The notes beneath the pieces were generated by a model. The model saw only the letters and a list, made by a program, of their open reading frames with translations, searched no databases and had not been told where the DNA came from. Below, in pieces: positions 1-64,000 of a stretch of DNA of 64,000 nucleotides (positions are counted from its first letter, which is position 1; every line of letters begins with the position of its first letter). Both the position numbers and the translations under genes were made by a program. Source of the DNA: Deltaproteobacteria bacterium (GTDB lineage Bacteria; Bdellovibrionota_C; UBA2361; SZUA-149; JADZAE01); contig JADZAE010000052.1 in NCBI GenBank assembly GCA_020852715.1, positions 1-64,000 of the forward strand. Direction: 5' to 3'.

Positions 1-96
1 ACGTTAATACTATTCTGTTCTCGTAGATTTGCGTAAATCTTTTGCTAAATATTTGACCCCGCCTCTAAATCCCTCTTAACCCCTCACCATTATTCA

Positions 97-846
97 TTAA
101 ACAGGTCCTCTGAGAAGCGTGAGAAGGTTGGTGAGGGCGGTGATGGCGGGGGGGTAGTCGAGGGTTTGGGCTTCGCTGAGAGCGGCCTCGAGTTTGGTTT
201 TGAGGAAGCGATATGGGTCTTGGGCAATAGATTGCGGTGTCATGCTTAGTTGCTCTGATAGGCACAGGGCAATTTGCTCTCCACTAGCGTCTGTCCTTGC
301 GACAGTGATAAATGGTTGTGCGTTAATTAGAAGCCATGTGCTTAAACAAGGATTGGCGGTTATTTCGATTTGCTGCGCTCCGGCCTTGAGGTTTTGAATT
401 TCTATGCTTTTAACCCAATTGCAAGCATGGTCACTTGCTTCATTTTGCAAATGGCCAGTGTGCCCTCTTACATGTTTGGGCTCAACTTTAAGCCCTTGAG
501 TTAAATTTAAATAGCTCCGCCAAAGTCCTTGATTTTTTACCGGCTCTTTATTGGCAGTGAGCCAACCGTTTTTTTGCCAGCGCCAAATATATTCCGTAGC
601 ACTTTTTAATGTGTACTCGCTATCTGCCGTCCAAACTATTTTTTCTTGCTCGAGTTTGTTGTCTGCAATGATTTGTTTTACAAAAGCAAATCCTAGTAGA
701 GCAGCCGTAATTTCGGCTTCGTTATTTGTCGCCTTTCCCAAATACGCGACAATTCCCCAACGGTTGTCAGTAGATTCAATGATGCAGGCCCCGGCGGCTC
801 TTTGCCCGGAATCACTGCCTCCATCGGAATAGATTGCAATCGCCAC
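97..846 (-). CDS. RNase HI-family protein with C-terminal extension
   Basis: A 249-residue protein whose first ~145 residues form an RNase H fold. The catalytic set is visible: D8 in YSDGGSD, E43 in NNEAE, D75 in TADSE, H129 in RGHTGH and D139 in NEASDH. The enzyme family cleaves the RNA strand of RNA:DNA hybrids, including Okazaki primers and R-loops. Ordinary bacterial RNase HI is about 150 residues; here ~100 extra residues follow the core, without a motif I recognise. It is not the N-terminal hybrid-binding domain seen in some RNases H. It lies 2 bp downstream of the BrnA-like gene and probably shares its transcript. The enzymatic call is firm; the role of the tail is unknown. Confidence 0.85.
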   Translation of the reverse strand: MAIAIYSDGGSDSGQRAAGACIIESTDNRWGIVAYLGKATNNEAEITAALLGFAFVKQIIADNKLEQEKIVWTADSEYTLKSATEYIWRWQKNGWLTANKEPVKNQGLWRSYLNLTQGLKVEPKHVRGHTGHLQNEASDHACNWVKSIEIQNLKAGAQQIEITANPCLSTWLLINAQPFITVARTDASGEQIALCLSEQLSMTPQSIAQDPYRFLKTKLEAALSEAQTLDYPPAITALTNLLTLLRGPV

Positions 847-848
847 AC

Positions 849-1196
849 TTAATCCCCTTTTATTTTTAGCTGTTCTTTTAGGCGCTCGTAAAAGGAACTA
901 TCAGTAAGGATTCTTTCCCCTATCATTTTTGCCAGCAGTTCCACGTTATTCCCGCGAATATGCTCTCTAAGAGCATCGTTAATGAGCATCTGATATGAAC
1001 GGCCTTCTTTCCTCGCTTTTTTCTTAAAATAGTCCATCACATCGCCGTCAAAATTTAGCGTCGCTTTCACTTTGGTATGTTTAAGCGGTTCCTCCGCGGC
1101 AGATCTTCCGGCTCCGGGAATAGTTTCACTTTCAGATTTTCGAAATAATGTGCGCCGTGTGAGCCTATCAAAATCCGGCTCAGGTTTATTGTTCAT
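849..1196 (-). CDS. BrnA/CopG-like ribbon-helix-helix protein (orphan antitoxin-like)
   Basis: A protein of about 115 residues. Its middle contains a pattern typical of the BrnA antitoxin family: a short beta strand (KATLNFDGDVMDYF), then KKARKEGRSYQMLINDALREH, read as ribbon-helix-helix. In BrnTA modules such proteins neutralise the RNase toxin BrnT and repress their own promoter. No BrnT-like gene is adjacent; the upstream neighbour is a large membrane protein whose stop overlaps this start by 11 nt. The start is taken at the ATG at 1196, 9 nt after an AGGAG motif; a TTG two codons upstream is also possible. It may act only as a DNA-binding regulator. Confidence 0.65.
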   Translation of the reverse strand: MNNKPEPDFDRLTRRTLFRKSESETIPGAGRSAAEEPLKHTKVKATLNFDGDVMDYFKKKARKEGRSYQMLINDALREHIRGNNVELLAKMIGERILTDSSFYERLKEQLKIKGD

Positions 1197-2568
1197 ACTC
1201 AAGCACTCCTCTTAGCAGCGGCCCCCGCATAATTCCAGCTAGCTGGTTTTTATAAAATAAAGCATATGATAATTTACCCGTTTCCCTATCAGGTAGCGGA
1301 TAGCGAGCAACTATCTCCAACGTTCCTGAACGCGGAGATAAGGCGTCTCCAGGAACTTCTTTGCCGTAACTATCATAGACGACTAAGGATGAAGATTGAG
1401 GCGGAATAAATTTCAAATGCTTCATCGCTATCTCATCAAAAAGCAAATTATCGGCTATTTGCAGCACATCGTGTTCAGAATCCGTTACGGCTATTAAAAA
1501 ACGATCCGCCAACAACCAGCGATAATTCTTCTCCGTATCTGTCACTAGGAGGCGAAAAACCAAAGTTTTATTTTCTATATAGGCCTTGTTAACATTTAAC
1601 ACTGTGCCCGCCGGCATATTTTTGGACTCGCGTCCCTGATAAACCAGATAAATGGAACTAGCGCCAGCAATGACAATAGCTAAAAGTATCGTACTCAGGC
1701 GTAAAAGATAAGGATTGGCCTTCTCAAAGTCAAAAAGGCTGGCTTTAGGCAATAAGCCTAAATCATGTTCAGCTGCCTGAGGAAGCAACAAGATAAATAG
1801 CGCGGCCCAAACTCCGATAGCTAAACATTCGAACACTGAGGACAGAGCCACCTGAAAAGCTAAGGAAAACAGGTTATGCTCACCACCAGAAATAATTTGA
1901 CTGCTACTCATCGGCAACACCAGCACAATCCAAAACAGTAGCGTCATACTTAACGTTGGCAAGAGCTGAAGACCCGCTAGATTAATAGAACGAACGAGGC
2001 CGACATTCCAAGCCTGCGAAAAGAAAATAGACTGATTTGCCGGTTTTTGCCGATATGAATATCCATCCTCTTCATCTTCAAACAACTCGACTTCATCGTC
2101 GTCTTTATTCTGTCCTACCGGCGCATAGTAGGTATCAGCAACAGCAAATGCCGGCGCCCAGGTGAAAAATATGGCAAAAAATATGAGCAAAGGATTTGCC
2201 AGCGTGAAAGCAATAAAAACAGAAACCGCAATAAAGCTAAAATATATTTTTGGTAAAAAGCTAATTGCTCTTAGCGAAAGACCTCTCAACGAGGCTTTTC
2301 CGCCACGAGCGGCATCGATCATTAACATCATAATGGCGGCAATCAACCACGCCGTGGGTAACGAATTTAGAATACTTAAATAAATTACTTCCCGATTCCC
2401 CAGAGGTAGATAGTAAGAAATGTAAGTGCTTATCAAATCGGTTATAAAACAAGGAATAGCAAGATAGACCAATGAACGCTTGCGAGCATAGGCAAAATTA
2501 AAAGCAGTAGCAAAAAAGATTGTGGCCCGTGGACGGGAGTTAATTATCATTTGCTCACTGGCTGCCAT
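1186..2568 (-). CDS. Multi-spanning membrane protein of unknown function
   Basis: A 460-residue protein with roughly seven or eight hydrophobic segments in its first ~310 residues. An acidic cytosolic-looking loop (DDDEVELFEDEEDG, around 150-170) interrupts them. After the last membrane segment a ~150-residue soluble, beta-rich domain follows with no recognisable motif. The GTG/ATG region near 2568 is preceded by AAAGGAG with long spacing. It is the first gene of a three-gene minus-strand unit with the BrnA-like protein and RNase HI, and its end overlaps the next start. I do not recognise the family; a role in envelope or membrane homeostasis would be a guess. Confidence 0.7.
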   Translation of the reverse strand: MAASEQMIINSRPRATIFFATAFNFAYARKRSLVYLAIPCFITDLISTYISYYLPLGNREVIYLSILNSLPTAWLIAAIMMLMIDAARGGKASLRGLSLRAISFLPKIYFSFIAVSVFIAFTLANPLLIFFAIFFTWAPAFAVADTYYAPVGQNKDDDEVELFEDEEDGYSYRQKPANQSIFFSQAWNVGLVRSINLAGLQLLPTLSMTLLFWIVLVLPMSSSQIISGGEHNLFSLAFQVALSSVFECLAIGVWAALFILLLPQAAEHDLGLLPKASLFDFEKANPYLLRLSTILLAIVIAGASSIYLVYQGRESKNMPAGTVLNVNKAYIENKTLVFRLLVTDTEKNYRWLLADRFLIAVTDSEHDVLQIADNLLFDEIAMKHLKFIPPQSSSLVVYDSYGKEVPGDALSPRSGTLEIVARYPLPDRETGKLSYALFYKNQLAGIMRGPLLRGVLEYEQ

Positions 2569-2941
2569 AGCGTTTATCTATCTCCTTTATATACCAACAC
2601 CAAGGACTAAATGAACTTTCAATATGAAAAGCGCAAATGCTTTCAATCCATATCCTTAGGTAATGATGTACTTTTGTTTGGCTCTTAATTCAGCCTCCAT
2701 GGTTTCATTTATACCAAACTCTAGAATAGTTTTACCTAGTAAAGTAATGTTTAAGATCTTTAATTTAACCTACTTCTTGATTACGGCATAAAACCTCCAT
2801 TAGCTACAACAAATTGTCTGCTCGGTAAAGTAATGCCTAGATGGGCACAAACTTCCAGCGAAAAACTAATTCATTGTCAGGTTAAATAAACATCGATATC
2901 TGTAATAAGCGGTAGGTAAAGAAATCATAATTTTTAAGGCA
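2569..2941. other. Intergenic region, divergent promoters expected
   Basis: 373 bases between divergently transcribed membrane-protein genes. It is AT-rich, and I find no convincing open frame, RNA gene or strong repeat. A short word (TAAAGTAATG) occurs twice, about 80 bp apart (near 2742 and 2826), which may be chance. Promoters for both neighbours should lie here, but no clear -35/-10 pair stands out. Confidence 0.4.
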
Positions 2942-3544
2942 ATGTTTAGTGACCTAGTAGGATTATATGTCCTCATGATACTCACTCTCTCCTGGTATGT
3001 GGGACACCTTCCCTGGGAGCTTCCGGCTTTGTATTCTGCGCTTGTGTTGACTGCGATAATTATCAAAACACAAAGAGAATACCAAAGGGGCCGCTTTATC
3101 ACCCAGCTAAAATCCTGTCGTGGCGAATTGCGATCAGGCTCTACCGTGCTTATTGATGGCCTCATGCTGCGCTACGATAGTATCCTTACCACCTATCATT
3201 TAACCATTGGGGCTATCGCTTCGTTAATTAAAGTCCCTTCATTGTATTTGCTGCATAAACCCGAGGATAAACACGCCGGCATATTTTATACTGGAGTATC
3301 CTTGATTTTTGGTTGGTGGACTTTCCCTAGTGGGGTGTCTCTGACCACTTATAACCTTTATAAAAACACGCATGGTGGCGAAACTATCTCCATTAAGGAT
3401 CTCGTAGACCCGAACCTCGAAAATAACACGGATAAATTCAAGAGGTTAAAAGCGCGCTTGGAGCTTGAAATCCAAAAGAACTTAAAACCAAGCCCGATAA
3501 ACCTAAAAAAATCAGTCGAGGCGATAAAAAGCCTCAAAAAATAA
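2942..3544 (+). CDS. Small membrane protein of unknown function
   Basis: A 200-residue protein. Two hydrophobic segments lie near the N-terminus (residues ~3-20 and ~28-45) and another hydrophobic region around 85-130 contains FGWWTFPSG. A lysine-rich soluble tail follows (KKSVEAIKSLKK at the end). The start is an ATG with AAGG 3-4 nt upstream; a later start is possible. It is transcribed alone and followed by a hairpin with a long T run. I do not recognise a family. Confidence 0.6.
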   Translation: MFSDLVGLYVLMILTLSWYVGHLPWELPALYSALVLTAIIIKTQREYQRGRFITQLKSCRGELRSGSTVLIDGLMLRYDSILTTYHLTIGAIASLIKVPSLYLLHKPEDKHAGIFYTGVSLIFGWWTFPSGVSLTTYNLYKNTHGGETISIKDLVDPNLENNTDKFKRLKARLELEIQKNLKPSPINLKKSVEAIKSLKK

Positions 3545-3606
3545 AAAATCGCACCTACTTACCTTAAAATTTGAAAATCACTAAAGGGTGGGCGCGATTT
3601 TTTTGA
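3544..3606 (+). terminator. Probable Rho-independent terminator
   Basis: AAAAATCGC just after the stop of the 200-residue gene can pair with GCGATTTTT about 45 nt later, and seven T residues end the second arm. The loop is long and internally unpaired, so the call is moderate. Confidence 0.5.
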
Positions 3607-3824
3607 GGGCTACCCAAAGAGAGACTGAGTTTTTTTGGTTTAATAAATCGGCTACTGCCGTTTTTAGGATAAACGAGATCAAATCCAAAGTTTCGGCCTA
3701 TAGAGAAGCTAAGAAAAAACAATGCGGATTCGATAAGCTATCGTTAAAATCAGCTTCATGCGTTGACACTTTTACAGATTTGCTGATAGCTAACTCTTAA
3801 CACCTTTGAAGGAGGGTTAAATCC

Positions 3825-4043
3825 ATGGAAGTTAGGCAGGAAACGTGTAAACACTGCAAAGGCAGTGGGTATGATGTTAGAAGAAATAGGCATTGCCTTC
3901 CCTGCGATGCATCGGGAGAGGTTCCGGCAGATTACAATTCGAAGTTTTTACCTGCTGCCCCCCCTGCTGACTACCAGCTCAGAACATGCGCCAACGCAAA
4001 ACCTGAGCTACTAGCAACCAGGGCATTTTTGATTTTTAAATAG
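3825..4043 (+). CDS. DnaJ-type zinc-finger mini-protein 1
   Basis: A 72-residue protein starting at an ATG with AAGGAGGG upstream. The first ~35 residues carry CKHCKGSG followed by CLPCDASG. This is the CxxCxGxG pair that binds one zinc ion in the cysteine-rich domain of DnaJ and in the small Bacillus protein anti-TRAP. The rest (alanine- and proline-rich) has no motif. It is followed by its own terminator and then by a second gene of the same design, so the two look like a tandem duplication. Function unknown; a protein-protein adaptor or RNA-regulator antagonist is possible by analogy only. Confidence 0.65.
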   Translation: MEVRQETCKHCKGSGYDVRRNRHCLPCDASGEVPADYNSKFLPAAPPADYQLRTCANAKPELLATRAFLIFK

Positions 4044-4057
4044 GGATGGTGTTTTTT

Positions 4058-4079
4058 GGGTGCAAATTGCACCCTTTTT
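4058..4079 (+). terminator. Rho-independent terminator
   Basis: GGGTGC, a five-base loop AAATT, GCACCC, then TTTTT. It sits 15 bp after the stop of the first zinc-finger mini-gene and separates it from the second. Confidence 0.8.
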
Positions 4080-4193
4080 AATTTCTAGCTTTAAATCACT
4101 GATTTTCTGAGGGCTTAACTTTTCACCAGGTAGGAATGGACTTTGGCGCTTGTTTATTGCCTATAAGGATCTGCACCTAGAAAGGAGATTGCC

Positions 4194-4418
4194 ATGGGTT
4201 ACCGATTCGATGAATGTCCCCGCTGCGAGGGAAACGGTTCGGATAGGAATGGTGGAACATGCTCACGTTGCGGAGGCGATGGCTACGTCATTATCATTTA
4301 TGACGATAAAACCGAGGAGCAGGCGAATCTGTTGTTTAAGACTTTGTTGCTGGACGTGTTGGTATCAGCGCAAAAATTTACACCACTCGCCGCTAGAGGC
4401 AGCAATTTAATCAATTGA
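4194..4418 (+). CDS. DnaJ-type zinc-finger mini-protein 2
   Basis: A 74-residue protein with an excellent ribosome site (AAGGAG, 5-6 nt before ATG). Residues 8-30 hold CPRCEGNG and CSRCGGDG, two perfect CxxCxGxG knuckles predicted to bind one zinc. A beta-like YVIIIYDD stretch follows, then a helix with leucines, which could mediate oligomerisation. It resembles half of the DnaJ cysteine-rich domain and anti-TRAP-like proteins. It lies 150 bp after the paralogous mini-gene and converges on nrdG. Real by codon texture and RBS; function not known. Confidence 0.7.
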   Translation: MGYRFDECPRCEGNGSDRNGGTCSRCGGDGYVIIIYDDKTEEQANLLFKTLLLDVLVSAQKFTPLAARGSNLIN

Positions 4419-4440
4419 ATTTTAATTAAGGTCAGATGCC

Positions 4441-4472
4441 GGGGAGAGGCGATCAAAAGTCTCTCTTTTTTG
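4441..4472 (+). terminator. Probable terminator after zinc-finger gene 2
   Basis: GAGAG (4444-4448) pairs with CTCTC (4461-4465) and is followed by TTTTTT. The loop is 12 nt, so moderate strength. It lies between convergent transcripts and just before the nrdG stop. Confidence 0.55.
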
Positions 4473-4482
4473 TTTTTTACGA

Positions 4483-5181
4483 TTATCTAATTTCCAGTTC
4501 ACTCACGCTATCTTGAAGCTGCTGAGCAATTTCTTTAAGCCTCTCTGCTGAGGTTCGGCTTTGTGTTCGCAGACGCGCGTCAGGCAAATTCTCCCGCGGT
4601 AAAAAGGGCTGAATAACATAGCGCTTACTACCGGTAACGAGATTTTTGATACGTTGAATTTCCGCATCAGTATGAAACTTCTCTAAAACCGTGGTGCGAA
4701 ACTCGTAATCGACCCTTGAGGTTTTGATGATTTTTATACTTTCAGCCACAGCACCGATGTTGTTGTAACCGGTCAGCCCTTCATAGCTTTCCAGTGAGCA
4801 TTTGATATCCATGGCCACATAATCGACTAACTCCAGCACCTCTTTTAACATACGCGGATTAGAGCCATTGGTATCGAGCTTTATTTTAAACCCATAGCTT
4901 TTTATAAAGCGAATCAACTCCGGTAAATTCGGGTGCACAGTCGGTTCGCCACCGCTAATCACTGCACCTTCCACCCAATTAGAGCGAAAGTCTTGGCAAG
5001 CTTTATCTAATTGCGCCCACGGAATGCCTTCTTGTTGTTCGCCTAGCAGCTCGGCGTTATGGCAAAAACGGCAGCCGAAATTACAACCGCTAGTGAAAAA
5101 CACCATGGCTAAATAGCCCGGGTAATCGACCATCGACGGTTGCTTAAGATAAGCATAAGCCGGAGAACCGCCTAAGTTCAT
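4483..5181 (-). CDS. nrdG: Anaerobic ribonucleotide reductase activating protein (radical SAM)
   Basis: A 232-residue radical SAM protein. The [4Fe-4S]-binding CxxxCxxC motif is CNFGCRFCHN at residues ~33-42, followed by the SAM-binding SGGEPT (~79-84). It cleaves S-adenosylmethionine to generate the glycyl radical on NrdD. It is the last gene of a minus-strand nrdD - redoxin - nrdG unit and overlaps the redoxin stop by 4 nt (ATGA type). This linkage, together with the length and motif, makes the assignment firm. Control should come from the NrdR-box promoter upstream of nrdD. Confidence 0.92.
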   Translation of the reverse strand: MNLGGSPAYAYLKQPSMVDYPGYLAMVFFTSGCNFGCRFCHNAELLGEQQEGIPWAQLDKACQDFRSNWVEGAVISGGEPTVHPNLPELIRFIKSYGFKIKLDTNGSNPRMLKEVLELVDYVAMDIKCSLESYEGLTGYNNIGAVAESIKIIKTSRVDYEFRTTVLEKFHTDAEIQRIKNLVTGSKRYVIQPFLPRENLPDARLRTQSRTSAERLKEIAQQLQDSVSELEIR

Positions 5182-5564
5182 AGCCCTTTGGCCTTACCAA
5201 GCACATCAGTTATCATCTGCGGAGTGATAATTCCCCTGCCCTTTTCCGAATAGTCTGTCTCTAACCCAATGTAGCGCCAAGGACGGCTTAAGCTATCGCT
5301 TGTTTGTATATCGGGGTTGATAATCGGCTCATACTCGCCGCGATTATTTACCTTCTCTATAAAAAACGATGGAATACGCTGCGGGTTAAGCGCCTCAGCC
5401 TTAACAAAGGACACCAAGCCATCTTCCGTTTCTACATCGCGATAGCTTTTCTCAAAATCTTGCCACTGCTCGTTACTTAACAAACCATCAAGGCGCTCGT
5501 TAAGCACTTTGCATTTGTCGCAACCCTTCTTCCCGTAAACACTGATCCGATAAGTCTTCCCCAT
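5178..5564 (-). CDS. Glutaredoxin/NrdH-like redoxin
   Basis: About 128 residues with a thioredoxin-fold signature: GKKGCDKCK (active-site CxxC, residues ~11-17) and a cis-proline in RIPSFF. The start is the ATG at 5564, chosen because GGAGG stands 5 nt before it; an upstream TTG is less likely. The start lies 65 nt inside the end of nrdD, in another frame. Its place between nrdD and nrdG suggests it donates electrons to the reductase. Class III enzymes of the redoxin-dependent subtype use thioredoxin or glutaredoxin rather than formate. The redox fold is seen; the partnership is inferred from position. Confidence 0.8.
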   Translation of the reverse strand: MGKTYRISVYGKKGCDKCKVLNERLDGLLSNEQWQDFEKSYRDVETEDGLVSFVKAEALNPQRIPSFFIEKVNNRGEYEPIINPDIQTSDSLSRPWRYIGLETDYSEKGRGIITPQMITDVLGKAKGL

Positions 5565-8331
5565 ATTTTCCTCCATCAATCTCTACAACAATAGAATCTA
5601 CAATACTTCTGGCGGTCACAATGTGCTCATTAATGTCACCGCGGGCAGCCCCTTCCACAGTGTAAATACCGCGATGCCTGTCTACGAGCTCACCGTAGCG
5701 CTTAGATCTGTTCCAGTTCTGTACTTTACTAAAATAACCGACTACGCGAGTTTCTCCGACCACATTATCAGAATTACAGTGCTGACAATTATCCATTAGC
5801 CCGCGGCTTGTCTGGAAGCAATCAAAGCAGTGGGTAAACTCCGGCGAAATAGTAAGCTGTGCTGATTGCGAATAATGAAAAGTATTGCTGATTAAGCTAG
5901 CAATCGCACCCGCTGATGGACGCTCTTCGCCGATAAAAGCGTGAATGATAGCACCTGATTCAATCATGCTGTGAAATTTGCTTTGCTCACGAATACGTTC
6001 AACCAACGAAACCTGCGCCTCCGGAATAAGATGCACAGAATTAGTATAATAGGCCACATCTTCGCTATCCCCGCGCACAATATCTCTCGCCTCTTCCGCA
6101 AAATAAATTAAATCCGTGCGCGCCATACGACGAGCTGCGCTTTCTGCCGGACTTTCTTCTAAGCTGAATTTGAGATTGTGCAGCTTGCTTAGCTCTTTCA
6201 CTTTCATATACATTTTTGCCACTAAGCGCAGTGCCATATCCATTGACTGCTCATCTTCGTGAAAGTGCTTACCCGTTAAGAAACGAATGGCATCGTTTAC
6301 GCCAATTAAACCAATAATATAGGTGCATTTATCCAGCTCGACATAAGGGCGACCATCGCAAGCAGGGCGACCGATTTGGTGTAGCGGCCGACCGGGGCCG
6401 CTCATCATCTCAGCAGCCTTAACTTTCTTTTCCAAATGTGCCTTAACTGCCAGCTCGATCATTTTCTCTACTTCTTCCCAGACGCCATCAAGATTGCGCT
6501 TACCATTGCGAGCGGCGCGATAGGCCGATTGTGGGATATTAATAGTCACATTCTGAAAGCCGCAAAAACGCATGGATTCCGGATGAGCAAGCATGCGGTT
6601 ATCATTGATCGTTGTGCGCAGGCGGCAGCAAGCCGATAAGGTAACGGCATCGCGGTCGAAAATAAAATAAGTCGAACCGTTCTTGCTCGCCACATCACAT
6701 GCTTCAAGGAATATCTTATACTGCTCATGATCGGTAAAAGTTTCCTCGCTCACATGGAAATCGCATTTAGGAAATTCAAAAACACGACCATGCCTATCCC
6801 CGTCAGCAAACACCTCCAAAAGCGCCGAAGCAAAAAGGCGCGCCTCAGCCTCATAATCACCGTAAGTAACAATCTTCTCGCCACGGTTTCTTAGCTCTTC
6901 TTCCACCTGAGCATCATAAATCATACCGTGTTGCTTATCGGCTAATTCACGAAGCTTAAGCTGTTTATTGCCGGAGTCATCTATATAGTAAAGATCCATG
7001 AGAGGGTTGCCGTTAGCATCTTGGTCTTCTCTTAGTTCTTCTACTAGCGAAACTTTACGGCCATCAGCAAGTCGGAGCATGTAGACTCCTCCTCCACCTA
7101 CCGCCGGCACTTTCTTTAAGTAACTAGGTATGCCCGTGTGGATATTAAAATCGAGGAATAACGTTTGTCCACCCCGTGAAAATGCGTTTTGCGAGCCGTT
7201 AAATATCAACTCCTGAGCAACTTGCTTATACTGCTTTTTATTCAAACCTTCTAAAAGCGGAGCATAAAACACATTAATATAGGCAATGCCTAAGGCGCCG
7301 GCGTAGTTAGCTTGCATGGAAGCAAGAAAAGTATTGAGGTGCCCCGTTAGCACAGACGCGCTGCGGGCGGGTTTAGATTCGGTGTTGAGGTTAACTAAAT
7401 TTTTTAGCCCGTATTTTTTTACATACTCTACTGAATGCGACGAACAGTAAACACGATGCGGATAGCCTAAGTCGTGCAGGTGAATACTTCCTGTATCATG
7501 AGCTCTCTTTACGTCAGCTGAGAAAATAGTATCCAGTGCCCATTGTTTTAGGATTAACTCAGCGAGCCCTAAATTCACGGCTTCGGGATTGTTGGAAACG
7601 ATATTACTGTTTTCGGTGGATTTAGAAAACATTAACTCTTCTACAAAGCTTTTATTCACGGCATACAAAGATAAATCGCGCAACTGCTCGCGATAGCCCA
7701 TCTCGGCCAGCTCGTTATTAGCTAACTCACGAATAAGCGTGGTGCTTACCGTGTCAAAATCACCCATGATAATCTGATTTTCTACGGCTTTGGCCACAGC
7801 ATGAGCCACTTCAACGGGCAATTTGGTTTCAGTAAGTAGCTGCTCTACTATTCTCTGCCTATCCCAGGGACGTGTGATATTTTTGGATACTGACTCCACG
7901 AGTAAAAGACTGGTATCTGTAATATCCATCTTTTTGCCATTGCCTTTGTCTTCACGAACCTTGATTTTCTGGCGGGCCAGTTCGCGTTGCTTGCGGTAGC
8001 GTTTGTAGGCGGCAACCTCTCGAGATTTTCCATCTTCGGCTAAAACCACTTCCACCAAATCTTGAACATGTTCGATTTCGGGAACGCGACGACCCTGTTC
8101 ATCAGCATGAACGTAATAATCACTTTGTTTATTATTGAGCTCTTGCATAACATGCTCTGTGATTGATTCAGAAGCATGTTCATCAAATGATTGATTTTCT
8201 TTCCTGGCTACGCTTTCAAAAGCTTTTGCGATAGCGTGCTCAATTTTATCTGCGTTAAAGGGAACGACGACGCCGTTTCTTTTCTTAAAACCATCAAAAC
8301 CAAAATTATCGCCAACAAATGCACTTGCCAT
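5500..8331 (-). CDS. nrdD: Anaerobic (class III) ribonucleoside-triphosphate reductase
   Basis: About 943 residues. An ATP-cone regulatory domain lies near the N-terminus (RNGVVVPFNADKIEHAIAKA, then KRYRKQRELAR). The glycyl-radical barrel follows, with a C-terminal zinc site (CFDC...CQHC) and the glycyl-radical loop RVVGYFS near residue 865. It reduces ribonucleotides to deoxyribonucleotides without oxygen. The start is placed at the ATG at 8331 because GGAGG is 9 nt upstream; an in-frame ATG at 8340 directly abuts the Shine-Dalgarno. About 78 residues follow the radical glycine, against ~30 in the enterobacterial enzyme. The last 22 codons overlap the redoxin gene. Confidence 0.93.
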   Translation of the reverse strand: MASAFVGDNFGFDGFKKRNGVVVPFNADKIEHAIAKAFESVARKENQSFDEHASESITEHVMQELNNKQSDYYVHADEQGRRVPEIEHVQDLVEVVLAEDGKSREVAAYKRYRKQRELARQKIKVREDKGNGKKMDITDTSLLLVESVSKNITRPWDRQRIVEQLLTETKLPVEVAHAVAKAVENQIIMGDFDTVSTTLIRELANNELAEMGYREQLRDLSLYAVNKSFVEELMFSKSTENSNIVSNNPEAVNLGLAELILKQWALDTIFSADVKRAHDTGSIHLHDLGYPHRVYCSSHSVEYVKKYGLKNLVNLNTESKPARSASVLTGHLNTFLASMQANYAGALGIAYINVFYAPLLEGLNKKQYKQVAQELIFNGSQNAFSRGGQTLFLDFNIHTGIPSYLKKVPAVGGGGVYMLRLADGRKVSLVEELREDQDANGNPLMDLYYIDDSGNKQLKLRELADKQHGMIYDAQVEEELRNRGEKIVTYGDYEAEARLFASALLEVFADGDRHGRVFEFPKCDFHVSEETFTDHEQYKIFLEACDVASKNGSTYFIFDRDAVTLSACCRLRTTINDNRMLAHPESMRFCGFQNVTINIPQSAYRAARNGKRNLDGVWEEVEKMIELAVKAHLEKKVKAAEMMSGPGRPLHQIGRPACDGRPYVELDKCTYIIGLIGVNDAIRFLTGKHFHEDEQSMDMALRLVAKMYMKVKELSKLHNLKFSLEESPAESAARRMARTDLIYFAEEARDIVRGDSEDVAYYTNSVHLIPEAQVSLVERIREQSKFHSMIESGAIIHAFIGEERPSAGAIASLISNTFHYSQSAQLTISPEFTHCFDCFQTSRGLMDNCQHCNSDNVVGETRVVGYFSKVQNWNRSKRYGELVDRHRGIYTVEGAARGDINEHIVTARSIVDSIVVEIDGGKYGEDLSDQCLREEGLRQMQSA

Positions 8332-8389
8332 ACCGCACATCCTCCAAAGAATGATTATAATCAGCTATCAATATTCAAAATTCTTCAGA

Positions 8390-8405
8390 CAACAATATCT
8401 AGTGG
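8390..8405 (-). promoter_or_regulatory. NrdR box 1 (proximal), nrdD operon
   Basis: The 16-bp site matches the known NrdR consensus ACACTATATATAGTGT at about 11 positions, including the conserved GTG arm. It overlaps the -10 element. NrdR is the (d)ATP-sensing repressor of ribonucleotide reductase genes. Confidence 0.75.
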
Positions 8406-8421
8406 TTTTCAAAAGTGTCAA
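8392..8421 (-). promoter_or_regulatory. nrdD promoter (-35 TTGACA, -10 TATTGT)
   Basis: Reading the minus strand, TTGACA (8421-8416) is followed after 18 nt by TATTGT (8397-8392), about 60 nt before the nrdD start. Both elements are touched by the two NrdR boxes, as expected for repression by promoter occlusion. Confidence 0.75.
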
Positions 8422-8437
8422 CCACCAAATATTGTGG
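8422..8437 (-). promoter_or_regulatory. NrdR box 2 (distal), nrdD operon
   Basis: Sixteen bp with about 12 matches to the NrdR consensus, centred 32 bp (three helical turns) from box 1 and abutting the -35 element. Paired boxes an integral number of turns apart are the hallmark of NrdR operators. Confidence 0.75.
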
Positions 8438-8726
8438 TTTGTGCATGATCAAGTAAGGCTTTGAAATTATGAGGGGTACTTATAAACCGAACTTGCTGAT
8501 AAAATACTTAAGCTGTAAATAAGGCCGCACGGCTAGAATTTGTCGTGAATATTTGGGCAGTTAGCTATACAAACACAATAATCGGTGAAGAAATGAGCTA
8601 AGATCTCATTTATATAGTTTTTTACTACTGTTGTGTGGACTTAAATTGGACACATTGCAAAGTTATAATGAAGCGGCGGCATCAAGAAAATACTAACCTT
8701 CTTGAAAACCACCGCTATCCGACTTA
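8438..8726. other. Intergenic stretch, no gene seen
   Basis: AT-rich region between the nrdD operator and the end of the next minus-strand gene. A short inverted repeat (TCAAGAA at 8682-8688, TTCTTGA at 8699-8705) lies beyond that gene's stop but lacks a T tract. I see no RNA gene or supported open frame. Confidence 0.35.
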
Positions 8727-9164
8727 CTAGATCAGGCAACAAACCCAATTGTTGCCCCTTCCTTCCGGGAAAACAGACGCAACGTATCCACCCGCCTTTG
8801 CCCAGATCAGCTTGTTTGCTGTCACACCTTCCGACCAATGGCGCGGCGAATGCGCACGCAACAAAGCACCGGGGAGCAACCACAAGACTTTGTCGTGTTG
8901 CAGCTTACCAATGAATTTAGCCTTGAGAACTTTCTCAGCTTCCGAGCCAAATCCCTTGAGATACTCGCAAGCCTCGTGAAACAAAGGAACCTCTTTTTCC
9001 GGGCAATCCACGTTAAACATAATGTAGAGAATTCTGCCCATCAAATGATTGTCGCTCGGACGCTTCTCGTTCGCTGCCAGAATCGTCCAGTAGCCATTAG
9101 GACAAATTACAGCAAACACTTCGCTATTTGTCGTGTATGCCCATTGGTCAACTCTCGCAAACAC
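8727..9164 (-). CDS. Hypothetical protein
   Basis: A 145-residue frame starting with GTG. It has a plausible globular composition (alternating beta and helix, e.g. EVFAVICPNGYWTILAANEK) and no recognised motif. The same frame stays open and protein-like for ~24 more codons upstream, to a TAA near 9240, with no standard start codon there. The true start may therefore be non-canonical, or the 5' end may have been lost by mutation. No ribosome site is evident before the GTG. Monocistronic; function unknown. Confidence 0.45.
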   Translation of the reverse strand: MFARVDQWAYTTNSEVFAVICPNGYWTILAANEKRPSDNHLMGRILYIMFNVDCPEKEVPLFHEACEYLKGFGSEAEKVLKAKFIGKLQHDKVLWLLPGALLRAHSPRHWSEGVTANKLIWAKAGGYVASVFPEGRGNNWVCCLI

Positions 9165-9350
9165 ACAAAAATCAACTTCGCTGAGTTTGCTATCATCGTT
9201 TAGCAGCCAGATGAAAATCTCCCCATCTATTGAAGAAATTTATCCATGCTATTACTCTGAGCAGGTATTTTCAAACCTAGATTCTACTATAGTTAAACAG
9301 ATTTCCGGGTGAGGACGATAAAGGTTTTTGAGTTTTCTCTTTTTGAGAGA

Positions 9351-9390
9351 AGTGCAACGCTCAGGCGTAGTAATGCTTGAGCGCTGCACT
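9351..9390 (+). promoter_or_regulatory. Hairpin in leader of the split small gene
   Basis: AGTGCAACGCTCA (9351-9363) pairs with TGAGCGCTGCACT (9378-9390) with one mismatch, around a ~14-nt loop. It ends 13 nt before the AGGAG ribosome site of the next gene, so it could be an RNA switch, attenuator or 5' stabiliser. It lacks the T run of a terminator. Confidence 0.5.
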
Positions 9391-9417
9391 TTACAGTCAG
9401 TCGAAAGGAGAAAATAA

Positions 9418-9897
9418 ATGTCGGGAACGCTGAATAGTAGAGATAGTCGGGTTTATGTCACTCGCCTAGGCGCATATTATGTAAACCTTGGAGAGGAGCA
9501 CTGTTATCCTATTCCGGGGACAGCTCGAAGGCTGGCGCCTTTAAAAATTTGCCGGACTGAGCAGCTTGATGCCCTCTTCGAAAGCCTTTGTGAGGGAAAG
9601 TCATTTGGGATGTGATGCGATAATGTGCGCCAGTATGCCATTCGACGAATGACCGGACTTGATAAAAGTGATGCGCTGGCACCGCAATTTTTGGTCCAGA
9701 CGCCACAAGGCTGGAATGAAAACATGCGGAAGTGCTTTTTGGAGAAGCTTACCTCTTACATTGATCCTGATGGCCAACTGGAAATCAGAGTGACGGTAAG
9801 AGAAAGTCCTCAGCAAGAGGGTCTGCTCGCTTTTCTTAAAAAGTTTTGCAAATCTAAGCGGCGACTGACATTGCCTCTAGTCAGTTTTGCAAACTAA
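9418..9897 (+). CDS. Hypothetical protein interrupted by an in-frame TGA
   Basis: Two open segments (65 and ~93 codons) lie in the same frame, separated only by one TGA at 9613-9615. The reading is ...EGKSFGM-stop-CDNVRQYAIRRMTG.... Protein-like composition continues without a break. Translation of the first part is well supported (AAAGGAG, 6 nt, ATG); the second part has only a GTG at 9625 without a good ribosome site. A single G-to-A change from TGG would explain the stop. Readthrough or two separate mini-genes are the alternatives. No selenocysteine-type stem-loop is obvious after the TGA. No recognisable domain. Confidence 0.5.
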
Positions 9898-9993
9898 AAT
9901 CTAGGTTGATTTTTGGGTGGAAGTCCTCGCCCACTTTTTCTCGAAAATTCATGATAAAAATAAAGAAATGGTAGCCCCCTGCAGTTGGCCACC

Positions 9994-10584
9994 TCACGGC
10001 AAATTAGTAGAAACCGATAGAACTTCCTCCGGTTTTACTAGATTTGGAACATTGACGACAACGTTGTCGTTAAAAGCGTGGGTTGGTAACCCCGCCTCTT
10101 TTAATAACAAATTCGTACCGCTAGCGTGAATCGAAACATCTTGCATTACTGCTCCACTCGGGTTCATCCCGCAGTGGCCAGACATGAAACAAATTTTCCC
10201 CTCAGAAATTCCCTTTGCGACTTCCGCAACTTGCAACAATTTCCTGATTTCCTCTACGCGCCTCTTGTGCGTATGGCCCTCAAGATACGAACTACCAAGA
10301 GGCCGGCGCTGGTCTTCGCACTCAATCTTCGAGCAGCCACACCCTCCGCCGTGCGTCAGCCATAGTACTACCACAGGCCCATCCTCCTTTAGCTTTAGCC
10401 GAAGAAAGGCGAGCAAGCTTCTCCGCGAATCATCTAGCCTCGGCCCGGCATTCTGAACCTTATAGCCATTGACTAATCCGATCCGCTCATCCATACAGGC
10501 GATAGTCATTACAGATTTTATCACCTGCTTAACTGGGTGTCCTAGAACCCATTGGACAACCGCAATCACAGCAAGTCTATCCAT
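9994..10584 (-). CDS. Beta-carbonic-anhydrase-like protein
   Basis: About 196 residues. The order of motifs follows the beta-carbonic anhydrase fold: ACMDERI (C30, with D32/R34 as the usual catalytic dyad), NAGPRLDDSRRSL (~45-58), a beta strand, then THGGGCGC. H78 and C82 or C84 would complete the zinc site. In classical enzymes the second half of the site is HxxC; here an extra glycine or two lies between His and Cys, so zinc geometry or chemistry may differ. The start is the ATG at 10584 with AGAGGT upstream, rather than a TTG 11 codons earlier. Related zinc hydrolases of this fold are possible. Confidence 0.6.
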   Translation of the reverse strand: MDRLAVIAVVQWVLGHPVKQVIKSVMTIACMDERIGLVNGYKVQNAGPRLDDSRRSLLAFLRLKLKEDGPVVVLWLTHGGGCGCSKIECEDQRRPLGSSYLEGHTHKRRVEEIRKLLQVAEVAKGISEGKICFMSGHCGMNPSGAVMQDVSIHASGTNLLLKEAGLPTHAFNDNVVVNVPNLVKPEEVLSVSTNLP

Positions 10585-10884
10585 TTGTAGACCTCTTTGT
10601 CCGCGTTTTCTACTCAAACAGGAGCCGATAATTCAGCTCAACCACACTTAAAAACCTTTACCCTTGCAGGGGGCCGGTGCTTTAATACTAATCTTCTATC
10701 TAAAAGGCAATGTATTATCCTTAAGGAAATTCTCAAAAGAGTTCCGTGGCTTAAAAATACTTAAAGCAAATGTTAGTTTTATTGTGTTTATACAGTCAGT
10801 TACTTAAATGGCTCGACTTATTGGCCACTAGAAGGTAACGCTAGCCCCGCAAATTTAAAGACAAGCAATTAAAGGGTATTTTCC
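10585..10884. other. Intergenic region, divergent
   Basis: About 300 bases between the carbonic-anhydrase-like gene and the DedA gene. It contains an AAAGGG ribosome site before DedA. I find no convincing RNA gene, repeat or small open frame. Confidence 0.4.
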
Positions 10885-11556
10885 ATGGACTACATTTTAG
10901 CTTTATTCGATTTTATCATGCGCATTGATAAGCACTTAGCGGAAATTACCGCTGCTTACGGTGCACTGACTTATATAATATTGTTTCTCATTGTCTTTTG
11001 CGAAACTGGTCTTGTCGTGTTGCCCATACTACCCGGTGACTCTATGCTTTTTGCCGCCGGCGCAATCGCCTCTACCGGCTCGATGAACCCTCATTTTATG
11101 TTTTTAGCTCTTTTCATCGCTGCCGTAATTGGCGATGCGGTAAATTACCATATCGGCGCTTATCTCGGCGAACGGGCCTTTGATCCAAATCACTTCACCT
11201 CTCGCTTCTTTAAAAAGCAATATTTGGAAAAGACACAAAAGTTTTACGACAAGTACGGCGGCAAAACTATTATCATTGCCCGCTTTGTACCCATCGTGCG
11301 CACCTTCGCTCCTTTTCTCGCTGGCGTTGGTGGCATGAAATATCGTAACTTTTTTATTTATAATGTTACCGGTGGCTTCCTTTGGACGTCATTATTCATT
11401 TACGCCGGTTATTTCTTTGGCGAAATTCCAGTAGTTAAGAGAAACTTCACTTTAGTCATCATTGCTATTATCATACTTTCTGTCATGCCGGCGGTGATTG
11501 AGTATTTAAAAGCAAGAAAGGAAAGTAAAAAAGCCGCTTATGAAACTGCTGCTTGA
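10885..11556 (+). CDS. DedA/VTT-family membrane protein
   Basis: A 223-residue integral membrane protein. Visible hallmarks are an early acidic residue in FCETGLVVLPILPGDSM and the family signature FVPIVRTFAPFLAG, which forms a re-entrant loop with an essential arginine. C-terminal membrane segments follow. DedA proteins act as flippases for undecaprenyl phosphate or phospholipids and support envelope integrity and proton-motive force. Length and motifs are typical. The next gene begins 17 nt before its stop, suggesting translational coupling. Confidence 0.9.
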   Translation: MDYILALFDFIMRIDKHLAEITAAYGALTYIILFLIVFCETGLVVLPILPGDSMLFAAGAIASTGSMNPHFMFLALFIAAVIGDAVNYHIGAYLGERAFDPNHFTSRFFKKQYLEKTQKFYDKYGGKTIIIARFVPIVRTFAPFLAGVGGMKYRNFFIYNVTGGFLWTSLFIYAGYFFGEIPVVKRNFTLVIIAIIILSVMPAVIEYLKARKESKKAAYETAA

Positions 11557-12334
11557 TACGCATGTCCATTTTTATCCTTGCTATGACTTTGCTCGGCTGC
11601 TCAGTTCGGCATTTTACAACTTCCAGCAGCTGGCAACAAAGCAGGGATTAAAGGACGATGAGTATTTGTCCGGCTTTATTCTTACCGAAACCAGCGATTG
11701 CCATTATTTTAAAAGTTTGTGCGCGGGAGAAAATCTTTTTGGTAAGGAGATAACAATCAGCATTGCTAACAGTGCGCATGCTCTGATTAAAACCTCTGCT
11801 AATAAGCAACTAGTGATCTTTCCCGGCCGACAAATTGCCACTAAAGAAAAACTCGAAGTGTTGGCTTTAATGCAAGATTGCGCCATCCCTGATGGCTTGA
11901 GCTTAACAGAAGCAATAGCTCAAATAAGCACTCAAGGAGCCATTCCTGCTCTTAATTGGGGCTTAGGCAAATGGACAGGCGCTCGCGCACAATTACTTAA
12001 CAAGTTATTTGCTGACGGAGCTTGTAAAGATACGATTTTTGCCGACACGACGATGAGACCATTTTTCTGGCATGATAAGCTGCTACTCGCCGCAGCACAA
12101 AACAAACAATCAATTATTGCCGGAAGCGACCTCTTTCGTATCAGCGGAGAAGAAAGCTTTGTTGGTAGTTACGGAATCTGCAGCACAAATAAAATTAATC
12201 TCGATTCGTTAGCCGAAGAGACAAAACAGATTTTAACTACTCCCGAGTCTTTTAAAATAGTAGGGGCACGCTCTTCCCTTACTGCGATTATTTCTCGCGA
12301 AGCTAAGTTACTGTATTCTAAAAAAATAAAATGA
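11540..12334 (+). CDS. Metal-dependent hydrolase-like protein (PHP/amidohydrolase type)
   Basis: A 264-residue protein opening with LLLDTHVHFYPCYD, the DxHxH start of amidohydrolase and PHP-type barrels. Later motifs are ALNWGLGKW (~150), FADTTMRP (~175) and IAGSDLF (~200), where the aspartate could be another metal ligand. It overlaps the DedA gene by 17 nt, so the two are probably co-translated. Substrate unknown; I cannot assign it to a defined family with certainty. Confidence 0.6.
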   Translation: MKLLLDTHVHFYPCYDFARLLSSAFYNFQQLATKQGLKDDEYLSGFILTETSDCHYFKSLCAGENLFGKEITISIANSAHALIKTSANKQLVIFPGRQIATKEKLEVLALMQDCAIPDGLSLTEAIAQISTQGAIPALNWGLGKWTGARAQLLNKLFADGACKDTIFADTTMRPFFWHDKLLLAAAQNKQSIIAGSDLFRISGEESFVGSYGICSTNKINLDSLAEETKQILTTPESFKIVGARSSLTAIISREAKLLYSKKIK

Positions 12335-12391
12335 CCGTTCTAGCTCATTTTTAATTGAGCATAAATTTTTCTCCCGCTAAATAAATCAATC

Positions 12392-12432
12392 CAGACTATC
12401 GTCATAACTCTGTTATAATGAACTATAGTCTG
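12392..12432 (+). promoter_or_regulatory. Extended -10 promoter inside an inverted repeat, hpf gene
   Basis: TGTTATAAT (TATAAT at 12414-12419) is an extended -10 element about 55 bp upstream of the hibernation-factor ATG, with no good -35. A perfect 8-bp inverted repeat, CAGACTAT (12392-12399) and ATAGTCTG (12425-12432), brackets it, a possible operator. Confidence 0.55.
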
Positions 12433-12469
12433 TGAATAATTTACAACTTAGAGATAGGTGAAGGAAACT

Positions 12470-12832
12470 ATGAAAATAAACATTTGGTCGAATAATTTGA
12501 AAATTACAGATCGTGTTAAATTTGTAGCCGAGAGGAGATTAAATTTTGCTTTACATGCCTTCAAGAACAAAATTCGGGATGTAGACGTTTTTTTAACAGA
12601 CTTAAAAGGGGCACAAGATGGACGCTCCCGATTATGCCGCTTAACAATCAATTTTAAATCATCAGGCCATATCATAGTTAATGACCACGAAAAGCGTTTT
12701 GCAATGGCCATAACCAAAGCCGCAGAAAGAGTCAAAATGACCATGTCCCGCAAAATGGATAAAAAGCGTGACATCCGCTCCGCGCGCCAGGCTAAACTAG
12801 CTCAACAATATAATACTTCTTCTTCTATGTAA
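12470..12832 (+). CDS. hpf: Ribosome hibernation-promoting factor (short form)
   Basis: A 120-residue protein of the HPF/YfiA (S30AE) family. The beta-alpha-beta-beta-beta-alpha fold is recognisable from KINIWSNNLKITDRVKFVAERRLNFALH, then VDVFLTDLKGA, CRLTINFKSSGHIIVNDHEKRFAMAITKAAERV and basic residues near the C-terminus. Such proteins sit in the 30S decoding channel, blocking tRNA and mRNA when growth stops. No long-form dimerisation tail is present. The ATG at 12470 follows GAAGGA; a GTG at 12458 is less likely. It has its own promoter and a strong terminator, so it is monocistronic. Confidence 0.82.
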   Translation: MKINIWSNNLKITDRVKFVAERRLNFALHAFKNKIRDVDVFLTDLKGAQDGRSRLCRLTINFKSSGHIIVNDHEKRFAMAITKAAERVKMTMSRKMDKKRDIRSARQAKLAQQYNTSSSM

Positions 12833-12856
12833 TAGTTGACCATACCAGCGAAATTT

Positions 12857-12883
12857 AAAGGCGGGGACTTCCCCGCCTTTTTT
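12857..12883 (+). terminator. Rho-independent terminator of hpf
   Basis: AAAGGCGGGG, a short loop ACTT, CCCCGCCTTT, then further T residues: a strong canonical hairpin 25 bp after the stop. Confidence 0.93.
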
Positions 12884-12954
12884 ATTGCTATAGGATTATA
12901 AATTTTTAACCATCTTATTCCAAGCTACTATTATTAGCCTAACTCTCAGCATGA

Positions 12955-13530
12955 TCAGATTTTAGAGAAAATCTGCTGCAAGTCTTTGTCTTGGTTAAAG
13001 CCTCTGGACGTAATAAGCGCGACTAACTTTTTAACTTCCGCAAGATCTATTTCCGTCGCCTCTTGCTTTAGATTTCGTAAGTCTATGATATCTTGAATTC
13101 GAGTAGAATCATTTGCTGAAACCAACTTCATCGCGATAAGACATGCTATGGTTGCAACTTTTACCAACAATCCAGGAAACACTTCCTCCTCTGTGGCCTT
13201 TTGGACTACTTCATTTTCTATGCCGCAAGACGCAAAAATAAAATCAATAATCACACCACTGTTTACTGCTTTCAGACGCATGGTAGCTAAGCGTTTGGCT
13301 TTGGTGTTCTCCAGTACTGTATCTATTTCATAACCTATACCGAGCAGTTCTTTGATTAAACTTTCTGCTTGATCATCATTATCGATAGCCACAGCAAAAT
13401 CTATATCCTTAGTCATCCGCTCTACTGTCCGCATAGAAACAGCAAAGCCCCCTACTCGCGCATAGCGAACTGTCCGTTCGTCAAGAAGATTGATTATTGC
13501 TCGAGCGCTATCTTGTAATAAGCTATTCAT
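12955..13530 (-). CDS. Nucleotidyltransferase toxin, MenT1/AbiEii-like
   Basis: A 191-residue nucleotidyltransferase. The Pol-beta-type site is visible: VGGFAV (G27-G28) followed by TKDIDFAV with metal-binding D42 and D44, then a third acidic residue near IIDFIF. MenT/AbiEii-type toxins add nucleotides to tRNA 3' ends and stop translation. The upstream partner overlaps it by 4 nt and carries the small-antitoxin pattern described below. The pair is not linked to defence genes here. Toxicity is inferred from family and pairing; a non-toxic nucleotidyltransferase remains possible. Confidence 0.75.
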   Translation of the reverse strand: MNSLLQDSARAIINLLDERTVRYARVGGFAVSMRTVERMTKDIDFAVAIDNDDQAESLIKELLGIGYEIDTVLENTKAKRLATMRLKAVNSGVIIDFIFASCGIENEVVQKATEEEVFPGLLVKVATIACLIAMKLVSANDSTRIQDIIDLRNLKQEATEIDLAEVKKLVALITSRGFNQDKDLQQIFSKI

Positions 13531-13736
13531 AATTTAAATCTTTTCAAATCTACAGGCGTTCCCACCCCATCGCCCAAAGGCGCGCCCGGTCGATCCGTCA
13601 GCCATTTCTTTAGCTCTTGCGAAGCACTCTCTTCGTCTATTCCGGGATATTTCTTTCTTAATTTGGCAACAAACATATCGCAAGCGATGGCATGAAGCTC
13701 GAAGGTAATTTTGAACTTTTCAATAAGATTCGACAT
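13527..13736 (-). CDS. MenA1/Rv0078B-like small antitoxin
   Basis: A 69-residue protein. A helical N-terminal half (LRKKYPGIDEESASQELKKWL) leads into RPGAPLGDGVGTPV near the C-terminus. This basic-helix plus RPGAPxGD pattern is, to my knowledge, characteristic of a widespread small-protein family that includes the mycobacterial antitoxin Rv0078B (MenA1), whose partner is a nucleotidyltransferase. The gene directly precedes such a partner with a 4-nt overlap, the usual antitoxin-first order. No DNA-binding motif is evident, so autoregulation is unclear. Confidence 0.7.
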   Translation of the reverse strand: MSNLIEKFKITFELHAIACDMFVAKLRKKYPGIDEESASQELKKWLTDRPGAPLGDGVGTPVDLKRFKL

Positions 13737-13843
13737 GAAAGCCTTTTCTAGGGGGCTGCTCCCTTAACTCCAGAATTAACCGCCGCAACGTTTCCAGCTT
13801 ACAATGAGGCATATTCTTTGACCAACGGTTTTTGCTTAACACA

Positions 13844-13868
13844 CCGCTATCCTACAAACAGATAGCGG
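13844..13868. repeat. Perfect stem-loop after nrdJ
   Basis: CCGCTATC and GATAGCGG form a perfect 8-bp stem with a 9-nt loop, 38 bp beyond the nrdJ stop. There is no T run on either side, so it is either a weak terminator or an mRNA 3' stabiliser. Confidence 0.5.
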
Positions 13869-13905
13869 CATCTCAGCAAAAACTATAGCTAACGCCTATG
13901 CGGCT

Positions 13906-16900
13906 TCAGGAGCAACCGGAAGTGCTGCCGCAGTTAAGGCACTTTAAGCACGTTCCGTTTCTCACCAGTGTGAAGTTTCCACAACTAGTGCAAGCATCAC
14001 CTTCATAGCCTTTGACCCTCGCCTCAGCAATTTTATCACGCTGCGAAGATCCCCCAACAACAGTAACCGTTGGCGCAGCTACTGATTCGTGCTGTTCAAC
14101 AGCCCCGTGGTTACCGAGCAAGAGATAAAGGTTTTTACGAACATAGCCGTTACTGGCACGCTCTTCTGCTGGCTGCTCCCCTTCGGTGTTAGCGCTATCA
14201 TGATTACGGCCGACAGCAGTAGTTACCAAGTCCTCGGGCACCACTTGCGCAAGCTCATGGCGGCCAAGATAAGAAATTGCTAACTCTCTAAATACATAGT
14301 CGGTAACAGAGGTAGCCATTTTAATCATTTCGTTACCGTCGACCATGCCGCTTGGCTCGAAGCGGGTAAAGAGGAAGGCATCGGCATATTCTTCCAAAGG
14401 CACACCGTATTGCAGCCCGATGGACACTGCGATAGCAAAGTTATTCATCATACTTCTAAAAGCCGCGCCCTCGCGGTGCATATCAATAAAGATTTCACCC
14501 AGGGAGCCATCTTCATATTCACCTGTGCGCAGGTAAATCTTATGCCCTCCAACCATGGCTTTTTGCGTATAGCCCTTGCGACGTGTGGGAAGTTTTCTGC
14601 GCTTAGAAATATACTTCTCAACTATGCGCTCAATGACTTTCGGAGCAATCACTTTACCCGCCGTCTCGTCGATTAAACCCGAGCTATCTACCATGCTGGC
14701 CATGAGCGGCTGAGATAGTTTCGAGCCGTCACGATATAGCGCTACAGACTTCAAACCAAGGCGCCAAGCTTGCACATACGCGTCTTGCACTTCAGCGATC
14801 GTCGCATGGTAAGGGAAATTAATAGTCTTAGAAATAGCACCGGAAATAAAAGGTTGAGCTGCAGCCATCATTGTTAAATGGCTAAATGGCGCCAAGTAGC
14901 GCTTACCGTTTTTGCCGCAAGGATTAGCACAATCAAATACTGCCAAGTGCTCATCTTTCAAATGAGGGGATCCTTCGAGCATCATGGTTCCAGTGCAATA
15001 TGTATTTGCCTGCTCCACTTCGCTATCACTAAAGCCGAGATGCTTGAGCAAAGAAAATGCCGGGTTATCCAAGTCCGCTTCCTTAACCCCCAAATCAGCT
15101 ATTACTAAACCTCGTCCAATCACATACTGGTTAAACACATAGCGAATATCAAAAGCCGAAGGCAAAGCCGCTTCTAGGTTGGCCAATGCCTTAGCGCTAA
15201 AGCCTTTGGCTTTAAGCGTTTTAGCATTAATGGCCGGGGCCTCGTTAAGATGTCCATGCCCTACCGCATAAGCACAAATGTCATTGATTTCACTCTCGCT
15301 ATAACCAAGTAACTTTAGCGCCACCGGCACTTGCTGATTAATCATTTTGAAATATCCGCCACCGGCAAGTTTTTTGAACTTAACCAAGGCAAAATCCGGC
15401 TCAATGCCCGTAGTGTCGCAGTCCATAAGCAGGCCAATAGTTCCGGTTGGAGCAATGCAACTAACTTGAGCATTGCGAAAACCCGATTGCTCGCCAATTT
15501 TTAGCGCCTCATCCCAACGCGCTTGTGAACGCTTAACAATACTTATCTGTGGGCAATTTTGATCATCTAAGCAAACCGGCAACACAGAAAGATTTTCAAA
15601 AGAGTCGCAATCAGAAAAGGCCGCACAGCGGTGATTGCGAAGCACTCTGAGCATGGCTGTTTTATTTTCTTTGTAACAAGGAAAAGCGCCTAACTCTTTT
15701 GCCATCTCTGCCGAAGTCTTATAAGACGCAGCCGTCATCAAAGAAGTAATAGCCGCAATTAAGCTACGCCCCTCGGCACTGTCATAAGATAACCCTTTAG
15801 CCATCAGTAATCCGCCGACATTGGCATAACCTAAACCCAAGGTGCGAAAATCAAATGAGCGACGCGCTATGCTCACGCTGGGGAATTGCGCCATGTAAAC
15901 GCTAATTTCTAAAACAACAGTCCATAAACGAACCGCGTGTTCAAAAGCATCTTCAGCAAAAGAGCCGTCAGCGTTCATGAACTGCAGCAGGTTTAGTGAA
16001 GCTAAGTTGCAAGCCGTATCATCGAGGAACATATATTCTGAACAAGGATTAGAACCACGAATTCTTCCCGATGTCGGGCAAGTGTGCCAATCGTTAATTG
16101 TGGTGTCGTATTGCACGCCCGGATCAGCACAGAGCCAAGCGGCATTAGCCACTTTGTCCCAAAGTTCGCGCGCCGGCAGTGTTTTTACCGGGCTGCCATC
16201 AGTGCGACTGGTCAGCTGCCAATCAGCATTTTTCTCCACTGCTTCCAAGAAAGCCTGAGAAATACGCACCGAGTTATTGGAGTTCTGACCGCTAACTGTA
16301 ACATAGCTATCCGAATCCCAGTCTGTGGAAAATGTGGCTATTTCCAGCTCACGATAGCCCTGCTCAGCAAAATCAACTGTGCGTTTTATTAGGTTCTCAG
16401 GGACAAAAGCTTGCTTAGCTGCAACAATTGCCGCTTTTAGCTGCTCGTTCTTTGCCGGCGAATAACAGTCTTTGCCATCATAAGGAGCGCAAGCTTTAAC
16501 AATCTTATTCAGATGTTTGTTTACTGACTGCGAGCCGGCAACAAGTGCTGCGACTTTTTGTTCTTCGATGACTTTCCAATCAATAAACTCTTCGATGTCC
16601 GGGTGATCAATATCGACAATCACCATCTTGGCGGCGCGGCGAGTTGTTCCGCCGGATTTGATAGCGCCCGCTGCGCGGTCGCCGATTTTTAGAAAGCTCA
16701 TTAACCCCGAAGAGCAACCACCTCCGGAGAGCTTTTCTCCGTTACCGCGGAGATTTGAAAAGTTAGTGCCTGTGCCGCTACCGTATTTAAATAGGCGAGC
16801 TTCACGCACCCAAAGGTCCATGATGCCACCCTCGTTTACCAAGTCATCGGTAACGCTTTGGATAAAGCAAGCGTGCGGCTGTGGCCTTTCGTAAGCAGAA

Positions 16901-17448
16901 CTGGATTTGGTGACTTCGTTGGTTTTTGCATCAACATAGAAATGCCCCTGTGCCGGGCCGGTGATTCCGTATGCCCAGTGCAATCCAGTGTTAAACCATT
17001 GCGGAGAATTTGGAGCAGCTTTTTGTGTAGCGAGCATGTAGCAGAGTTCATCGTGAAAAGCGCGAGCATCTTTTTCGCTGTCAAAGTATCCGCCTTTAAA
17101 GCCCCAGTAAGTCCAAGCACCCGCGAGGCGACGGAAAACTTGCTTAGATGACTTTTCTCCGCCGGAGTGATGCTTCTTCTCTTTAGCTATTGCTTCCTTG
17201 CGTCTTAGCCACTTCGGAACATCTCGCTCTTCCACATCAACCAGCTCTTCCGGCAGTCCGGAGCGACGAAAATATTTCTGCGCTAAAATATCGCCGGCAA
17301 CTTGAGACCAACTTTCAGGAATCTCAATGTCATGCTGCTCAAACACCATTTTGCCGTCAGGATTCTTGATGTGGGAATCAACCAGCTTAAATTTGATTCC
17401 ATCGAAGCAATCCTTTCCTTCTTGTGTAAAAATCCGATTTATTTTCAT
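13906..17448 (-). CDS. nrdJ: Adenosylcobalamin-dependent (class II) ribonucleotide reductase
   Basis: A 1180-residue enzyme of the long NrdJ type. The reductase barrel contains [12 protein letters not shown] (~240) and [20 protein letters not shown], which holds the active-site N-C-E triad. [20 protein letters not shown] lies further on. The extreme C-terminus is a cysteine-rich knuckle (CTSCG...CLKCLNCG) with further cysteines that may shuttle electrons. It needs vitamin B12 and works with or without oxygen. The gene is alone on its transcript, and two NrdR boxes 31 bp apart stand just upstream. Together with NrdD it gives dNTP synthesis under all oxygen conditions; no class I enzyme is seen here. 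Confidence 0.95.
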
Positions 17449-17475
17449 TTCCGCACTCCTGCTAATCTCGTTTAA

Positions 17476-17491
17476 GCCCTATATATTGTGG
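17476..17491 (-). promoter_or_regulatory. NrdR box 1 (proximal), nrdJ
   Basis: Sixteen bp matching the NrdR consensus at about 13 positions, including an intact TATATAT core and GTG arm. It lies 28 bp upstream of the nrdJ start. Confidence 0.8.
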
Positions 17492-17506
17492 CATCAGCTG
17501 GATAAG

Positions 17507-17522
17507 CTACGATATATAGTAT
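17507..17522 (-). promoter_or_regulatory. NrdR box 2 (distal), nrdJ
   Basis: Sixteen bp with an ATATATA core and about 12 consensus matches, centred 31 bp from box 1. This repeats the three-turn pairing seen at nrdD (32 bp). Confidence 0.78.
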
Positions 17523-17595
17523 CTCCTTTCAAGGAAGTATTTCTATCTTTAGGTTGGGGATAAGTATCGTATGGGCCTGAATGGCAGGCTAAACA

Positions 17596-17638
17596 CCTAA
17601 TGATATTAGGTAATAATTATTTTTCTTAACATTACCTA
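17596..17638. repeat. AT-rich palindromes upstream of nrdJ
   Basis: CCTAAT-GAT-ATTAGG (17596-17610) is a perfect short palindrome. TAGGTAAT (17607-17614) and ATTACCTA (17631-17638) form a second, overlapping inverted repeat. They could be operators or a weak hairpin between the nrdJ control region and the downstream terminator. Confidence 0.4.
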
Positions 17639-17668
17639 GTATTTTACCGCTTATATATTCAAAAGAAT

Positions 17669-17691
17669 ATAAAAAGGGGCTAAAAAGCCCC
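17669..17691 (-). terminator. Terminator of the 58-residue gene (intact copy)
   Basis: On the minus strand, GGGGC-TTTTTA-GCCCC is followed by TTTTT. This is a good intrinsic terminator for the small gene at 17768-17944. Confidence 0.7.
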
Positions 17692-17777
17692 AAAAAATAA
17701 CCTAATCATAGTCCCTTTTGCGTTCAATCGCTGATGCCTGGCTAAAAAGCCCCAAAAAATAACCTAATCATAGTCCC
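17678..17777. repeat. 38-bp direct repeat, 62-bp period
   Basis: A 38-bp sequence occurs identically at 17678-17715 and 17740-17777. It covers the last bases and stop of the small minus-strand gene plus the first arm of its terminator. The outer copy has the full hairpin (GGGGC/GCCCC); the inner copy has lost the second arm. It looks like a recent tandem duplication of about 62 bp. Confidence 0.9.
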
Positions 17778-17944
17778 CCATCGTCAGGACCTTCGAAGAG
17801 CCAAAACCATGCGTCTTCCCGCTTCGGTCCGCAACCACATGGCCTTGTTGTAGATAAGGATTGCCCACACTCCGGACACTGGATAAGCATAAGCACCTGC
17901 TTCCCAACCAAAACTTCGGTTCCATCATCGGTATCTGGTCTCAT
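17768..17944 (-). CDS. 58-residue cysteine-rich (zinc-ribbon-like) protein
   Basis: A short frame starting MRPDTDDGTE and ending EGPDDGGL, with CPECG (~23-27) and CGCG (~36-39), spaced like the two knuckles of a zinc ribbon. AAAATGGGAG lies ~10 nt upstream of the ATG. It is followed by the duplicated 38-bp repeat and an intrinsic terminator on the same strand, which supports it as a real transcript. Function unknown; the acidic flanks and single zinc site suggest a small adaptor. Confidence 0.6.
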   Translation of the reverse strand: MRPDTDDGTEVLVGKQVLMLIQCPECGQSLSTTRPCGCGPKREDAWFWLFEGPDDGGL

Positions 17945-18131
17945 TCGAAATATGCTCCCATTTTCTAAAACTATTAGGTAGCCAAGCTCCCCATACTAAA
18001 ACCTCGGAAGGTACCAAATAACAAAATCCCTAATTTAAGGCAATAAACATCAGTAAAATTATCCTAAAGGCGATCCATTATGATTCCGATAATAGTCTCG
18101 TGGCTATTTTTAAGCATTCAGGGGGGCACTT

Positions 18132-18806
18132 ATGTTCGCAACCAATTCTAGAGTAATGATCGTTTCCGAAAATATGCCCGTGGCTGAGCATATCCGTGAA
18201 GTGATTACCAATATTGGCTTAAATAACGTTACTATCCGACCAAATTATGCTCAAGCATTAAAACGCGTGATGGAACAACGCTTTGATCTAGTAATTTTTG
18301 ATATCCTGCGTTCGGATATCACAGGCAAAGAATTTGTAAAAAATATGCGCTCTTTTGAAGAATCTTGCTCCTTTGTCGGTCTCTCGGAAACACCAGAGAT
18401 AAATCTGATTCTAGATTTATTGGAAGCCGGCACACAGGGATTTTTAATTTCGCCTTATACGGAAAAAACAGTCCGCGAAGTAATCGAAACTGCACAACAT
18501 GCACCAGCTTACACCACAGCCATGTTCGATTCGGTTAACAGAATAACAACTTTCAAATCGATCGTTCTTTACAATTTAAACAAATTAGCCGAAGCAAAAC
18601 GTGTGCTCCCACAACAAGGGAAATACACCAGCCGCGAATTAATTACGCTGGAACGACGTTTCTTCAATTCCGTAAAATTAGCCAAACAGATAGTACAAGG
18701 CCAAGAAAGCCACTTCCTTACCGAAATCATTGAAGGCTGCCTGCGCTCAGCAGAAGGCACTGATGCGCGTATTGCACAGTTAAAAGATCGGCTATCACAA
18801 CACTAA
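18132..18806 (+). CDS. Degenerate response-regulator receiver protein with helical C-terminus
   Basis: A 224-residue protein. Residues ~1-125 follow the receiver-domain pattern: VMIVSENMP (normally an acidic pair), a possible phospho-acceptor in FDLVIFDILRSD, and GFLISPYTEKTV, where the usual conserved lysine (K-P/Y) is replaced by serine. Loss of the acidic pair and the lysine suggests phosphorylation-independent or altered signalling. The C-terminal ~90 residues are helical with basic residues and no known DNA-binding or enzymatic motif. A GGGGGG ribosome site precedes the ATG. It stands at the edge of the glycan locus and is transcribed alone. Confidence 0.7.
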   Translation: MFATNSRVMIVSENMPVAEHIREVITNIGLNNVTIRPNYAQALKRVMEQRFDLVIFDILRSDITGKEFVKNMRSFEESCSFVGLSETPEINLILDLLEAGTQGFLISPYTEKTVREVIETAQHAPAYTTAMFDSVNRITTFKSIVLYNLNKLAEAKRVLPQQGKYTSRELITLERRFFNSVKLAKQIVQGQESHFLTEIIEGCLRSAEGTDARIAQLKDRLSQH

Positions 18807-18837
18807 ACTGCGACGATTCGCGTTATTCAGATTACTA

Positions 18838-19368
18838 TTAGGTAAAACGTGGCTTAAGCACAGCTAGCGTCAAAGCATCAACCGGTTGCTTACTTTTCAC
18901 CAGATAATTCAAGGCTGGTGTTACAGAAGAATCAATCAACTGATAATCCTTCTCCAAAACCCACCAATATGAACTGCGCGGAAAGAAATCATGAATAAAA
19001 ATAAGAGCGTCATCGGCTAAATACTGTTTAATAAATTTAGCACAATGAGAACGCGCACGTCCGTCAATTAATACTTTATTGAAATGAATTTTTAACTGTT
19101 TAGGGAAAGAAATGTAATCATCGAACTCTTTCCCTACTTCCGGAAGAACAGACACGTGATGTAGCACGATATTACTAGTTGCGACGATTTCCGAACTCAC
19201 CTTAGCAAACCATTCTTGATCATGCTCAACACTGTAATATTTTTTGACCAGCTGTGAAAAACGAAGCGTACTGCCCCCGCAGCCATATTCCAGCATCACA
19301 TCCTCTGGCCGCAAATAACTTTCCAATAATTTAATTTCCTCCGGCAACATCCAGGTGGGAAAATTCAT
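18838..19368 (-). CDS. SAM-dependent methyltransferase-like protein
   Basis: A 176-residue protein with a Rossmann-type start, MLEYGCGGSTLRFSQL (motif I, ~32-47), and a following acidic strand end in YYSVEHDQEW. KVLIDGRAR (~98) is like motif IV of small class I methyltransferases. It resembles glycan- or hypothetical-associated methyltransferases found beside glycosyltransferases. Transcribed towards the response-regulator gene. Acceptor unknown. Confidence 0.65.
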   Translation of the reverse strand: MNFPTWMLPEEIKLLESYLRPEDVMLEYGCGGSTLRFSQLVKKYYSVEHDQEWFAKVSSEIVATSNIVLHHVSVLPEVGKEFDDYISFPKQLKIHFNKVLIDGRARSHCAKFIKQYLADDALIFIHDFFPRSSYWWVLEKDYQLIDSSVTPALNYLVKSKQPVDALTLAVLKPRFT

Positions 19369-19500
19369 AGTTCTTTATCCATCAAATCGCGTTTTAATCA
19401 TTCACAGCTTAGCCAACTCCCTAAGTGAAAGCAATTCCAACTCTGAGGGATAAGCTCAATTATCCTTCCCTTGCTCAGTCCTTGACACAGTCAACAAATC

Positions 19501-21300
19501 ATGGGTAGGTTAGTGACCGCAGATAACCACTCAAAAACTATGCTCAATAATTTATTAAAAAAATTGGCAAGCAGCAAAAACAGGGTGCGGCAAAATTTCT
19601 CGCTTCCTCAAACAGTCTCTATCTCACTAGTTATTAACGAAGCTGACATCATTGAATATTTTGTCCGAGCCAATTTGGAATATGTTGATTTAATGCTGAT
19701 TGCTGTTAATCCCAGCGCAGACGGGACAACGGAAATTATAAAGAAACTAATTGCCGAAGGCTTGCCTATCATCCTTTGGGAACGCCCCATCAATTACTAT
19801 GATCAGATATCTATCTTGTCTAATTTGGCCTGGCGAATAAGAGACATACTAAATGAGGCGACATTGGTATTTTTAGACGCCGATGAAATAATTCGCGCCG
19901 ATAGCCGCGCTGCTTTTGAACAAGATGTTGCTGCTATTCCAACCGGGCACATCGGACTAATTCCTTGGAAAACATTCATCCCAGGAGAGAGCTCCTCAGA
20001 AACAAAATTTCGCCCACAAGATTGGCGCGAATGCCTGAAAGAAGAAATTGCACAATATTATAAAATTGTTATTCCGGCCGCCACTAAGTTAGAAACTGAT
20101 CATCGCATTGCACATGGGGCTCATCATGTTGTTGATAAAAATGACAATCTGCTCCCGTGCTTTAACTGCGCCCATGCGTATCTAGCCCATTTGCCAGCAC
20201 GTTCACAAAAACAACTACGACATAAAATATTTGGCGGATTATTATGTCGTTCATTACTCAATACTAACTTCTGGAAAACCGATTATGCTTATCAGTGGAT
20301 GGGTCTGGCAAAGAAATTTGAAAAAGGAGAGCGATATTCAATCAAGAATCTAGCAAAATCTTATCTAGCAAAAGCCGATGATGCTCATTTCCTCCCAACA
20401 GTTCATTGCCCGCTACCGATGATTAAACTTCGATATCAACATTTGCGTTCTGATCAGCAGGCTGATTTCTTACTTTACCAAAGAATCAAACACAGCTTAA
20501 TTTCTCAAGATGGAGTATGGTCAGCTCTTAATTTCGCTTCTCTAACAAGCAATAATCCCAAAATTGATCAACAGGAAGCAATATTTTCTCCCGAACTACA
20601 CAGTGCCTGGCTAAAATTCGATTGGCCGCCATTTTCCCAGCTACAATCATTAATTAATCCCGCTAATGTAATAGATATCGGCTGTGGCTTAGGAGCATAT
20701 CTAAAAGTTTTTCACTCAATAGGCGCTAAAGTTCACGGCATTGATGGCTCAGCGTGGTCTGCTCTACATTATATTAGCCAAGAAAGCTACAGTAGCTGCG
20801 ATTTAGCCAAAGATATTCCCAGTATCACAGAAGATACTGATTTATCAATTTGCACCGAAGTACTTGGACATTTACCTCGCGAATCAGGGAATCGCATAGT
20901 CAGCCTACTTTGTTCAGTTACCCGTCGAGCTATCTTATTTTCAGCTGAGCAACCTAATCAACCAGGTATTGGGCATATTACACTATTGGAACCACAGCTA
21001 TGGTTAGAACAATTTGCAGCAAATGGCTGGATAGTGGACTTTTATACAACATTAAGTGTCAGAATGCTTTCTTCTTTGCATTGGTTTAAAAGAAACTTAT
21101 TTGTATTACGGCCGACAAAAGAAATGACCGCGCCGACAAAAGAACAACTTAGTATGCTTTTTAAAATAACTAAACAGCAGCTACCTTGGCCAGATCAATC
21201 AGGAAAAACCATTGCTTCCTACCCGGGAGAAATAAACACATATAGCTTAATTAATAATGATTTAATTCCACCCTTACCGCTAGTTCACAACCCAACCTGA
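19501..21300 (+). CDS. Glycosyltransferase family 2 - methyltransferase fusion
   Basis: A 599-residue protein with two parts. Residues ~35-300 are a GT2-like domain (VSISLVINEADIIEYFVRANLEYVD, and LVFLDADEII as the DxD metal site). Residues ~390-560 are a class I SAM methyltransferase (NVIDIGCGLGAYLKVFHSIGAKVHGIDGS). It may add a sugar and then methylate the chain, a known way to cap polysaccharides. No clear ribosome site precedes the ATG at 19501; an ATG at 19540 is an alternative. Two bases after its stop begins the pseudogene below, formerly part of the same operon. Confidence 0.75.
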   Translation: MGRLVTADNHSKTMLNNLLKKLASSKNRVRQNFSLPQTVSISLVINEADIIEYFVRANLEYVDLMLIAVNPSADGTTEIIKKLIAEGLPIILWERPINYYDQISILSNLAWRIRDILNEATLVFLDADEIIRADSRAAFEQDVAAIPTGHIGLIPWKTFIPGESSSETKFRPQDWRECLKEEIAQYYKIVIPAATKLETDHRIAHGAHHVVDKNDNLLPCFNCAHAYLAHLPARSQKQLRHKIFGGLLCRSLLNTNFWKTDYAYQWMGLAKKFEKGERYSIKNLAKSYLAKADDAHFLPTVHCPLPMIKLRYQHLRSDQQADFLLYQRIKHSLISQDGVWSALNFASLTSNNPKIDQQEAIFSPELHSAWLKFDWPPFSQLQSLINPANVIDIGCGLGAYLKVFHSIGAKVHGIDGSAWSALHYISQESYSSCDLAKDIPSITEDTDLSICTEVLGHLPRESGNRIVSLLCSVTRRAILFSAEQPNQPGIGHITLLEPQLWLEQFAANGWIVDFYTTLSVRMLSSLHWFKRNLFVLRPTKEMTAPTKEQLSMLFKITKQQLPWPDQSGKTIASYPGEINTYSLINNDLIPPLPLVHNPT

Positions 21301-21302
21301 GA

Positions 21303-22956
21303 TGATGATCAAAAGCTAATTTATTTTCCTTATCACCGCAGCTATAGTCATCATCTTGTTGGTAATTATATCCAACTCACTAAATTACCAAACAACAACT
21401 AAAAACAAACGTGCCTTGGCTTTTGCTCGAACAAATGCCTAACAAGCCCAAGAAGCTTTTATTCGTACCTATAACTATGCTGAAGCATGGCAGGCAAAAC
21501 GCGAGATGAAAAGCTCGCTTATTCCTCGCAATCTATCGGACAGCTATGATGCTGCCGCTGATAATTATCCCTATCTTGTTTGGAATGCCTATCTAACAGG
21601 AAACAGCAAAGATCAAAGCTTAGTTAAAACCATGCTCGATGCCGAATTAAAACTGGCCACCAGGCCAGACGGTTTACCAGATACTTACTCCTTTTCTAAG
21701 CAAAGCTTTCTCCATAACGAGTCTAATCCCGGTGAACTAATCTTCGGCACTGCTGAGTATATAAAAGACGGACCTTTGCCGATTACTGAGCTACTAGGAA
21801 AATCTGTTTGGTCTGAGCATCTGTTCAGACTTTTAGATAATCTGGGAACAAAAGGCCATTTATTCACTGGGATTGAAAAATATCTCTATGCGTCCACGCC
21901 AGGGATTGAGATTAGCGGCGACTTGTTATTAACTTTGCCCAGAGCTTATTAGCTTAGTGGCGATAAAAAGTATTTGGATTGGGCCTTGAAAATAGCTACT
22001 CCTTTTTTAGAAACAGGTCCACAGGGGCTTGAACAAATGCCCTCACTGCGACTCCGAGATCATGGTGGCGAGATATTCGCCGGTTTATGCGAACTTTATG
22101 TTACGCTTCATTATGTTGATGCAGAAAGTGCACAAAAATATAAAAGCCGCCTGAAGCAGCTAATTGATAAAATACTGGGTATCGGGACCAACAAGGATGG
22201 TTTGCTCTATGATGAAATCAATCCGCTCGCTGGCGTTGTCACCAAATCATCGCTCGCAGATACTTGGGGCTATATTTATAATGGTATTTATTCTCTTTAT
22301 CTTATTGATGAAAATCCCCGCTATCGTCAAGCGGTGCAAAAAGTTCTGAGAAATTCTACCCAGCATACAGAGTCTACAACTGGGACAATTCCTCGGCTGA
22401 TGGAGAAGCCGATGCCATTGAAAGCGCTTTGTATTTATATAATCGAGAACCAATAGCGGCAGCAGCAAAATGGATCGACGAAGAAATCAAAGTTATGTGG
22501 GCCAAACAAAAAAGCTCAGGCCTAATTGAAGGCCGGCATAGTGACGGGAACTTTGCCCGCACGACCTTGCTTTATGCACTATGGAAAACTCAAGGTATAA
22601 GAATTGAACCGTAGCGTAAATATATCAAACTTGGAGCCTATCGAATCCCTAACTCCGATATTCTAATTGTTTCTGTCTCTAGCAAATTACCCGGGCAAGG
22701 TAAGATTTATTTTGACTATCCCCGCCATAAGGAAAATTTGCACTTACCCCTGGATTATTCGCGCATAAATCAACTATCTGAATGGTATGTAATAAATAAA
22801 AACAGCAGTTATAGAATTATAGAAATTACATCTAACAATAGCAATTTGATTAAGGGGCAGAAATTGCTTACTGGTTATCCAATCTCGCTACCCAACGGCA
22901 ATTCCGTCAACTTCATTGTTAGCCCGAACAAAACGACTCATGATTTCTCCCAATAA
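21303..22956 (+). pseudogene. Decayed membrane-anchored glycan-active protein gene
   Basis: Reading one frame from the ATG at 21303 gives a protein with an N-terminal membrane anchor (FIFLITAAIVIILLVIIS). It then has helical repeats like an (alpha/alpha)6 barrel (WNAYLTGN, RAY-stop-LSGDKKYLDWALKIATPF, LADTWGYIYNGIYSLYL) and a beta-rich end. In-frame stops lie at 21318 (TAA), 21440 (TAA), 21950 (TAG) and, after a frameshift near 22345, 22612 (TAG). Each differs by one C-to-T change from a glutamine codon. The frame resumes as YNWDNSSADGEADAIESALYLYN. It would have been a ~540-residue sugar-processing enzyme of the preceding operon. Confidence 0.8.
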
Positions 22957-23140
22957 TTCGCCAATGCCCTTTTCCCCACCATTAGGTATAGTCTTTTTCA
23001 CATCAATTCGTTTATTTGCAATTGATATTTTACTGATTTAGAAGTAGGTATCCAATGTAATGCACCGCGCCTAAATAGTTGTTTCTAGAAACAAATTAAT
23101 ACAGATTGAAAATAACACCATAAGTAAAATTATATTTCAG

Positions 23141-24286
23141 ATGAACGAAAATATCGTTAAATTTATTCGACAGGTTTACAAGACTGAGGAGTTCATACCA
23201 CTCCATGCTCCTGTTTTTTTAGGAAACGAAAAACGCTACCTCAACGAATGCATAGACAGCACATTCGTATCCTATGTTGGAAATTATGTTACTGAGTTTG
23301 AAAACCAAGTAGCCAGCTACACTGGTGTTAAGCATGCTGTCGCTATGGCCAATGGGACATTGGCCTTGCATATAGCGCTGCTCTTATCTGGGGTTAAAGC
23401 GAACGAAGAGGTGCTAACTCAGGCACTAACATTCGTAGCCACAATTAATGCTATTAACTATTGCGGTGCTTCTCCTATCTTTTTAGATAGCGATTTGGAT
23501 ACTTTGGGCTTAGCGGTAAGTGATTTGGAAGAATTTCTGGAGAATGAGACCGAGCAAGGAGCTGACGGATTTTGTTATAACCGCAAAACAAAAAGACGCA
23601 TTGCCGCTTGTCTGCCCGTGCATATTTTTGGACACCCCTGTCACATTGATAAGCTTCATCAGTTATGTCTTGCTCGCAGAATTCCATTAATCGAAGATGC
23701 CGCTGAATCAATTGGTAGCCGACGAGGAGGCGTGCACACAGGTAATTTTGGCGAGGCCGCTATTGTCAGTTTTAATGGTAATAAAACCATTACCACCGGC
23801 GGTGGCGGAATGCTGTTAACTAACGATGAACAATTAGCCAAAAGGGCAAAACATATATCAACTACTGCTAAACAACCGCATCCGTGGAATTTCTTTCATG
23901 ATGAGGTAGGATATAATTATCGACTAACCAATCTCAATGCCGCCGTCGGTTGTGCGCAAATGGAGAGCCTTTCGGCTATTTTAGCTAACAAGAGAGAAAC
24001 AGCAGCTTTATATGACGATTATTTTCGAGAAAATGGTATCAAAATGTTTAAAGAGCCCGCAAACTGCGAGTCTAATTACTGGCTCAATGCAATTGTTTTT
24101 TCGAATATGAAAGAAAGAGATTCTTTTCTTGAATACGCTAACGCGCAAGGTGTAATGGCACGACCAGTCTGGACTTTAAATCATAAGCTACTCATGTATA
24201 GCCATTGCCAAAAAACAGCATTAACTAATGCTCAATACTGGGAAGAGCGCTTGGTTAATATCCCCAGCAGCGTGAGGCTCAAATGA
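23141..24286 (+). CDS. legC: LegC-like PLP aminotransferase (DegT/DnrJ/EryC1 family)
   Basis: A 381-residue sugar aminotransferase. The PLP lysine is K215 in SFNGNKTITTGGGGM, and LIEDAAESIGSRR provides the cofactor-binding aspartate. The N-terminus FIPLHAPVFLGNEKRYLNECIDSTFVS is typical of the LegC subgroup. That group aminates C4 of a nucleotide-linked 4-keto-6-deoxy-N-acetylhexosamine in legionaminic-acid or bacillosamine-type pathways. It overlaps the acetyltransferase gene by 4 nt, and a matching dehydratase lies 4 kb away on the other strand. Substrate is inferred from the subgroup. Confidence 0.82.
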   Translation: MNENIVKFIRQVYKTEEFIPLHAPVFLGNEKRYLNECIDSTFVSYVGNYVTEFENQVASYTGVKHAVAMANGTLALHIALLLSGVKANEEVLTQALTFVATINAINYCGASPIFLDSDLDTLGLAVSDLEEFLENETEQGADGFCYNRKTKRRIAACLPVHIFGHPCHIDKLHQLCLARRIPLIEDAAESIGSRRGGVHTGNFGEAAIVSFNGNKTITTGGGGMLLTNDEQLAKRAKHISTTAKQPHPWNFFHDEVGYNYRLTNLNAAVGCAQMESLSAILANKRETAALYDDYFRENGIKMFKEPANCESNYWLNAIVFSNMKERDSFLEYANAQGVMARPVWTLNHKLLMYSHCQKTALTNAQYWEERLVNIPSSVRLK

Positions 24287-24921
24287 AATCGTTAATTCTT
24301 ATTGGCGACGGCGGCCATTGCCGAGCCTGCATTGATGTCATTGAAAGCCAAGGTTTATATAATATCGCCGGCATAGTCGATGTTAGCAATAGAGTGGGGA
24401 AATCGGTTCTCGGGTATAAAATTATCGCCAGCGACGAACAACTTTCTGATCTTGCTAGAAATTACGATAACTTTTTCTTGGCTGTCGGGCAGATAAAAAC
24501 ATCAGAGATTCGCCAAGAAATAATTAAGAAGTTTAGTAATATTGCTATATCTTTTCCCATAATAATTTCGCCGCACGCTACCGTATCTAAACATTCTTTG
24601 GTCGGTCTAGGCAGCATCGTTATGCATCGGGCCGCAATCAATGCCAATGCTTCTATTGGTGATCACTGTATCATTAATACCGGAGCAATTGTTGAACATG
24701 ATGCTAGCATCTCGGACTTCTCTCATGTTTCTACCGCCGCTGTTATTAACGGCGGTGTATCCATCGGCCGGGGTTGTTTTATTGGCAGCAATGTTACGAT
24801 AAAAGAGGGTATTAAAATCAGTGATCACGTCATTATTGGGGCCGGCTCTTTGGTAATTAAGGATATAATCGAGCCCGGTATATATGCGGGTTCTCCAGCT
24901 TTAAGAATGGCAAAGCAATGA
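24283..24921 (+). CDS. PglD/NeuD-like sugar O/N-acetyltransferase
   Basis: A 212-residue protein with an N-terminal Rossmann-like nucleotide-sugar-binding part (LILIGDGGHCRACIDVI). It is followed by left-handed beta-helix hexapeptide repeats from residue ~95 (SLVGLGSIVMHRAAINANASIGDHCIINTGAIVEHDA...). PglD-type enzymes acetylate the 4-amino group made by the aminotransferase. It sits directly behind LegC with a 4-nt overlap and before a glycosyltransferase with a 4-nt overlap, a tight operon for making and transferring a diacetamido sugar. Confidence 0.82.
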   Translation: MKSLILIGDGGHCRACIDVIESQGLYNIAGIVDVSNRVGKSVLGYKIIASDEQLSDLARNYDNFFLAVGQIKTSEIRQEIIKKFSNIAISFPIIISPHATVSKHSLVGLGSIVMHRAAINANASIGDHCIINTGAIVEHDASISDFSHVSTAAVINGGVSIGRGCFIGSNVTIKEGIKISDHVIIGAGSLVIKDIIEPGIYAGSPALRMAKQ

Positions 24922-25787
24922 ATAATTTGTTGATTGAAATAATTGTCGCTGTTCGCAACGAAGAAGAGACTATACCTTTGTTTATTAAGGCTCTCGACGA
25001 TTTTGACTTACCAAAGCAAACTAAATTCCAGGTTACTTTTATCGAGGATAGCAGCACTGATAAGACAAAAGAGATTATTCGAGAGCTTGCCGACAAACGC
25101 ACTGACATTAACTATTACTTTCTAAAAAAAGGATATGGGCAGTCAGTTGCGATAGCTTACGGATTACTCGCATCTAAGGCCGACGCCATAATTATGATGG
25201 ACGTAGATGGAGGGCATCCATTTGAAACCATACCGCTAATGATTGAGCAATTTCTCAAAGGTTCGGATGCCGTGCAAGCAGTTAGAAGAAAGATAGCCTC
25301 TCGCAGCGCTTATCGAGACATTGGCAGTTTTCTATTTAGTAATTTATTTGCGACGCTTACCGGCGTAAACTTGATCAAGCAGAACGTATATTTTCGCTTG
25401 CTGGGAAGAAAATTTATCGATGCTTTGTCGCCGGACAAACGATGGTTGCATTTTTTGCGTATTAATTACGCAAGCTTTAAAGATTTGAATGTCAATTACA
25501 TTGAGTTTGAGGCTAAAGAGCGCACGCTCGGTCAGAGTAAATACAATTTTAAAAGGTTACTTAAATTAGCCTGGGTTGCTTCGTTTGCGGTAATAAGTCG
25601 CCAACGATTTAATTTATATATATTGTTGCTGTTTATCCTATCAATTAGCTTATTTTCTCTCGGCTTTCCGGCTCTAGCTATCCTTCCTTGTTTAGCGGCA
25701 ATCATCGGTCTAAAATCATTTTATAAATTGGCAGCGATAAATGTCATATCCTTAGTTGAAACGGCAGAAAGCAAACGACAACAGTAA
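24918..25787 (+). CDS. Polyprenyl-phosphate glycosyltransferase (GT2, DPM/ArnC-like)
   Basis: A 289-residue GT2 enzyme: EIIVAVRNEEETIPLFIKAL, a second motif IEDSSTDKTKEII, and IIMMDVDGGHPFETIP with the DxD site. Two membrane segments lie at the C-terminus (~232-275). This is the layout of dolichol/undecaprenyl-phosphate sugar transferases, which load a sugar from a nucleotide donor onto the lipid carrier on the inner face. The coupled LegC and PglD-like genes suggest the loaded sugar is the diamino sugar, but this is inference. Confidence 0.78.
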   Translation: MNNLLIEIIVAVRNEEETIPLFIKALDDFDLPKQTKFQVTFIEDSSTDKTKEIIRELADKRTDINYYFLKKGYGQSVAIAYGLLASKADAIIMMDVDGGHPFETIPLMIEQFLKGSDAVQAVRRKIASRSAYRDIGSFLFSNLFATLTGVNLIKQNVYFRLLGRKFIDALSPDKRWLHFLRINYASFKDLNVNYIEFEAKERTLGQSKYNFKRLLKLAWVASFAVISRQRFNLYILLLFILSISLFSLGFPALAILPCLAAIIGLKSFYKLAAINVISLVETAESKRQQ

Positions 25788-25796
25788 TATTTCAGT

Positions 25797-26807
25797 ATGA
25801 GCAGCAAGCGCATTTTATCACTTTTCGGCCTTATTTTTAGCGCCATTATTATTATCTACTTAGCTACACAATTAAATCGCCAGGAGCTAATCAACAGTTT
25901 ACGCAGCATTCGGTTTGTTTATCTCCCTTTATTAATCGTTTTGATGGTTATCTTAAACATTTTGCGAGCATTACGCTGGAAACATTTACTGAAAACAGAT
26001 ACAATTCCGGCAACAAAAAACCTTTTCGAGGCAATTATTGTAGGTTTTACTGCTACTTTTGTATTACCTTTACGGGCCGGGGAATTTGTTCGTGCTTTTT
26101 ATATATCTAAATTAGAAAATGTATTTTTTATCGGCGCCTTTGCTAGTATTGTTATTGAACGAATATTTGATGTCCTTGCTCTGCTTGTTTTATTTAGTTG
26201 TACACTGGTAGGCCTACCCAATATGCCAACGCTTGTAGTATTAGGAGCCAAAAGTATGGCCTTGTTGGCCACCGTAATGATTGCTGTTATTGCCGTGGCC
26301 TATAAAAAGCCTCAATTTGTCATTAACACGGCAAATTTTTGCGGGCATTGGCTGTTACCCAAGAAGTTATATCCACTATTAGATAAATTTTTAAACTTTA
26401 CTCATGAATTTTTGCATGGTCTGCAGTCAATTAAACATTTTAGCAGCTTAATTTTCGTAATTATTTATACTGCGCTGATTTGGCTTCTCGTCAGCGCATT
26501 TTACTGGGTATCGTTATTGGCACTAGGATATTCAGCTGGATTTTTTATGGGAATTGTTGTTACCGTTATTGTGGCACTAGCCATTGCAGCACCTAGCGCA
26601 CCGGGATTCATTGGCACCTATCAAGCAGGCTGCATAATTGCGCTAAGCACATTACTAGGTTTAAGTGAAACCTTTGCTATTACCTATTCGGTTATCACCC
26701 ACATTTTGCAGGCGATATTTATTATTGCTACTGGTTTCTACTATCTTGCACGTCGTGGTTTGTGCCTTCAAGAGCTAGTGAAACGTCAACCTGACCTTCC
26801 TCTTTAA
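25797..26807 (+). CDS. YbhN/AglD-type flippase-like membrane protein
   Basis: A 336-residue protein with about eight membrane segments. It contains RALRWKHLL and FVLPLRAGEFVRAFYISKL, which are hallmarks of the lysylphosphatidylglycerol-synthase-TM/UPF0104 family. A later APSAPGFIGTYQAG is also typical. Some members move or modify lipid-linked sugars. It is 9 bp after the GT2 gene. Its last 80 bases are shared with the convergent nucleotidyltransferase gene. Confidence 0.75.
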   Translation: MSSKRILSLFGLIFSAIIIIYLATQLNRQELINSLRSIRFVYLPLLIVLMVILNILRALRWKHLLKTDTIPATKNLFEAIIVGFTATFVLPLRAGEFVRAFYISKLENVFFIGAFASIVIERIFDVLALLVLFSCTLVGLPNMPTLVVLGAKSMALLATVMIAVIAVAYKKPQFVINTANFCGHWLLPKKLYPLLDKFLNFTHEFLHGLQSIKHFSSLIFVIIYTALIWLLVSAFYWVSLLALGYSAGFFMGIVVTVIVALAIAAPSAPGFIGTYQAGCIIALSTLLGLSETFAITYSVITHILQAIFIIATGFYYLARRGLCLQELVKRQPDLPL

Positions 26808-27498
26808 AGTGCCGATCATACAAATCCTGAGCTTTCTGAAAATCATCCATTCTTCCAATATCCAGCCAATATTCCTCTAGCTCATATTTGGCGATGGGCA
26901 CATTATTGGCGAGCATGCTTTTGATGAGAGAGTCCATACCGTAATATTCATCGGATGGAATCCAGTTAAAAATTTCCGGCGACATAATATAAATGCCGGC
27001 TAGGGCATAAGTAATAAATTCCGGCTTTTCTTGAATACCCACTACGTAATCTTTCTCAAAGAAAATGTTACCAAAGGCATAAGGCATTAATATCTTTTTA
27101 ATCGCTACGGTGAGCAGCGTTTTTTTATCCAGGGCAAAATCATAAAATTTTTGAAAATCAATTAAAGATAGGATATCTCCATTCATCACAATAAATGGAG
27201 AATTAAGCTCATGCTCTAACAGTTTTAGCGGCCCCACAGTCCCTAGTGGCTTAGTCTCTCTACTAACTTTTAGATTAACGCCATAACGTTTGCCATCACC
27301 GAAAAAGTTCTCAACGTAATCAGCTTTGTAGTTAGTGGCTAAAGTTATATCCTTAAATCCGTATCGCTTAAATCTATCAATCTGTATTTCCAAAACAGAC
27401 TTCTCTCCTACGGGCAACAAAGGTTTAGGAATAACTTCAGTAAACGGTTTAAGTCTGCTACCTAATCCGCCAGCCAAAATAACAACTTTCTTAGACAT
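26728..27498 (-). CDS. Sugar-1-phosphate nucleotidylyltransferase
   Basis: A 256-residue enzyme with the activation motif ILAGGLGSRLKPFTEVIPKPLLPVG at the N-terminus and a metal aspartate in FIVMNGDIL. It makes an NDP-sugar from sugar-1-phosphate. In Campylobacter a related enzyme, PtmE, makes GDP-GlcN next to LegB. Here it overlaps the LegB-like gene by 8 nt, so it probably supplies that pathway. The C-terminal ~25 residues run beyond the usual fold and overlap the opposite gene. Confidence 0.8.
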   Translation of the reverse strand: MSKKVVILAGGLGSRLKPFTEVIPKPLLPVGEKSVLEIQIDRFKRYGFKDITLATNYKADYVENFFGDGKRYGVNLKVSRETKPLGTVGPLKLLEHELNSPFIVMNGDILSLIDFQKFYDFALDKKTLLTVAIKKILMPYAFGNIFFEKDYVVGIQEKPEFITYALAGIYIMSPEIFNWIPSDEYYGMDSLIKSMLANNVPIAKYELEEYWLDIGRMDDFQKAQDLYDRHFKEEGQVDVSLALEGTNHDVQDSRNQ

Positions 27499-28489
27499 TA
27501 TAGATCTCCGTTTTATATTTTTTTAGATTATCAGCGTCTTTAAACCAAGTTACAGTCTCGCTAAGACCTGCAGATAAATCATACCTGACTCGCCAATCGG
27601 TCAACCGTTGTATTTTTTCGTTGGCTCCAAAAAGTCTTTCTACTTCCGATTTGCTGGGTCGCTTACGAACTTGATCAGAAATAATTGTGGCTTGGTTACC
27701 AACTACCTGCATGATGCGCTCAGCTAACTCGCCAATCGAGATCTCAGCCTGAGTAGCAATATTAATTTCTTGTCCTTTAACTTGATCGGATTTGGCAATC
27801 TCCACGAAACCATTAGCGGTATCTTTGACATATAACAAGTCTCTAGTGGGCGTCAAGGAGCCCAATTTTATCTCCTTCTTTCCAGCCAAGAGCTGCGTAA
27901 TTATTGTAGGTATTACAGCACGAGCAGACTGCCTGGGACCATAGGTATTGAAGGGGCGGACGATAGTTACTGGCAAATCAAAACTCCGATAAAAAGATTC
28001 CGCTAAGCGATCAGCCCCTATTTTTGTTGCCGAATATGGAGATTGTCCCTGGAAAGGATGCAACTCATCAATCGGCACATACTGTGCAGTCCCGTACACC
28101 TCCGACGTAGAAGTAACCAAAAGTTTTTCTATTTCTCGATCGCGGACTGCTTGCAAAATATTGAGTGTGCCTTTTACGTTGGTATCAACATAACTATCCG
28201 GCGAATGATAACTAAAAGGAATAGCGATTAATGCGGCTAAATGAAAAACCACGTCTACTCCTTCCATTGCTTTCCTTACCCCATTGGGGTCGCGAATGTC
28301 ACCAGCAAACACATCAAGCTCAGTTAGCTTATCCTTAGCTAAGGTATCTAACCAGCCCCAGCTGTTGAAGGAATTATAAAAAACAAAAGCTCGCACCTGT
28401 CCACATTCGCTAAGCAACTGCTCGGTTAAGTGCGAACCGATGAAACCATCAGCGCCAGTTATTAAAACTTTTTTATTTTTAAGATTCAT
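27491..28489 (-). CDS. legB: NAD-dependent 4,6-dehydratase, LegB-like
   Basis: A 332-residue extended short-chain dehydrogenase: VLITGADGFIGSHL (NAD-binding), TSTSEVYG and YSATKIGAD (the catalytic Tyr-x3-Lys). The tail FNTYGPRQSARAVIP...LGSLTPTRDLLYV is typical of LegB and relatives. It makes the 4-keto-6-deoxy intermediate later aminated by LegC. Its start overlaps the YfhO-like gene by 11 nt. The LegG, LegI and LegF steps of full legionaminic acid synthesis are absent from the window. Confidence 0.85.
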   Translation of the reverse strand: MNLKNKKVLITGADGFIGSHLTEQLLSECGQVRAFVFYNSFNSWGWLDTLAKDKLTELDVFAGDIRDPNGVRKAMEGVDVVFHLAALIAIPFSYHSPDSYVDTNVKGTLNILQAVRDREIEKLLVTSTSEVYGTAQYVPIDELHPFQGQSPYSATKIGADRLAESFYRSFDLPVTIVRPFNTYGPRQSARAVIPTIITQLLAGKKEIKLGSLTPTRDLLYVKDTANGFVEIAKSDQVKGQEINIATQAEISIGELAERIMQVVGNQATIISDQVRKRPSKSEVERLFGANEKIQRLTDWRVRYDLSAGLSETVTWFKDADNLKKYKTEIYNV

Positions 28490-30800
28490 GAGTTCTCTCC
28501 TTATTGAAAATAACTTTTATCCGAAACCAAAAATAAATGGCTGCACATAAACTTAAAACACTCGCCATAATTTGACTAAATAGTCTTAAATTCGCAAAAA
28601 CCCGCGGACGATATTCAATTTCCACGATCGCTGATCCAGGACTGAGCGGAATAGCCAACTGATTTAAATTCACCTCGTATGTTTCTATCGCCTTACCATT
28701 AATCCGAACTTGCCAGTCATCAGAGTAATACTCATTAAAAAGTAAAATCTCATTACGCTCACAGTTACTAATCAACTGTATTTTGTTATAGGTTATCAAT
28801 TTATTTTCCAATCGACAACTGGCCGATGCTTGAATCTTTTGCCCACCAAGATGTGCTTGGAGCGTCTTGAAATTCGTGTCCTGAGCAAATATCTCTTGCC
28901 TAAAATCATAGCCATTATTGATTTTAATATAAAATTCTGCTTCTTTAGAATACTGGCCATAAAGCTGATTAATTACATTTAAGCGCGGCAGAGCACGATC
29001 GTTTTTGTAAATTTTATAACCCTCTAGCTCGCGTAGTAAAATGAAGTTACCTTTAATCCAATCGCTACATTGCTCGCATACTGCGTATTTAGCACCTAAC
29101 AACTCTCGCCAATTGGCATATTGATAACCATGATAATACATTTGAGTAAATTGTTTATAAGGAAGTGGATTAAAATAAACGTTAAATGTTCTAATCTCGT
29201 AATAAGAAGCATTCATCGACCACTTTTGGCTATGCGTTTGATCTTCAAAAATAACGCGGTAATCTTTAATATCTTCTAGCCGAGAAAGCTCCTGCAAAAT
29301 CTTATGCGATTTTAAATTCCAAGCAGTATAATAATCACCTTGCGCAATCGGCTCTTTCTTTAGTGGGTAAGGAAGAATTGTATTAACCAACAAAATAACA
29401 GTAAAAATTAATAATGTCGCCCCACGAAGAATGCCGGAAGACAAAGTAAACACAATCAGAGAGACTAACGCCAAGCTGCTTAATACAATGATCAACGAAG
29501 AGGTCTCTGCCTTTAATAAATAAAGGCTAGTAATCAAAAAAGCTACTACGACCAGACTAGCTAACCGATAATATTTCGTTAAAAGCTCCCTACTCCTTTG
29601 ACGATAACTAGTAATCAATAAATCGACGCCTAAGGCCGCTAAAATACTCATGCAAAAACCGAACACATATAAATGCCGAACTGGTTCACGCATGAGATTC
29701 ACAAATGGAATATGGTAATTAAAGTAAGCCATACCAGCATTCGCACCCAATGAGGACAATAATCCCCAGATCGCCAGAACAACCCAAACAATATGGATAG
29801 GCTGTTTTTTTATCTGCAGAAGTGCTAACAACGCCACCATAATTACAGGCATACCAAGATAAGGATTACCAATTAAAAAGCGTCTCCCCGCTGGAAAAAC
29901 AACTTGCAACAAATCCAAAAAAGATAATTGTCCTAACAAAAATAGGTGAAACGGTATCCGATCATGACCAATAAGTGGTGGGGCCTCCCCTACCCAACGA
30001 ATAAAACCACTCAAACTAGTTAGTTCTGAGATTAAATAAGGCGATAAAATGGCAAAAGAACATATTCCGGCAACACCAATAGCTAGAGCAAAAGCCCATA
30101 ACTCACGATAAGATTTTCGCCATAGACAAATTATTGAATAACAAAAAACTAAAACACCACCAATAAAACAGCAATGAATAAATGGTAAAGATGGCGCGGA
30201 CAACACCAACATGGCCATCGATAGAATGCAAAGAAAACAACCAATGATTCGCCTTTCTCTATGCATCATAAAAACAAATGAGCCGATAACCAAAGGTAGC
30301 CAACTATAAGGAGCAATCAAGGTCATCATGCCCATATAATCGGTAATATTAGCGCTAAAAGCACCAATTATTGCTCCCACGTAGGCAGCAAGCGGAGCCA
30401 GACTCAAAGCACGCATTAAAATGTAAGAATTAATCAGCAAGATCAAATAATGAAACAAAACCACATATTGCGTGGCGCGAATTGCTTCTTCTGCTGTGCT
30501 CCAGATGTTTAAATGCAATAAGTAAAACGGATAATCTAAAGTGAATTGCGGAGAATTGTATAGCGGCAGACCTCCTAGCAGAGACGAAGCCCAATAAGGA
30601 TACTCTCCAGCATTAAAAACGCGAGAAGCTAAAGAAAATAATGGCAAGTACATGTAAGTGTTGTCTTGATTTATTCCCATACTATAGCCGTGAAAATAAC
30701 TATAGGTTAGCAACAACCAGGTAAGAAAAAGAACAAGTGGTGCCCACACCAACTCCTTACTTAGCAAAAAAGCTTTTTTACACATCAACTGATCAATCAT
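28479..30800 (-). CDS. YfhO-like GT-C membrane protein
   Basis: A 773-residue protein with about 12-14 membrane segments across its first two thirds. The early luminal loop, MGINQDNTYMYLPLFSLA and PYWASSLLGGLP, is like GT-C enzymes. The C-terminal third is soluble and beta-rich, ending with DWQVRINGKAI...PGSAIVEIEYRP and a last membrane helix, the pattern of YfhO. YfhO-type proteins transfer lipid-linked sugars at the outer face of the membrane, for example to teichoic acids in Firmicutes; the target here is unknown. First gene of a unit with LegB and the nucleotidyltransferase. Confidence 0.75.
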   Translation of the reverse strand: MIDQLMCKKAFLLSKELVWAPLVLFLTWLLLTYSYFHGYSMGINQDNTYMYLPLFSLASRVFNAGEYPYWASSLLGGLPLYNSPQFTLDYPFYLLHLNIWSTAEEAIRATQYVVLFHYLILLINSYILMRALSLAPLAAYVGAIIGAFSANITDYMGMMTLIAPYSWLPLVIGSFVFMMHRERRIIGCFLCILSMAMLVLSAPSLPFIHCCFIGGVLVFCYSIICLWRKSYRELWAFALAIGVAGICSFAILSPYLISELTSLSGFIRWVGEAPPLIGHDRIPFHLFLLGQLSFLDLLQVVFPAGRRFLIGNPYLGMPVIMVALLALLQIKKQPIHIVWVVLAIWGLLSSLGANAGMAYFNYHIPFVNLMREPVRHLYVFGFCMSILAALGVDLLITSYRQRSRELLTKYYRLASLVVVAFLITSLYLLKAETSSLIIVLSSLALVSLIVFTLSSGILRGATLLIFTVILLVNTILPYPLKKEPIAQGDYYTAWNLKSHKILQELSRLEDIKDYRVIFEDQTHSQKWSMNASYYEIRTFNVYFNPLPYKQFTQMYYHGYQYANWRELLGAKYAVCEQCSDWIKGNFILLRELEGYKIYKNDRALPRLNVINQLYGQYSKEAEFYIKINNGYDFRQEIFAQDTNFKTLQAHLGGQKIQASASCRLENKLITYNKIQLISNCERNEILLFNEYYSDDWQVRINGKAIETYEVNLNQLAIPLSPGSAIVEIEYRPRVFANLRLFSQIMASVLSLCAAIYFWFRIKVIFNKERTHES

Positions 30801-30953
30801 GTTCTCTCAACTGTTACCATCAAAATATAAAAATCAGACCTTTCTTAATAAATCATCCCCTACTTATCGCCCGACTCCTCAATTTACAGTCGACGAAATT
30901 AACTGCAATTGCCCATTAGACCAGGAAAGCAAATAACGCTGCGGCGCAGAACT

Positions 30954-32414
30954 TTACGCGTATTTCCTTCTGCCTTCATCCAACGACTTGAATAACGAAC
31001 CGCTAAAACCTGATCTACGGTATATTGCTGCCAAGAAAACTTTCAAGTTTTGATCCAGAATCGTAAACTTTTTGCTAACAAAAATAAACTCGGCATTTGC
31101 GCTGGGCTCAGGAATGAGAGATCTCAAGCCACGAACAATCGGTGAATTATCTTGATGAAAATTTTTAGCCCAAACTGGCAAAATTCCGTGCTGCAACCAA
31201 TTATTCAAAATAAGAGGGCAACTAATCACCAACAAACAACTAACTGACCAACGCACCAATTGCTGCCTTCTAGGATGAGATAATAGCGATGTTAGCTGCC
31301 ATAATGCCCCTACGCAAAAGATAGCCCAACCCACTCCGGCTAGATAAGGATAATTTGGTGATTGATATTGCTTTGGTAATACTGCCAAAAAAAATAGAAG
31401 GGTGAACCACCATATTACTCCCCAGAGTATAAGAAAATTTTTGCTTATAATTGCTAACATGGTGATAGTTAAGATAATAAGAAAAGCCCAAACGGGAGGA
31501 ATCGGTTCGGAAGAACCATAAGAATAAAACAGCGTCGCCATATCCCAACCATAACTGCGAAAAATGGTAATAAGAGAATAGTCGCGCCTATATGCCGGAT
31601 CTGTCTGCTCTATCCCATAGCTAAGAAAATCAGAATCTACATGAGTAGCTAAAATCAGAGCTAAGACAGTCAAAATACCTAGCCAAAAAACATCACTCCA
31701 TGAAAAATATTTACGCAAATTAACCAACGCACAACGCAATGAGACATTATAGACATCTGTTGTTTGATCAATTACTACCCGGGCATTAACACGTAGCCAA
31801 AGGAATAAATGTACTACTGGAATAACATAAACTATCGTTGATTCTTTAGTCTTCACGGCACCTAAAAAACATAGATACATTCCTATTATTGCCAAGGTCC
31901 GGAGCCAAAAACGTTGGCTCGTAACAAATAAGATTGCTAATGTTGCACTGAGAATAAAAGTCGTCGAGAGAAGATCGAATAATGCTGCTGTCCAATACAC
32001 AGGCAAAAAGGAGCTTGCCAAAGTTAAAAAGACTATTGAACCTACTAACGCTAAAGGAAAACTTTGGGTGAAAACGATAATAATCAAATACAAAATAAGC
32101 GCATTTAGGGTATGAATGGCTAATTGAGCATTAATAATAGGAATTGGATTTTCCCCAAAAACCCAAAAGAGGAAATTAATAACGTGTCGCCCAATTGGTC
32201 GATGAGCTGATTCCCATGGTAGATAGCAAAAAGGAAAACCAGCAAAGCCTTGTTGATAACAATAATTTAAATGACCACTATCCTTGTATAAATACCCTGC
32301 ATAACTTGAAATGTATTCACCCCAGGTAACGACACTCAATAAATATAAAATAATAGTCGTAATAATTAACCGTGGCATAAAAATACCTAAGATAGCAATG
32401 AAACGATCAGGCAA
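30954..32414 (-). CDS. GT-C-type integral membrane glycosyltransferase
   Basis: A 486-residue protein with about 11 membrane segments. The first large loop carries YKDSGHLNYCYQ with the Asp typical of GT-C catalytic loops, and WESAHRPIGRHVINFLFW follows, reminiscent of mannosyltransferase-like proteins. It would use a polyprenyl-linked sugar. A short soluble C-terminus follows. It lies 50 bp after the giant gene upstream. Acceptor unknown. Confidence 0.65.
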   Translation of the reverse strand: MPDRFIAILGIFMPRLIITTIILYLLSVVTWGEYISSYAGYLYKDSGHLNYCYQQGFAGFPFCYLPWESAHRPIGRHVINFLFWVFGENPIPIINAQLAIHTLNALILYLIIIVFTQSFPLALVGSIVFLTLASSFLPVYWTAALFDLLSTTFILSATLAILFVTSQRFWLRTLAIIGMYLCFLGAVKTKESTIVYVIPVVHLFLWLRVNARVVIDQTTDVYNVSLRCALVNLRKYFSWSDVFWLGILTVLALILATHVDSDFLSYGIEQTDPAYRRDYSLITIFRSYGWDMATLFYSYGSSEPIPPVWAFLIILTITMLAIISKNFLILWGVIWWFTLLFFLAVLPKQYQSPNYPYLAGVGWAIFCVGALWQLTSLLSHPRRQQLVRWSVSCLLVISCPLILNNWLQHGILPVWAKNFHQDNSPIVRGLRSLIPEPSANAEFIFVSKKFTILDQNLKVFLAAIYRRSGFSGSLFKSLDEGRRKYA

Positions 32415-32463
32415 AACGCGAAGACCATGACTATCACATCTGGTCCTGCCGATTTACGTCCCC

Positions 32464-35400
32464 TTAAAGACACTGTTCTTGCAACATATTTTTGATTAGA
32501 CCTTCAGCAACTTCTAACGAAAATTTGCTACGCGCATATAACAATCCATTGGTGGATAACTGATCCCAAAGTTTTTCATCAACATATAATCGAATTATCT
32601 GATCAGCGAAATCTTGCGGCTCATCGGCAATAAGTGCCTGATTTTCATGCACTAACCCCATCCCTTCTGCGGCGATAGATGTAATAACCGAGGGCACAGC
32701 ATAAGATAAAGCTGTCACGACCTTTCCTTTCATTCCCGCCCCATAGCGTAACGGAGCGACCATAATTCGATATTCACGAAATACATCGTCAAGATTAGCA
32801 ACATAACCACGAATAATAACATCGTTGCCAGCTAATTCTTCAATTTCAGGAACCATATTGCTGCCAACAATTACTAATTTAACTTCAGGCAAATGCGGCT
32901 TAACTAAAGGCCAAATATCATTTACCAAATATTTCACTGCATCAATGTTTGGTGGGTGACCAAATCCACCAAGAAAAACTACATCTCTGCGCTGCTCGAA
33001 TGGAGCAAGTAAGCCTGGAATTTCTTTAACTATCGGAATAAAAGTCGTGCGCACATCAGGCAGGTCTTTTTTTAGCATTTCCTGCTCACGTTCGCTTAAT
33101 AGAATAGTATCTTCTACCTTTCGCATCAGACCAAATTCTATTTCTTTCATTTTCCGCGCTTTAACTTTAACTAGCATATCGCCAAAAACATCAGCCTCTC
33201 TTTCCATGCGCAAAAAATGAAGGTCTACAGTATTATATATTATTTTGGCCCGGGGTGCGCACTGCCTTACTGTCTCCAGAAAGCGATTGGCACAACTTGC
33301 ACGGTAAAGCATAACGATGTCAAAGCGCTCTCCCTCTTTACTAAGGTAATCTTCAATGGAAACAGCGAATGGTCGATAAACGCACTCAACCCCCATTTGC
33401 TGCAAATCTTTTGTGTAACGATCCACGTAAGCGAGGTTTTGCGGTGCAATTACCACGTGAAAGCCAAGTTTTTGGAAAATTTTTATAAACTGGATAACAA
33501 TATCTGAACCGGCATCCTTATCGGGAGTGGGTGTGGTTGTATCAATTAATAAAATTTGTTTCTTTTTTGACCTGTTAAGATATGATTTTGTTGGATCATC
33601 TTTGCTGCTATATTCGACTAGAGACTCAGACCAACGTTTGGCAAACTTTTCTCTATTGGCGATTTGATACGACTTAACTCCTCCTTGTGTGGATTTTCCA
33701 CAGGACACGCCCTCAAAATGAATAACTTTGGAAAGAGGCTGATAGACTGTTCTTAAGCCTGCTTGGCGAACACGAAAGGCTAAATCTACATCCTCGTAAT
33801 AGGCGGGAATAAAATATTCATCAAAACCATTTAGCTGCTTCCAGAGAATACTGGGCAGCATAATACACGCCCCTGAGCAGTAATCTACCTCTCGTAAATA
33901 ATTGTATTGATAGTCATCAGGGGTCTGTTCGCAGCCCCAATTCCAACCAGTAGCATCAGGCCAGATAATTCCACCAGCTTCCTGCATCCTGCCACTAGGG
34001 TACAAAAGCTGAGAACCAACTAGGCCAACATTTTTTTGCTGCAAAAATGTATCTACCATTGTCGCTAACCAATCAGGCATTACTGAAGTATCATTGTTTA
34101 ACATCAAAATATACTCACCGCGTGCAATCTCAGCGCCTCTATTACATGAACGGACAAAGCCTAAATTCTCATCATTTCTTATGTAACGTAGATTGGCTAT
34201 CTTTCTTAAAATCTGCTCGGTTTGATCAGTTGATTGATCATCAACCACTATTATTTCATAAGTAGGAGTATGCTCATTACTTGTCAGATAAATACTTTTA
34301 AGACAGCGCAGAGTATATTCTAGTTTATTATAAACAGGTATTACTATCGATACGCATGGGCTGTCATATTCAGTAAAATTAATGCCTCTAGCCTCTGCTT
34401 CTAAGTCTGCAGCTATCCGGCTATAGTGAAGGTTTTCTCTAATGATCAAAGAAAGAGGAGCAAGATGAAAAGGATTGGGTAAAAAGTCCTTAGCTATACC
34501 CTCTTCTAAATATGAAAATAGCGGGGAGATTCCTCTTTTTCTCACCTCCGGATGATCATGCAGATAGAAAGCATTACAAAATAAGGGGTGCGGGGATCTT
34601 TTGTCCTTAATCCAACTCACTCCATCTGAATTCCTCCAGTTTAATAGATAATCCTCCAAAGGAGTAATACAGCCTTGCTTCTTTAAAGAAGGATTTTTAG
34701 TTAGGTAGTAAAATCCGTCAAATAATGGGTTAGGACTTAATTTATCCTTCGCTCCAGTTTCAAGATAATGATTTAGAATGTGATCATAATTTTCATCATC
34801 GCCTATCTGCTCAAGATAAAACAATGGCTCGAAGAGAGCATTAGGTTTGCGCATTTCTTGCGTTCCATACATGAGATAATGGGCTAATGGATTTAATCCT
34901 GCTCTCGCTACATCTTTGTATTTTTGTAAATAATAACAGGAGTCAAATAGGGGGTGCGGATTAATATGTTTTTCAACACCATATTTAACGTAGTGTAACA
35001 AAGGATTAATATTTTCAATGGCTGTTTCTACTGATTGCTTGTTATAATAGGCAAGATGAAACAATGGATTAGGATTGCGATTTTCTCTGTATCCAGTCTC
35101 AATAAAATGAAGAAAGGGATTGACTCCCGAGGCCTTAATATCGGGATACTTATTCAAGTAATATCGACTATCAAATAGGGGATGTGGTTTTTTACCTTCG
35201 TTTGCGCCTTGTCTAAGATAGTGTTTAATCAAAGCACTCTCGGTGCTTTCCTCGGATGCGTTAATTTGATGACGATAATAGCTATAGTCAAAAAGCTCGC
35301 TCTCGGCTAAGCACTTAACCTTTTTTTCCTCCATTAATCGGCTTTTCAAGCGGAAAGTTAGCATCCAATAGCACAGCTGAAAAGCTCGACGTTTATCATG

Positions 35401-36660
35401 CCTGGCAGATAGCAACAATGTACGTATATCTTTTAACAAAAGCACTAGCTTTATATACTTTGAGTTTTTGAGAGCAAAATTTGTTCCTCTTAGCTGCTGG
35501 CATTTTGTCAAAAGAAGTAAGTTACTCTGCTCATGGACACCAAGAGTTTGTTGCAAGTCTTTGATTAAAAAATTCTTTTCCGCTAATTGCTTTTGTAGCT
35601 CCGATAGCTGTAAATCGTATGTTTCTTTCTGGTTTTCGAGTTTCTGTTCTGCCTCTACGTTGAGTAAAGCAATTTCATACTCTAGAGTTTCCTTTTCTCG
35701 CGTTAGTAGGTATTGCTTCGCTTCTAAATCATTCTTAGCCCCTAACAGTGCCTGGTGGTTTGTTTTTAAAATGGATCGGTTTTGGACAAGAGAAGTCACC
35801 TGTTCCTCCAACTGTAATTTCTTTGTCTCCAACTCCGTAGTTCTTAATTCCGCCTGAGCATTTTCGACCGCATGTTGATGGCGTAGGGCATAATAGTCAA
35901 TTAATCCTTGATTGCGCGCATCTTCAACTACGTTAAATAAGTTTTCGATTAAGGAATCATAATTCAACCGAGCTAACAATTCATTAAGTTTAGTATTACG
36001 TGCTAATAAACTAAGTGGGCACATAATTCCCAATCCGTGCACAATGGGAATCAAGCGAAAATACAAGGGGGAAGGAAATTCTTTAATAAAGTCTTCTATC
36101 GCTGTTAGTACCCCATTTCTCTCTCCGCCTTCGCGCAGAGCATTACAAATACCAAAATTTATACCTTGGCTTTCCACTAGTTCTGAAACACCAGGTCTTA
36201 TCCCTTGTTCACTGTACGATTGTATGTGTTTAGCGGGGAGATTTGTCGCATCATAATACATATCTCTCCGCCCATAGGGCCAGCAGACATCGTGAAAAAA
36301 TATCAATGGAAAATTTTCTAAAGATTGCTTAAATCGTTTATGTAAAAGTAGTAATTCATTAAAGACAGTGTAATAATTGTGATCGCCGTCTATCATTACA
36401 ATATCCGGTAAGGGGACTTCTGATATAGCCGATAGGCTTGTGTTCTGAATAAAACTAAAAACATCGGAATTTTCTTCAGCCAGAGCTATGAATTCAGGCT
36501 GAGCAACAGTATCAATTAAACAAATTTTGCTGCCATACCTGTGGCAGTAGTTACTTAGCAACCTGCTGTGTTTACCAAAGCCTCCACCGATTTCTAAAAT
36601 CTGTCTAGGCTCGACCACCTCTAAGATGGGCTTAATAATAGCGTCCCAAAAACGATACAT
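32464..36660 (-). CDS. Giant methyltransferase - coiled coil - repeat - GT2 - GT4 protein
   Basis: About 1398 residues. In the longer frame (ATG at 36810) the parts are: class I methyltransferase (~45-200; ILEIGGGFGKHSRLL, MIDGDHNYY); coiled coil (~310-440); seven ~38-residue repeats (~505-785) of the type NPLFDxxYYLxxYPDVxxxGxNPLxHYLxxG; GT2 (~820-1080; VSIVIPVYNKLEY, MLNNDTS, YYEDVDLAFR); and a GT4/GT1 end (~1085-1448; FLGGFGHPPN, APLRYGAGMKGKV). The start at 36660 is preferred because AAGG precedes it and the longer start runs 116 nt into the upstream gene. It probably builds and methylates a long O-glycan or capsule. Confidence 0.8.
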   Translation of the reverse strand: MYRFWDAIIKPILEVVEPRQILEIGGGFGKHSRLLSNYCHRYGSKICLIDTVAQPEFIALAEENSDVFSFIQNTSLSAISEVPLPDIVMIDGDHNYYTVFNELLLLHKRFKQSLENFPLIFFHDVCWPYGRRDMYYDATNLPAKHIQSYSEQGIRPGVSELVESQGINFGICNALREGGERNGVLTAIEDFIKEFPSPLYFRLIPIVHGLGIMCPLSLLARNTKLNELLARLNYDSLIENLFNVVEDARNQGLIDYYALRHQHAVENAQAELRTTELETKKLQLEEQVTSLVQNRSILKTNHQALLGAKNDLEAKQYLLTREKETLEYEIALLNVEAEQKLENQKETYDLQLSELQKQLAEKNFLIKDLQQTLGVHEQSNLLLLTKCQQLRGTNFALKNSKYIKLVLLLKDIRTLLLSARHDKRRAFQLCYWMLTFRLKSRLMEEKKVKCLAESELFDYSYYRHQINASEESTESALIKHYLRQGANEGKKPHPLFDSRYYLNKYPDIKASGVNPFLHFIETGYRENRNPNPLFHLAYYNKQSVETAIENINPLLHYVKYGVEKHINPHPLFDSCYYLQKYKDVARAGLNPLAHYLMYGTQEMRKPNALFEPLFYLEQIGDDENYDHILNHYLETGAKDKLSPNPLFDGFYYLTKNPSLKKQGCITPLEDYLLNWRNSDGVSWIKDKRSPHPLFCNAFYLHDHPEVRKRGISPLFSYLEEGIAKDFLPNPFHLAPLSLIIRENLHYSRIAADLEAEARGINFTEYDSPCVSIVIPVYNKLEYTLRCLKSIYLTSNEHTPTYEIIVVDDQSTDQTEQILRKIANLRYIRNDENLGFVRSCNRGAEIARGEYILMLNNDTSVMPDWLATMVDTFLQQKNVGLVGSQLLYPSGRMQEAGGIIWPDATGWNWGCEQTPDDYQYNYLREVDYCSGACIMLPSILWKQLNGFDEYFIPAYYEDVDLAFRVRQAGLRTVYQPLSKVIHFEGVSCGKSTQGGVKSYQIANREKFAKRWSESLVEYSSKDDPTKSYLNRSKKKQILLIDTTTPTPDKDAGSDIVIQFIKIFQKLGFHVVIAPQNLAYVDRYTKDLQQMGVECVYRPFAVSIEDYLSKEGERFDIVMLYRASCANRFLETVRQCAPRAKIIYNTVDLHFLRMEREADVFGDMLVKVKARKMKEIEFGLMRKVEDTILLSEREQEMLKKDLPDVRTTFIPIVKEIPGLLAPFEQRRDVVFLGGFGHPPNIDAVKYLVNDIWPLVKPHLPEVKLVIVGSNMVPEIEELAGNDVIIRGYVANLDDVFREYRIMVAPLRYGAGMKGKVVTALSYAVPSVITSIAAEGMGLVHENQALIADEPQDFADQIIRLYVDEKLWDQLSTNGLLYARSKFSLEVAEGLIKNMLQEQCL

Positions 36661-36694
36661 GACTACCTTCGGGCCATACTCAGAAACATCGAAA

Positions 36695-37450
36695 TCATAA
36701 CCAATTGGCTCCTCTTGGAATATATTGATCCGGCATATCTTTCTTAAAAAACTTTCGTTTATCGCTGAAAATATTGAAATTGATAATGTGCCCAACAGCC
36801 GCCAAACCATCTTTCCAAGTAATCTTTTTGCCTTCTATATAGTTTCTTGGAAAATACAATATTGGAAACTCCATCACTCTAATTTTCAACCGGGCAACTT
36901 TGGCGGTAATTTCCGGTTCAAACCCAAAACGATCAGTTTCTAAGTTAATATTCTTAACTATTTCTTTCTTAAAAAATTTATAACAAGTTTCCATATCTGT
37001 TAAATAAAGCCCGGAAAGTAGGTTGCTTAACATCGTCAACAAACGATTAACTAAATAGTGAAACGTTCTATGAACTTGTTGTCCATTAAAGCGAAACCTA
37101 GATCCATAAACAACCTCCGCCTTTTCCTCGACCATAGGTTTAATGAGTTGTGGAATATCATTCATGTCATATTCAAAATCTGCATCCTGAACACCAATAA
37201 TGTCTCCAGTAGCCAATTCAATTCCTTTTCTAATAGCTGCACCTTTTCCCATATTTACAGGCTGCTCGTGCAAAATCACTAACGATTTAAAAGTAAAACT
37301 TTTTAAGATTTCACCCGAACTATCTCGAGAACAATCATTGATAATTACAAGTTCTTTTTCAATAGGAAGCTCAAGTCCATCAACCGCTTGAAGAAACCGG
37401 TCCAAATGCTCCGCCTCATTATATATAGGAATAATTAAACTAACCTTCAT
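36695..37450 (-). CDS. Glycosyltransferase family 2 (dolichyl-P-sugar synthase-like)
   Basis: A 251-residue GT2: VSLIIPIYNEAEHLDRFLQAV, VIINDCSRDSSGEIL and GVQDADFEYDMNDIP (DxD). PVNMGKGAAIRKGI is typical of polyprenyl-phosphate glucosyl- or mannosyltransferases. The C-terminus ends DMPDQYIPRGANWL, a tail I associate with bacterial members of this family, so the frame is real to its stop. No C-terminal membrane helices. It precedes the giant gene by ~34 nt if the shorter start of that gene is right. Confidence 0.82.
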   Translation of the reverse strand: MKVSLIIPIYNEAEHLDRFLQAVDGLELPIEKELVIINDCSRDSSGEILKSFTFKSLVILHEQPVNMGKGAAIRKGIELATGDIIGVQDADFEYDMNDIPQLIKPMVEEKAEVVYGSRFRFNGQQVHRTFHYLVNRLLTMLSNLLSGLYLTDMETCYKFFKKEIVKNINLETDRFGFEPEITAKVARLKIRVMEFPILYFPRNYIEGKKITWKDGLAAVGHIINFNIFSDKRKFFKKDMPDQYIPRGANWL

Positions 37451-37737
37451 TGTATTCTCTCTTTATTTAGATATTTAGGTTTAGTCTGGATGCCTTCCCC
37501 AGCAGTTATAAGATTAACAAATTTTCTGGTTCAGAAACTTAGTCCCACTGCCCAATACTAATTACCGCGCCAGCATGCAAAAATTCGAAGCTAATAAATA
37601 AACAACTATAGCCGTTAAGACCATGAAATTATGCACTCACAAATAATTAATCTCTGTATTCTTATTCTTGACAAGCAGCATGTATAATCTTTCGCGTTTT
37701 TTGCATCGCTCTTATCAGCTTCGTCCTATCTCTAGGT

Positions 37738-38874
37738 TTAGTCAATTTGCATGAATTTCAATATTTCATCGTAGTCAGACGAATACAAGACTTGAACATA
37801 AGGAAATTTATCTAAGTTCTTTTTTGCGAATTTTAAGTGAGCATTGTCGTGTAAATTAATAACAAATTTGCTCGAATAAATCCTTGTACACGATTTTTTA
37901 ATAATCTCTTTACCTGCTTCGCCTGGAACAACAAAATACGAAAGCACTTCAACCGCCTGGCAGTATTCTGAGAACTTTTGAATATGCCCATCTATAGTTT
38001 GATCGTCACTTATAGACACCAGTAAAGTGTGGCGTAGCTGGTAGTCATTCATCAGATTTACATGCGCAGCATTAGCAACATCATATAAGTAATTTAAGTC
38101 ACTACTACCCTGAGGCCACTCGGATAACCGTTGTTTTATTGATTCAGAAGTTACAACATGGTGGAGAAGGCTTATCCTCGCCCCCGTTATTGAGCTTTCC
38201 TCCCCACAATGTTGAGATCTGGTAATAATTGGAAAAATATCAACCCCTTGATTAGCGCGTAATATCTCTCCCATGTGGTTATCATTACCATTCCATCCGC
38301 GCTCAACGAGTTTACAAAAATTTGTTTTAGTAAGAGCCACTCCCCAAGGAAACGGCCAATTACGTGCCCCAACGGCATACAAAATACCCTCGTTATCACT
38401 GATATAAGTCAAGGCTTTATTAAACACTAATTTTTCATTCTTACGCTGAAAATTTGAAGAATATGCACTTACGGTACTTAGCTGCTCCTGCTTTGATGAT
38501 ATAGAATACGCGTATTCGAAAAACTGCAAACCGTCAGAACATAAGCAAACATCGTCCTCTAGAAGGATAACATAGTCACAATCAGCTTCCTCAAAAACGG
38601 TATTGAGTGCTCGCAATTTATTTGCCCATGCCCCTAGGTTTCGGGAAGCCCTTCTTACGGCAAGACTTTTTACTAGCTGATTAATCTTGTGTTTGCGTAG
38701 GAGCGTTACTACCTGATCTATTGCTTCTTTCTCTTCTTTGTTGCGCTGGCTATCGACAAAAATACTAACACTATATTTATCAATACCGATACACTCACTG
38801 AGAGCATCAAGAGTCGCTTGCAAGATCTCTGCTCTTTTGAATGCCACCACTGCTATTCTGAATTGATTTGGCAA
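37738..38874 (-). CDS. Glycosyltransferase-like protein (GT-A fold)
   Basis: A 378-residue protein opening with FRIAVVAFKRAEILQATLDAL. The metal motif EDDVC lies near residue 110 (YVILLEDDVCLCSDG), in the manner of GNT-I-like and other GT-A enzymes. WPFPWGVALTK and TRSQHCGEES around 180-230 may line the donor site. The C-terminal ~110 residues have no motif. A single gene between long intergenic regions. Sugar and acceptor unknown. Confidence 0.65.
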   Translation of the reverse strand: MPNQFRIAVVAFKRAEILQATLDALSECIGIDKYSVSIFVDSQRNKEEKEAIDQVVTLLRKHKINQLVKSLAVRRASRNLGAWANKLRALNTVFEEADCDYVILLEDDVCLCSDGLQFFEYAYSISSKQEQLSTVSAYSSNFQRKNEKLVFNKALTYISDNEGILYAVGARNWPFPWGVALTKTNFCKLVERGWNGNDNHMGEILRANQGVDIFPIITRSQHCGEESSITGARISLLHHVVTSESIKQRLSEWPQGSSDLNYLYDVANAAHVNLMNDYQLRHTLLVSISDDQTIDGHIQKFSEYCQAVEVLSYFVVPGEAGKEIIKKSCTRIYSSKFVINLHDNAHLKFAKKNLDKFPYVQVLYSSDYDEILKFMQID

Positions 38875-39519
38875 GATCTATCCTTGCTATTGCTATATCA
38901 TCACATTTTTATGTTCAACATAATCGCATGGTCGTTGCATAAAAACAACTGTGTATCTTTCAGTGAAATATTGATTTGTGCGGATCGCAAAGAGAGGAAT
39001 GAATTCTTCCTTAAGCATAATCTACACTAATCAACTAGTGTTTTAGTTCTCGTAATCTTATTGCAGTGTAACCGTTCACGACTTTTACTGAGTTTCTATT
39101 CAAAAGCCCCCAGAGGGAGCAAGTTTTGCGAAGCAAAACTATGGGGAGACGAAGACTAAGCTTTCACAAGATTAGTCGTTTCCGATTAGGAAACGTCAAT
39201 AAATAATTGTAAATGTTCATATTTGTAATACTTCCGGAACGCTATTAGTAATAATCGGTGAAGGCTTACATTGCAGCCTATAAAATAATTATTACTGCAT
39301 AAATTAAGATACTTCTCGTAATTACTTCAAAAAGGATTTTATAGTTCTGGTTCACTACTTTATATATTTTCTGCTTTAGAATAAAGAATAGCGCTCTCAA
39401 GTGATGTTTGGTAACCCTACACAAATCCATGACGATGTGGTTAGCATGTTTCAGTTAAGTTACTTGCTGTGTTATAAACGTTTGAAAAATTTTAAATTAT
39501 TTGCCCTCGAAGGGTTACG
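38875..39519. other. Long intergenic region, divergent, with hairpin element
   Basis: About 645 bases between divergent genes. Apart from the structured element at 39107-39195 it is AT-rich without a supported gene. A ribosome site (GAAGGG) precedes the permease ATG. Promoters for both flanks should be here, but none is clear. Confidence 0.4.
39107..39195. repeat. Triple-hairpin palindromic element
   Basis: Three consecutive stems. (1) AGTTTTGC-GAA-GCAAAACT (39122-39140), closed further out by CCCCA (39108-39112) and TGGGG (39142-39146). (2) GACTAA (39154-39159) with TTAGTC (39172-39177). (3) CGTTTCC-GATTA-GGAAACG (39177-39195). The compact design looks like a dispersed palindromic repeat or a small RNA. 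No second copy is in this window. Confidence 0.6.
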
Positions 39520-40314
39520 ATGTTTGTTTTGGGAACACTAAAAGAGTTTTTTCTCGGCCTTTTCCAGTATCGTGAATATTTAAAGCAATCCATCATCCGC
39601 GAACTAAGAAAGAAGTATAAGCGCTCCATTCTCGGCTATCTATGGAGCATGCTGCAGCCGCTGTTTATGATGATAATTTTAGCAATGGTTTTTTCGGAAA
39701 TCATGAAAAGTGACGTGAAGAATTACGCTGTATTTTTGTTTTGCGCCATGCTGCCCTGGGGGTTTTTTGAGCATAGCTCTATGCAATGCTTAAGCATCAT
39801 TCGCGTTAACGCCAGAATTATTGAGCAGTTACCTGTTCCTAAATTTATCTTTCCTCTTTCTGCGGTATTATATAATTTGGTTAATTTCTTTTTGACTTTG
39901 GTTCCTTTAATATTAGTAATGTTGATTACTAATCACCCTTTTACTTGGAAATTAGCCCTATTTCCCTTCATGCTGGTTCCTCTTTTCTGCTTCACTTTAG
40001 GCATTTCCATGCTTTTGTCAGTCCTTAATATTTTCTTTGATGACACCCAACATTTAACTCAGGTCTTATTGCGTGCACTTTATTTTCTTTGCCCGATTAT
40101 TTACGGAAAAGAGCATATTCCAGTATCATTGTTAAAATGGGTGTCTTTAAATCCCCTTTTTCCTATATTAGAAGGAATGCGTAGTATTATTTATTCGGGT
40201 GCCGTGCCTAATCTAGCTGACTACTGTTATTCATTATGGACTTCTTTACTAATCCTCTTGCTTGGATTACTGGCCTATAAAAAAGCCAGCGATAAATTTA
40301 TTTACTTTATCTAG
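39520..40314 (+). CDS. Polysaccharide ABC transporter permease (Wzm/TagG-like)
   Basis: A 264-residue ABC-2 type permease with about six membrane segments. The N-terminal amphipathic helix IIRELRKKYKRSILGYLWSMLQPL is diagnostic of Wzm, KpsM and TagG. It forms the channel through which lipid-linked polysaccharide chains leave the cytoplasm. Its partner ATPase follows 9 bp later. Together they imply that at least one polymer of the locus is completed inside the cell and then exported. Confidence 0.9.
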   Translation: MFVLGTLKEFFLGLFQYREYLKQSIIRELRKKYKRSILGYLWSMLQPLFMMIILAMVFSEIMKSDVKNYAVFLFCAMLPWGFFEHSSMQCLSIIRVNARIIEQLPVPKFIFPLSAVLYNLVNFFLTLVPLILVMLITNHPFTWKLALFPFMLVPLFCFTLGISMLLSVLNIFFDDTQHLTQVLLRALYFLCPIIYGKEHIPVSLLKWVSLNPLFPILEGMRSIIYSGAVPNLADYCYSLWTSLLILLLGLLAYKKASDKFIYFI

Positions 40315-40322
40315 GTGTTTAT

Positions 40323-41120
40323 ATGTCCAACAACTTATCTGCGGAGCTAACATCTCAGGAACTGGCAGATGATATAGCTGTATCGGTGGAGAATATCACT
40401 GTTGCTTATCGCTCATATAAGCAGAGACCAACTTCTCTCAAGGAGAATTTGATAGCTTTTCTCAATACTGGAAAACTGCGTTATTACTCAACATTTGATG
40501 CCTTATCTGACGTAAGTTTTCAGGTAAAAAAGGGGCAAATATTTGGAGTTATCGGCAGCAATGGTGCAGGTAAAAGTACCTTATTACGAACGATTGTGGG
40601 AGTTTTGCGTCCGGTAACCGGACAGATACGAGCAAATGGCTCTGTTGATTCACTAATACAACTTGGCGCCGGCTTCGACCCTGAACTTAATGCCATTGAA
40701 AATATATACCTTAACGGATCTCTGCATTGCTTATCATATGAAGAAATCACCGAACGTATTCCACGTATAATTGAGTTTGCTGAACTCGAAGAGTTCGCCC
40801 TAACTCCAATAAAATATTATTCCTCGGGTATGTTTGCCCGCCTAGGATTTGCAGCCGCAATCGATAAAGATCCGGATATTTTAATCGTTGATGAAGTCTT
40901 AGCAGTTGGCGACGAAAGATTTCGCAAAAAATGCAATGCGGTTTTTGATTCCTTTATCGCACGCGGCAAAACAATCGTCACTGTTAGTCACAACTTAAAC
41001 TATTTGCGAGACAATGCGCACATCATCGCCTTGCTGCGAAAAGGTAAGTTGTTGTTTGTTGGCGATCCTAAGGAAGCTTTAGCATTATATAGTTCCGACA
41101 GCTATCAATCCGCTGCTTAG
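40323..41120 (+). CDS. Polysaccharide ABC transporter ATPase (Wzt/TagH-like)
   Basis: A 265-residue ATPase: Walker A GSNGAGKS (78-85), signature YSSGMFARL (~168) and Walker B ILIVDEVLAVGDE (~190-202). The N-terminal region with YRSYKQRPTSLKENL is typical of polysaccharide exporters. It lacks the C-terminal carbohydrate-binding domain that in some Wzt proteins reads the chain cap, so export may not depend on a terminal modification. Its last 53 bases overlap the convergent flippase gene. Confidence 0.9.
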   Translation: MSNNLSAELTSQELADDIAVSVENITVAYRSYKQRPTSLKENLIAFLNTGKLRYYSTFDALSDVSFQVKKGQIFGVIGSNGAGKSTLLRTIVGVLRPVTGQIRANGSVDSLIQLGAGFDPELNAIENIYLNGSLHCLSYEEITERIPRIIEFAELEEFALTPIKYYSSGMFARLGFAAAIDKDPDILIVDEVLAVGDERFRKKCNAVFDSFIARGKTIVTVSHNLNYLRDNAHIIALLRKGKLLFVGDPKEALALYSSDSYQSAA

Positions 41121-42342
41121 AAAACACTCCCACTAAAACGAGACTGACCAATAAGAACAATGAGCCGGCAAGAAATGCTTGAGCTATACTTATTCCTGTT
41201 TTATTATCAGAAAAAATAATGAGGCTAACGCTAATTATTACGCCGATAACGCCACTATAAAAAGCATGACCTTCTTTCTTCGCTGCAAAATAATTTAATA
41301 AAACAGCATTTACTGACAAAACAGCAATAAAATAAGAACAATTAACTAACATTTCCGCGCCCGCAGTATAAGCCTGACCATACAATAGTGTCATCACCGT
41401 TTCGGGAATAAATACGAACAGCGCGGTAACAAACGAACTGCAGAGCACAACGATACCTAAAAGCAATAACATTTCTCGCGCTGAACTTTTACCGGTTTGC
41501 ATATTATTGCAAACTGTTGGGAAAATTATGCTGACTAGAGAACTTGTAAGGAAAAATATTATTTTAGCCGTCAATGCTGCGGCTGAATATATTCCGGCAG
41601 TCGTCGGGGCTAGGTGACGGCGAGCAAAAATTACATCTAGTCCTAAAAACGCTCCTAAAATAAGACACAAAGTTAATAGCCGACCAAAAATACAAAAAGC
41701 ATCAAACCAAAGTATTGGTTTGCCGCTAACTTCAACTGCTCGCCAGGTCCACGGTTTGATTAAGTTCAAAATATAAATCAATCCAACTCCGTATGCCAAT
41801 AGTAATGCCGCCAATGCCCCATAATAAGAGTAAGAGACATAAAAAACCAAAATTACTACAGATAATATATGGACAGAGGCGATAACTAGTTCTTTGATCG
41901 CATTTTGTCTAAACCTCATTTCTGCCAACAGTACTCCAGCGTAGTAACTTTGCATAAAAATTAAGGCATTCGTAACAAAAGCGATCAATCCGGGCAGCAG
42001 CGCACCAATCTTCAAATAATAACTTAGAATAGCAGAAAAAAGCGGCGCAGTTAAAAGAAGTAACACAAAAATAATCCAACAGTACTTCTGCGATTTAATA
42101 AGAATGTAGCTCTTGGTATTTCCATCTTTGGAATATTCGAGAACCAACTGCGTTACGAAAGTAATAATCGCACCCGCGATAAATGAGAAAATGTTCACGG
42201 TCGCGTAAACCGAACTATAAAGCCCAAAGGCATCTGTAACTAAATAACGAGCAATAATTATTTGCAATAGCAGGCGACAGGCATTTGCTAAATTTGCAAG
42301 GACGAGGACAACAAAACTGTCCTTTAATAATTGTTTAATCAT
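41068..42342 (-). CDS. Wzx-like oligosaccharide flippase (MOP superfamily)
   Basis: A 424-residue protein with about 12 membrane segments, starting DSFVVLVLANLANACRLLLQIIIARYL. This is the pattern of polysaccharide-biosynthesis/MATE-like flippases, and GLYSSVYATVNIFSFIAG follows. It would flip undecaprenyl-PP-oligosaccharides. Its presence beside an ABC exporter suggests two glycans or a two-step pathway. No Wzy polymerase is certain in the window, although the GT-C proteins could be mistaken for one. Confidence 0.78.
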   Translation of the reverse strand: MIKQLLKDSFVVLVLANLANACRLLLQIIIARYLVTDAFGLYSSVYATVNIFSFIAGAIITFVTQLVLEYSKDGNTKSYILIKSQKYCWIIFVLLLLTAPLFSAILSYYLKIGALLPGLIAFVTNALIFMQSYYAGVLLAEMRFRQNAIKELVIASVHILSVVILVFYVSYSYYGALAALLLAYGVGLIYILNLIKPWTWRAVEVSGKPILWFDAFCIFGRLLTLCLILGAFLGLDVIFARRHLAPTTAGIYSAAALTAKIIFFLTSSLVSIIFPTVCNNMQTGKSSAREMLLLLGIVVLCSSFVTALFVFIPETVMTLLYGQAYTAGAEMLVNCSYFIAVLSVNAVLLNYFAAKKEGHAFYSGVIGVIISVSLIIFSDNKTGISIAQAFLAGSLFLLVSLVLVGVFSKQRIDSCRNYIMLKLP

Positions 42343-42452
42343 GCCCGCCCATAGTCAAATTGATTCCTGCAATAACCAGCACATAAGACAAGAATATTAG
42401 CAGAAAGCTATGGGCAGATCAAAGGACTATTTAGTAAAATAATCCTTTTCGC

Positions 42453-43967
42453 CTAGCGATAGAATTGTATTAGTTCACGCAAACGGTATTGGGTATCATT
42501 TACTTCACCGTTACCCGCCAACGATTCATCATAATGTATATTCCCCGCACCATTTAATAATAAGCGTTTAGCCAATATTGCTCCGTTAAAGTCAAATGTT
42601 CCGCTTTCCGAAAGCGAGGCATTCGGGGCGACTAAACCAGCATTCATCGAGGCATTGCCGTCAAGGGTCAGCGTATTCGAACCCAAATAAAACATGCGAA
42701 AGTTAAATGGACGACCCGAATTTATTGTTTGGTTACCATTAAATTTATCTCCAACTATACTATTCACATATAAAGTTACTACGCCACCGGCGGGGTTAGG
42801 CTGAACATCGAATTGCGAATTACTATTATTCTTAAGTTCGAGGATGTTAAAATAATAAGGGTAATTGGTGGAGGAGAGAATAATTTTGGAGTTATTTTGC
42901 ACTGTAACTTTATTTCAGCACTTTTGCGCTGGAGCACTTCCGGCTACGGTTAGGTTTACCACTCCGAGGTCTCCTTGATTAACCGGACAATAAACATTCC
43001 AAGCACTAAATTGCTCAAGCAGGGGTACTCCACAGTCTTCTCTTGAGCACTTTTCTCCTTTATTCTCACAGCCTGCCGCAAAATCCGCACATACAGCACC
43101 ACCAAAGGGGCTTTCCTCGTTTATGTCCCCATTTGTTTTTAAAGTTCCGTAAACTACTTCGCCTTTATGAATCTGCGCCGTTGAGTTAGACGCTACAGAA
43201 CAGTTTGCTTTTCGAGCACCAGCAACATAAACGCCTGTTGTGGAATCATAGGAATCACACTGTTGTCTTAGTTCTAAATGATCTCTCCGTAAACCCTGTA
43301 GTCAAACACGTGATTCAGATTTGCAATAACCGTTCCATAAACATAAACACCTCTGTCATTATCAATTAGAGAGTCCACTTGATAGACAGGGTTAAAATCG
43401 GTTTGCGGGGTAGCCGCCGGAGGAGCACCAAAATCCAGATTAGCCTTCTCCGGTATGGCATCAACTAGGGTAATACGCACCCAAGCATTGCCCAAGTCGG
43501 CAGCAGCAAAGTTAGCTTACGCAGGAAAAATAACATTGGTTGGCAAATCTCTGGTAATGGGAAAAGCTGGAGTTGCTAGATCTGTGTTATTGGTAATAAT
43601 TGCCGAATTATTTGTACCTGCCAATTTAAGCTTGGTAGCTACTTTATTAATAGCTAAATCATTAGCACCATAGCTGGGCTCCGTTTTTGTAAAACGAGTA
43701 TAAAATTCATCTCGCTTGAAGGGTGTGGCCAAACTTTGAGAATGCTCTCTTAACCAAGAAAGCGCGCGATCAATCCCGTCGTCGGCATCATAAAATTGTT
43801 CATTCCTAATCTCTGTTGTTTTCACTGTCCGGGCGTTAGCTGTAATCAATGTCAAACTTCCACTAATTGCTAACGGCGACATAATCATCAAAATCATCAC
43901 CCCCGACCAAAGCGTAGCCATGGTTTAAACTAAGATCATCTTGGTTATTTAGCTTTAATCTTAACAT
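42453..43967 (-). pseudogene. Decayed PilX-like minor pilin with beta-rich C-terminal domain
   Basis: The start at 43967 (GGGAG, 8 nt, ATG) opens MLRLKLNNQDDLSLN, a prepilin-like leader. A frameshift near 43925 moves to the frame with a membrane helix (GVMILMIMSPLAISGSLTLI) and FYDADDGIDRALSWL. An in-frame TAA follows at 43517. A frameshift near 43285 joins the frame HLELRQQCDSYDS...GVYVAGARKANCSV, then a TGA near 42905. The frame resumes to 42453 with a long beta-solenoid-like part (LDGNASMNAGLVAPNASLSE). At least four lesions, so not functional. Such proteins are tip or minor components of type IV pili or related systems. Confidence 0.8.
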
Positions 43968-43999
43968 GTCGGCATCTCCCGGTGTTTGTAAAATCTTAA

Positions 44000-44455
44000 T
44001 TACGACCTATTCATAACTAAGTTTCGAATTACCACTTCCTGTTGCGCTTCTGTTGAATATTTTTCTTTGCTACGTAAAAGTTTTTCCGACTCCACTCGCA
44101 CAGGAACAAGGATACTGGCAAGATTGTCTCGAATAATATCTGGGGTTAATGGTAAAGCAATTTTATTACCGGCCGTGTCAAAGTATTTTAAAATGAATGT
44201 CGCATTGCGACCCAGGCGAATCCCACTTACTTCATCCCAGCGGGTAATGTCTTTCCACCAGGGGTTATCATTGGAAAACATATGGACTGTTCTAACGCGA
44301 TGAATAGTAGCCCCGATATCAGACAAAGCTCCTGCTAAACAATATATAGTCTGAAGCAAGGCGAATTGTGTTACCCGAAACGCTCTCTACTCGACCTTGC
44401 AATCCATTCTTTCCCCCTGCCATAGCATCTGAAAGAGAAATTATAATTCACAAAA
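44000..44455 (-). pseudogene. Truncated PilW-like gene remnant
   Basis: Only the 3' part of a pilin-like gene remains. From about 44455 the frame reads SLSDAMAGGKNGLQGRVESVSGNTIRLASDY. After a one-base shift near 44350 it continues AGALSDIGATIHRVRTVHMF...VVIRNLVMNRS to 44000. The prepilin leader and hydrophobic helix that should precede are missing; a TGA lies just before. It ends 33 bp before the PilX-like pseudogene, so the two once formed an operon. The upstream break coincides with a 12-bp inverted repeat. Confidence 0.7.
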
Positions 44456-44474
44456 TTGCTAATTCGCTCTTTGC

Positions 44475-44531
44475 TAATTTCCAATACAGAAAAGTGACTT
44501 AATGCTTTTTAATCCTCTCTATTGGAAATTA
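44475..44531. repeat. 12-bp perfect inverted repeat
   Basis: TAATTTCCAATA (44475-44486) and TATTGGAAATTA (44520-44531) with a 33-nt spacer. It lies just upstream of the truncated PilW-like gene and may mark the break point of a deletion or insertion. Confidence 0.7.
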
Positions 44532-44912
44532 TTGCTCTTGTGACAGATTATAGTTTTTAACCTATAATATTCCCCCAGTATCTAATCATCATTTAGGGGT
44601 AGTAACTTGATAATTTCGCTCTACTATTACTTATAGAATATGGCTGTAATTTCAGTTCTTTAGGATTATTAAGACAATTAGTTTAGGCTAGTGGAATTTC
44701 ATAGATCAAAGTCACTAATTGTTGACCAAATTATAATATGACTGTGTAAGCAGTTAGTTATTAGTAACTTAGGCAAGTATACAATAAGTAAAGCTTTTAG
44801 GCGGAGCGCCCTTGACTTTGTTATAGTTTTACTGTAGGTCGCACGAAACATTTTGCTGACCTGTTCAGTAATACCTAAGTGTTTAACCGACAAAAATTTA
44901 TTTGGTAGATGA
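44532..44912. other. AT-rich gap without supported gene
   Basis: About 380 bases between the inverted repeat and the structured RNA candidate. One 64-codon frame on the minus strand has no ribosome site and poor composition. No RNA gene or clear repeat seen; probably decayed sequence. Confidence 0.4.
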
Positions 44913-45200
44913 GTATAATAACCCCACGCTACAGGTTATCATCTGTGGCGTGGAGTGAAATTCTAGCGTTTTAATATTTTTTTAGACTATCCCCCTCTCG
45001 AGAATTGGAATTCAGCAGCCAGTCTCGAGTTTTCGTTGAACGGGGTGGCACGCCTTTCACTCTCCCCCGAGAGGTCCCCACGTGTCCACCCCGTTCGCTG
45101 ATCATCTTTATAGGGTAGAGTATTCCCCCACCTCCACCCTATACTTCTTTGATCTTGAGTCGTGAGGTTATTGATTTATGTTGTAAGTTTCACTCCATAT
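44913..45200. ncRNA. Candidate structured RNA of unknown class
   Basis: A perfect -10 box TATAAT (44913-44918, plus strand) is followed at the expected start point by an 11-bp stem (CCACGCTACAG 44924-44934 with CTGTGGCGTGG 44943-44953). TGGAGTGAAA (44951-44960) pairs perfectly with TTTCACTCCA (45188-45197). Between these lie three hairpins: CTCGAGA/TCTCGAG (44997-45034); GAACGGGGTGG.CACG/CGTGTCCACCCCGTTC (45038-45095); and TATAGGGT/ACCCTATA with GATCA/TGATC outside it (45100-45155). A T-rich run follows. No tRNA, tmRNA, RNase P or SRP signature. A very long yajQ leader is the alternative. Strand not certain. Confidence 0.45.
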
Positions 45201-45376
45201 CTTTGTTTCTTTTTGTTTTATTCTTTTTCCCCTTTCGTTTTATGTTTCTTACCTTGCTCTCATTGCTTTAAGCGAATGGATTTATTAACCAAGATACGCC
45301 TCCATAGTAGACATAGTTTGCTATTGAATGTTACATTAACGCCTTGACGTAACAAAAAAAGTTTCCCGGAGGAATT

Positions 45377-45862
45377 ATGCCATCATTTGATGTTGTATCG
45401 CGAGTTGATATGCAAGAAGTAGACAATGCTGTTAATCAGACGAAAAAAGAGATCAACGGACGATATGATTTTCGCAATAGCAAAAGCAAAGTAGAACTAG
45501 AAAAAGAGGCTATTACTATCACCGCCGATGATGACATGAAATTAAAAGCCATTCAGGAAATACTCTCACAAAAAATTGCCAAACGTGGTGTTGGCGTTAG
45601 AGCACTGGATTTCAAGGAAGCCGAAAAAGCAACAGGCATGATGCTTAAACAAAAAGTGATGATCAAACAAGGCATCTCGCAAGATGATGGAAAAGCTATT
45701 GTAAAACTGATCAAAGAAGCTGGTCTAAAGAAGATCCAAGCGCAAATTCAACAAGATCAGGTTAGAATTACAGGACCTAAAAAAGATGATTTACAGGAGG
45801 TAATCAAGCTGCTACGAGAAAAGGTGAAGTTGGAATTGCAGTTTGTGAATATGAAAGATTAA
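45377..45862 (+). CDS. yajQ: YajQ-family nucleotide-binding protein
   Basis: A 161-residue protein matching YajQ from end to end: MPSFDVVSRVDMQEVDNAVNQ at the start, EINGRYDFRNSKS, KRGVGVRALDFKEAEKATGM and KIQAQIQQDQVRITGPKKDDLQ. Two ferredoxin-like domains. Some homologues bind cyclic di-GMP and act with transcription factors; others bind tRNA or GTP in vitro. Excellent ribosome site (GGAGG, 5 nt). It is 20 bp before the hemerythrin gene, probably co-transcribed. The cyclic di-GMP role would suit an organism rich in exopolysaccharide genes. Confidence 0.93.
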   Translation: MPSFDVVSRVDMQEVDNAVNQTKKEINGRYDFRNSKSKVELEKEAITITADDDMKLKAIQEILSQKIAKRGVGVRALDFKEAEKATGMMLKQKVMIKQGISQDDGKAIVKLIKEAGLKKIQAQIQQDQVRITGPKKDDLQEVIKLLREKVKLELQFVNMKD

Positions 45863-45881
45863 CTGATTTTGGAGAAACACT

Positions 45882-46289
45882 ATGGCTTTTATGCAATGGA
45901 GCGATGCTCTTAGCGTCGGGATAAAAGAAATCGATAACCAACATGCTCAGCTTGTCGCCCTGATCAACAAACTTCACGAAGCTATGCGTAGCGGTAAAAC
46001 GAAAGAAGCCTTGTCTGAAATTTTAAAAGAGTTGATTTCATATACAGGCAATCATTTCGCCACCGAAGAAAAATACTTTGATCAGTTTAAATACGAGGCT
46101 ACAGCAACTCATAAAATTGAGCATAAAAAACTAGTTCAGCAAGTGCTTGATTTTCAGAAGCAGTTTGAATCAGGAAAAATATCACTATCGATCGACATTA
46201 TGAATTTTTTGGGTGACTGGCTCAAAAATCATATTCAGGGCACAGACAAAAAATATATAGCCTGCTTTCAAAAGAATGGTGTAAAATAA
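45882..46289 (+). CDS. Bacteriohemerythrin
   Basis: A 135-residue single-domain hemerythrin. Iron ligands are visible in order: H21 (DNQHAQL), H57 and E61 (NHFATEEKYF), H77 and H81 (ATHKIEHKKL), and H113 and D118 (NHIQGTDKKY). The di-iron centre binds O2 reversibly. In bacteria these proteins sense oxygen, supply it to membrane enzymes or protect from it, which suits an organism with an oxygen-sensitive NrdD. GGAG precedes the ATG. Confidence 0.92.
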   Translation: MAFMQWSDALSVGIKEIDNQHAQLVALINKLHEAMRSGKTKEALSEILKELISYTGNHFATEEKYFDQFKYEATATHKIEHKKLVQQVLDFQKQFESGKISLSIDIMNFLGDWLKNHIQGTDKKYIACFQKNGVK

Positions 46290-46307
46290 ACTGGGATAGC
46301 CTCCACT

Positions 46308-48602
46308 TTGGAAACATTCGCTGACAGTTCACTATCACAAAATCAAACCGTCATCAGCGAGCAGGAAGATGAAGGCTCCATATTCAAAGGCTGCATAGCC
46401 AAGATCAAATTTCACAATGCTACCAATAATTTTGCTGTTCTCTTGGTGGAACCGGGGGAAAATGTCACTCTGCGCTCTGAACCTTCAGCTAATGCCATAA
46501 CGTTAGTTGGAGAAATGCCTTCCACCGTCACTGAAGGTAGTCAAATTATCGCCCGTGGTAAATGGGCAACACATAAAATATTTGGCCGACAATTTAAAGC
46601 ATATTCCATTATCCCAACGTTACCGACATCAGAAGAGGCTATCATCCAATACTTAGGCTCCGGCATAATTAAAGGGTTCGGAGAAAAACTCGCCCAACGG
46701 GTAGTTAAACATCTAGGCCCCGAGACTTTAAATATCCTCGATAATAATATGCAGCGCCTAAAAGAAGTTCCGGGGATTGGTAAAAAAAAATTAGCGGAAA
46801 TTGCGGCTAGTTGGAGCCGGCAAAAAACTTTTCGCGAAACCACTATTTTCTTGCAAGAGCATCAAATTCCGGTTTCTCTAGCGCAGCGCATATTTAAAAA
46901 CTACGGGGACAAAACGATTGAAACAATCGCCCATAATCCCTACTTATTAGCGCGCGATATTCGAGGTATCGGTTTTCTTACTGCCGATCGCATTGCTCTG
47001 TCTTTTGATATCTCACCCAATTCTCCTTTTCGAATTCAGGCGGCCTTAAATCATGTTTTGTCTGAAGCTCAGGATGATGGGCACGTCTTTTTACCGGAAG
47101 CAAGACTGATTGAAAAAACTCAAACGCTTTTAAAAATAGCGGATACAGAACTGATTAGTAAAGAAGTATCCGAATGCGTGTTGCGTTATCAATTAATCTC
47201 TCATGACGGCAATATTTACTTGCCAATAATGGACAGAGCTGAAGAATTATTGGCTAAAGAATTAGCCTCTCGTTTACAACCAGGCTATAAGCTCTCACAA
47301 AATATTGCATCAAGTATTATAGATCAGGCATGCGATAGCGTACTCACTTTTCATAACCAGCAACAACAAAAAATCATTCATTTGTCCGAGGAACAGAAAT
47401 CGGCTGTTAGTTTAGCGGCAACCTCGCCCATTTTGGTAATCACCGGTGGCCCGGGTTGCGGAAAGACAACTGTGGTTAAAACCATTTCCCAGCTATTTCG
47501 TCGTGCCGGATTGACAGTTAAACTTACTGCGCCTACGGGCCGTGCTAGCCAAAGAATGAGTGAAGTTTGCGACATGGACGCCTCCACGATTCATCGTTTA
47601 TTGAAATACGATCCTTTCGATCATTCCTTCGTCCATAATTCCAGCAACCCACTGGAGACAGATGCTGTGATAGTAGATGAAACATCAATGATTGATCTGC
47701 CACTAGCTGTGAGTCTGATGTCAGCTTTACCTAGTGGTTGCCGTATAGTTTTTGTTGGTGATGCCGATCAATTACCAAGTGTAGGACCCGGTGTGGTTTT
47801 AAGCGATTTTTTGGCCATTAATAAAATTCCCAGGGTGTCACTTACTCAATTATTCCGCCGTGACGAGCTATCTTCTATCACCTCTATTGCCCATCAGATT
47901 AATCATGGCGAGATTCCCATGATTCCTGAGCCTAATGGCGCCACCAAGACCGATACTTACTTTCTTCCTTGCGAAACACCCGCTAGCGGCGCTCAGCTTA
48001 TTGAGCGTTTAGTCGTTGATCAGATTCCTAAAAAATTCGGATTTACCAGACAAGATATTATGGTGCTTAGCCCGATGAACAACGGAGAATTAGGAATAGT
48101 CGCCCTTAACCAACGTTTACAAAGCAAACTCGTGCCAGCGCAGCAAGAGTTGCCGCATATCAAGTGTGGAAATATTGAATTTCGTTTAGGTGATTGTGTT
48201 ATACAACGGGCTAACAATTATCAGCTTGGCGGCAGTGGTGTTTTTAATGGCGAACAGGGTATAATTAAGGGAATAGATACCGTACGCCAGGAATTGCGCG
48301 TGACGTTATGGGATGGCCGCGATGTCATTTATTCATCGGAAAATATCTTTCAACTGGACTTGGCTTACGCCATTACCATACATCGATCTCAGGGATCAGA
48401 AGTTCCGACTGTAGTCTTGGCACTTCATGATACTCATAATATACTGTTGGAACGCCAGTTGCTCTACACGGCAATAACGAGAGCAAAAAAATTGCTGATT
48501 ATAGTGGGGACAAGGAAAGCTATCGCTACGGCAACACAGCGCATACGCAGTCGCAAGCGCTACAGTAACTTAGTAAACAGAACTTTGGAGCTACTCAAAT
48601 GA
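46308..48602 (+). CDS. recD2: RecD2-type ATP-dependent helicase
   Basis: A 764-residue SF1B helicase. The N-terminal region of stand-alone RecD2 is present, with helix-hairpin-helix motifs (GSGIIKGFGEKLA ~117-129; VPGIGKKKLAEIA ~154-166). Walker A GGPGCGKTT is at 380-388. DETSMID (motif II) and a C-terminal UvrD-like part (AITIHRSQGSE, LYTAITRAKK) follow. It unwinds DNA 5' to 3' in repair and is not part of RecBCD. Start TTG at 46308 with a weak ribosome site; no better codon nearby. Stop and next start overlap (ATGA). Confidence 0.88.
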   Translation: METFADSSLSQNQTVISEQEDEGSIFKGCIAKIKFHNATNNFAVLLVEPGENVTLRSEPSANAITLVGEMPSTVTEGSQIIARGKWATHKIFGRQFKAYSIIPTLPTSEEAIIQYLGSGIIKGFGEKLAQRVVKHLGPETLNILDNNMQRLKEVPGIGKKKLAEIAASWSRQKTFRETTIFLQEHQIPVSLAQRIFKNYGDKTIETIAHNPYLLARDIRGIGFLTADRIALSFDISPNSPFRIQAALNHVLSEAQDDGHVFLPEARLIEKTQTLLKIADTELISKEVSECVLRYQLISHDGNIYLPIMDRAEELLAKELASRLQPGYKLSQNIASSIIDQACDSVLTFHNQQQQKIIHLSEEQKSAVSLAATSPILVITGGPGCGKTTVVKTISQLFRRAGLTVKLTAPTGRASQRMSEVCDMDASTIHRLLKYDPFDHSFVHNSSNPLETDAVIVDETSMIDLPLAVSLMSALPSGCRIVFVGDADQLPSVGPGVVLSDFLAINKIPRVSLTQLFRRDELSSITSIAHQINHGEIPMIPEPNGATKTDTYFLPCETPASGAQLIERLVVDQIPKKFGFTRQDIMVLSPMNNGELGIVALNQRLQSKLVPAQQELPHIKCGNIEFRLGDCVIQRANNYQLGGSGVFNGEQGIIKGIDTVRQELRVTLWDGRDVIYSSENIFQLDLAYAITIHRSQGSEVPTVVLALHDTHNILLERQLLYTAITRAKKLLIIVGTRKAIATATQRIRSRKRYSNLVNRTLELLK

Positions 48603-49242
48603 AGTTGGGAATTGCTTTAGGCGGCGGCGGAGCCAAAGGCTACGCGCACATCGGCATTTTGGCGCCGTGAGCGTAGACTTGGTTTCCGGCCTCAGTTGTT
48701 ACCATGCAAAAGGGCAATTTGCGCCAAGCAATCAGAGCCAGCATTGCCATTCCCGGAATTTTTACACCGGTGAAACTGAAGACAAAATATTAGTTGATGG
48801 TGGCGTCCTAAACCCAGTCCCTACTACGTTAGCCAAAGAGCTTGGCGCTGATTACGTTATTGCTGTTGACCTCTTTGCCGACCGCGATTTCGGCACTTCG
48901 ACAGAAAACTTGATGACGGAGCAATCTGAAACGGGAGGCTCTTCTCTATTAAATTCCCTGAGCTCCATGCCGGAAATCCTTGCCAAGCTCGCAAAAAATA
49001 CAAGCAGTAAGCTGCAAAAAGACATACCTATAAATATCTTAGGGGTAATTGAGAATACATTAGCCATTTCACAGCAGGCGTTAACAGAAAGAGCTATGAA
49101 CATTTATCCCCCGGCCCTGATTGTCCAACCTAAAGTCGGCAAAATCGGGTTATTGGATTTTCATAAAGCTGAGCAAGGTATCACCATCGGCTATCAAGCA
49201 ATGAAAGAGCTACTGCCTAACCTAGAAAAACAAATTCGCTAG
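48599..49242 (+). pseudogene. Decayed patatin-like phospholipase gene
   Basis: The start overlaps the recD2 stop (ATGA). The first codons give LGIALGGGGAKGYAHIGIL, the oxyanion motif of RssA/patatin lipases, then hit a TGA at 48667. The remainder contains VDLVSGLS (normally the GxSxG nucleophile region) but loses ~100 residues. It then picks up GNLRQAIRASIAIPGIF in another frame and finally DGGVLNPVPTTLAKELGADYVIAVDL in a third. Internal deletions plus two or more frameshifts have removed the active centre. The 191-codon frame from 48667 is unlikely to make a working enzyme. Confidence 0.85.
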
Positions 49243-50556
49243 CAAACATGAAGCAATGATGCCGACAAGTTCTGCCAATAATGCAGCCACAACCGCGTAT
49301 CTGATCTGAGTCACCCCAGCTGCACCAAAATAAACTGCTATCACATAAAATGTAGTTTCCGTGCTACCCATCATTATAGAAGCCAGAAAAGAATTATAAG
49401 AATCAGGCGCCGGCTGAACAATAGAACTTAAAACAGCAAATGCTCCGCTACCCGATAATGGTCGAACAAGCGCCATGGGTAAAACTTCTGCCGGCAAGCC
49501 TATTCTGCTAGTCAGCGGATTAATTAAAGAGGCTAGCAGATCCATGGCACCAGAAGCTCTAAACATATTTATAGCTACTAGGATGGCCACCAAATAAGGA
49601 ATAATTCGCACCGCCATTTCAAAACCTTGGCGTGCTCCATCGACTACAGTATCATAAACTTTTACCCCGCGAATTATACCATAACCAAGTATAGAAAGAA
49701 TGAGCGCCGGGATAAGCCAATAAGATAAAATTGTGTCCTTAATATACGGAAATATTTGCGGCGCTTTATATAAATGGTATCCCATAAGGACAAGAAAAGC
49801 GGCTGCCATGAGGAAAGTAATCCATTTGTGAGAAGCTTTGGGATCAACAAGAAATTTAGAATGGTCGTTAAGTGACGCAGCCTCATCCTGCGCCGAGCTG
49901 GAGAAGTCCATAGTTTTTTTAGCATCGCGATATTGCTGACGATAGCGACTGTCTAAACGTGCACATAGCGTGGCCACAACTATCGCAGTTATCGTCGATA
50001 TCGTTGTCGCCAATATCGAGGGGATTAAAATCCCCGCAGGATCCGTGCTTCCGGCGGCAGCTCGCAAACTAATTACTCCCAAAGGTAAAATAGTAACATT
50101 AGAGGTGTTAATCGCCAGAAACATAATCATCGGGTTTGTGGCTACGCCCTTAAACGGATTTAGTTTATCCAGCTCAACCATTGCTTTTATGCCCATTGGT
50201 GTAGCAGCATTGCCTAGCCCCAACATATTAGCGGTAATATTTAAGATAATAGCTCCCAGCGCCGGATGTTCAGGTGGCACATCAGGAAATAGCTTTATCA
50301 TCAACGGCTTGATGGCCCTAGCTAGTGAGGTCATCAAACCACCAACCTCCAAGATTTTTACTACTCCCAGCCAAAATGCCATTACTCCAATTAACCCGAT
50401 AGCCAGCTGAACCGCACTTTTTGCCCCTTCATAACTAGCGTCATTAATTTCCTTCATCTTGCCGGTATAAGCGGCAAATAAAATAGCGCCGCAAAGAAAA
50501 AACAAAAATATACCATTCATGATGCTGGCCTTATTGGCCACATTTGCATTTTGCAT
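49222..50556 (-). CDS. SpmA-SpmB fusion (nucleoside-recognition/Gate domain protein)
   Basis: A 444-residue membrane protein. Its N-terminal half matches SpmA (GLGNAATPMGIKAMVEL; NPMIMFLAINTSNVTILPLG) and its C-terminal half SpmB (MALVRPLSGSGAFAVLSSIV; SIMMGSTETTFYVIAVYFG). In Bacillus the two are separate spore-maturation proteins; fused forms occur in non-sporulating Gram-negatives, where the transport role is unclear. Its end overlaps the patatin pseudogene by 21 nt, and it lies 1 bp after the antiporter gene. Confidence 0.85.
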   Translation of the reverse strand: MQNANVANKASIMNGIFLFFLCGAILFAAYTGKMKEINDASYEGAKSAVQLAIGLIGVMAFWLGVVKILEVGGLMTSLARAIKPLMIKLFPDVPPEHPALGAIILNITANMLGLGNAATPMGIKAMVELDKLNPFKGVATNPMIMFLAINTSNVTILPLGVISLRAAAGSTDPAGILIPSILATTISTITAIVVATLCARLDSRYRQQYRDAKKTMDFSSSAQDEAASLNDHSKFLVDPKASHKWITFLMAAAFLVLMGYHLYKAPQIFPYIKDTILSYWLIPALILSILGYGIIRGVKVYDTVVDGARQGFEMAVRIIPYLVAILVAINMFRASGAMDLLASLINPLTSRIGLPAEVLPMALVRPLSGSGAFAVLSSIVQPAPDSYNSFLASIMMGSTETTFYVIAVYFGAAGVTQIRYAVVAALLAELVGIIASCLLANLFF

Positions 50557-50557
50557 A

Positions 50558-52525
50558 CTAATCCATCCCCTCTAAAACTTCCTGAAATCTGTGCAAAGCT
50601 TTTCTTTCTCCCACTACAATCAACTGGTCACTAGCCTGTAATGCTGCAGCACCGGAAGGATTGGGAATAATTTCTCCGTTTCTAATGATACCGATAATAG
50701 TTACAGCATAGTTTTGCCGAACATTGATTTGCTCAAGTGTTTGACCGCATATTTTTGACTGATCACTCATTGTAAAGGTAACGCTATCCAACCCGGGAAT
50801 ATCCGTCTTTAGAGCTAAATCACGTTCACTGCCACGCAATAAGCTATAATTATCTCTTCTAATTTCAGCGATAAAATCTTCGATACGTTTTCTGCTAATG
50901 TTATAACGAGTAAGAACTCGAGCAAATATTTCAATCGAAGTTTCAAATTCCTCGGGAATAACTTCATCCGCTCCTAATCTATGCAAAATTGGCGTTTCGC
51001 TCACATAGCGGGTGCGGGCAATTATATAAATATTAGGATTGACATGACGGGCTTCAACAATAATGGCCTTTTCAGCCATGGGATCAGAGACAGCTAAAGC
51101 TAAAATTCTTGCCTGCTTGATGCCGGCATGAAGCAAAACTTCTTTTTGCACAGCATCACCAAAAAAAATATTCTCTCCGTTTTGCCTCTCTTTTCTGATT
51201 GTTTCAGGATTAGTATCAATAACGATGTACGGTATCTCACTAGACTTAGCCACTCTAGCCAAATTGCGGCCATTTATGCCATAACCGATAATAATGATAT
51301 GATCATTAAGAGATATTTCTTGGCCACTATTTAGATTGTTATCAGAGAGGTTCTTAGCCACTATTTGCTTGCCCTTAAGCAAAACTAGCCGTTTACTGAA
51401 GTTTATCAAAAGCGGCGTTAACATCATCGACAAGATAGTAACGGCAAGAAAGATTTGATACTGCTCAGCATTAAGCAAGCGGTAACTGATACCCAACGTC
51501 GCCAAAACAAAAGAGAACTCACCAATTTGAGCTAACGATAAGCTGGCCATCATTACTGTTCTCGAAGAATACCCCAGCACCGTCAAGCCAATTGCGGTAG
51601 CAAAGAATTTAATTAGGACTAAACCGATAAGCAGAATAAGCACCAATAAAGGATTGATAAGCAAAATATGGTAGTCGAACAGCATCCCCACGGAAACAAA
51701 AAAGAAACTCATAAATAAGTCACGCAATGGTTGAATATTTGCTACCGCTCCCTGACTATATTCGGATTCAGAAACAATTAGACCGGCAATAAAAGCTCCC
51801 AAAGCCAAAGAAAGTCCCAGTTCGCTAGTAATCCAAGCGACAAAAAAAGCTAGAAAGGCTATCGCCATCAAAAATAATTCGCGGTTGCGAGTAGATAAGA
51901 CATGGTAAAGAAAACGTGGGACTAACCATTTGGCACAGACAAAGAGGAAACCGGCAAAGAGAATAAGTTTAGCCAGATAAACTCCGGAAGGAAAAGCCAA
52001 GCTACTCTGCAGTCCTGCTAAAAGGGGAACGAGCATCATTAAAAAGACTACGGTAATATCCTGAAATATTAGTATTCCCAGAGCCACCCGACCATGTGGG
52101 GCGTTTAGTTGCAATTGCTGCTGTAATATTTTTATGACGATAGCTGTGCTGCTTAGTGCAACCAGAAATGAAATAAATACACACTGGGCTAGGCCCATCT
52201 GACTGATAGATAAAAGGGAAACAACAATAATCGAGGTAATAATTAACTGTAACCCGCCGCCCAAAAAGGTTACTTTTTTCATCTCCAGCATTTTCTCAAA
52301 TGAAAATTCCAAGCCAATAGAGAAGAGAAGAAGAATCACTCCTATTTCAGCGATGACTTTTACTGCCTCTGCCTGTTCAATCAGCGCTAATCCGTAAGGA
52401 CCGGCAACAACGCCCGTGATCAACAAAGAAACCATTAAAGGCACGCGCACGAGGTTACTGATATAGGCGACTACTATACCCATTCCCAAGAGAACTAGGA
52501 TGTCACTGAGCAGAGGAATTTCCAT
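50558..52525 (-). CDS. KefB/KefC-type CPA2 cation:proton antiporter
   Basis: About 655 residues. A 12-13 helix antiporter domain comes first (FSIGLEFSFEKMLEMKKV; ALSSTAIVIKILQ; LGAFIAGLIVSESEY). An RCK/TrkA-N domain follows (IIIIGYGINGRNLARVAK, ~400-520), then a TrkA-C domain near the end. It would exchange K+ or Na+ for protons under NAD(H) or ligand control. The start is at the ATG MEIPLLSDIL (52525); the frame extends 15 codons further without a better ribosome site. Divergent from fumarase. Confidence 0.88.
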   Translation of the reverse strand: MEIPLLSDILVLLGMGIVVAYISNLVRVPLMVSLLITGVVAGPYGLALIEQAEAVKVIAEIGVILLLFSIGLEFSFEKMLEMKKVTFLGGGLQLIITSIIVVSLLSISQMGLAQCVFISFLVALSSTAIVIKILQQQLQLNAPHGRVALGILIFQDITVVFLMMLVPLLAGLQSSLAFPSGVYLAKLILFAGFLFVCAKWLVPRFLYHVLSTRNRELFLMAIAFLAFFVAWITSELGLSLALGAFIAGLIVSESEYSQGAVANIQPLRDLFMSFFFVSVGMLFDYHILLINPLLVLILLIGLVLIKFFATAIGLTVLGYSSRTVMMASLSLAQIGEFSFVLATLGISYRLLNAEQYQIFLAVTILSMMLTPLLINFSKRLVLLKGKQIVAKNLSDNNLNSGQEISLNDHIIIIGYGINGRNLARVAKSSEIPYIVIDTNPETIRKERQNGENIFFGDAVQKEVLLHAGIKQARILALAVSDPMAEKAIIVEARHVNPNIYIIARTRYVSETPILHRLGADEVIPEEFETSIEIFARVLTRYNISRKRIEDFIAEIRRDNYSLLRGSERDLALKTDIPGLDSVTFTMSDQSKICGQTLEQINVRQNYAVTIIGIIRNGEIIPNPSGAAALQASDQLIVVGERKALHRFQEVLEGMD

Positions 52526-52782
52526 ATTCTTGACCTTAACACTTCGCACTTTACAAAATGCATTTCGCATAGGTGCCCTATACGATTGCTAATGATTTCG
52601 CAAGAAAAGACGAGCGAGTAAGAGTCGTGAGAACCCCTCCTCTGCCTAATAATCAGCAAGATAAAATTATGAGTTTTGCAAATGCGTCGATCCACTTGTC
52701 TCATCAGAATATGACAAGCCTGGAACTTTACGGTATAAACTCCTATGCGCGGTTGGTATGATAACTTTATAAATAATAAATT

Positions 52783-54294
52783 ATGAACGTTTTTCAAAAT
52801 TCATTGTTGCAGCTAATTGTTGATACTTCTACTACTCTACCAGCAGATGTCACAGCGGCGTTGGCTTCGGCTTTCGCGCTGGAAAACTCGTGTTTCCAGG
52901 GGCAGCAAGCTTTAAACATAATCGCGGATAACATTGAAATTAGCGCTCAGCAGCGCCAACCTATTTGTCAAGATACCGGTCAGCTAACTTTTTATATAAG
53001 CTGCCCGACTGATTTTAATCAGCTTAATTTAGAAAACGATATCCGCCATGCTGTTGCCCAAGCAACACAAATGGGAGTCCTTAGGCCAAATAGTGTTAAT
53101 TCACTTAATGGTAAAAATTCCGGCAACAACTTAGGTAAAGGTAATCCTATTATTCATTTTACCCAGTGGGAAAATGATTATGTTACTATCGGAATAATAC
53201 TTAAGGGGGGAGGATGCGAAAATAGAAGCAAGCAATATAGTTTACCCTGCGAGCTTCCTCAGCTTGGTCTTGCCGGCAGAGATATAAAAGGAGTGAAGGC
53301 TTGTATCTTACAAGCAATTTGGGAAGCACAGGGATTAGGGTGCCCCTCAGGATTTATAGGCGTAGCTATTGGAGCAGATAGAGCAAGCGGATACGATCAC
53401 GCCAAAAAACAACTTTTTAGAGCTATTGATGACATCAACCCTGATCCTGACTTAGTGGCATTAGAAAAAGAAATTATTTCAGAGGCAAATAATATAAATA
53501 TTGGCGTTATGGGCTTCGGCGGACAAGCTACTTTGTTAAGCTGCAAAATAGCAGCCTACGATCGTATCCCAGCTAGTTTTTTTGTTTCTATCGCCTACAA
53601 TTGCTGGGCCTTAAGAAGGTATGTCGTAAACCTAAATGCCAAAAGCGGCGAAATTATTAGAACTCCAGATTTCAAAACAAAAAATTCGCAGAGATTGTCT
53701 AGGCCCCGCTCTTTAACTAATAGCAATGTCATTAAACTTAAAACTCCCCTTAATGAAGATGCTATTCATCAATTGCGAGTAGGTGATGTTGTGCAGCTAT
53801 CAGGACGTATTTTAACAGCCAGGGATGCTGCCCATAAATACTTAATCAATCATGATCCTATTTTCGATTTAAATAACCAAATCATTTACCACTGTGGGCC
53901 TGTGTTGGTTAAAGATAATAACGACTGGAGAGTTGTCGCCGCCGGACCTACCACATCGATGCGGGAAGAACCTTATCAAGCTAAGTTAATAGAGAAATTT
54001 AAACTTCGCGCCATTATCGGTAAAGGGGGCTTGGGGCAACAGACACAGCAGGCTCTACAGGCACACGGAGCCGTGTATTTACATGCGGTGGGTGGAGCTG
54101 CGCAGATCTACGCTAGTTGCATTCGCCGGGTAAATTGTGTTTATTACCTAGATGAATTTGGTATGCCGGAAGCTATCTGGGACTTTGAATGTAAGGATAT
54201 GCCACTAATCGTGACTATGGATAGTCATGGGCAATCATGGCATCAGCAAATTAAGGATAGCACCAGCCAGCAATTAGCAAAATTATTTTTATAA
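52783..54294 (+). CDS. fum: Class I (iron-sulfur) fumarate hydratase
   Basis: A 503-residue single-chain class I fumarase. The N-terminal part carries three Cys for the [4Fe-4S] cluster: RQPICQDTG, GGGCENRS and GLGCPSGF. The C-terminal part has GPTTSMREEPYQ and GKGGLGQQTQQALQ. It converts fumarate to malate in the TCA cycle or its reductive branch. The oxygen-sensitive cluster fits low-oxygen growth; a tartrate dehydratase is a less likely alternative. First gene of a four-gene operon. Confidence 0.88.
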   Translation: MNVFQNSLLQLIVDTSTTLPADVTAALASAFALENSCFQGQQALNIIADNIEISAQQRQPICQDTGQLTFYISCPTDFNQLNLENDIRHAVAQATQMGVLRPNSVNSLNGKNSGNNLGKGNPIIHFTQWENDYVTIGIILKGGGCENRSKQYSLPCELPQLGLAGRDIKGVKACILQAIWEAQGLGCPSGFIGVAIGADRASGYDHAKKQLFRAIDDINPDPDLVALEKEIISEANNINIGVMGFGGQATLLSCKIAAYDRIPASFFVSIAYNCWALRRYVVNLNAKSGEIIRTPDFKTKNSQRLSRPRSLTNSNVIKLKTPLNEDAIHQLRVGDVVQLSGRILTARDAAHKYLINHDPIFDLNNQIIYHCGPVLVKDNNDWRVVAAGPTTSMREEPYQAKLIEKFKLRAIIGKGGLGQQTQQALQAHGAVYLHAVGGAAQIYASCIRRVNCVYYLDEFGMPEAIWDFECKDMPLIVTMDSHGQSWHQQIKDSTSQQLAKLFL

Positions 54295-54296
54295 CT

Positions 54297-55169
54297 ATGG
54301 TCAACTCAACCGCCTCGAAGGAAAAACAACGGGTAGCACTAATCTCATTAATGGCTGCTATCTTTTTAACTTTGACTAAGTTAATTGTTGGAATATTAAC
54401 TAATAGCTTAGGAATTCTTTCGGAAGCCCTGCACTCAGGCTTGGACTTAGTAGCTGCGTTAATGACTTTTTTTGCTGTTCGCGTAGCTGACATTCCTGCC
54501 GATTCTGATCATCATTTCGGTCATGCAAAAATTGAAAATTTATCTGCCCTCTTTGAGACTTTGTTATTATTAATTACCTGCGTCTGGATTGCTTATGAAG
54601 CTATTTCTCGACTAACAGGAAGAGAGCATCAAGTAGAAGTTAACATTTTTAGCTTTGCCGTCATTATCGTGTCTATCGTCGTTGACTATCACCGTTCACG
54701 TGCGCTGAGCAAAATGGCAGCTAAACACAATAGTCAGGCGCTCGAAGCTGATGCGCTGCACTTTTCCTCAGATATTTGGAGCTCCGCTGTCGTTTTACTG
54801 GGACTCATAGTTACTGCTTTTGGTTATATGAAAGCCGATGCGGTCGCCGCGTTACTAGTAGCAGCAATAGTGGTTATTATCTCACTACGGCTTGGGAAAA
54901 GATCATATGACGTGTTAATCGATAGGGCTCCACTTATTCCCGATAATTTATTCAACGAAATTATTAGTTCCACTGAAGGAGTAAGAGCAATTCACGACGT
55001 CAGAACTCGTTCTGCCGGTGCATATACTTTTATGGAGTTAAATTTGCACGTTGATCCGATGATGCCCATATTCCAAGCCCATGAGTTGGCCCATTCAGTG
55101 CAAGCTAAAATTCAGAGTAAAATAAAACATTGTTTCGTTCATGTTCATACTGAACCACATTTGGAGTGA
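54297..55169 (+). CDS. Cation diffusion facilitator (CDF) transporter
   Basis: A 290-residue CDF protein with six membrane segments. The metal motifs are EALHSGLD in segment II and DALHFSSDIW in segment V; HHFGHAKIENLSAL is the family signature. A C-terminal ferredoxin-like cytosolic domain carries HVDPMMPI and HVHTEPH. It exports Zn2+, Fe2+ or related ions with a proton gradient. HxxxD ligands suggest zinc or iron. It starts 2 bp after the fumarase stop and overlaps the next gene by 4 nt. Confidence 0.9.
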   Translation: MVNSTASKEKQRVALISLMAAIFLTLTKLIVGILTNSLGILSEALHSGLDLVAALMTFFAVRVADIPADSDHHFGHAKIENLSALFETLLLLITCVWIAYEAISRLTGREHQVEVNIFSFAVIIVSIVVDYHRSRALSKMAAKHNSQALEADALHFSSDIWSSAVVLLGLIVTAFGYMKADAVAALLVAAIVVIISLRLGKRSYDVLIDRAPLIPDNLFNEIISSTEGVRAIHDVRTRSAGAYTFMELNLHVDPMMPIFQAHELAHSVQAKIQSKIKHCFVHVHTEPHLE

Positions 55170-56125
55170 GTATGCTTAGCGCACAAAAACTAAAGTTATA
55201 TTGGTTGGCCGGTAGGCCATTTTCTTTTACTGTCAGCGTATTTCCGCCAATCATCGGCGGCCTATTGGCCTATGGCCCTTTGGGGTTAAATTGGCTAAAT
55301 TTTCTACTATGCATTCTCGGATGCCTTTTATGTCACGCCGGAGTCAATGTTTTATCGGATTACTACGACTATAAGAACAATGTAGATCGCGAGGAAACTT
55401 TCGGTTCCAGCCGACTTCTGGTAGAAGGCAAAATCAGCATCAAAGAAGCCCTGATATTAGCTGCCTTTTTATTTTGCATTAGCTCAAGCATTGGCGTTTA
55501 TTTTATGCTTACCATACCCAACGGACATGATCTCATCTGGCTTATTTTGCTTGGCGCGTTTCTGGGTTTTTTTTATACAGCCGGTCCAATCACTCTTAAG
55601 TATCATGGTCTCGGGGATTTTGGGGTGTTTGTTGCCTTTGGTCCGGCCATGTCCGGAGGAGCTTCCTTCGTGCAAAGTGGTTCCTATTCCTGGCCAGCTT
55701 TTCTTTATATTATCCCCTGTGCTTTTCTTGTCGATGCAATATTACATAGCAATAATTTGCGCGACATTGAGCACGATAAGAAAGTAAATATAAAAACCGT
55801 GGCAGCAATAATCGGGCAACAAGCGGCAAAAAAAATGTATTTCACATTGGTTATTGCTGCCTATTTAAGCATAGTAATTTTGGTTTTATTTTCTAACCTT
55901 AGCGCTTGGGCATTACTCACATGCATAACAATCCCTGCTGCACAAAAGTTATGGACTAAAATAAAAGCTATGGGCACTGCTCCACTTGCAGAATTCGCTC
56001 AAGTCGATGCGCTAACGGCACAACTACATGCAAAGTTTTCTGTTTTATTGATGCTGGCACTGATTATCAGCACTTTCAGCCTTGATCAAAAATTATGGAA
56101 AATAACCGCAAATATCTTTTCCTGA
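55166..56125 (+). CDS. menA: UbiA-family prenyltransferase, MenA-like
   Basis: A 319-residue protein with about nine membrane segments. The two aspartate-rich motifs of UbiA enzymes are NVLSDYYDYKNNVD (~70) and NNLRDIEHD (~195). The ETFGSSRLLVEGKI stretch is typical of MenA, which attaches a polyprenyl chain to 1,4-dihydroxy-2-naphthoate for menaquinone. Other Men genes are not in the window, so another aromatic acceptor is possible. Its end overlaps the CPBP gene by 31 nt. Confidence 0.82.
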   Translation: MSMLSAQKLKLYWLAGRPFSFTVSVFPPIIGGLLAYGPLGLNWLNFLLCILGCLLCHAGVNVLSDYYDYKNNVDREETFGSSRLLVEGKISIKEALILAAFLFCISSSIGVYFMLTIPNGHDLIWLILLGAFLGFFYTAGPITLKYHGLGDFGVFVAFGPAMSGGASFVQSGSYSWPAFLYIIPCAFLVDAILHSNNLRDIEHDKKVNIKTVAAIIGQQAAKKMYFTLVIAAYLSIVILVLFSNLSAWALLTCITIPAAQKLWTKIKAMGTAPLAEFAQVDALTAQLHAKFSVLLMLALIISTFSLDQKLWKITANIFS

Positions 56126-56742
56126 ATGTTAGCCTGGTCGGGGCTGCCCTTTTATGGCTAGTAACATTTGCTTTTAAACCAGCGAATTTTTGGCTGCTCA
56201 TGAGCCTCAATACCCTGGCGCTACTTTGTAGCGCCAGGGTGCTAGGCAATGGCAGCTGGTGGAGGTCATCTGAATGGAGTAAAGGGAATATATTTCTCGG
56301 CTTGTTTTCGGCTTTGCTTCTTTGGTGTATTTTTTTTGCCGGACATTATTTTATGTCGGCAGTTTATAGTTTCTTTTATCAGGACACCGATGCTTGGAGA
56401 GGGCAAATATTTTCTGTTTACAATAACGCTCTGGGAACACCAAAATGGCTAATCGCTCTGCTTCTTGTTTTTCCCATCGCTTCCGGCGAAGAAATCTATT
56501 GGCGCGCAGCTGCCCAAAAACTAATGGCGGGAAAATATGGCCCAATAAAAGGGTTATTGATAACTCTTGCTATCTATGTCCTGATTCATTTACCGGCACT
56601 TAATTTTGCCCTGCTTATCGCTGCATTTATCTGTGGATTATATTGGGGCTTAATGTATCTTTATTTTAAGTCAATTGTGCCCGGTTTAATTTCCCATATT
56701 GTCTGGGATGTGCTGATCTTCATTATTTGGCCAATCGCATAA
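56095..56742 (+). CDS. CPBP-family intramembrane glutamic protease
   Basis: A 215-residue membrane protein with about seven hydrophobic segments. The CPBP/Abi signature is present: GEEIYWRAAAQKL (EExxxR), HLPALNF and HIVWDVLIF, giving two Glu and two His of the active site. Homologues process prenylated or membrane proteins; neighbourhood to the prenyltransferase is interesting but may be incidental. The start overlaps the MenA-like gene by 31 nt. Last gene of the operon, convergent with the GH26-like gene. Confidence 0.85.
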   Translation: MENNRKYLFLNVSLVGAALLWLVTFAFKPANFWLLMSLNTLALLCSARVLGNGSWWRSSEWSKGNIFLGLFSALLLWCIFFAGHYFMSAVYSFFYQDTDAWRGQIFSVYNNALGTPKWLIALLLVFPIASGEEIYWRAAAQKLMAGKYGPIKGLLITLAIYVLIHLPALNFALLIAAFICGLYWGLMYLYFKSIVPGLISHIVWDVLIFIIWPIA

Positions 56743-56795
56743 ATCCTGGTTATCCGCTTATTGATTACGGGTTTAGACTACTGCCGTTTTTAGGT

Positions 56796-57902
56796 TTAGC
56801 GAGCCTGAAACTCAGGTCTAGCCACCCAAAACGGATTAGCAACTTTATCTTTATATACCTCGACAGTAGTGTCGTCGGCTGTCAAACGCAAATTGCTGTA
56901 GCTTTCATCTCCGTTTTGCCAGCGCTCATGCCAATAAATAGCCCCTTTAAGACGGGGGAATTCTGAACTTGAGAACCTGTCTATCGCTTCACCAATCCAC
57001 TTGGCTTGACTACCACTTTCCGGAAAATGACCAACTCCCCATTCTCCTAAAATCACCGGCTTAGAAGAGTCGATCTTTAGTAATTCCTCATAAAATGGAT
57101 GAAAGGATTGCTTAAATTCTATCCAACCGACATTGGGATATTGTTGTCCGTAAGCACTCATCGCCAACCAATCAACATAATCTGACCCGGGGTAATAATT
57201 GGCCATATTATTCCACCACGGTTCGTAAGGATCGGAAGTATTGTTTGCATGAAAAACCCATTCGACATTACTCACGCCACGTGCCCGGAAACGATCAACG
57301 ATATATTTATACGTGCGAATAAAATTTTTCGGGCCTTCGTATTTAGCCGGATTGGAATTAGCAACTAGTTTTCCGCCGCCATGGAATATTCCCGACCAAG
57401 GGAACCAATTTCCATTCATTTCAATGCCCCAAGCTAATAATATAGGTTTACCATGCGCTTTCGCTCCATCAGCCCACATGTCAATATATGTGTCATGTTC
57501 ACCCTTGAGAATACTGTATAGATTAAAACGATTATATTTTTTTTCTGACCACTCATCCCTATCCCAAGGGTTCCAAAATACCAAAGGCACAGCACCGTAT
57601 GCTGCAATAATCTCTAGATTCTTCTTAGGAAAAACATTTCTTCCCCAGTAGCTGGAAGAAGCAATAAGTGCCTGCTTTTTGCCGACCAACTCTTCAAACT
57701 CTTCGATAGCTTCCAAGGTTACATCATCTTCATAATCGCCAAAATCAACATAAGCACCGGTATAGGCTCCCTGCGACGGTGCGGCTAAGCGGACATTCCC
57801 CTTGATTTCTCTTTCCTTATTTACTAAATTATTACGCTGACTCTTGGAGCAACCGGTTACAAGCAAAACTACTACTGCCACTACTATCACTAAAGTTTTC
57901 AT
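56796..57902 (-). CDS. GH26-like glycoside hydrolase lipoprotein
   Basis: A 368-residue lipoprotein: signal peptide and lipobox LVTGC with C18 as the lipidated residue. The (beta/alpha)8 body resembles GH26 mannanase-type hydrolases. WGIEMNGNWFPW (acid/base E161) and VILGEWGVGHF (nucleophile E287) are the catalytic strands. The family usually has His before the first Glu; here it is Ile, so substrate or activity may be altered. Its end abuts the synthase gene: the start overlaps that gene's stop by 4 nt, so it probably trims the secreted polymer. Confidence 0.8.
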   Translation of the reverse strand: MKTLVIVVAVVVLLVTGCSKSQRNNLVNKEREIKGNVRLAAPSQGAYTGAYVDFGDYEDDVTLEAIEEFEELVGKKQALIASSSYWGRNVFPKKNLEIIAAYGAVPLVFWNPWDRDEWSEKKYNRFNLYSILKGEHDTYIDMWADGAKAHGKPILLAWGIEMNGNWFPWSGIFHGGGKLVANSNPAKYEGPKNFIRTYKYIVDRFRARGVSNVEWVFHANNTSDPYEPWWNNMANYYPGSDYVDWLAMSAYGQQYPNVGWIEFKQSFHPFYEELLKIDSSKPVILGEWGVGHFPESGSQAKWIGEAIDRFSSSEFPRLKGAIYWHERWQNGDESYSNLRLTADDTTVEVYKDKVANPFWVARPEFQAR

Positions 57903-60900
57903 AAAGAAGCTACCTTTCTTACGTGCATCTCTCCCGTTTCCGAGACTACTCTTGCTACATTACCCTGTCTTTCTAGTTTACCCCAGCCCATCCAGGCACC
58001 TTTCATCACGCGAATGATAGAACACCATACGGCATAGGCAAGCAGCGGCCTATATAACAGACGCATTGGAATAATATATAGGGCATTTTTTAAAGGCTCT
58101 TTCTCCATCAGGCAAGCTAAAACAGCAAGCGTTAGATCGACAATTAAAAATACTATGGCATAACCGACAATAGAACTACCCGTACCCACCAATATAGAAC
58201 CTAACAACATAAAATCAACTAAGGGTATTAAAGCCACCAAAAAAAGCTGAAAAAACCAAATGCTAGGTAAACTAAAATAACCAAGCCCCGGCTTTTGGGA
58301 AGTAAATAGCAAATCACGATGCTTCCATAAGCACTGTACTGTTCCAAATGCCCAACGCGTTCTTTGTTTAGCCAACCCGGCTATTGTCTCCGGAGCTTCT
58401 GTCCATGCGATCGCCTCCGGGCAATAGTCGATACGATAACCTAAGCGATGCAATTGCAATGTTAAATCAGTATCTTCTGCTAAAGTGGCATCTGATATGC
58501 CACCAGCTTCGATTACGGCAGATTTTCTAAATGCGCACACTGCACCGGGAACAACAGTAATACAGTCCCAAGATGTGTAAGCACGCCGATCTAAATTAAA
58601 TCCACAAATATATTCGAGATTCTGAAAGCGAGCTAACCATTTGCTGGTATTTCCTACCTTAACATGACCCGACACGGCCCCAATATTCGGACGTAAAATA
58701 GCAGCTACTAACAATCTAATTGTCTGACTTTCAAACTGGGTATCAGCATCAAGCATGACTAAAATTTCATACCGTGCTTCACGAATGGCACATTGTAGTG
58801 CTTTTGCTTTTCCCTGATTTGGTTGGCAAATCAAACGAACTTGCTTATGCTCAGCAGTCAATTTACTAACCACCACAGCCGTATCATCTTTGGATCCATC
58901 ATCGACTACCAAAATCTCTAATGCCCCTTGATAATCAGATTTCAACAACGACATAATAGTCGAGCGAATTACTTTTCCTTCGTTGTAAGCGGCAATTAAT
59001 ATAGATACTGGTGGCCTAATCGCAGGGTTATCATTCTGCTCAGTGCTGGTGAAATATTTATGCTTCAATGAAAGATAAATAACAATTAACGAACGAAGCA
59101 TTACTAACACTGTTGCCGCTATCATGAAGGCCCAAATATAACCTTCAATATAGTAAAGGATAGCGAATCCAGCGTTAGCCACGGCCTGCTGAGAATCTTT
59201 AGTGGGCACAGGCATCAGTGCTGCCGGAGTTGATCCAACTAATGTTGATAAAGGAACTATCTCATCACCACGACGGCGTAGATAATCGATTATCTGTGGC
59301 AAAGCTTCTACCGTTTTCGATCTATCTCCGCCGGCATCATGGAAAAGCAATACGTTTCCCTCCCGTCGTCGTTCTTTAATACGCCGCAAAAGCTCGTTTA
59401 CCTCTGGCTCCTGCCAATCTTCCGAATCAATGCTTTGCATTACAACAAGATAGCCTAGACGCTGGGCGACTTCTAATGCCGTACATTCCTTAATATTCGC
59501 AGGTTTAACGTCAGCATTGTAAGGTGGCCGAAAAAGAGTGGTTACATGTCCGGTAATACTTTCAATTATTCGCTGTGTAGCATTTAACTCTAGCATCGCT
59601 CGGCGCTGAGACATTTCCGCAAGATTAGCATGAGTGTATGAGTGATTACCAATTTCATGGCCCTCAGCATATATGCGTTTGACAATATCCGGATAACTGG
59701 CAGCATTTTGGCCGACAAGAAAAAAAGCCGCTTTGACGTTTTTCTCTTTTAAGACATCAAGAATTTGCGCTGTATATTCAGGGTCAGGTCCATCATCAAA
59801 AGTAATAGCGATCTGATTAGAATTTTTTGCCCCTTGATGCCACATCAAAGGATAACGAGGATACTGAAGATATTCCTCTTTCCATAATCCATCTTCACCT
59901 TGAGTAATTTTTCTCTTACCAATACTGTTTGCCGAATCATAGTCAACAAATTCACCCAAGCCGACATGGGATAAAGTTGCTTCTGTCTCCAGGGTCTCAA
60001 GCTGTGAAGTGGTTAAATGTCCTTCTTGAGCAAGCACATTCCATAATGCCGGATCCTCCGTTCCTAAGCGAAATACAGCAACTCCTCCCGCACCAGAAGT
60101 AAGAACTCTTGTATATTGATTACGAAATGTAAGCGCATCCAGAAATAAGACAGTATGGCTTTGCCCATCGTCTAAATAGGAAAAATGTAGTCCTTGATTG
60201 TCATATCCTGATGATAACGATCCTAGGTTTGCGTGATAAGCGCGACTCATAACATCAGCAAAGCCAATTTGCTGTGCCGCCTCATTGGGAGCCCAGTCAT
60301 AGCCAAAGTTACCAAGTGCAAATATCCACTTCTTGGCATCCCCTCGCTGAGTTAACGCATTGAGCCATTCCTCAAACCATTTTTGTGATGAAATCTGTCC
60401 CGGCTCTTTTTCGCTGGTCTCGTCAAACATCCGCGCCACAAACTTATCAATCGTTAGCGCCAGACGATCGATGTCATAGATATTCATGTCGGAGTTAATG
60501 GGAATAGTGAGCCAAAGCTCTAAATCCATTTCGTGCAAACGTTCTGCCACATAGAAAAGCAGCTCGGTCATCTGCGGCTTGTATCTGGCATCTAACAACT
60601 CCCAATCAAGCAGCACCCCACTAGCACTGCTTGCCTTGAGTTTTTTAATAAGCGCAGAAGCAAAAATCTCTTGTTTGCTCCGTGTTGCTAGAATTAGATT
60701 TTCAACAGCATCCGAATGCCATGTGTCGTTATCTAAATTTGTCAGCAAAGGAATAAGTTTTATATTATTTTCTTTTGCTAAATCAACTACCTTGGCTGAA
60801 CTCTGACCTAGAAACTTGCCTGAAGAATTTTTCATAATGAACCATTCAGGCGTCAAATGAGTTAAGTGTTCAGCGTTATTTTTTAAAGAATTATAACTTT

Positions 60901-61222
60901 GCTCATCCCAATCGACGTAATAGCCAAGGCGCACCTGCTGACTTTCGTTTGGCAAAATATTTTTTCTTTGTTCTGGAGCTGACTTAAGTATTTTAGCTGG
61001 AGAAATTTGATCCTTTATCACTTCACTATTACCAAGGAGGACCTTCAGCTCATCGGCTGGATCAATTTCAGTGGGGCGACGCATGAAAGGAGTAACATAG
61101 ATAGAACGAATAAAGACTATTACGCTAACAAATACTATAATTACGCCGCAGATTATTAACCGGCGTAAACGCCCCCAACGTTTGCCTCGATGGTCAAAAA
61201 AAACAAAATTATTTTTGTCCAC
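57899..61222 (-). CDS. GH18 - polysaccharide deacetylase - GT2 synthase fusion
   Basis: A 1107-residue three-domain protein: membrane helix (~20-40); GH18-like domain (~95-430, catalytic SGVLLDWELLD near 202-210); NodB deacetylase (~470-650; TFDDGPD, HSYTH, RPPY, FHDAGG); membrane segments (~685-718); processive GT2 (~738-970; VVDDGSKDD, DADT, AEDTD, QRTRW); and C-terminal helices. It should polymerise a beta-linked aminosugar such as GlcNAc and deacetylate it during export. GTG start, GAGG upstream, 10 bp after the porin stop. Comparable to PgaBC functions in one chain. Confidence 0.88.
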   Translation of the reverse strand: MDKNNFVFFDHRGKRWGRLRRLIICGVIIVFVSVIVFIRSIYVTPFMRRPTEIDPADELKVLLGNSEVIKDQISPAKILKSAPEQRKNILPNESQQVRLGYYVDWDEQSYNSLKNNAEHLTHLTPEWFIMKNSSGKFLGQSSAKVVDLAKENNIKLIPLLTNLDNDTWHSDAVENLILATRSKQEIFASALIKKLKASSASGVLLDWELLDARYKPQMTELLFYVAERLHEMDLELWLTIPINSDMNIYDIDRLALTIDKFVARMFDETSEKEPGQISSQKWFEEWLNALTQRGDAKKWIFALGNFGYDWAPNEAAQQIGFADVMSRAYHANLGSLSSGYDNQGLHFSYLDDGQSHTVLFLDALTFRNQYTRVLTSGAGGVAVFRLGTEDPALWNVLAQEGHLTTSQLETLETEATLSHVGLGEFVDYDSANSIGKRKITQGEDGLWKEEYLQYPRYPLMWHQGAKNSNQIAITFDDGPDPEYTAQILDVLKEKNVKAAFFLVGQNAASYPDIVKRIYAEGHEIGNHSYTHANLAEMSQRRAMLELNATQRIIESITGHVTTLFRPPYNADVKPANIKECTALEVAQRLGYLVVMQSIDSEDWQEPEVNELLRRIKERRREGNVLLFHDAGGDRSKTVEALPQIIDYLRRRGDEIVPLSTLVGSTPAALMPVPTKDSQQAVANAGFAILYYIEGYIWAFMIAATVLVMLRSLIVIYLSLKHKYFTSTEQNDNPAIRPPVSILIAAYNEGKVIRSTIMSLLKSDYQGALEILVVDDGSKDDTAVVVSKLTAEHKQVRLICQPNQGKAKALQCAIREARYEILVMLDADTQFESQTIRLLVAAILRPNIGAVSGHVKVGNTSKWLARFQNLEYICGFNLDRRAYTSWDCITVVPGAVCAFRKSAVIEAGGISDATLAEDTDLTLQLHRLGYRIDYCPEAIAWTEAPETIAGLAKQRTRWAFGTVQCLWKHRDLLFTSQKPGLGYFSLPSIWFFQLFLVALIPLVDFMLLGSILVGTGSSIVGYAIVFLIVDLTLAVLACLMEKEPLKNALYIIPMRLLYRPLLAYAVWCSIIRVMKGAWMGWGKLERQGNVARVVSETGEMHVRKVASL

Positions 61223-61232
61223 CGCCCTTACC

Positions 61233-62399
61233 TCAAATGATCATTTCCATGCGCAAAGTAAATACCCAGGCATCGTCCAAAAGAGGATCAGCACCAGGGT
61301 TAACAACATACTGCAAATCGGGTTGCAAATAGAGAAAATCCAGAAGCTTAGCTTTATATGTGAGCTCATAAGAAGTTTCAGCGTAGTCGAATCCCGAACT
61401 ACGCGCCATAGAACTTAACTTAGCAGTAGCAAAGCCTAGTGATAAAGTATCTTCGCTTCTCCCGCTAATTGGCCCAAAGATTGTTAGTCCACCACCATAG
61501 TAATTAGAGACGGCATTTCTCTCGTCATCTGCATATCCAATCTGAACAAAAATACCGACATCCTGTTCTTCAAACTGACACAATCTTCTCTCTCCAATAA
61601 AATATACTCCCCAATTATTGTGAATGGTTTGCTCATCACTAAGCTCAAGTGGCTTAGTGTGGTACCAATAGCCCAAACCATACTTCCTATAGGGCGATTC
61701 ATTATTTTCCGGATCATTAACTAGTCCTAATTCTGTGGCATAGTAGATACCATCATCGCTACCCAATTTGACACGCGTTCCGCGGCTATGATTAGGATCC
61801 CCTGGCGTACCATCTTGAATAATACCCTGTGCATATATCCCGTCTGCCTTCCATCTAAGCTCCAGTGCCGGAGCCGTCGTATCAGGTGTTAAACTGGGTG
61901 TTACTTGTGAAATATCGTAGCCAATGCCAAAAGAGCCATTAAACAAAGTCTGGGCATATTCTAGAACAGAAAATTCGGCGTTTACGTCTCGCAATCCAAT
62001 TAGCGCAGTTAATTGTTCGGCATATAATGATTGTTCATAGTAAGCTTCAAATACGCGAAAAGTTTCTTCTCCTTCGATATTGCTAGTGCCCTGCATATCT
62101 CCAACGTATTTACTGGGCTGTTCGCCAAAATACCCCAGAAAATATGTTACCAAGGATCCACCCTCCCAAAGTCCTGACTTTTCCGTATCTAAAGTCAGAA
62201 CTAAATCAAACTCCCCACTGGCCAGAGTCCCTTCTTTTTGCCCACCATGAAGATTACTAACCATTTGCTCAAAAATAGATGCTTCTAGTAATAACGGACT
62301 TTCTATTTGTTCATTACTTTCTTGCGACAAAGCTGCTGAATTTAAGGATAAACTTATTCCAAATATTACAAAAAATGATAATTTCCCTTTCATCCCCAC
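61233..62399 (-). CDS. OprB-like carbohydrate porin
   Basis: A 388-residue outer-membrane protein with a signal peptide (KLSFFVIFGISLSLNSAALSQ). The body is beta-rich with alternating aromatic residues and a terminal hydrophobic-aromatic strand (WVFTLRMEMII). The GSLVTYFLGYFG and EQSLYAEQLTALIGLRDVN regions match carbohydrate-selective OprB porins. It may carry sugars inward, but its operon with the synthase suggests a role in export of the polymer. First gene of the three-gene unit. Confidence 0.82.
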   Translation of the reverse strand: MGMKGKLSFFVIFGISLSLNSAALSQESNEQIESPLLLEASIFEQMVSNLHGGQKEGTLASGEFDLVLTLDTEKSGLWEGGSLVTYFLGYFGEQPSKYVGDMQGTSNIEGEETFRVFEAYYEQSLYAEQLTALIGLRDVNAEFSVLEYAQTLFNGSFGIGYDISQVTPSLTPDTTAPALELRWKADGIYAQGIIQDGTPGDPNHSRGTRVKLGSDDGIYYATELGLVNDPENNESPYRKYGLGYWYHTKPLELSDEQTIHNNWGVYFIGERRLCQFEEQDVGIFVQIGYADDERNAVSNYYGGGLTIFGPISGRSEDTLSLGFATAKLSSMARSSGFDYAETSYELTYKAKLLDFLYLQPDLQYVVNPGADPLLDDAWVFTLRMEMII

Positions 62400-62612
62400 A
62401 CCTTAGATAATTTTAGATAATAACGACTGCTATTTTCCTTACTAATAGCAAACCAAACAATAAGTCAACATCGCTTATGATTTCAGCTAGTTCCCTGGCC
62501 TATAAACACCCCTGGCAACTAGATATAGCTTGCAATTATAATAATCGCTGGGGTTTTAGAAATTTGCTAATCGGAAATGACTTTATATTAGAGGCTGCAA
62601 TTTTGCTTTGCA

Positions 62613-62635
62613 AAGCTTGCCCTGTAAGGGAGCTT
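62613..62635. repeat. Imperfect palindrome upstream of dnaE
   Basis: AAGCTTGCCCT-GTA-AGGGAGCTT, an imperfect dyad between the divergent porin and dnaE genes, about 57 bp before dnaE. It could be an operator; the remainder of the 290-bp intergenic region shows nothing clear. Confidence 0.45.
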
Positions 62636-62691
62636 CTGTATAGGAGTTCAGTAAAACCATCAATGGTTACGAAAAGCTTTAGTAGGTAGGC

Positions 62692-64000
62692 ATGTCAAAT
62701 TTCGTTCATCTGCACCTTCATACTCAATACAGCGTTCTTGATGGTGCAATTAAAATTTCCAATCTCGTAAAAAAACTTAAAGAAGATCAGCACCATGCTG
62801 TGGCGATTACTGACCATGGTGTTATGCACGGTGTGATCGAGTTTTACCAGGCAATGCGTGCCGAGAATATTAAGCCAATTATCGGCTGTGAAGTCTATAT
62901 CACTCCGGGGAGCCGCTTTGATCGAACCTTTAAGGGGCACGGTGGCGCGCCGACTCACCATTTGACGCTGCTCGCGCAAAACCAAATCGGCTACAAAAAT
63001 TTATGTAAGCTGGTCGGCTTGTCTTACTTGGAAGGCTTCTATTTTAAACCAAGAATAGATCATGAGCTGTTAAAACAATGTAACGAGGGCCTGATTTGCT
63101 TAAGTGGGTGTCTGGCTTGCGAAATTTCTTCCTATGCCGAGGTAGAAGACATTGAAGGTGGGCGAAAGCTCATGAATTATTATTTAGATTGCTTTGGTGA
63201 TCGTTTTTACCTTGAACTACAGCCACATGAGATGAAAGAGCAGAAGAATCTCAATCATTTTTCAATGCAGCTGGCGAAAGAATTCAACATTTCATTGGTG
63301 GCTACCAATGATTGCCACTATCTTTCCGCGGACGACAAGTATGCCCAAGAAGTTTTAATGTGTGTTTCCACCGGCAAGATCATCACTGACACCAACCGCT
63401 TACAACATCTGGATTGCAACTTGCACGTAAAAACCGAAACAGAGATGTTTCAGGAATTCGCCGGCATAGAAGAGGCGGTGCGCAATAGTGTAAAAATAGC
63501 TGAACGCTGCAATTTGGAATTTGATTTCAGCACTTACCGCATGCCTAAGTATTCTCCACCCGAGGGGATTGCAATTGATGACTTTTTTGCCAACGCTGCC
63601 CGTGAGGGATTGGACGCGCGCATCAAACAATATGAACAAAGAAAACATCCCTTAAGTGAACAATTACAAAAAGATTATCATGCACGCCTAGAAGAAGAGA
63701 TCGCCTTAATCAAGCAAATGGGCTTTGCCGGATATTTTCTTGTAGTTTCTGATTTCATCCGCTGGGCAAAATCAAATGATGTTCCCGTTGGGCCGGGTCG
63801 CGGCAGTGCTGCCGGCTCGCTGGTGGCTTATGCGATGTTTATTACGGAAATTGATCCTCTCCCATACAAGCTTCTATTTGAACGTTTTTTAAATCCTGAT
63901 CGTATCAGCTTGCCGGATATTGACGTAGATTTTTGCATTAATGGCCGCGACAAAGTAATCGACTATGTGTGCAATAAATACGGCAAAGATAAAGTAGCCC
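62692..64000 (+). CDS. dnaE: DNA polymerase III alpha subunit (5' part, runs off window)
   Basis: At least 436 codons, open to the end of the window. The PHP domain begins at once ([29 protein letters not shown]), followed by CEVYITPG and CLSGCLACE. The polymerase palm then starts with [34 protein letters not shown] and [10 protein letters not shown], with catalytic aspartates. This is the replicative polymerase of Gram-negative DnaE type. ATG with GTAGG upstream. Partial only because of the window edge. Confidence 0.95.

Follow-up and report, generated by a model that had tools for sequence, protein, structure and literature searches.

The window, i.e., the whole 64-kb stretch of DNA that was analysed, contains a gap of 1,017 bases (44360-45376) with broken minus-strand genes on one side and the plus-strand gene yajQ on the other. 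The broken genes, at 42453-44400, are remnants of a DUF7305 gene and its neighbours disrupted by stops and frameshifts, and are either pseudogenes or assembly errors. Inside the gap lies a strongly folded element in the orientation of yajQ, and no gene separates the two (Table 1). No coding content was found in the element, none of its frames giving a Pfam match, and neither a tRNA nor a tmRNA was detected in it. In the literature on yajQ leaders, one Pelagibacter intergenic region adjoining yajQ is listed without a named motif (PMC2704228).

Architecture and expression signals of the element

On the plus strand, 44926-45197 was predicted to fold at -106.7 kcal/mol, with an 11-bp hairpin at its 5' end and, after it, a closing stem (overall 44952-44988 paired with 45158-45196) around three hairpins. 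The first-pass annotation had described a TATAAT box, an 11-bp hairpin, a 10-bp helix and three enclosed hairpins, and all of these pieces are present where it placed them. The perfect 10-bp helix (44951-44960 with 45188-45197) exists; in the minimum-energy fold, base 44951 is given to the 5' hairpin, and the closing helix is instead formed by 44952-44962 and 45186-45196, with more pairs inside. An alternative helix, 44917-44928/45161-45172, was considered and rejected, since its plus-strand fold reaches -92.5 kcal/mol compared with -106.8 kcal/mol; at a cost of about 14 kcal/mol, switching between the two folds is unlikely. Closer to yajQ, a CCTCC/GGAGG helix, predicted to form independently of the folded element, could possibly hide the yajQ ribosome site.

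The promoter claimed for the TATAAT box is weak. No acceptable -35 hexamer accompanies this box, which is one of four plus-strand TATAAT words in the 1-kb gap and is therefore at chance level as a promoter. Two further promoter-like sites are given in Table 1, and the number of such sites equals that in shuffled sequences. A scan for intrinsic terminators scored none, though a U-rich tract trails the closing helix.

Table 1. Features of the yajQ upstream region and copies of a MITE-like repeat (positions in the window unless another stretch of the genome is named)
Feature	Position	Strand	Remarks
Promoter-like site GTGACA-17-TATAAT	44540-44568		better than the 44914 site
TATAAT hexamer	44914-44919	+	no -35; weak promoter candidate
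5' hairpin	44926-44936/44941-44951	+	11 bp, 4-nt loop; predicted fold
Closing helix, 5' arm GGAGTGAAATT	44952-44962	+	predicted fold
Inner closing stem, 5' side	44964-44988	+	four short helices to 45158-45183; G-U pairs used
Hairpin 1 in junction	44997-45029	+	CTCGAGA stem, 7+4 bp; predicted fold
Hairpin 2	45037-45097	+	12+4 bp outer stem, inner 5-bp hairpin; pair probability about 1
Hairpin 3	45100-45154	+	on 5-bp base; stem 45109-45120/45132-45143 (hairpin 45109-45143); predicted fold
Inner closing stem, 3' side	45158-45183	+	predicted fold
Closing helix, 3' arm AGTTTCACTCC	45186-45196	+	predicted fold
Pyrimidine/U-rich tail	45198-45256	+	after closing helix; no intrinsic terminator scored
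Possible occlusion of yajQ ribosome site	CCTCC 45299-45303 region with GGAGG 45368-45372	+	pair probability 0.85
Promoter-like site with TG	45308-45337		nearer yajQ
yajQ (DUF520)	45377-45862	+	Pfam PF04461, E 1.2e-58; next gene downstream of element
MITE-like copies	39068-39268; L154 4932-5151; L158 1812-2008, 5845-5936; L152 11290-11453; L156 12000-12197; L150 13159-13358

Fold strength and strand asymmetry

The fold of 44913-45260 (-106.8 kcal/mol) has a z of -7.6, and none of 100 shuffled sequences folded as well. In a ranking of 510 segments of the 64 kb, each 250 nt long, the element came first (z -8.3) and its complement second (-6.5), followed by the next region at -4.6. A sample of 58 intergenic regions, taken from the window and from ten further parts of the genome (about 200 kb), was also topped by the element (z -8.1), with others reaching -7.5, -6.5 and -5.3. 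The mean intergenic z in this sample is -0.96, which points to intergenic folding as a general trait of the genome, and the other strong intergenic folds, some of them repeats, make a strong fold alone less special here. Likewise, a perfect 10-bp inverted repeat is unremarkable alone, given that 25% of shuffled gaps contain at least one. With the inner hairpins given, however, the outer arms beat all of 200 arm shuffles on the plus strand, with a mean gain of 12.3 kcal/mol, compared with 197 of 200 on the minus strand (3 as good; mean gain 5.3 kcal/mol).

Two other folds were observed in the window. An orphan fold at 9290-9550, without an Rfam match, has z values of -6.1 (plus strand) and -3.7 (complement) and is perhaps a second structured RNA. 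The gap at 17449-18131, upstream of a minus-strand ribonucleotide reductase gene, contains a roughly 40-nt direct repeat (GGCTAAAAAGCCCCAAAAAATAACCTAATCATAGTCCC) and a fold with z -4.6.

The two strands of the element differ in other respects as well. For 44926-45197, z is -9.05 on the plus strand and -6.38 on the complement, and G-U pairs make up 12 of the 90 pairs in the best plus-strand structure versus 3 of 73 in the best complement structure. As a yardstick, each of eight 6S RNAs from relatives has its better z on the strand of the RNA itself, whereas the asymmetry of seven copies of a MITE-like repeat from the same genome averages near zero, with no consistent side. Three of these seven copies reach -1.2 to -1.6, compared with -1.4 to -2.7 for the element, and its asymmetry is therefore suggestive only. 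To that extent, the strand comparison favours a plus-strand RNA that would be read towards yajQ.

Known RNA classes, relatives and mobile elements

Rfam 15 gave no family at gathering score and nothing credible to E=10; the best of the five sub-threshold matches (E<=10) scored 19.4 bits, where the threshold is 45, and lies outside the element. Together with two order-specific 6S models that found no 6S and a genome search that found no retron reverse transcriptase, this upholds the proposal that the element fits no known class. The word GGGGTGGCAC resembles the T-box word; the element differs from a T-box leader in having no Rfam T-box match to E=10, yajQ as the downstream gene and no scored terminator. 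A replication origin was rejected, the GC skew not turning at the element.

The element is present in a single copy: blastn (to E=10), a pattern search and a covariance model (R1, built from this one sequence) detected no second copy in its own genome. No homologue was found by blastn in relatives of the order or in 46 genomes of the phylum, and across 288 genomes the covariance model returned only the element itself plus two weak single-hairpin matches of 23-33 nt. The blastn comparisons were with relatives at the level of order and phylum, and no genome of the same family or genus was among those compared. Among 80 yajQ loci, no similar sequence was seen upstream of yajQ in relatives; in those of the order, the DNA there carries other content, in many cases an opposite-strand gene that we take from its sequence to be nuoC. 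Plasmids gave no homologue, nor did phages, in which one 26-nt AT-rich match (E 0.09) was taken as chance. Two exact patterns searched in IMG/VR gave two 16-mer matches that are without the structure.

Which known kind of element could nevertheless lie behind this fold? In its layout it resembles a retron msr-msd RNA, with a long closing a1/a2 end helix, TAGC just after the first arm, and short then long hairpins. However, no match to RVT_1 (PF00078) at E up to 1 was found in the genome, which is 92% complete and includes the window, although control genomes were positive; by membership, therefore, the element is not a retron. With yajQ rather than a reverse transcriptase as the next gene, and with no Rfam retron match, a retron RNA left without its reverse transcriptase is highly improbable. 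A relocated and diverged 6S RNA of this lineage deserves even less credence. In its favour, of 15 genomes examined from the order, the element's own among them, 11 carry a 6S RNA, whereas none was found in the own genome. However, order-specific model R2 scores nothing, and model R3, run without filters, yields nothing above noise (no more than 2.8 bits over the element and 4.4 in the gap). The conserved 6S core words are absent from the element, which is a three-hairpin junction and not a rod with a central bubble.

The 6S RNAs of the order (L125, L126, L127, L130-L134 and L143-L145) are divergent, falling below the Rfam gathering score, and in many of the order genomes they adjoin a pyruvate dehydrogenase E1 gene. 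Upstream of this gene, the usual 6S place in most relatives, no 6S was found in the own genome. The corresponding place, a hairpin-rich gap of 765 nt before the E1 gene (L150 16159-16922, equal to L149 700-1464), has a fold with z -6.5.

Two readings without an RNA product carry more weight. According to one, the element is a DNA-level hairpin, a worn single-copy relic of a MITE or of an IS200/IS605-type element with its ends at the perfect 10-bp inverted repeats. Broken genes adjoin the element, which is absent in relatives, and its own genome holds both a Y1 transposase gene and an intergenic, MITE-like repeat, some 200 nt long and with inverted repeats TAAGCCTTCAC/GTGAAGGCTTA, in about seven copies (82-97% identical) in the 262 kb sampled. 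The element and this family have an intergenic position, a length of about 200 nt, inverted ends and good folding in common; the family differs in being unrelated in sequence, multi-copy and of no consistent strand preference. Moreover, the genome holds no second or partial copy of the element, its end pairing is better on one strand, and its flanks (GGCG versus TATC) show no target-site duplication. A transposon end, which the first-pass annotation had itself named as a counter-explanation, is accordingly not supported, and such a relic is fairly unlikely, if the most serious of the alternatives. According to the other, the element has no function and is one extreme among the generally hairpin-rich intergenic regions of this genome. 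The strong folds elsewhere in the intergenic sample, its mean z and the lack of detected conservation are in keeping with this, and the adjoining broken genes count against an RNA, since non-functional sequence is expected beside them. However, the element still tops the sample, and its outer arms pair better than chance when the interior is fixed, chiefly on the plus strand; lack of function is thus also rather unlikely. The Y1 (IS200-like) transposase gene lies at L156 1475-2794 and looks like a REP-associated transposase; the adjacent gap holds a strong hairpin (GGCGAAGCTAAGTA.../...TACTTAGCTTCGCC).

A putative structured RNA upstream of yajQ

The orphan structured element is genuine: its fold, the significance of that fold, its occurrence as one copy and the asymmetry between its strands are all shown. 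An RNA role is considered likelier than a DNA role, and a plus-strand RNA is favoured by the asymmetry in G-U pairs, z and outer arms. The reading preferred here, at somewhat under an even chance, is a putative lineage-specific structured RNA of the plus strand, about 270-290 nt long (about 44926-45197 plus the U-rich tail), acting as an sRNA or a yajQ leader. Such an RNA would be transcribed towards yajQ. As a free-standing sRNA, it would have its ends joined and shielded by the long closing helix; alternatively, it could be the 5' half of an extended yajQ leader, in which the local CCTCC/GGAGG helix may hide the ribosome site. Within an RNA role, these two options are about equally likely.

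The first-pass annotation had put the element forward as a candidate for an undescribed RNA. The significant fold, the lack of a known class and the plus-strand asymmetry sustain that proposal, while the weak promoter, the lack of a homologue and the other strong folds of the genome weaken it; an undescribed RNA stands as a candidate. An undescribed RNA class, represented to date by one lineage with no family-level relatives among the genomes compared, and marked by an 11-bp hairpin at the 5' end before a junction of three hairpins on a long, G-U-containing closing stem, is unlikely. Like the orphan intergenic RNA candidates of comparative bacterial scans, the element combines a long intergenic region with a significant fold and no known family; unlike them, since they come with alignments and covariation, it is known from one sequence.

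Should the element prove not to be transcribed or conserved, it would be a caution that fold energy alone should not mark an RNA gene where strong intergenic folds are common, as they are here. Transcription and conservation, if established, would instead make it a new structured RNA, from a lineage whose 6S RNA falls under the Rfam threshold. Overall, since even 6S scores below that threshold, known RNA families may in that case badly under-cover this group of bacteria.
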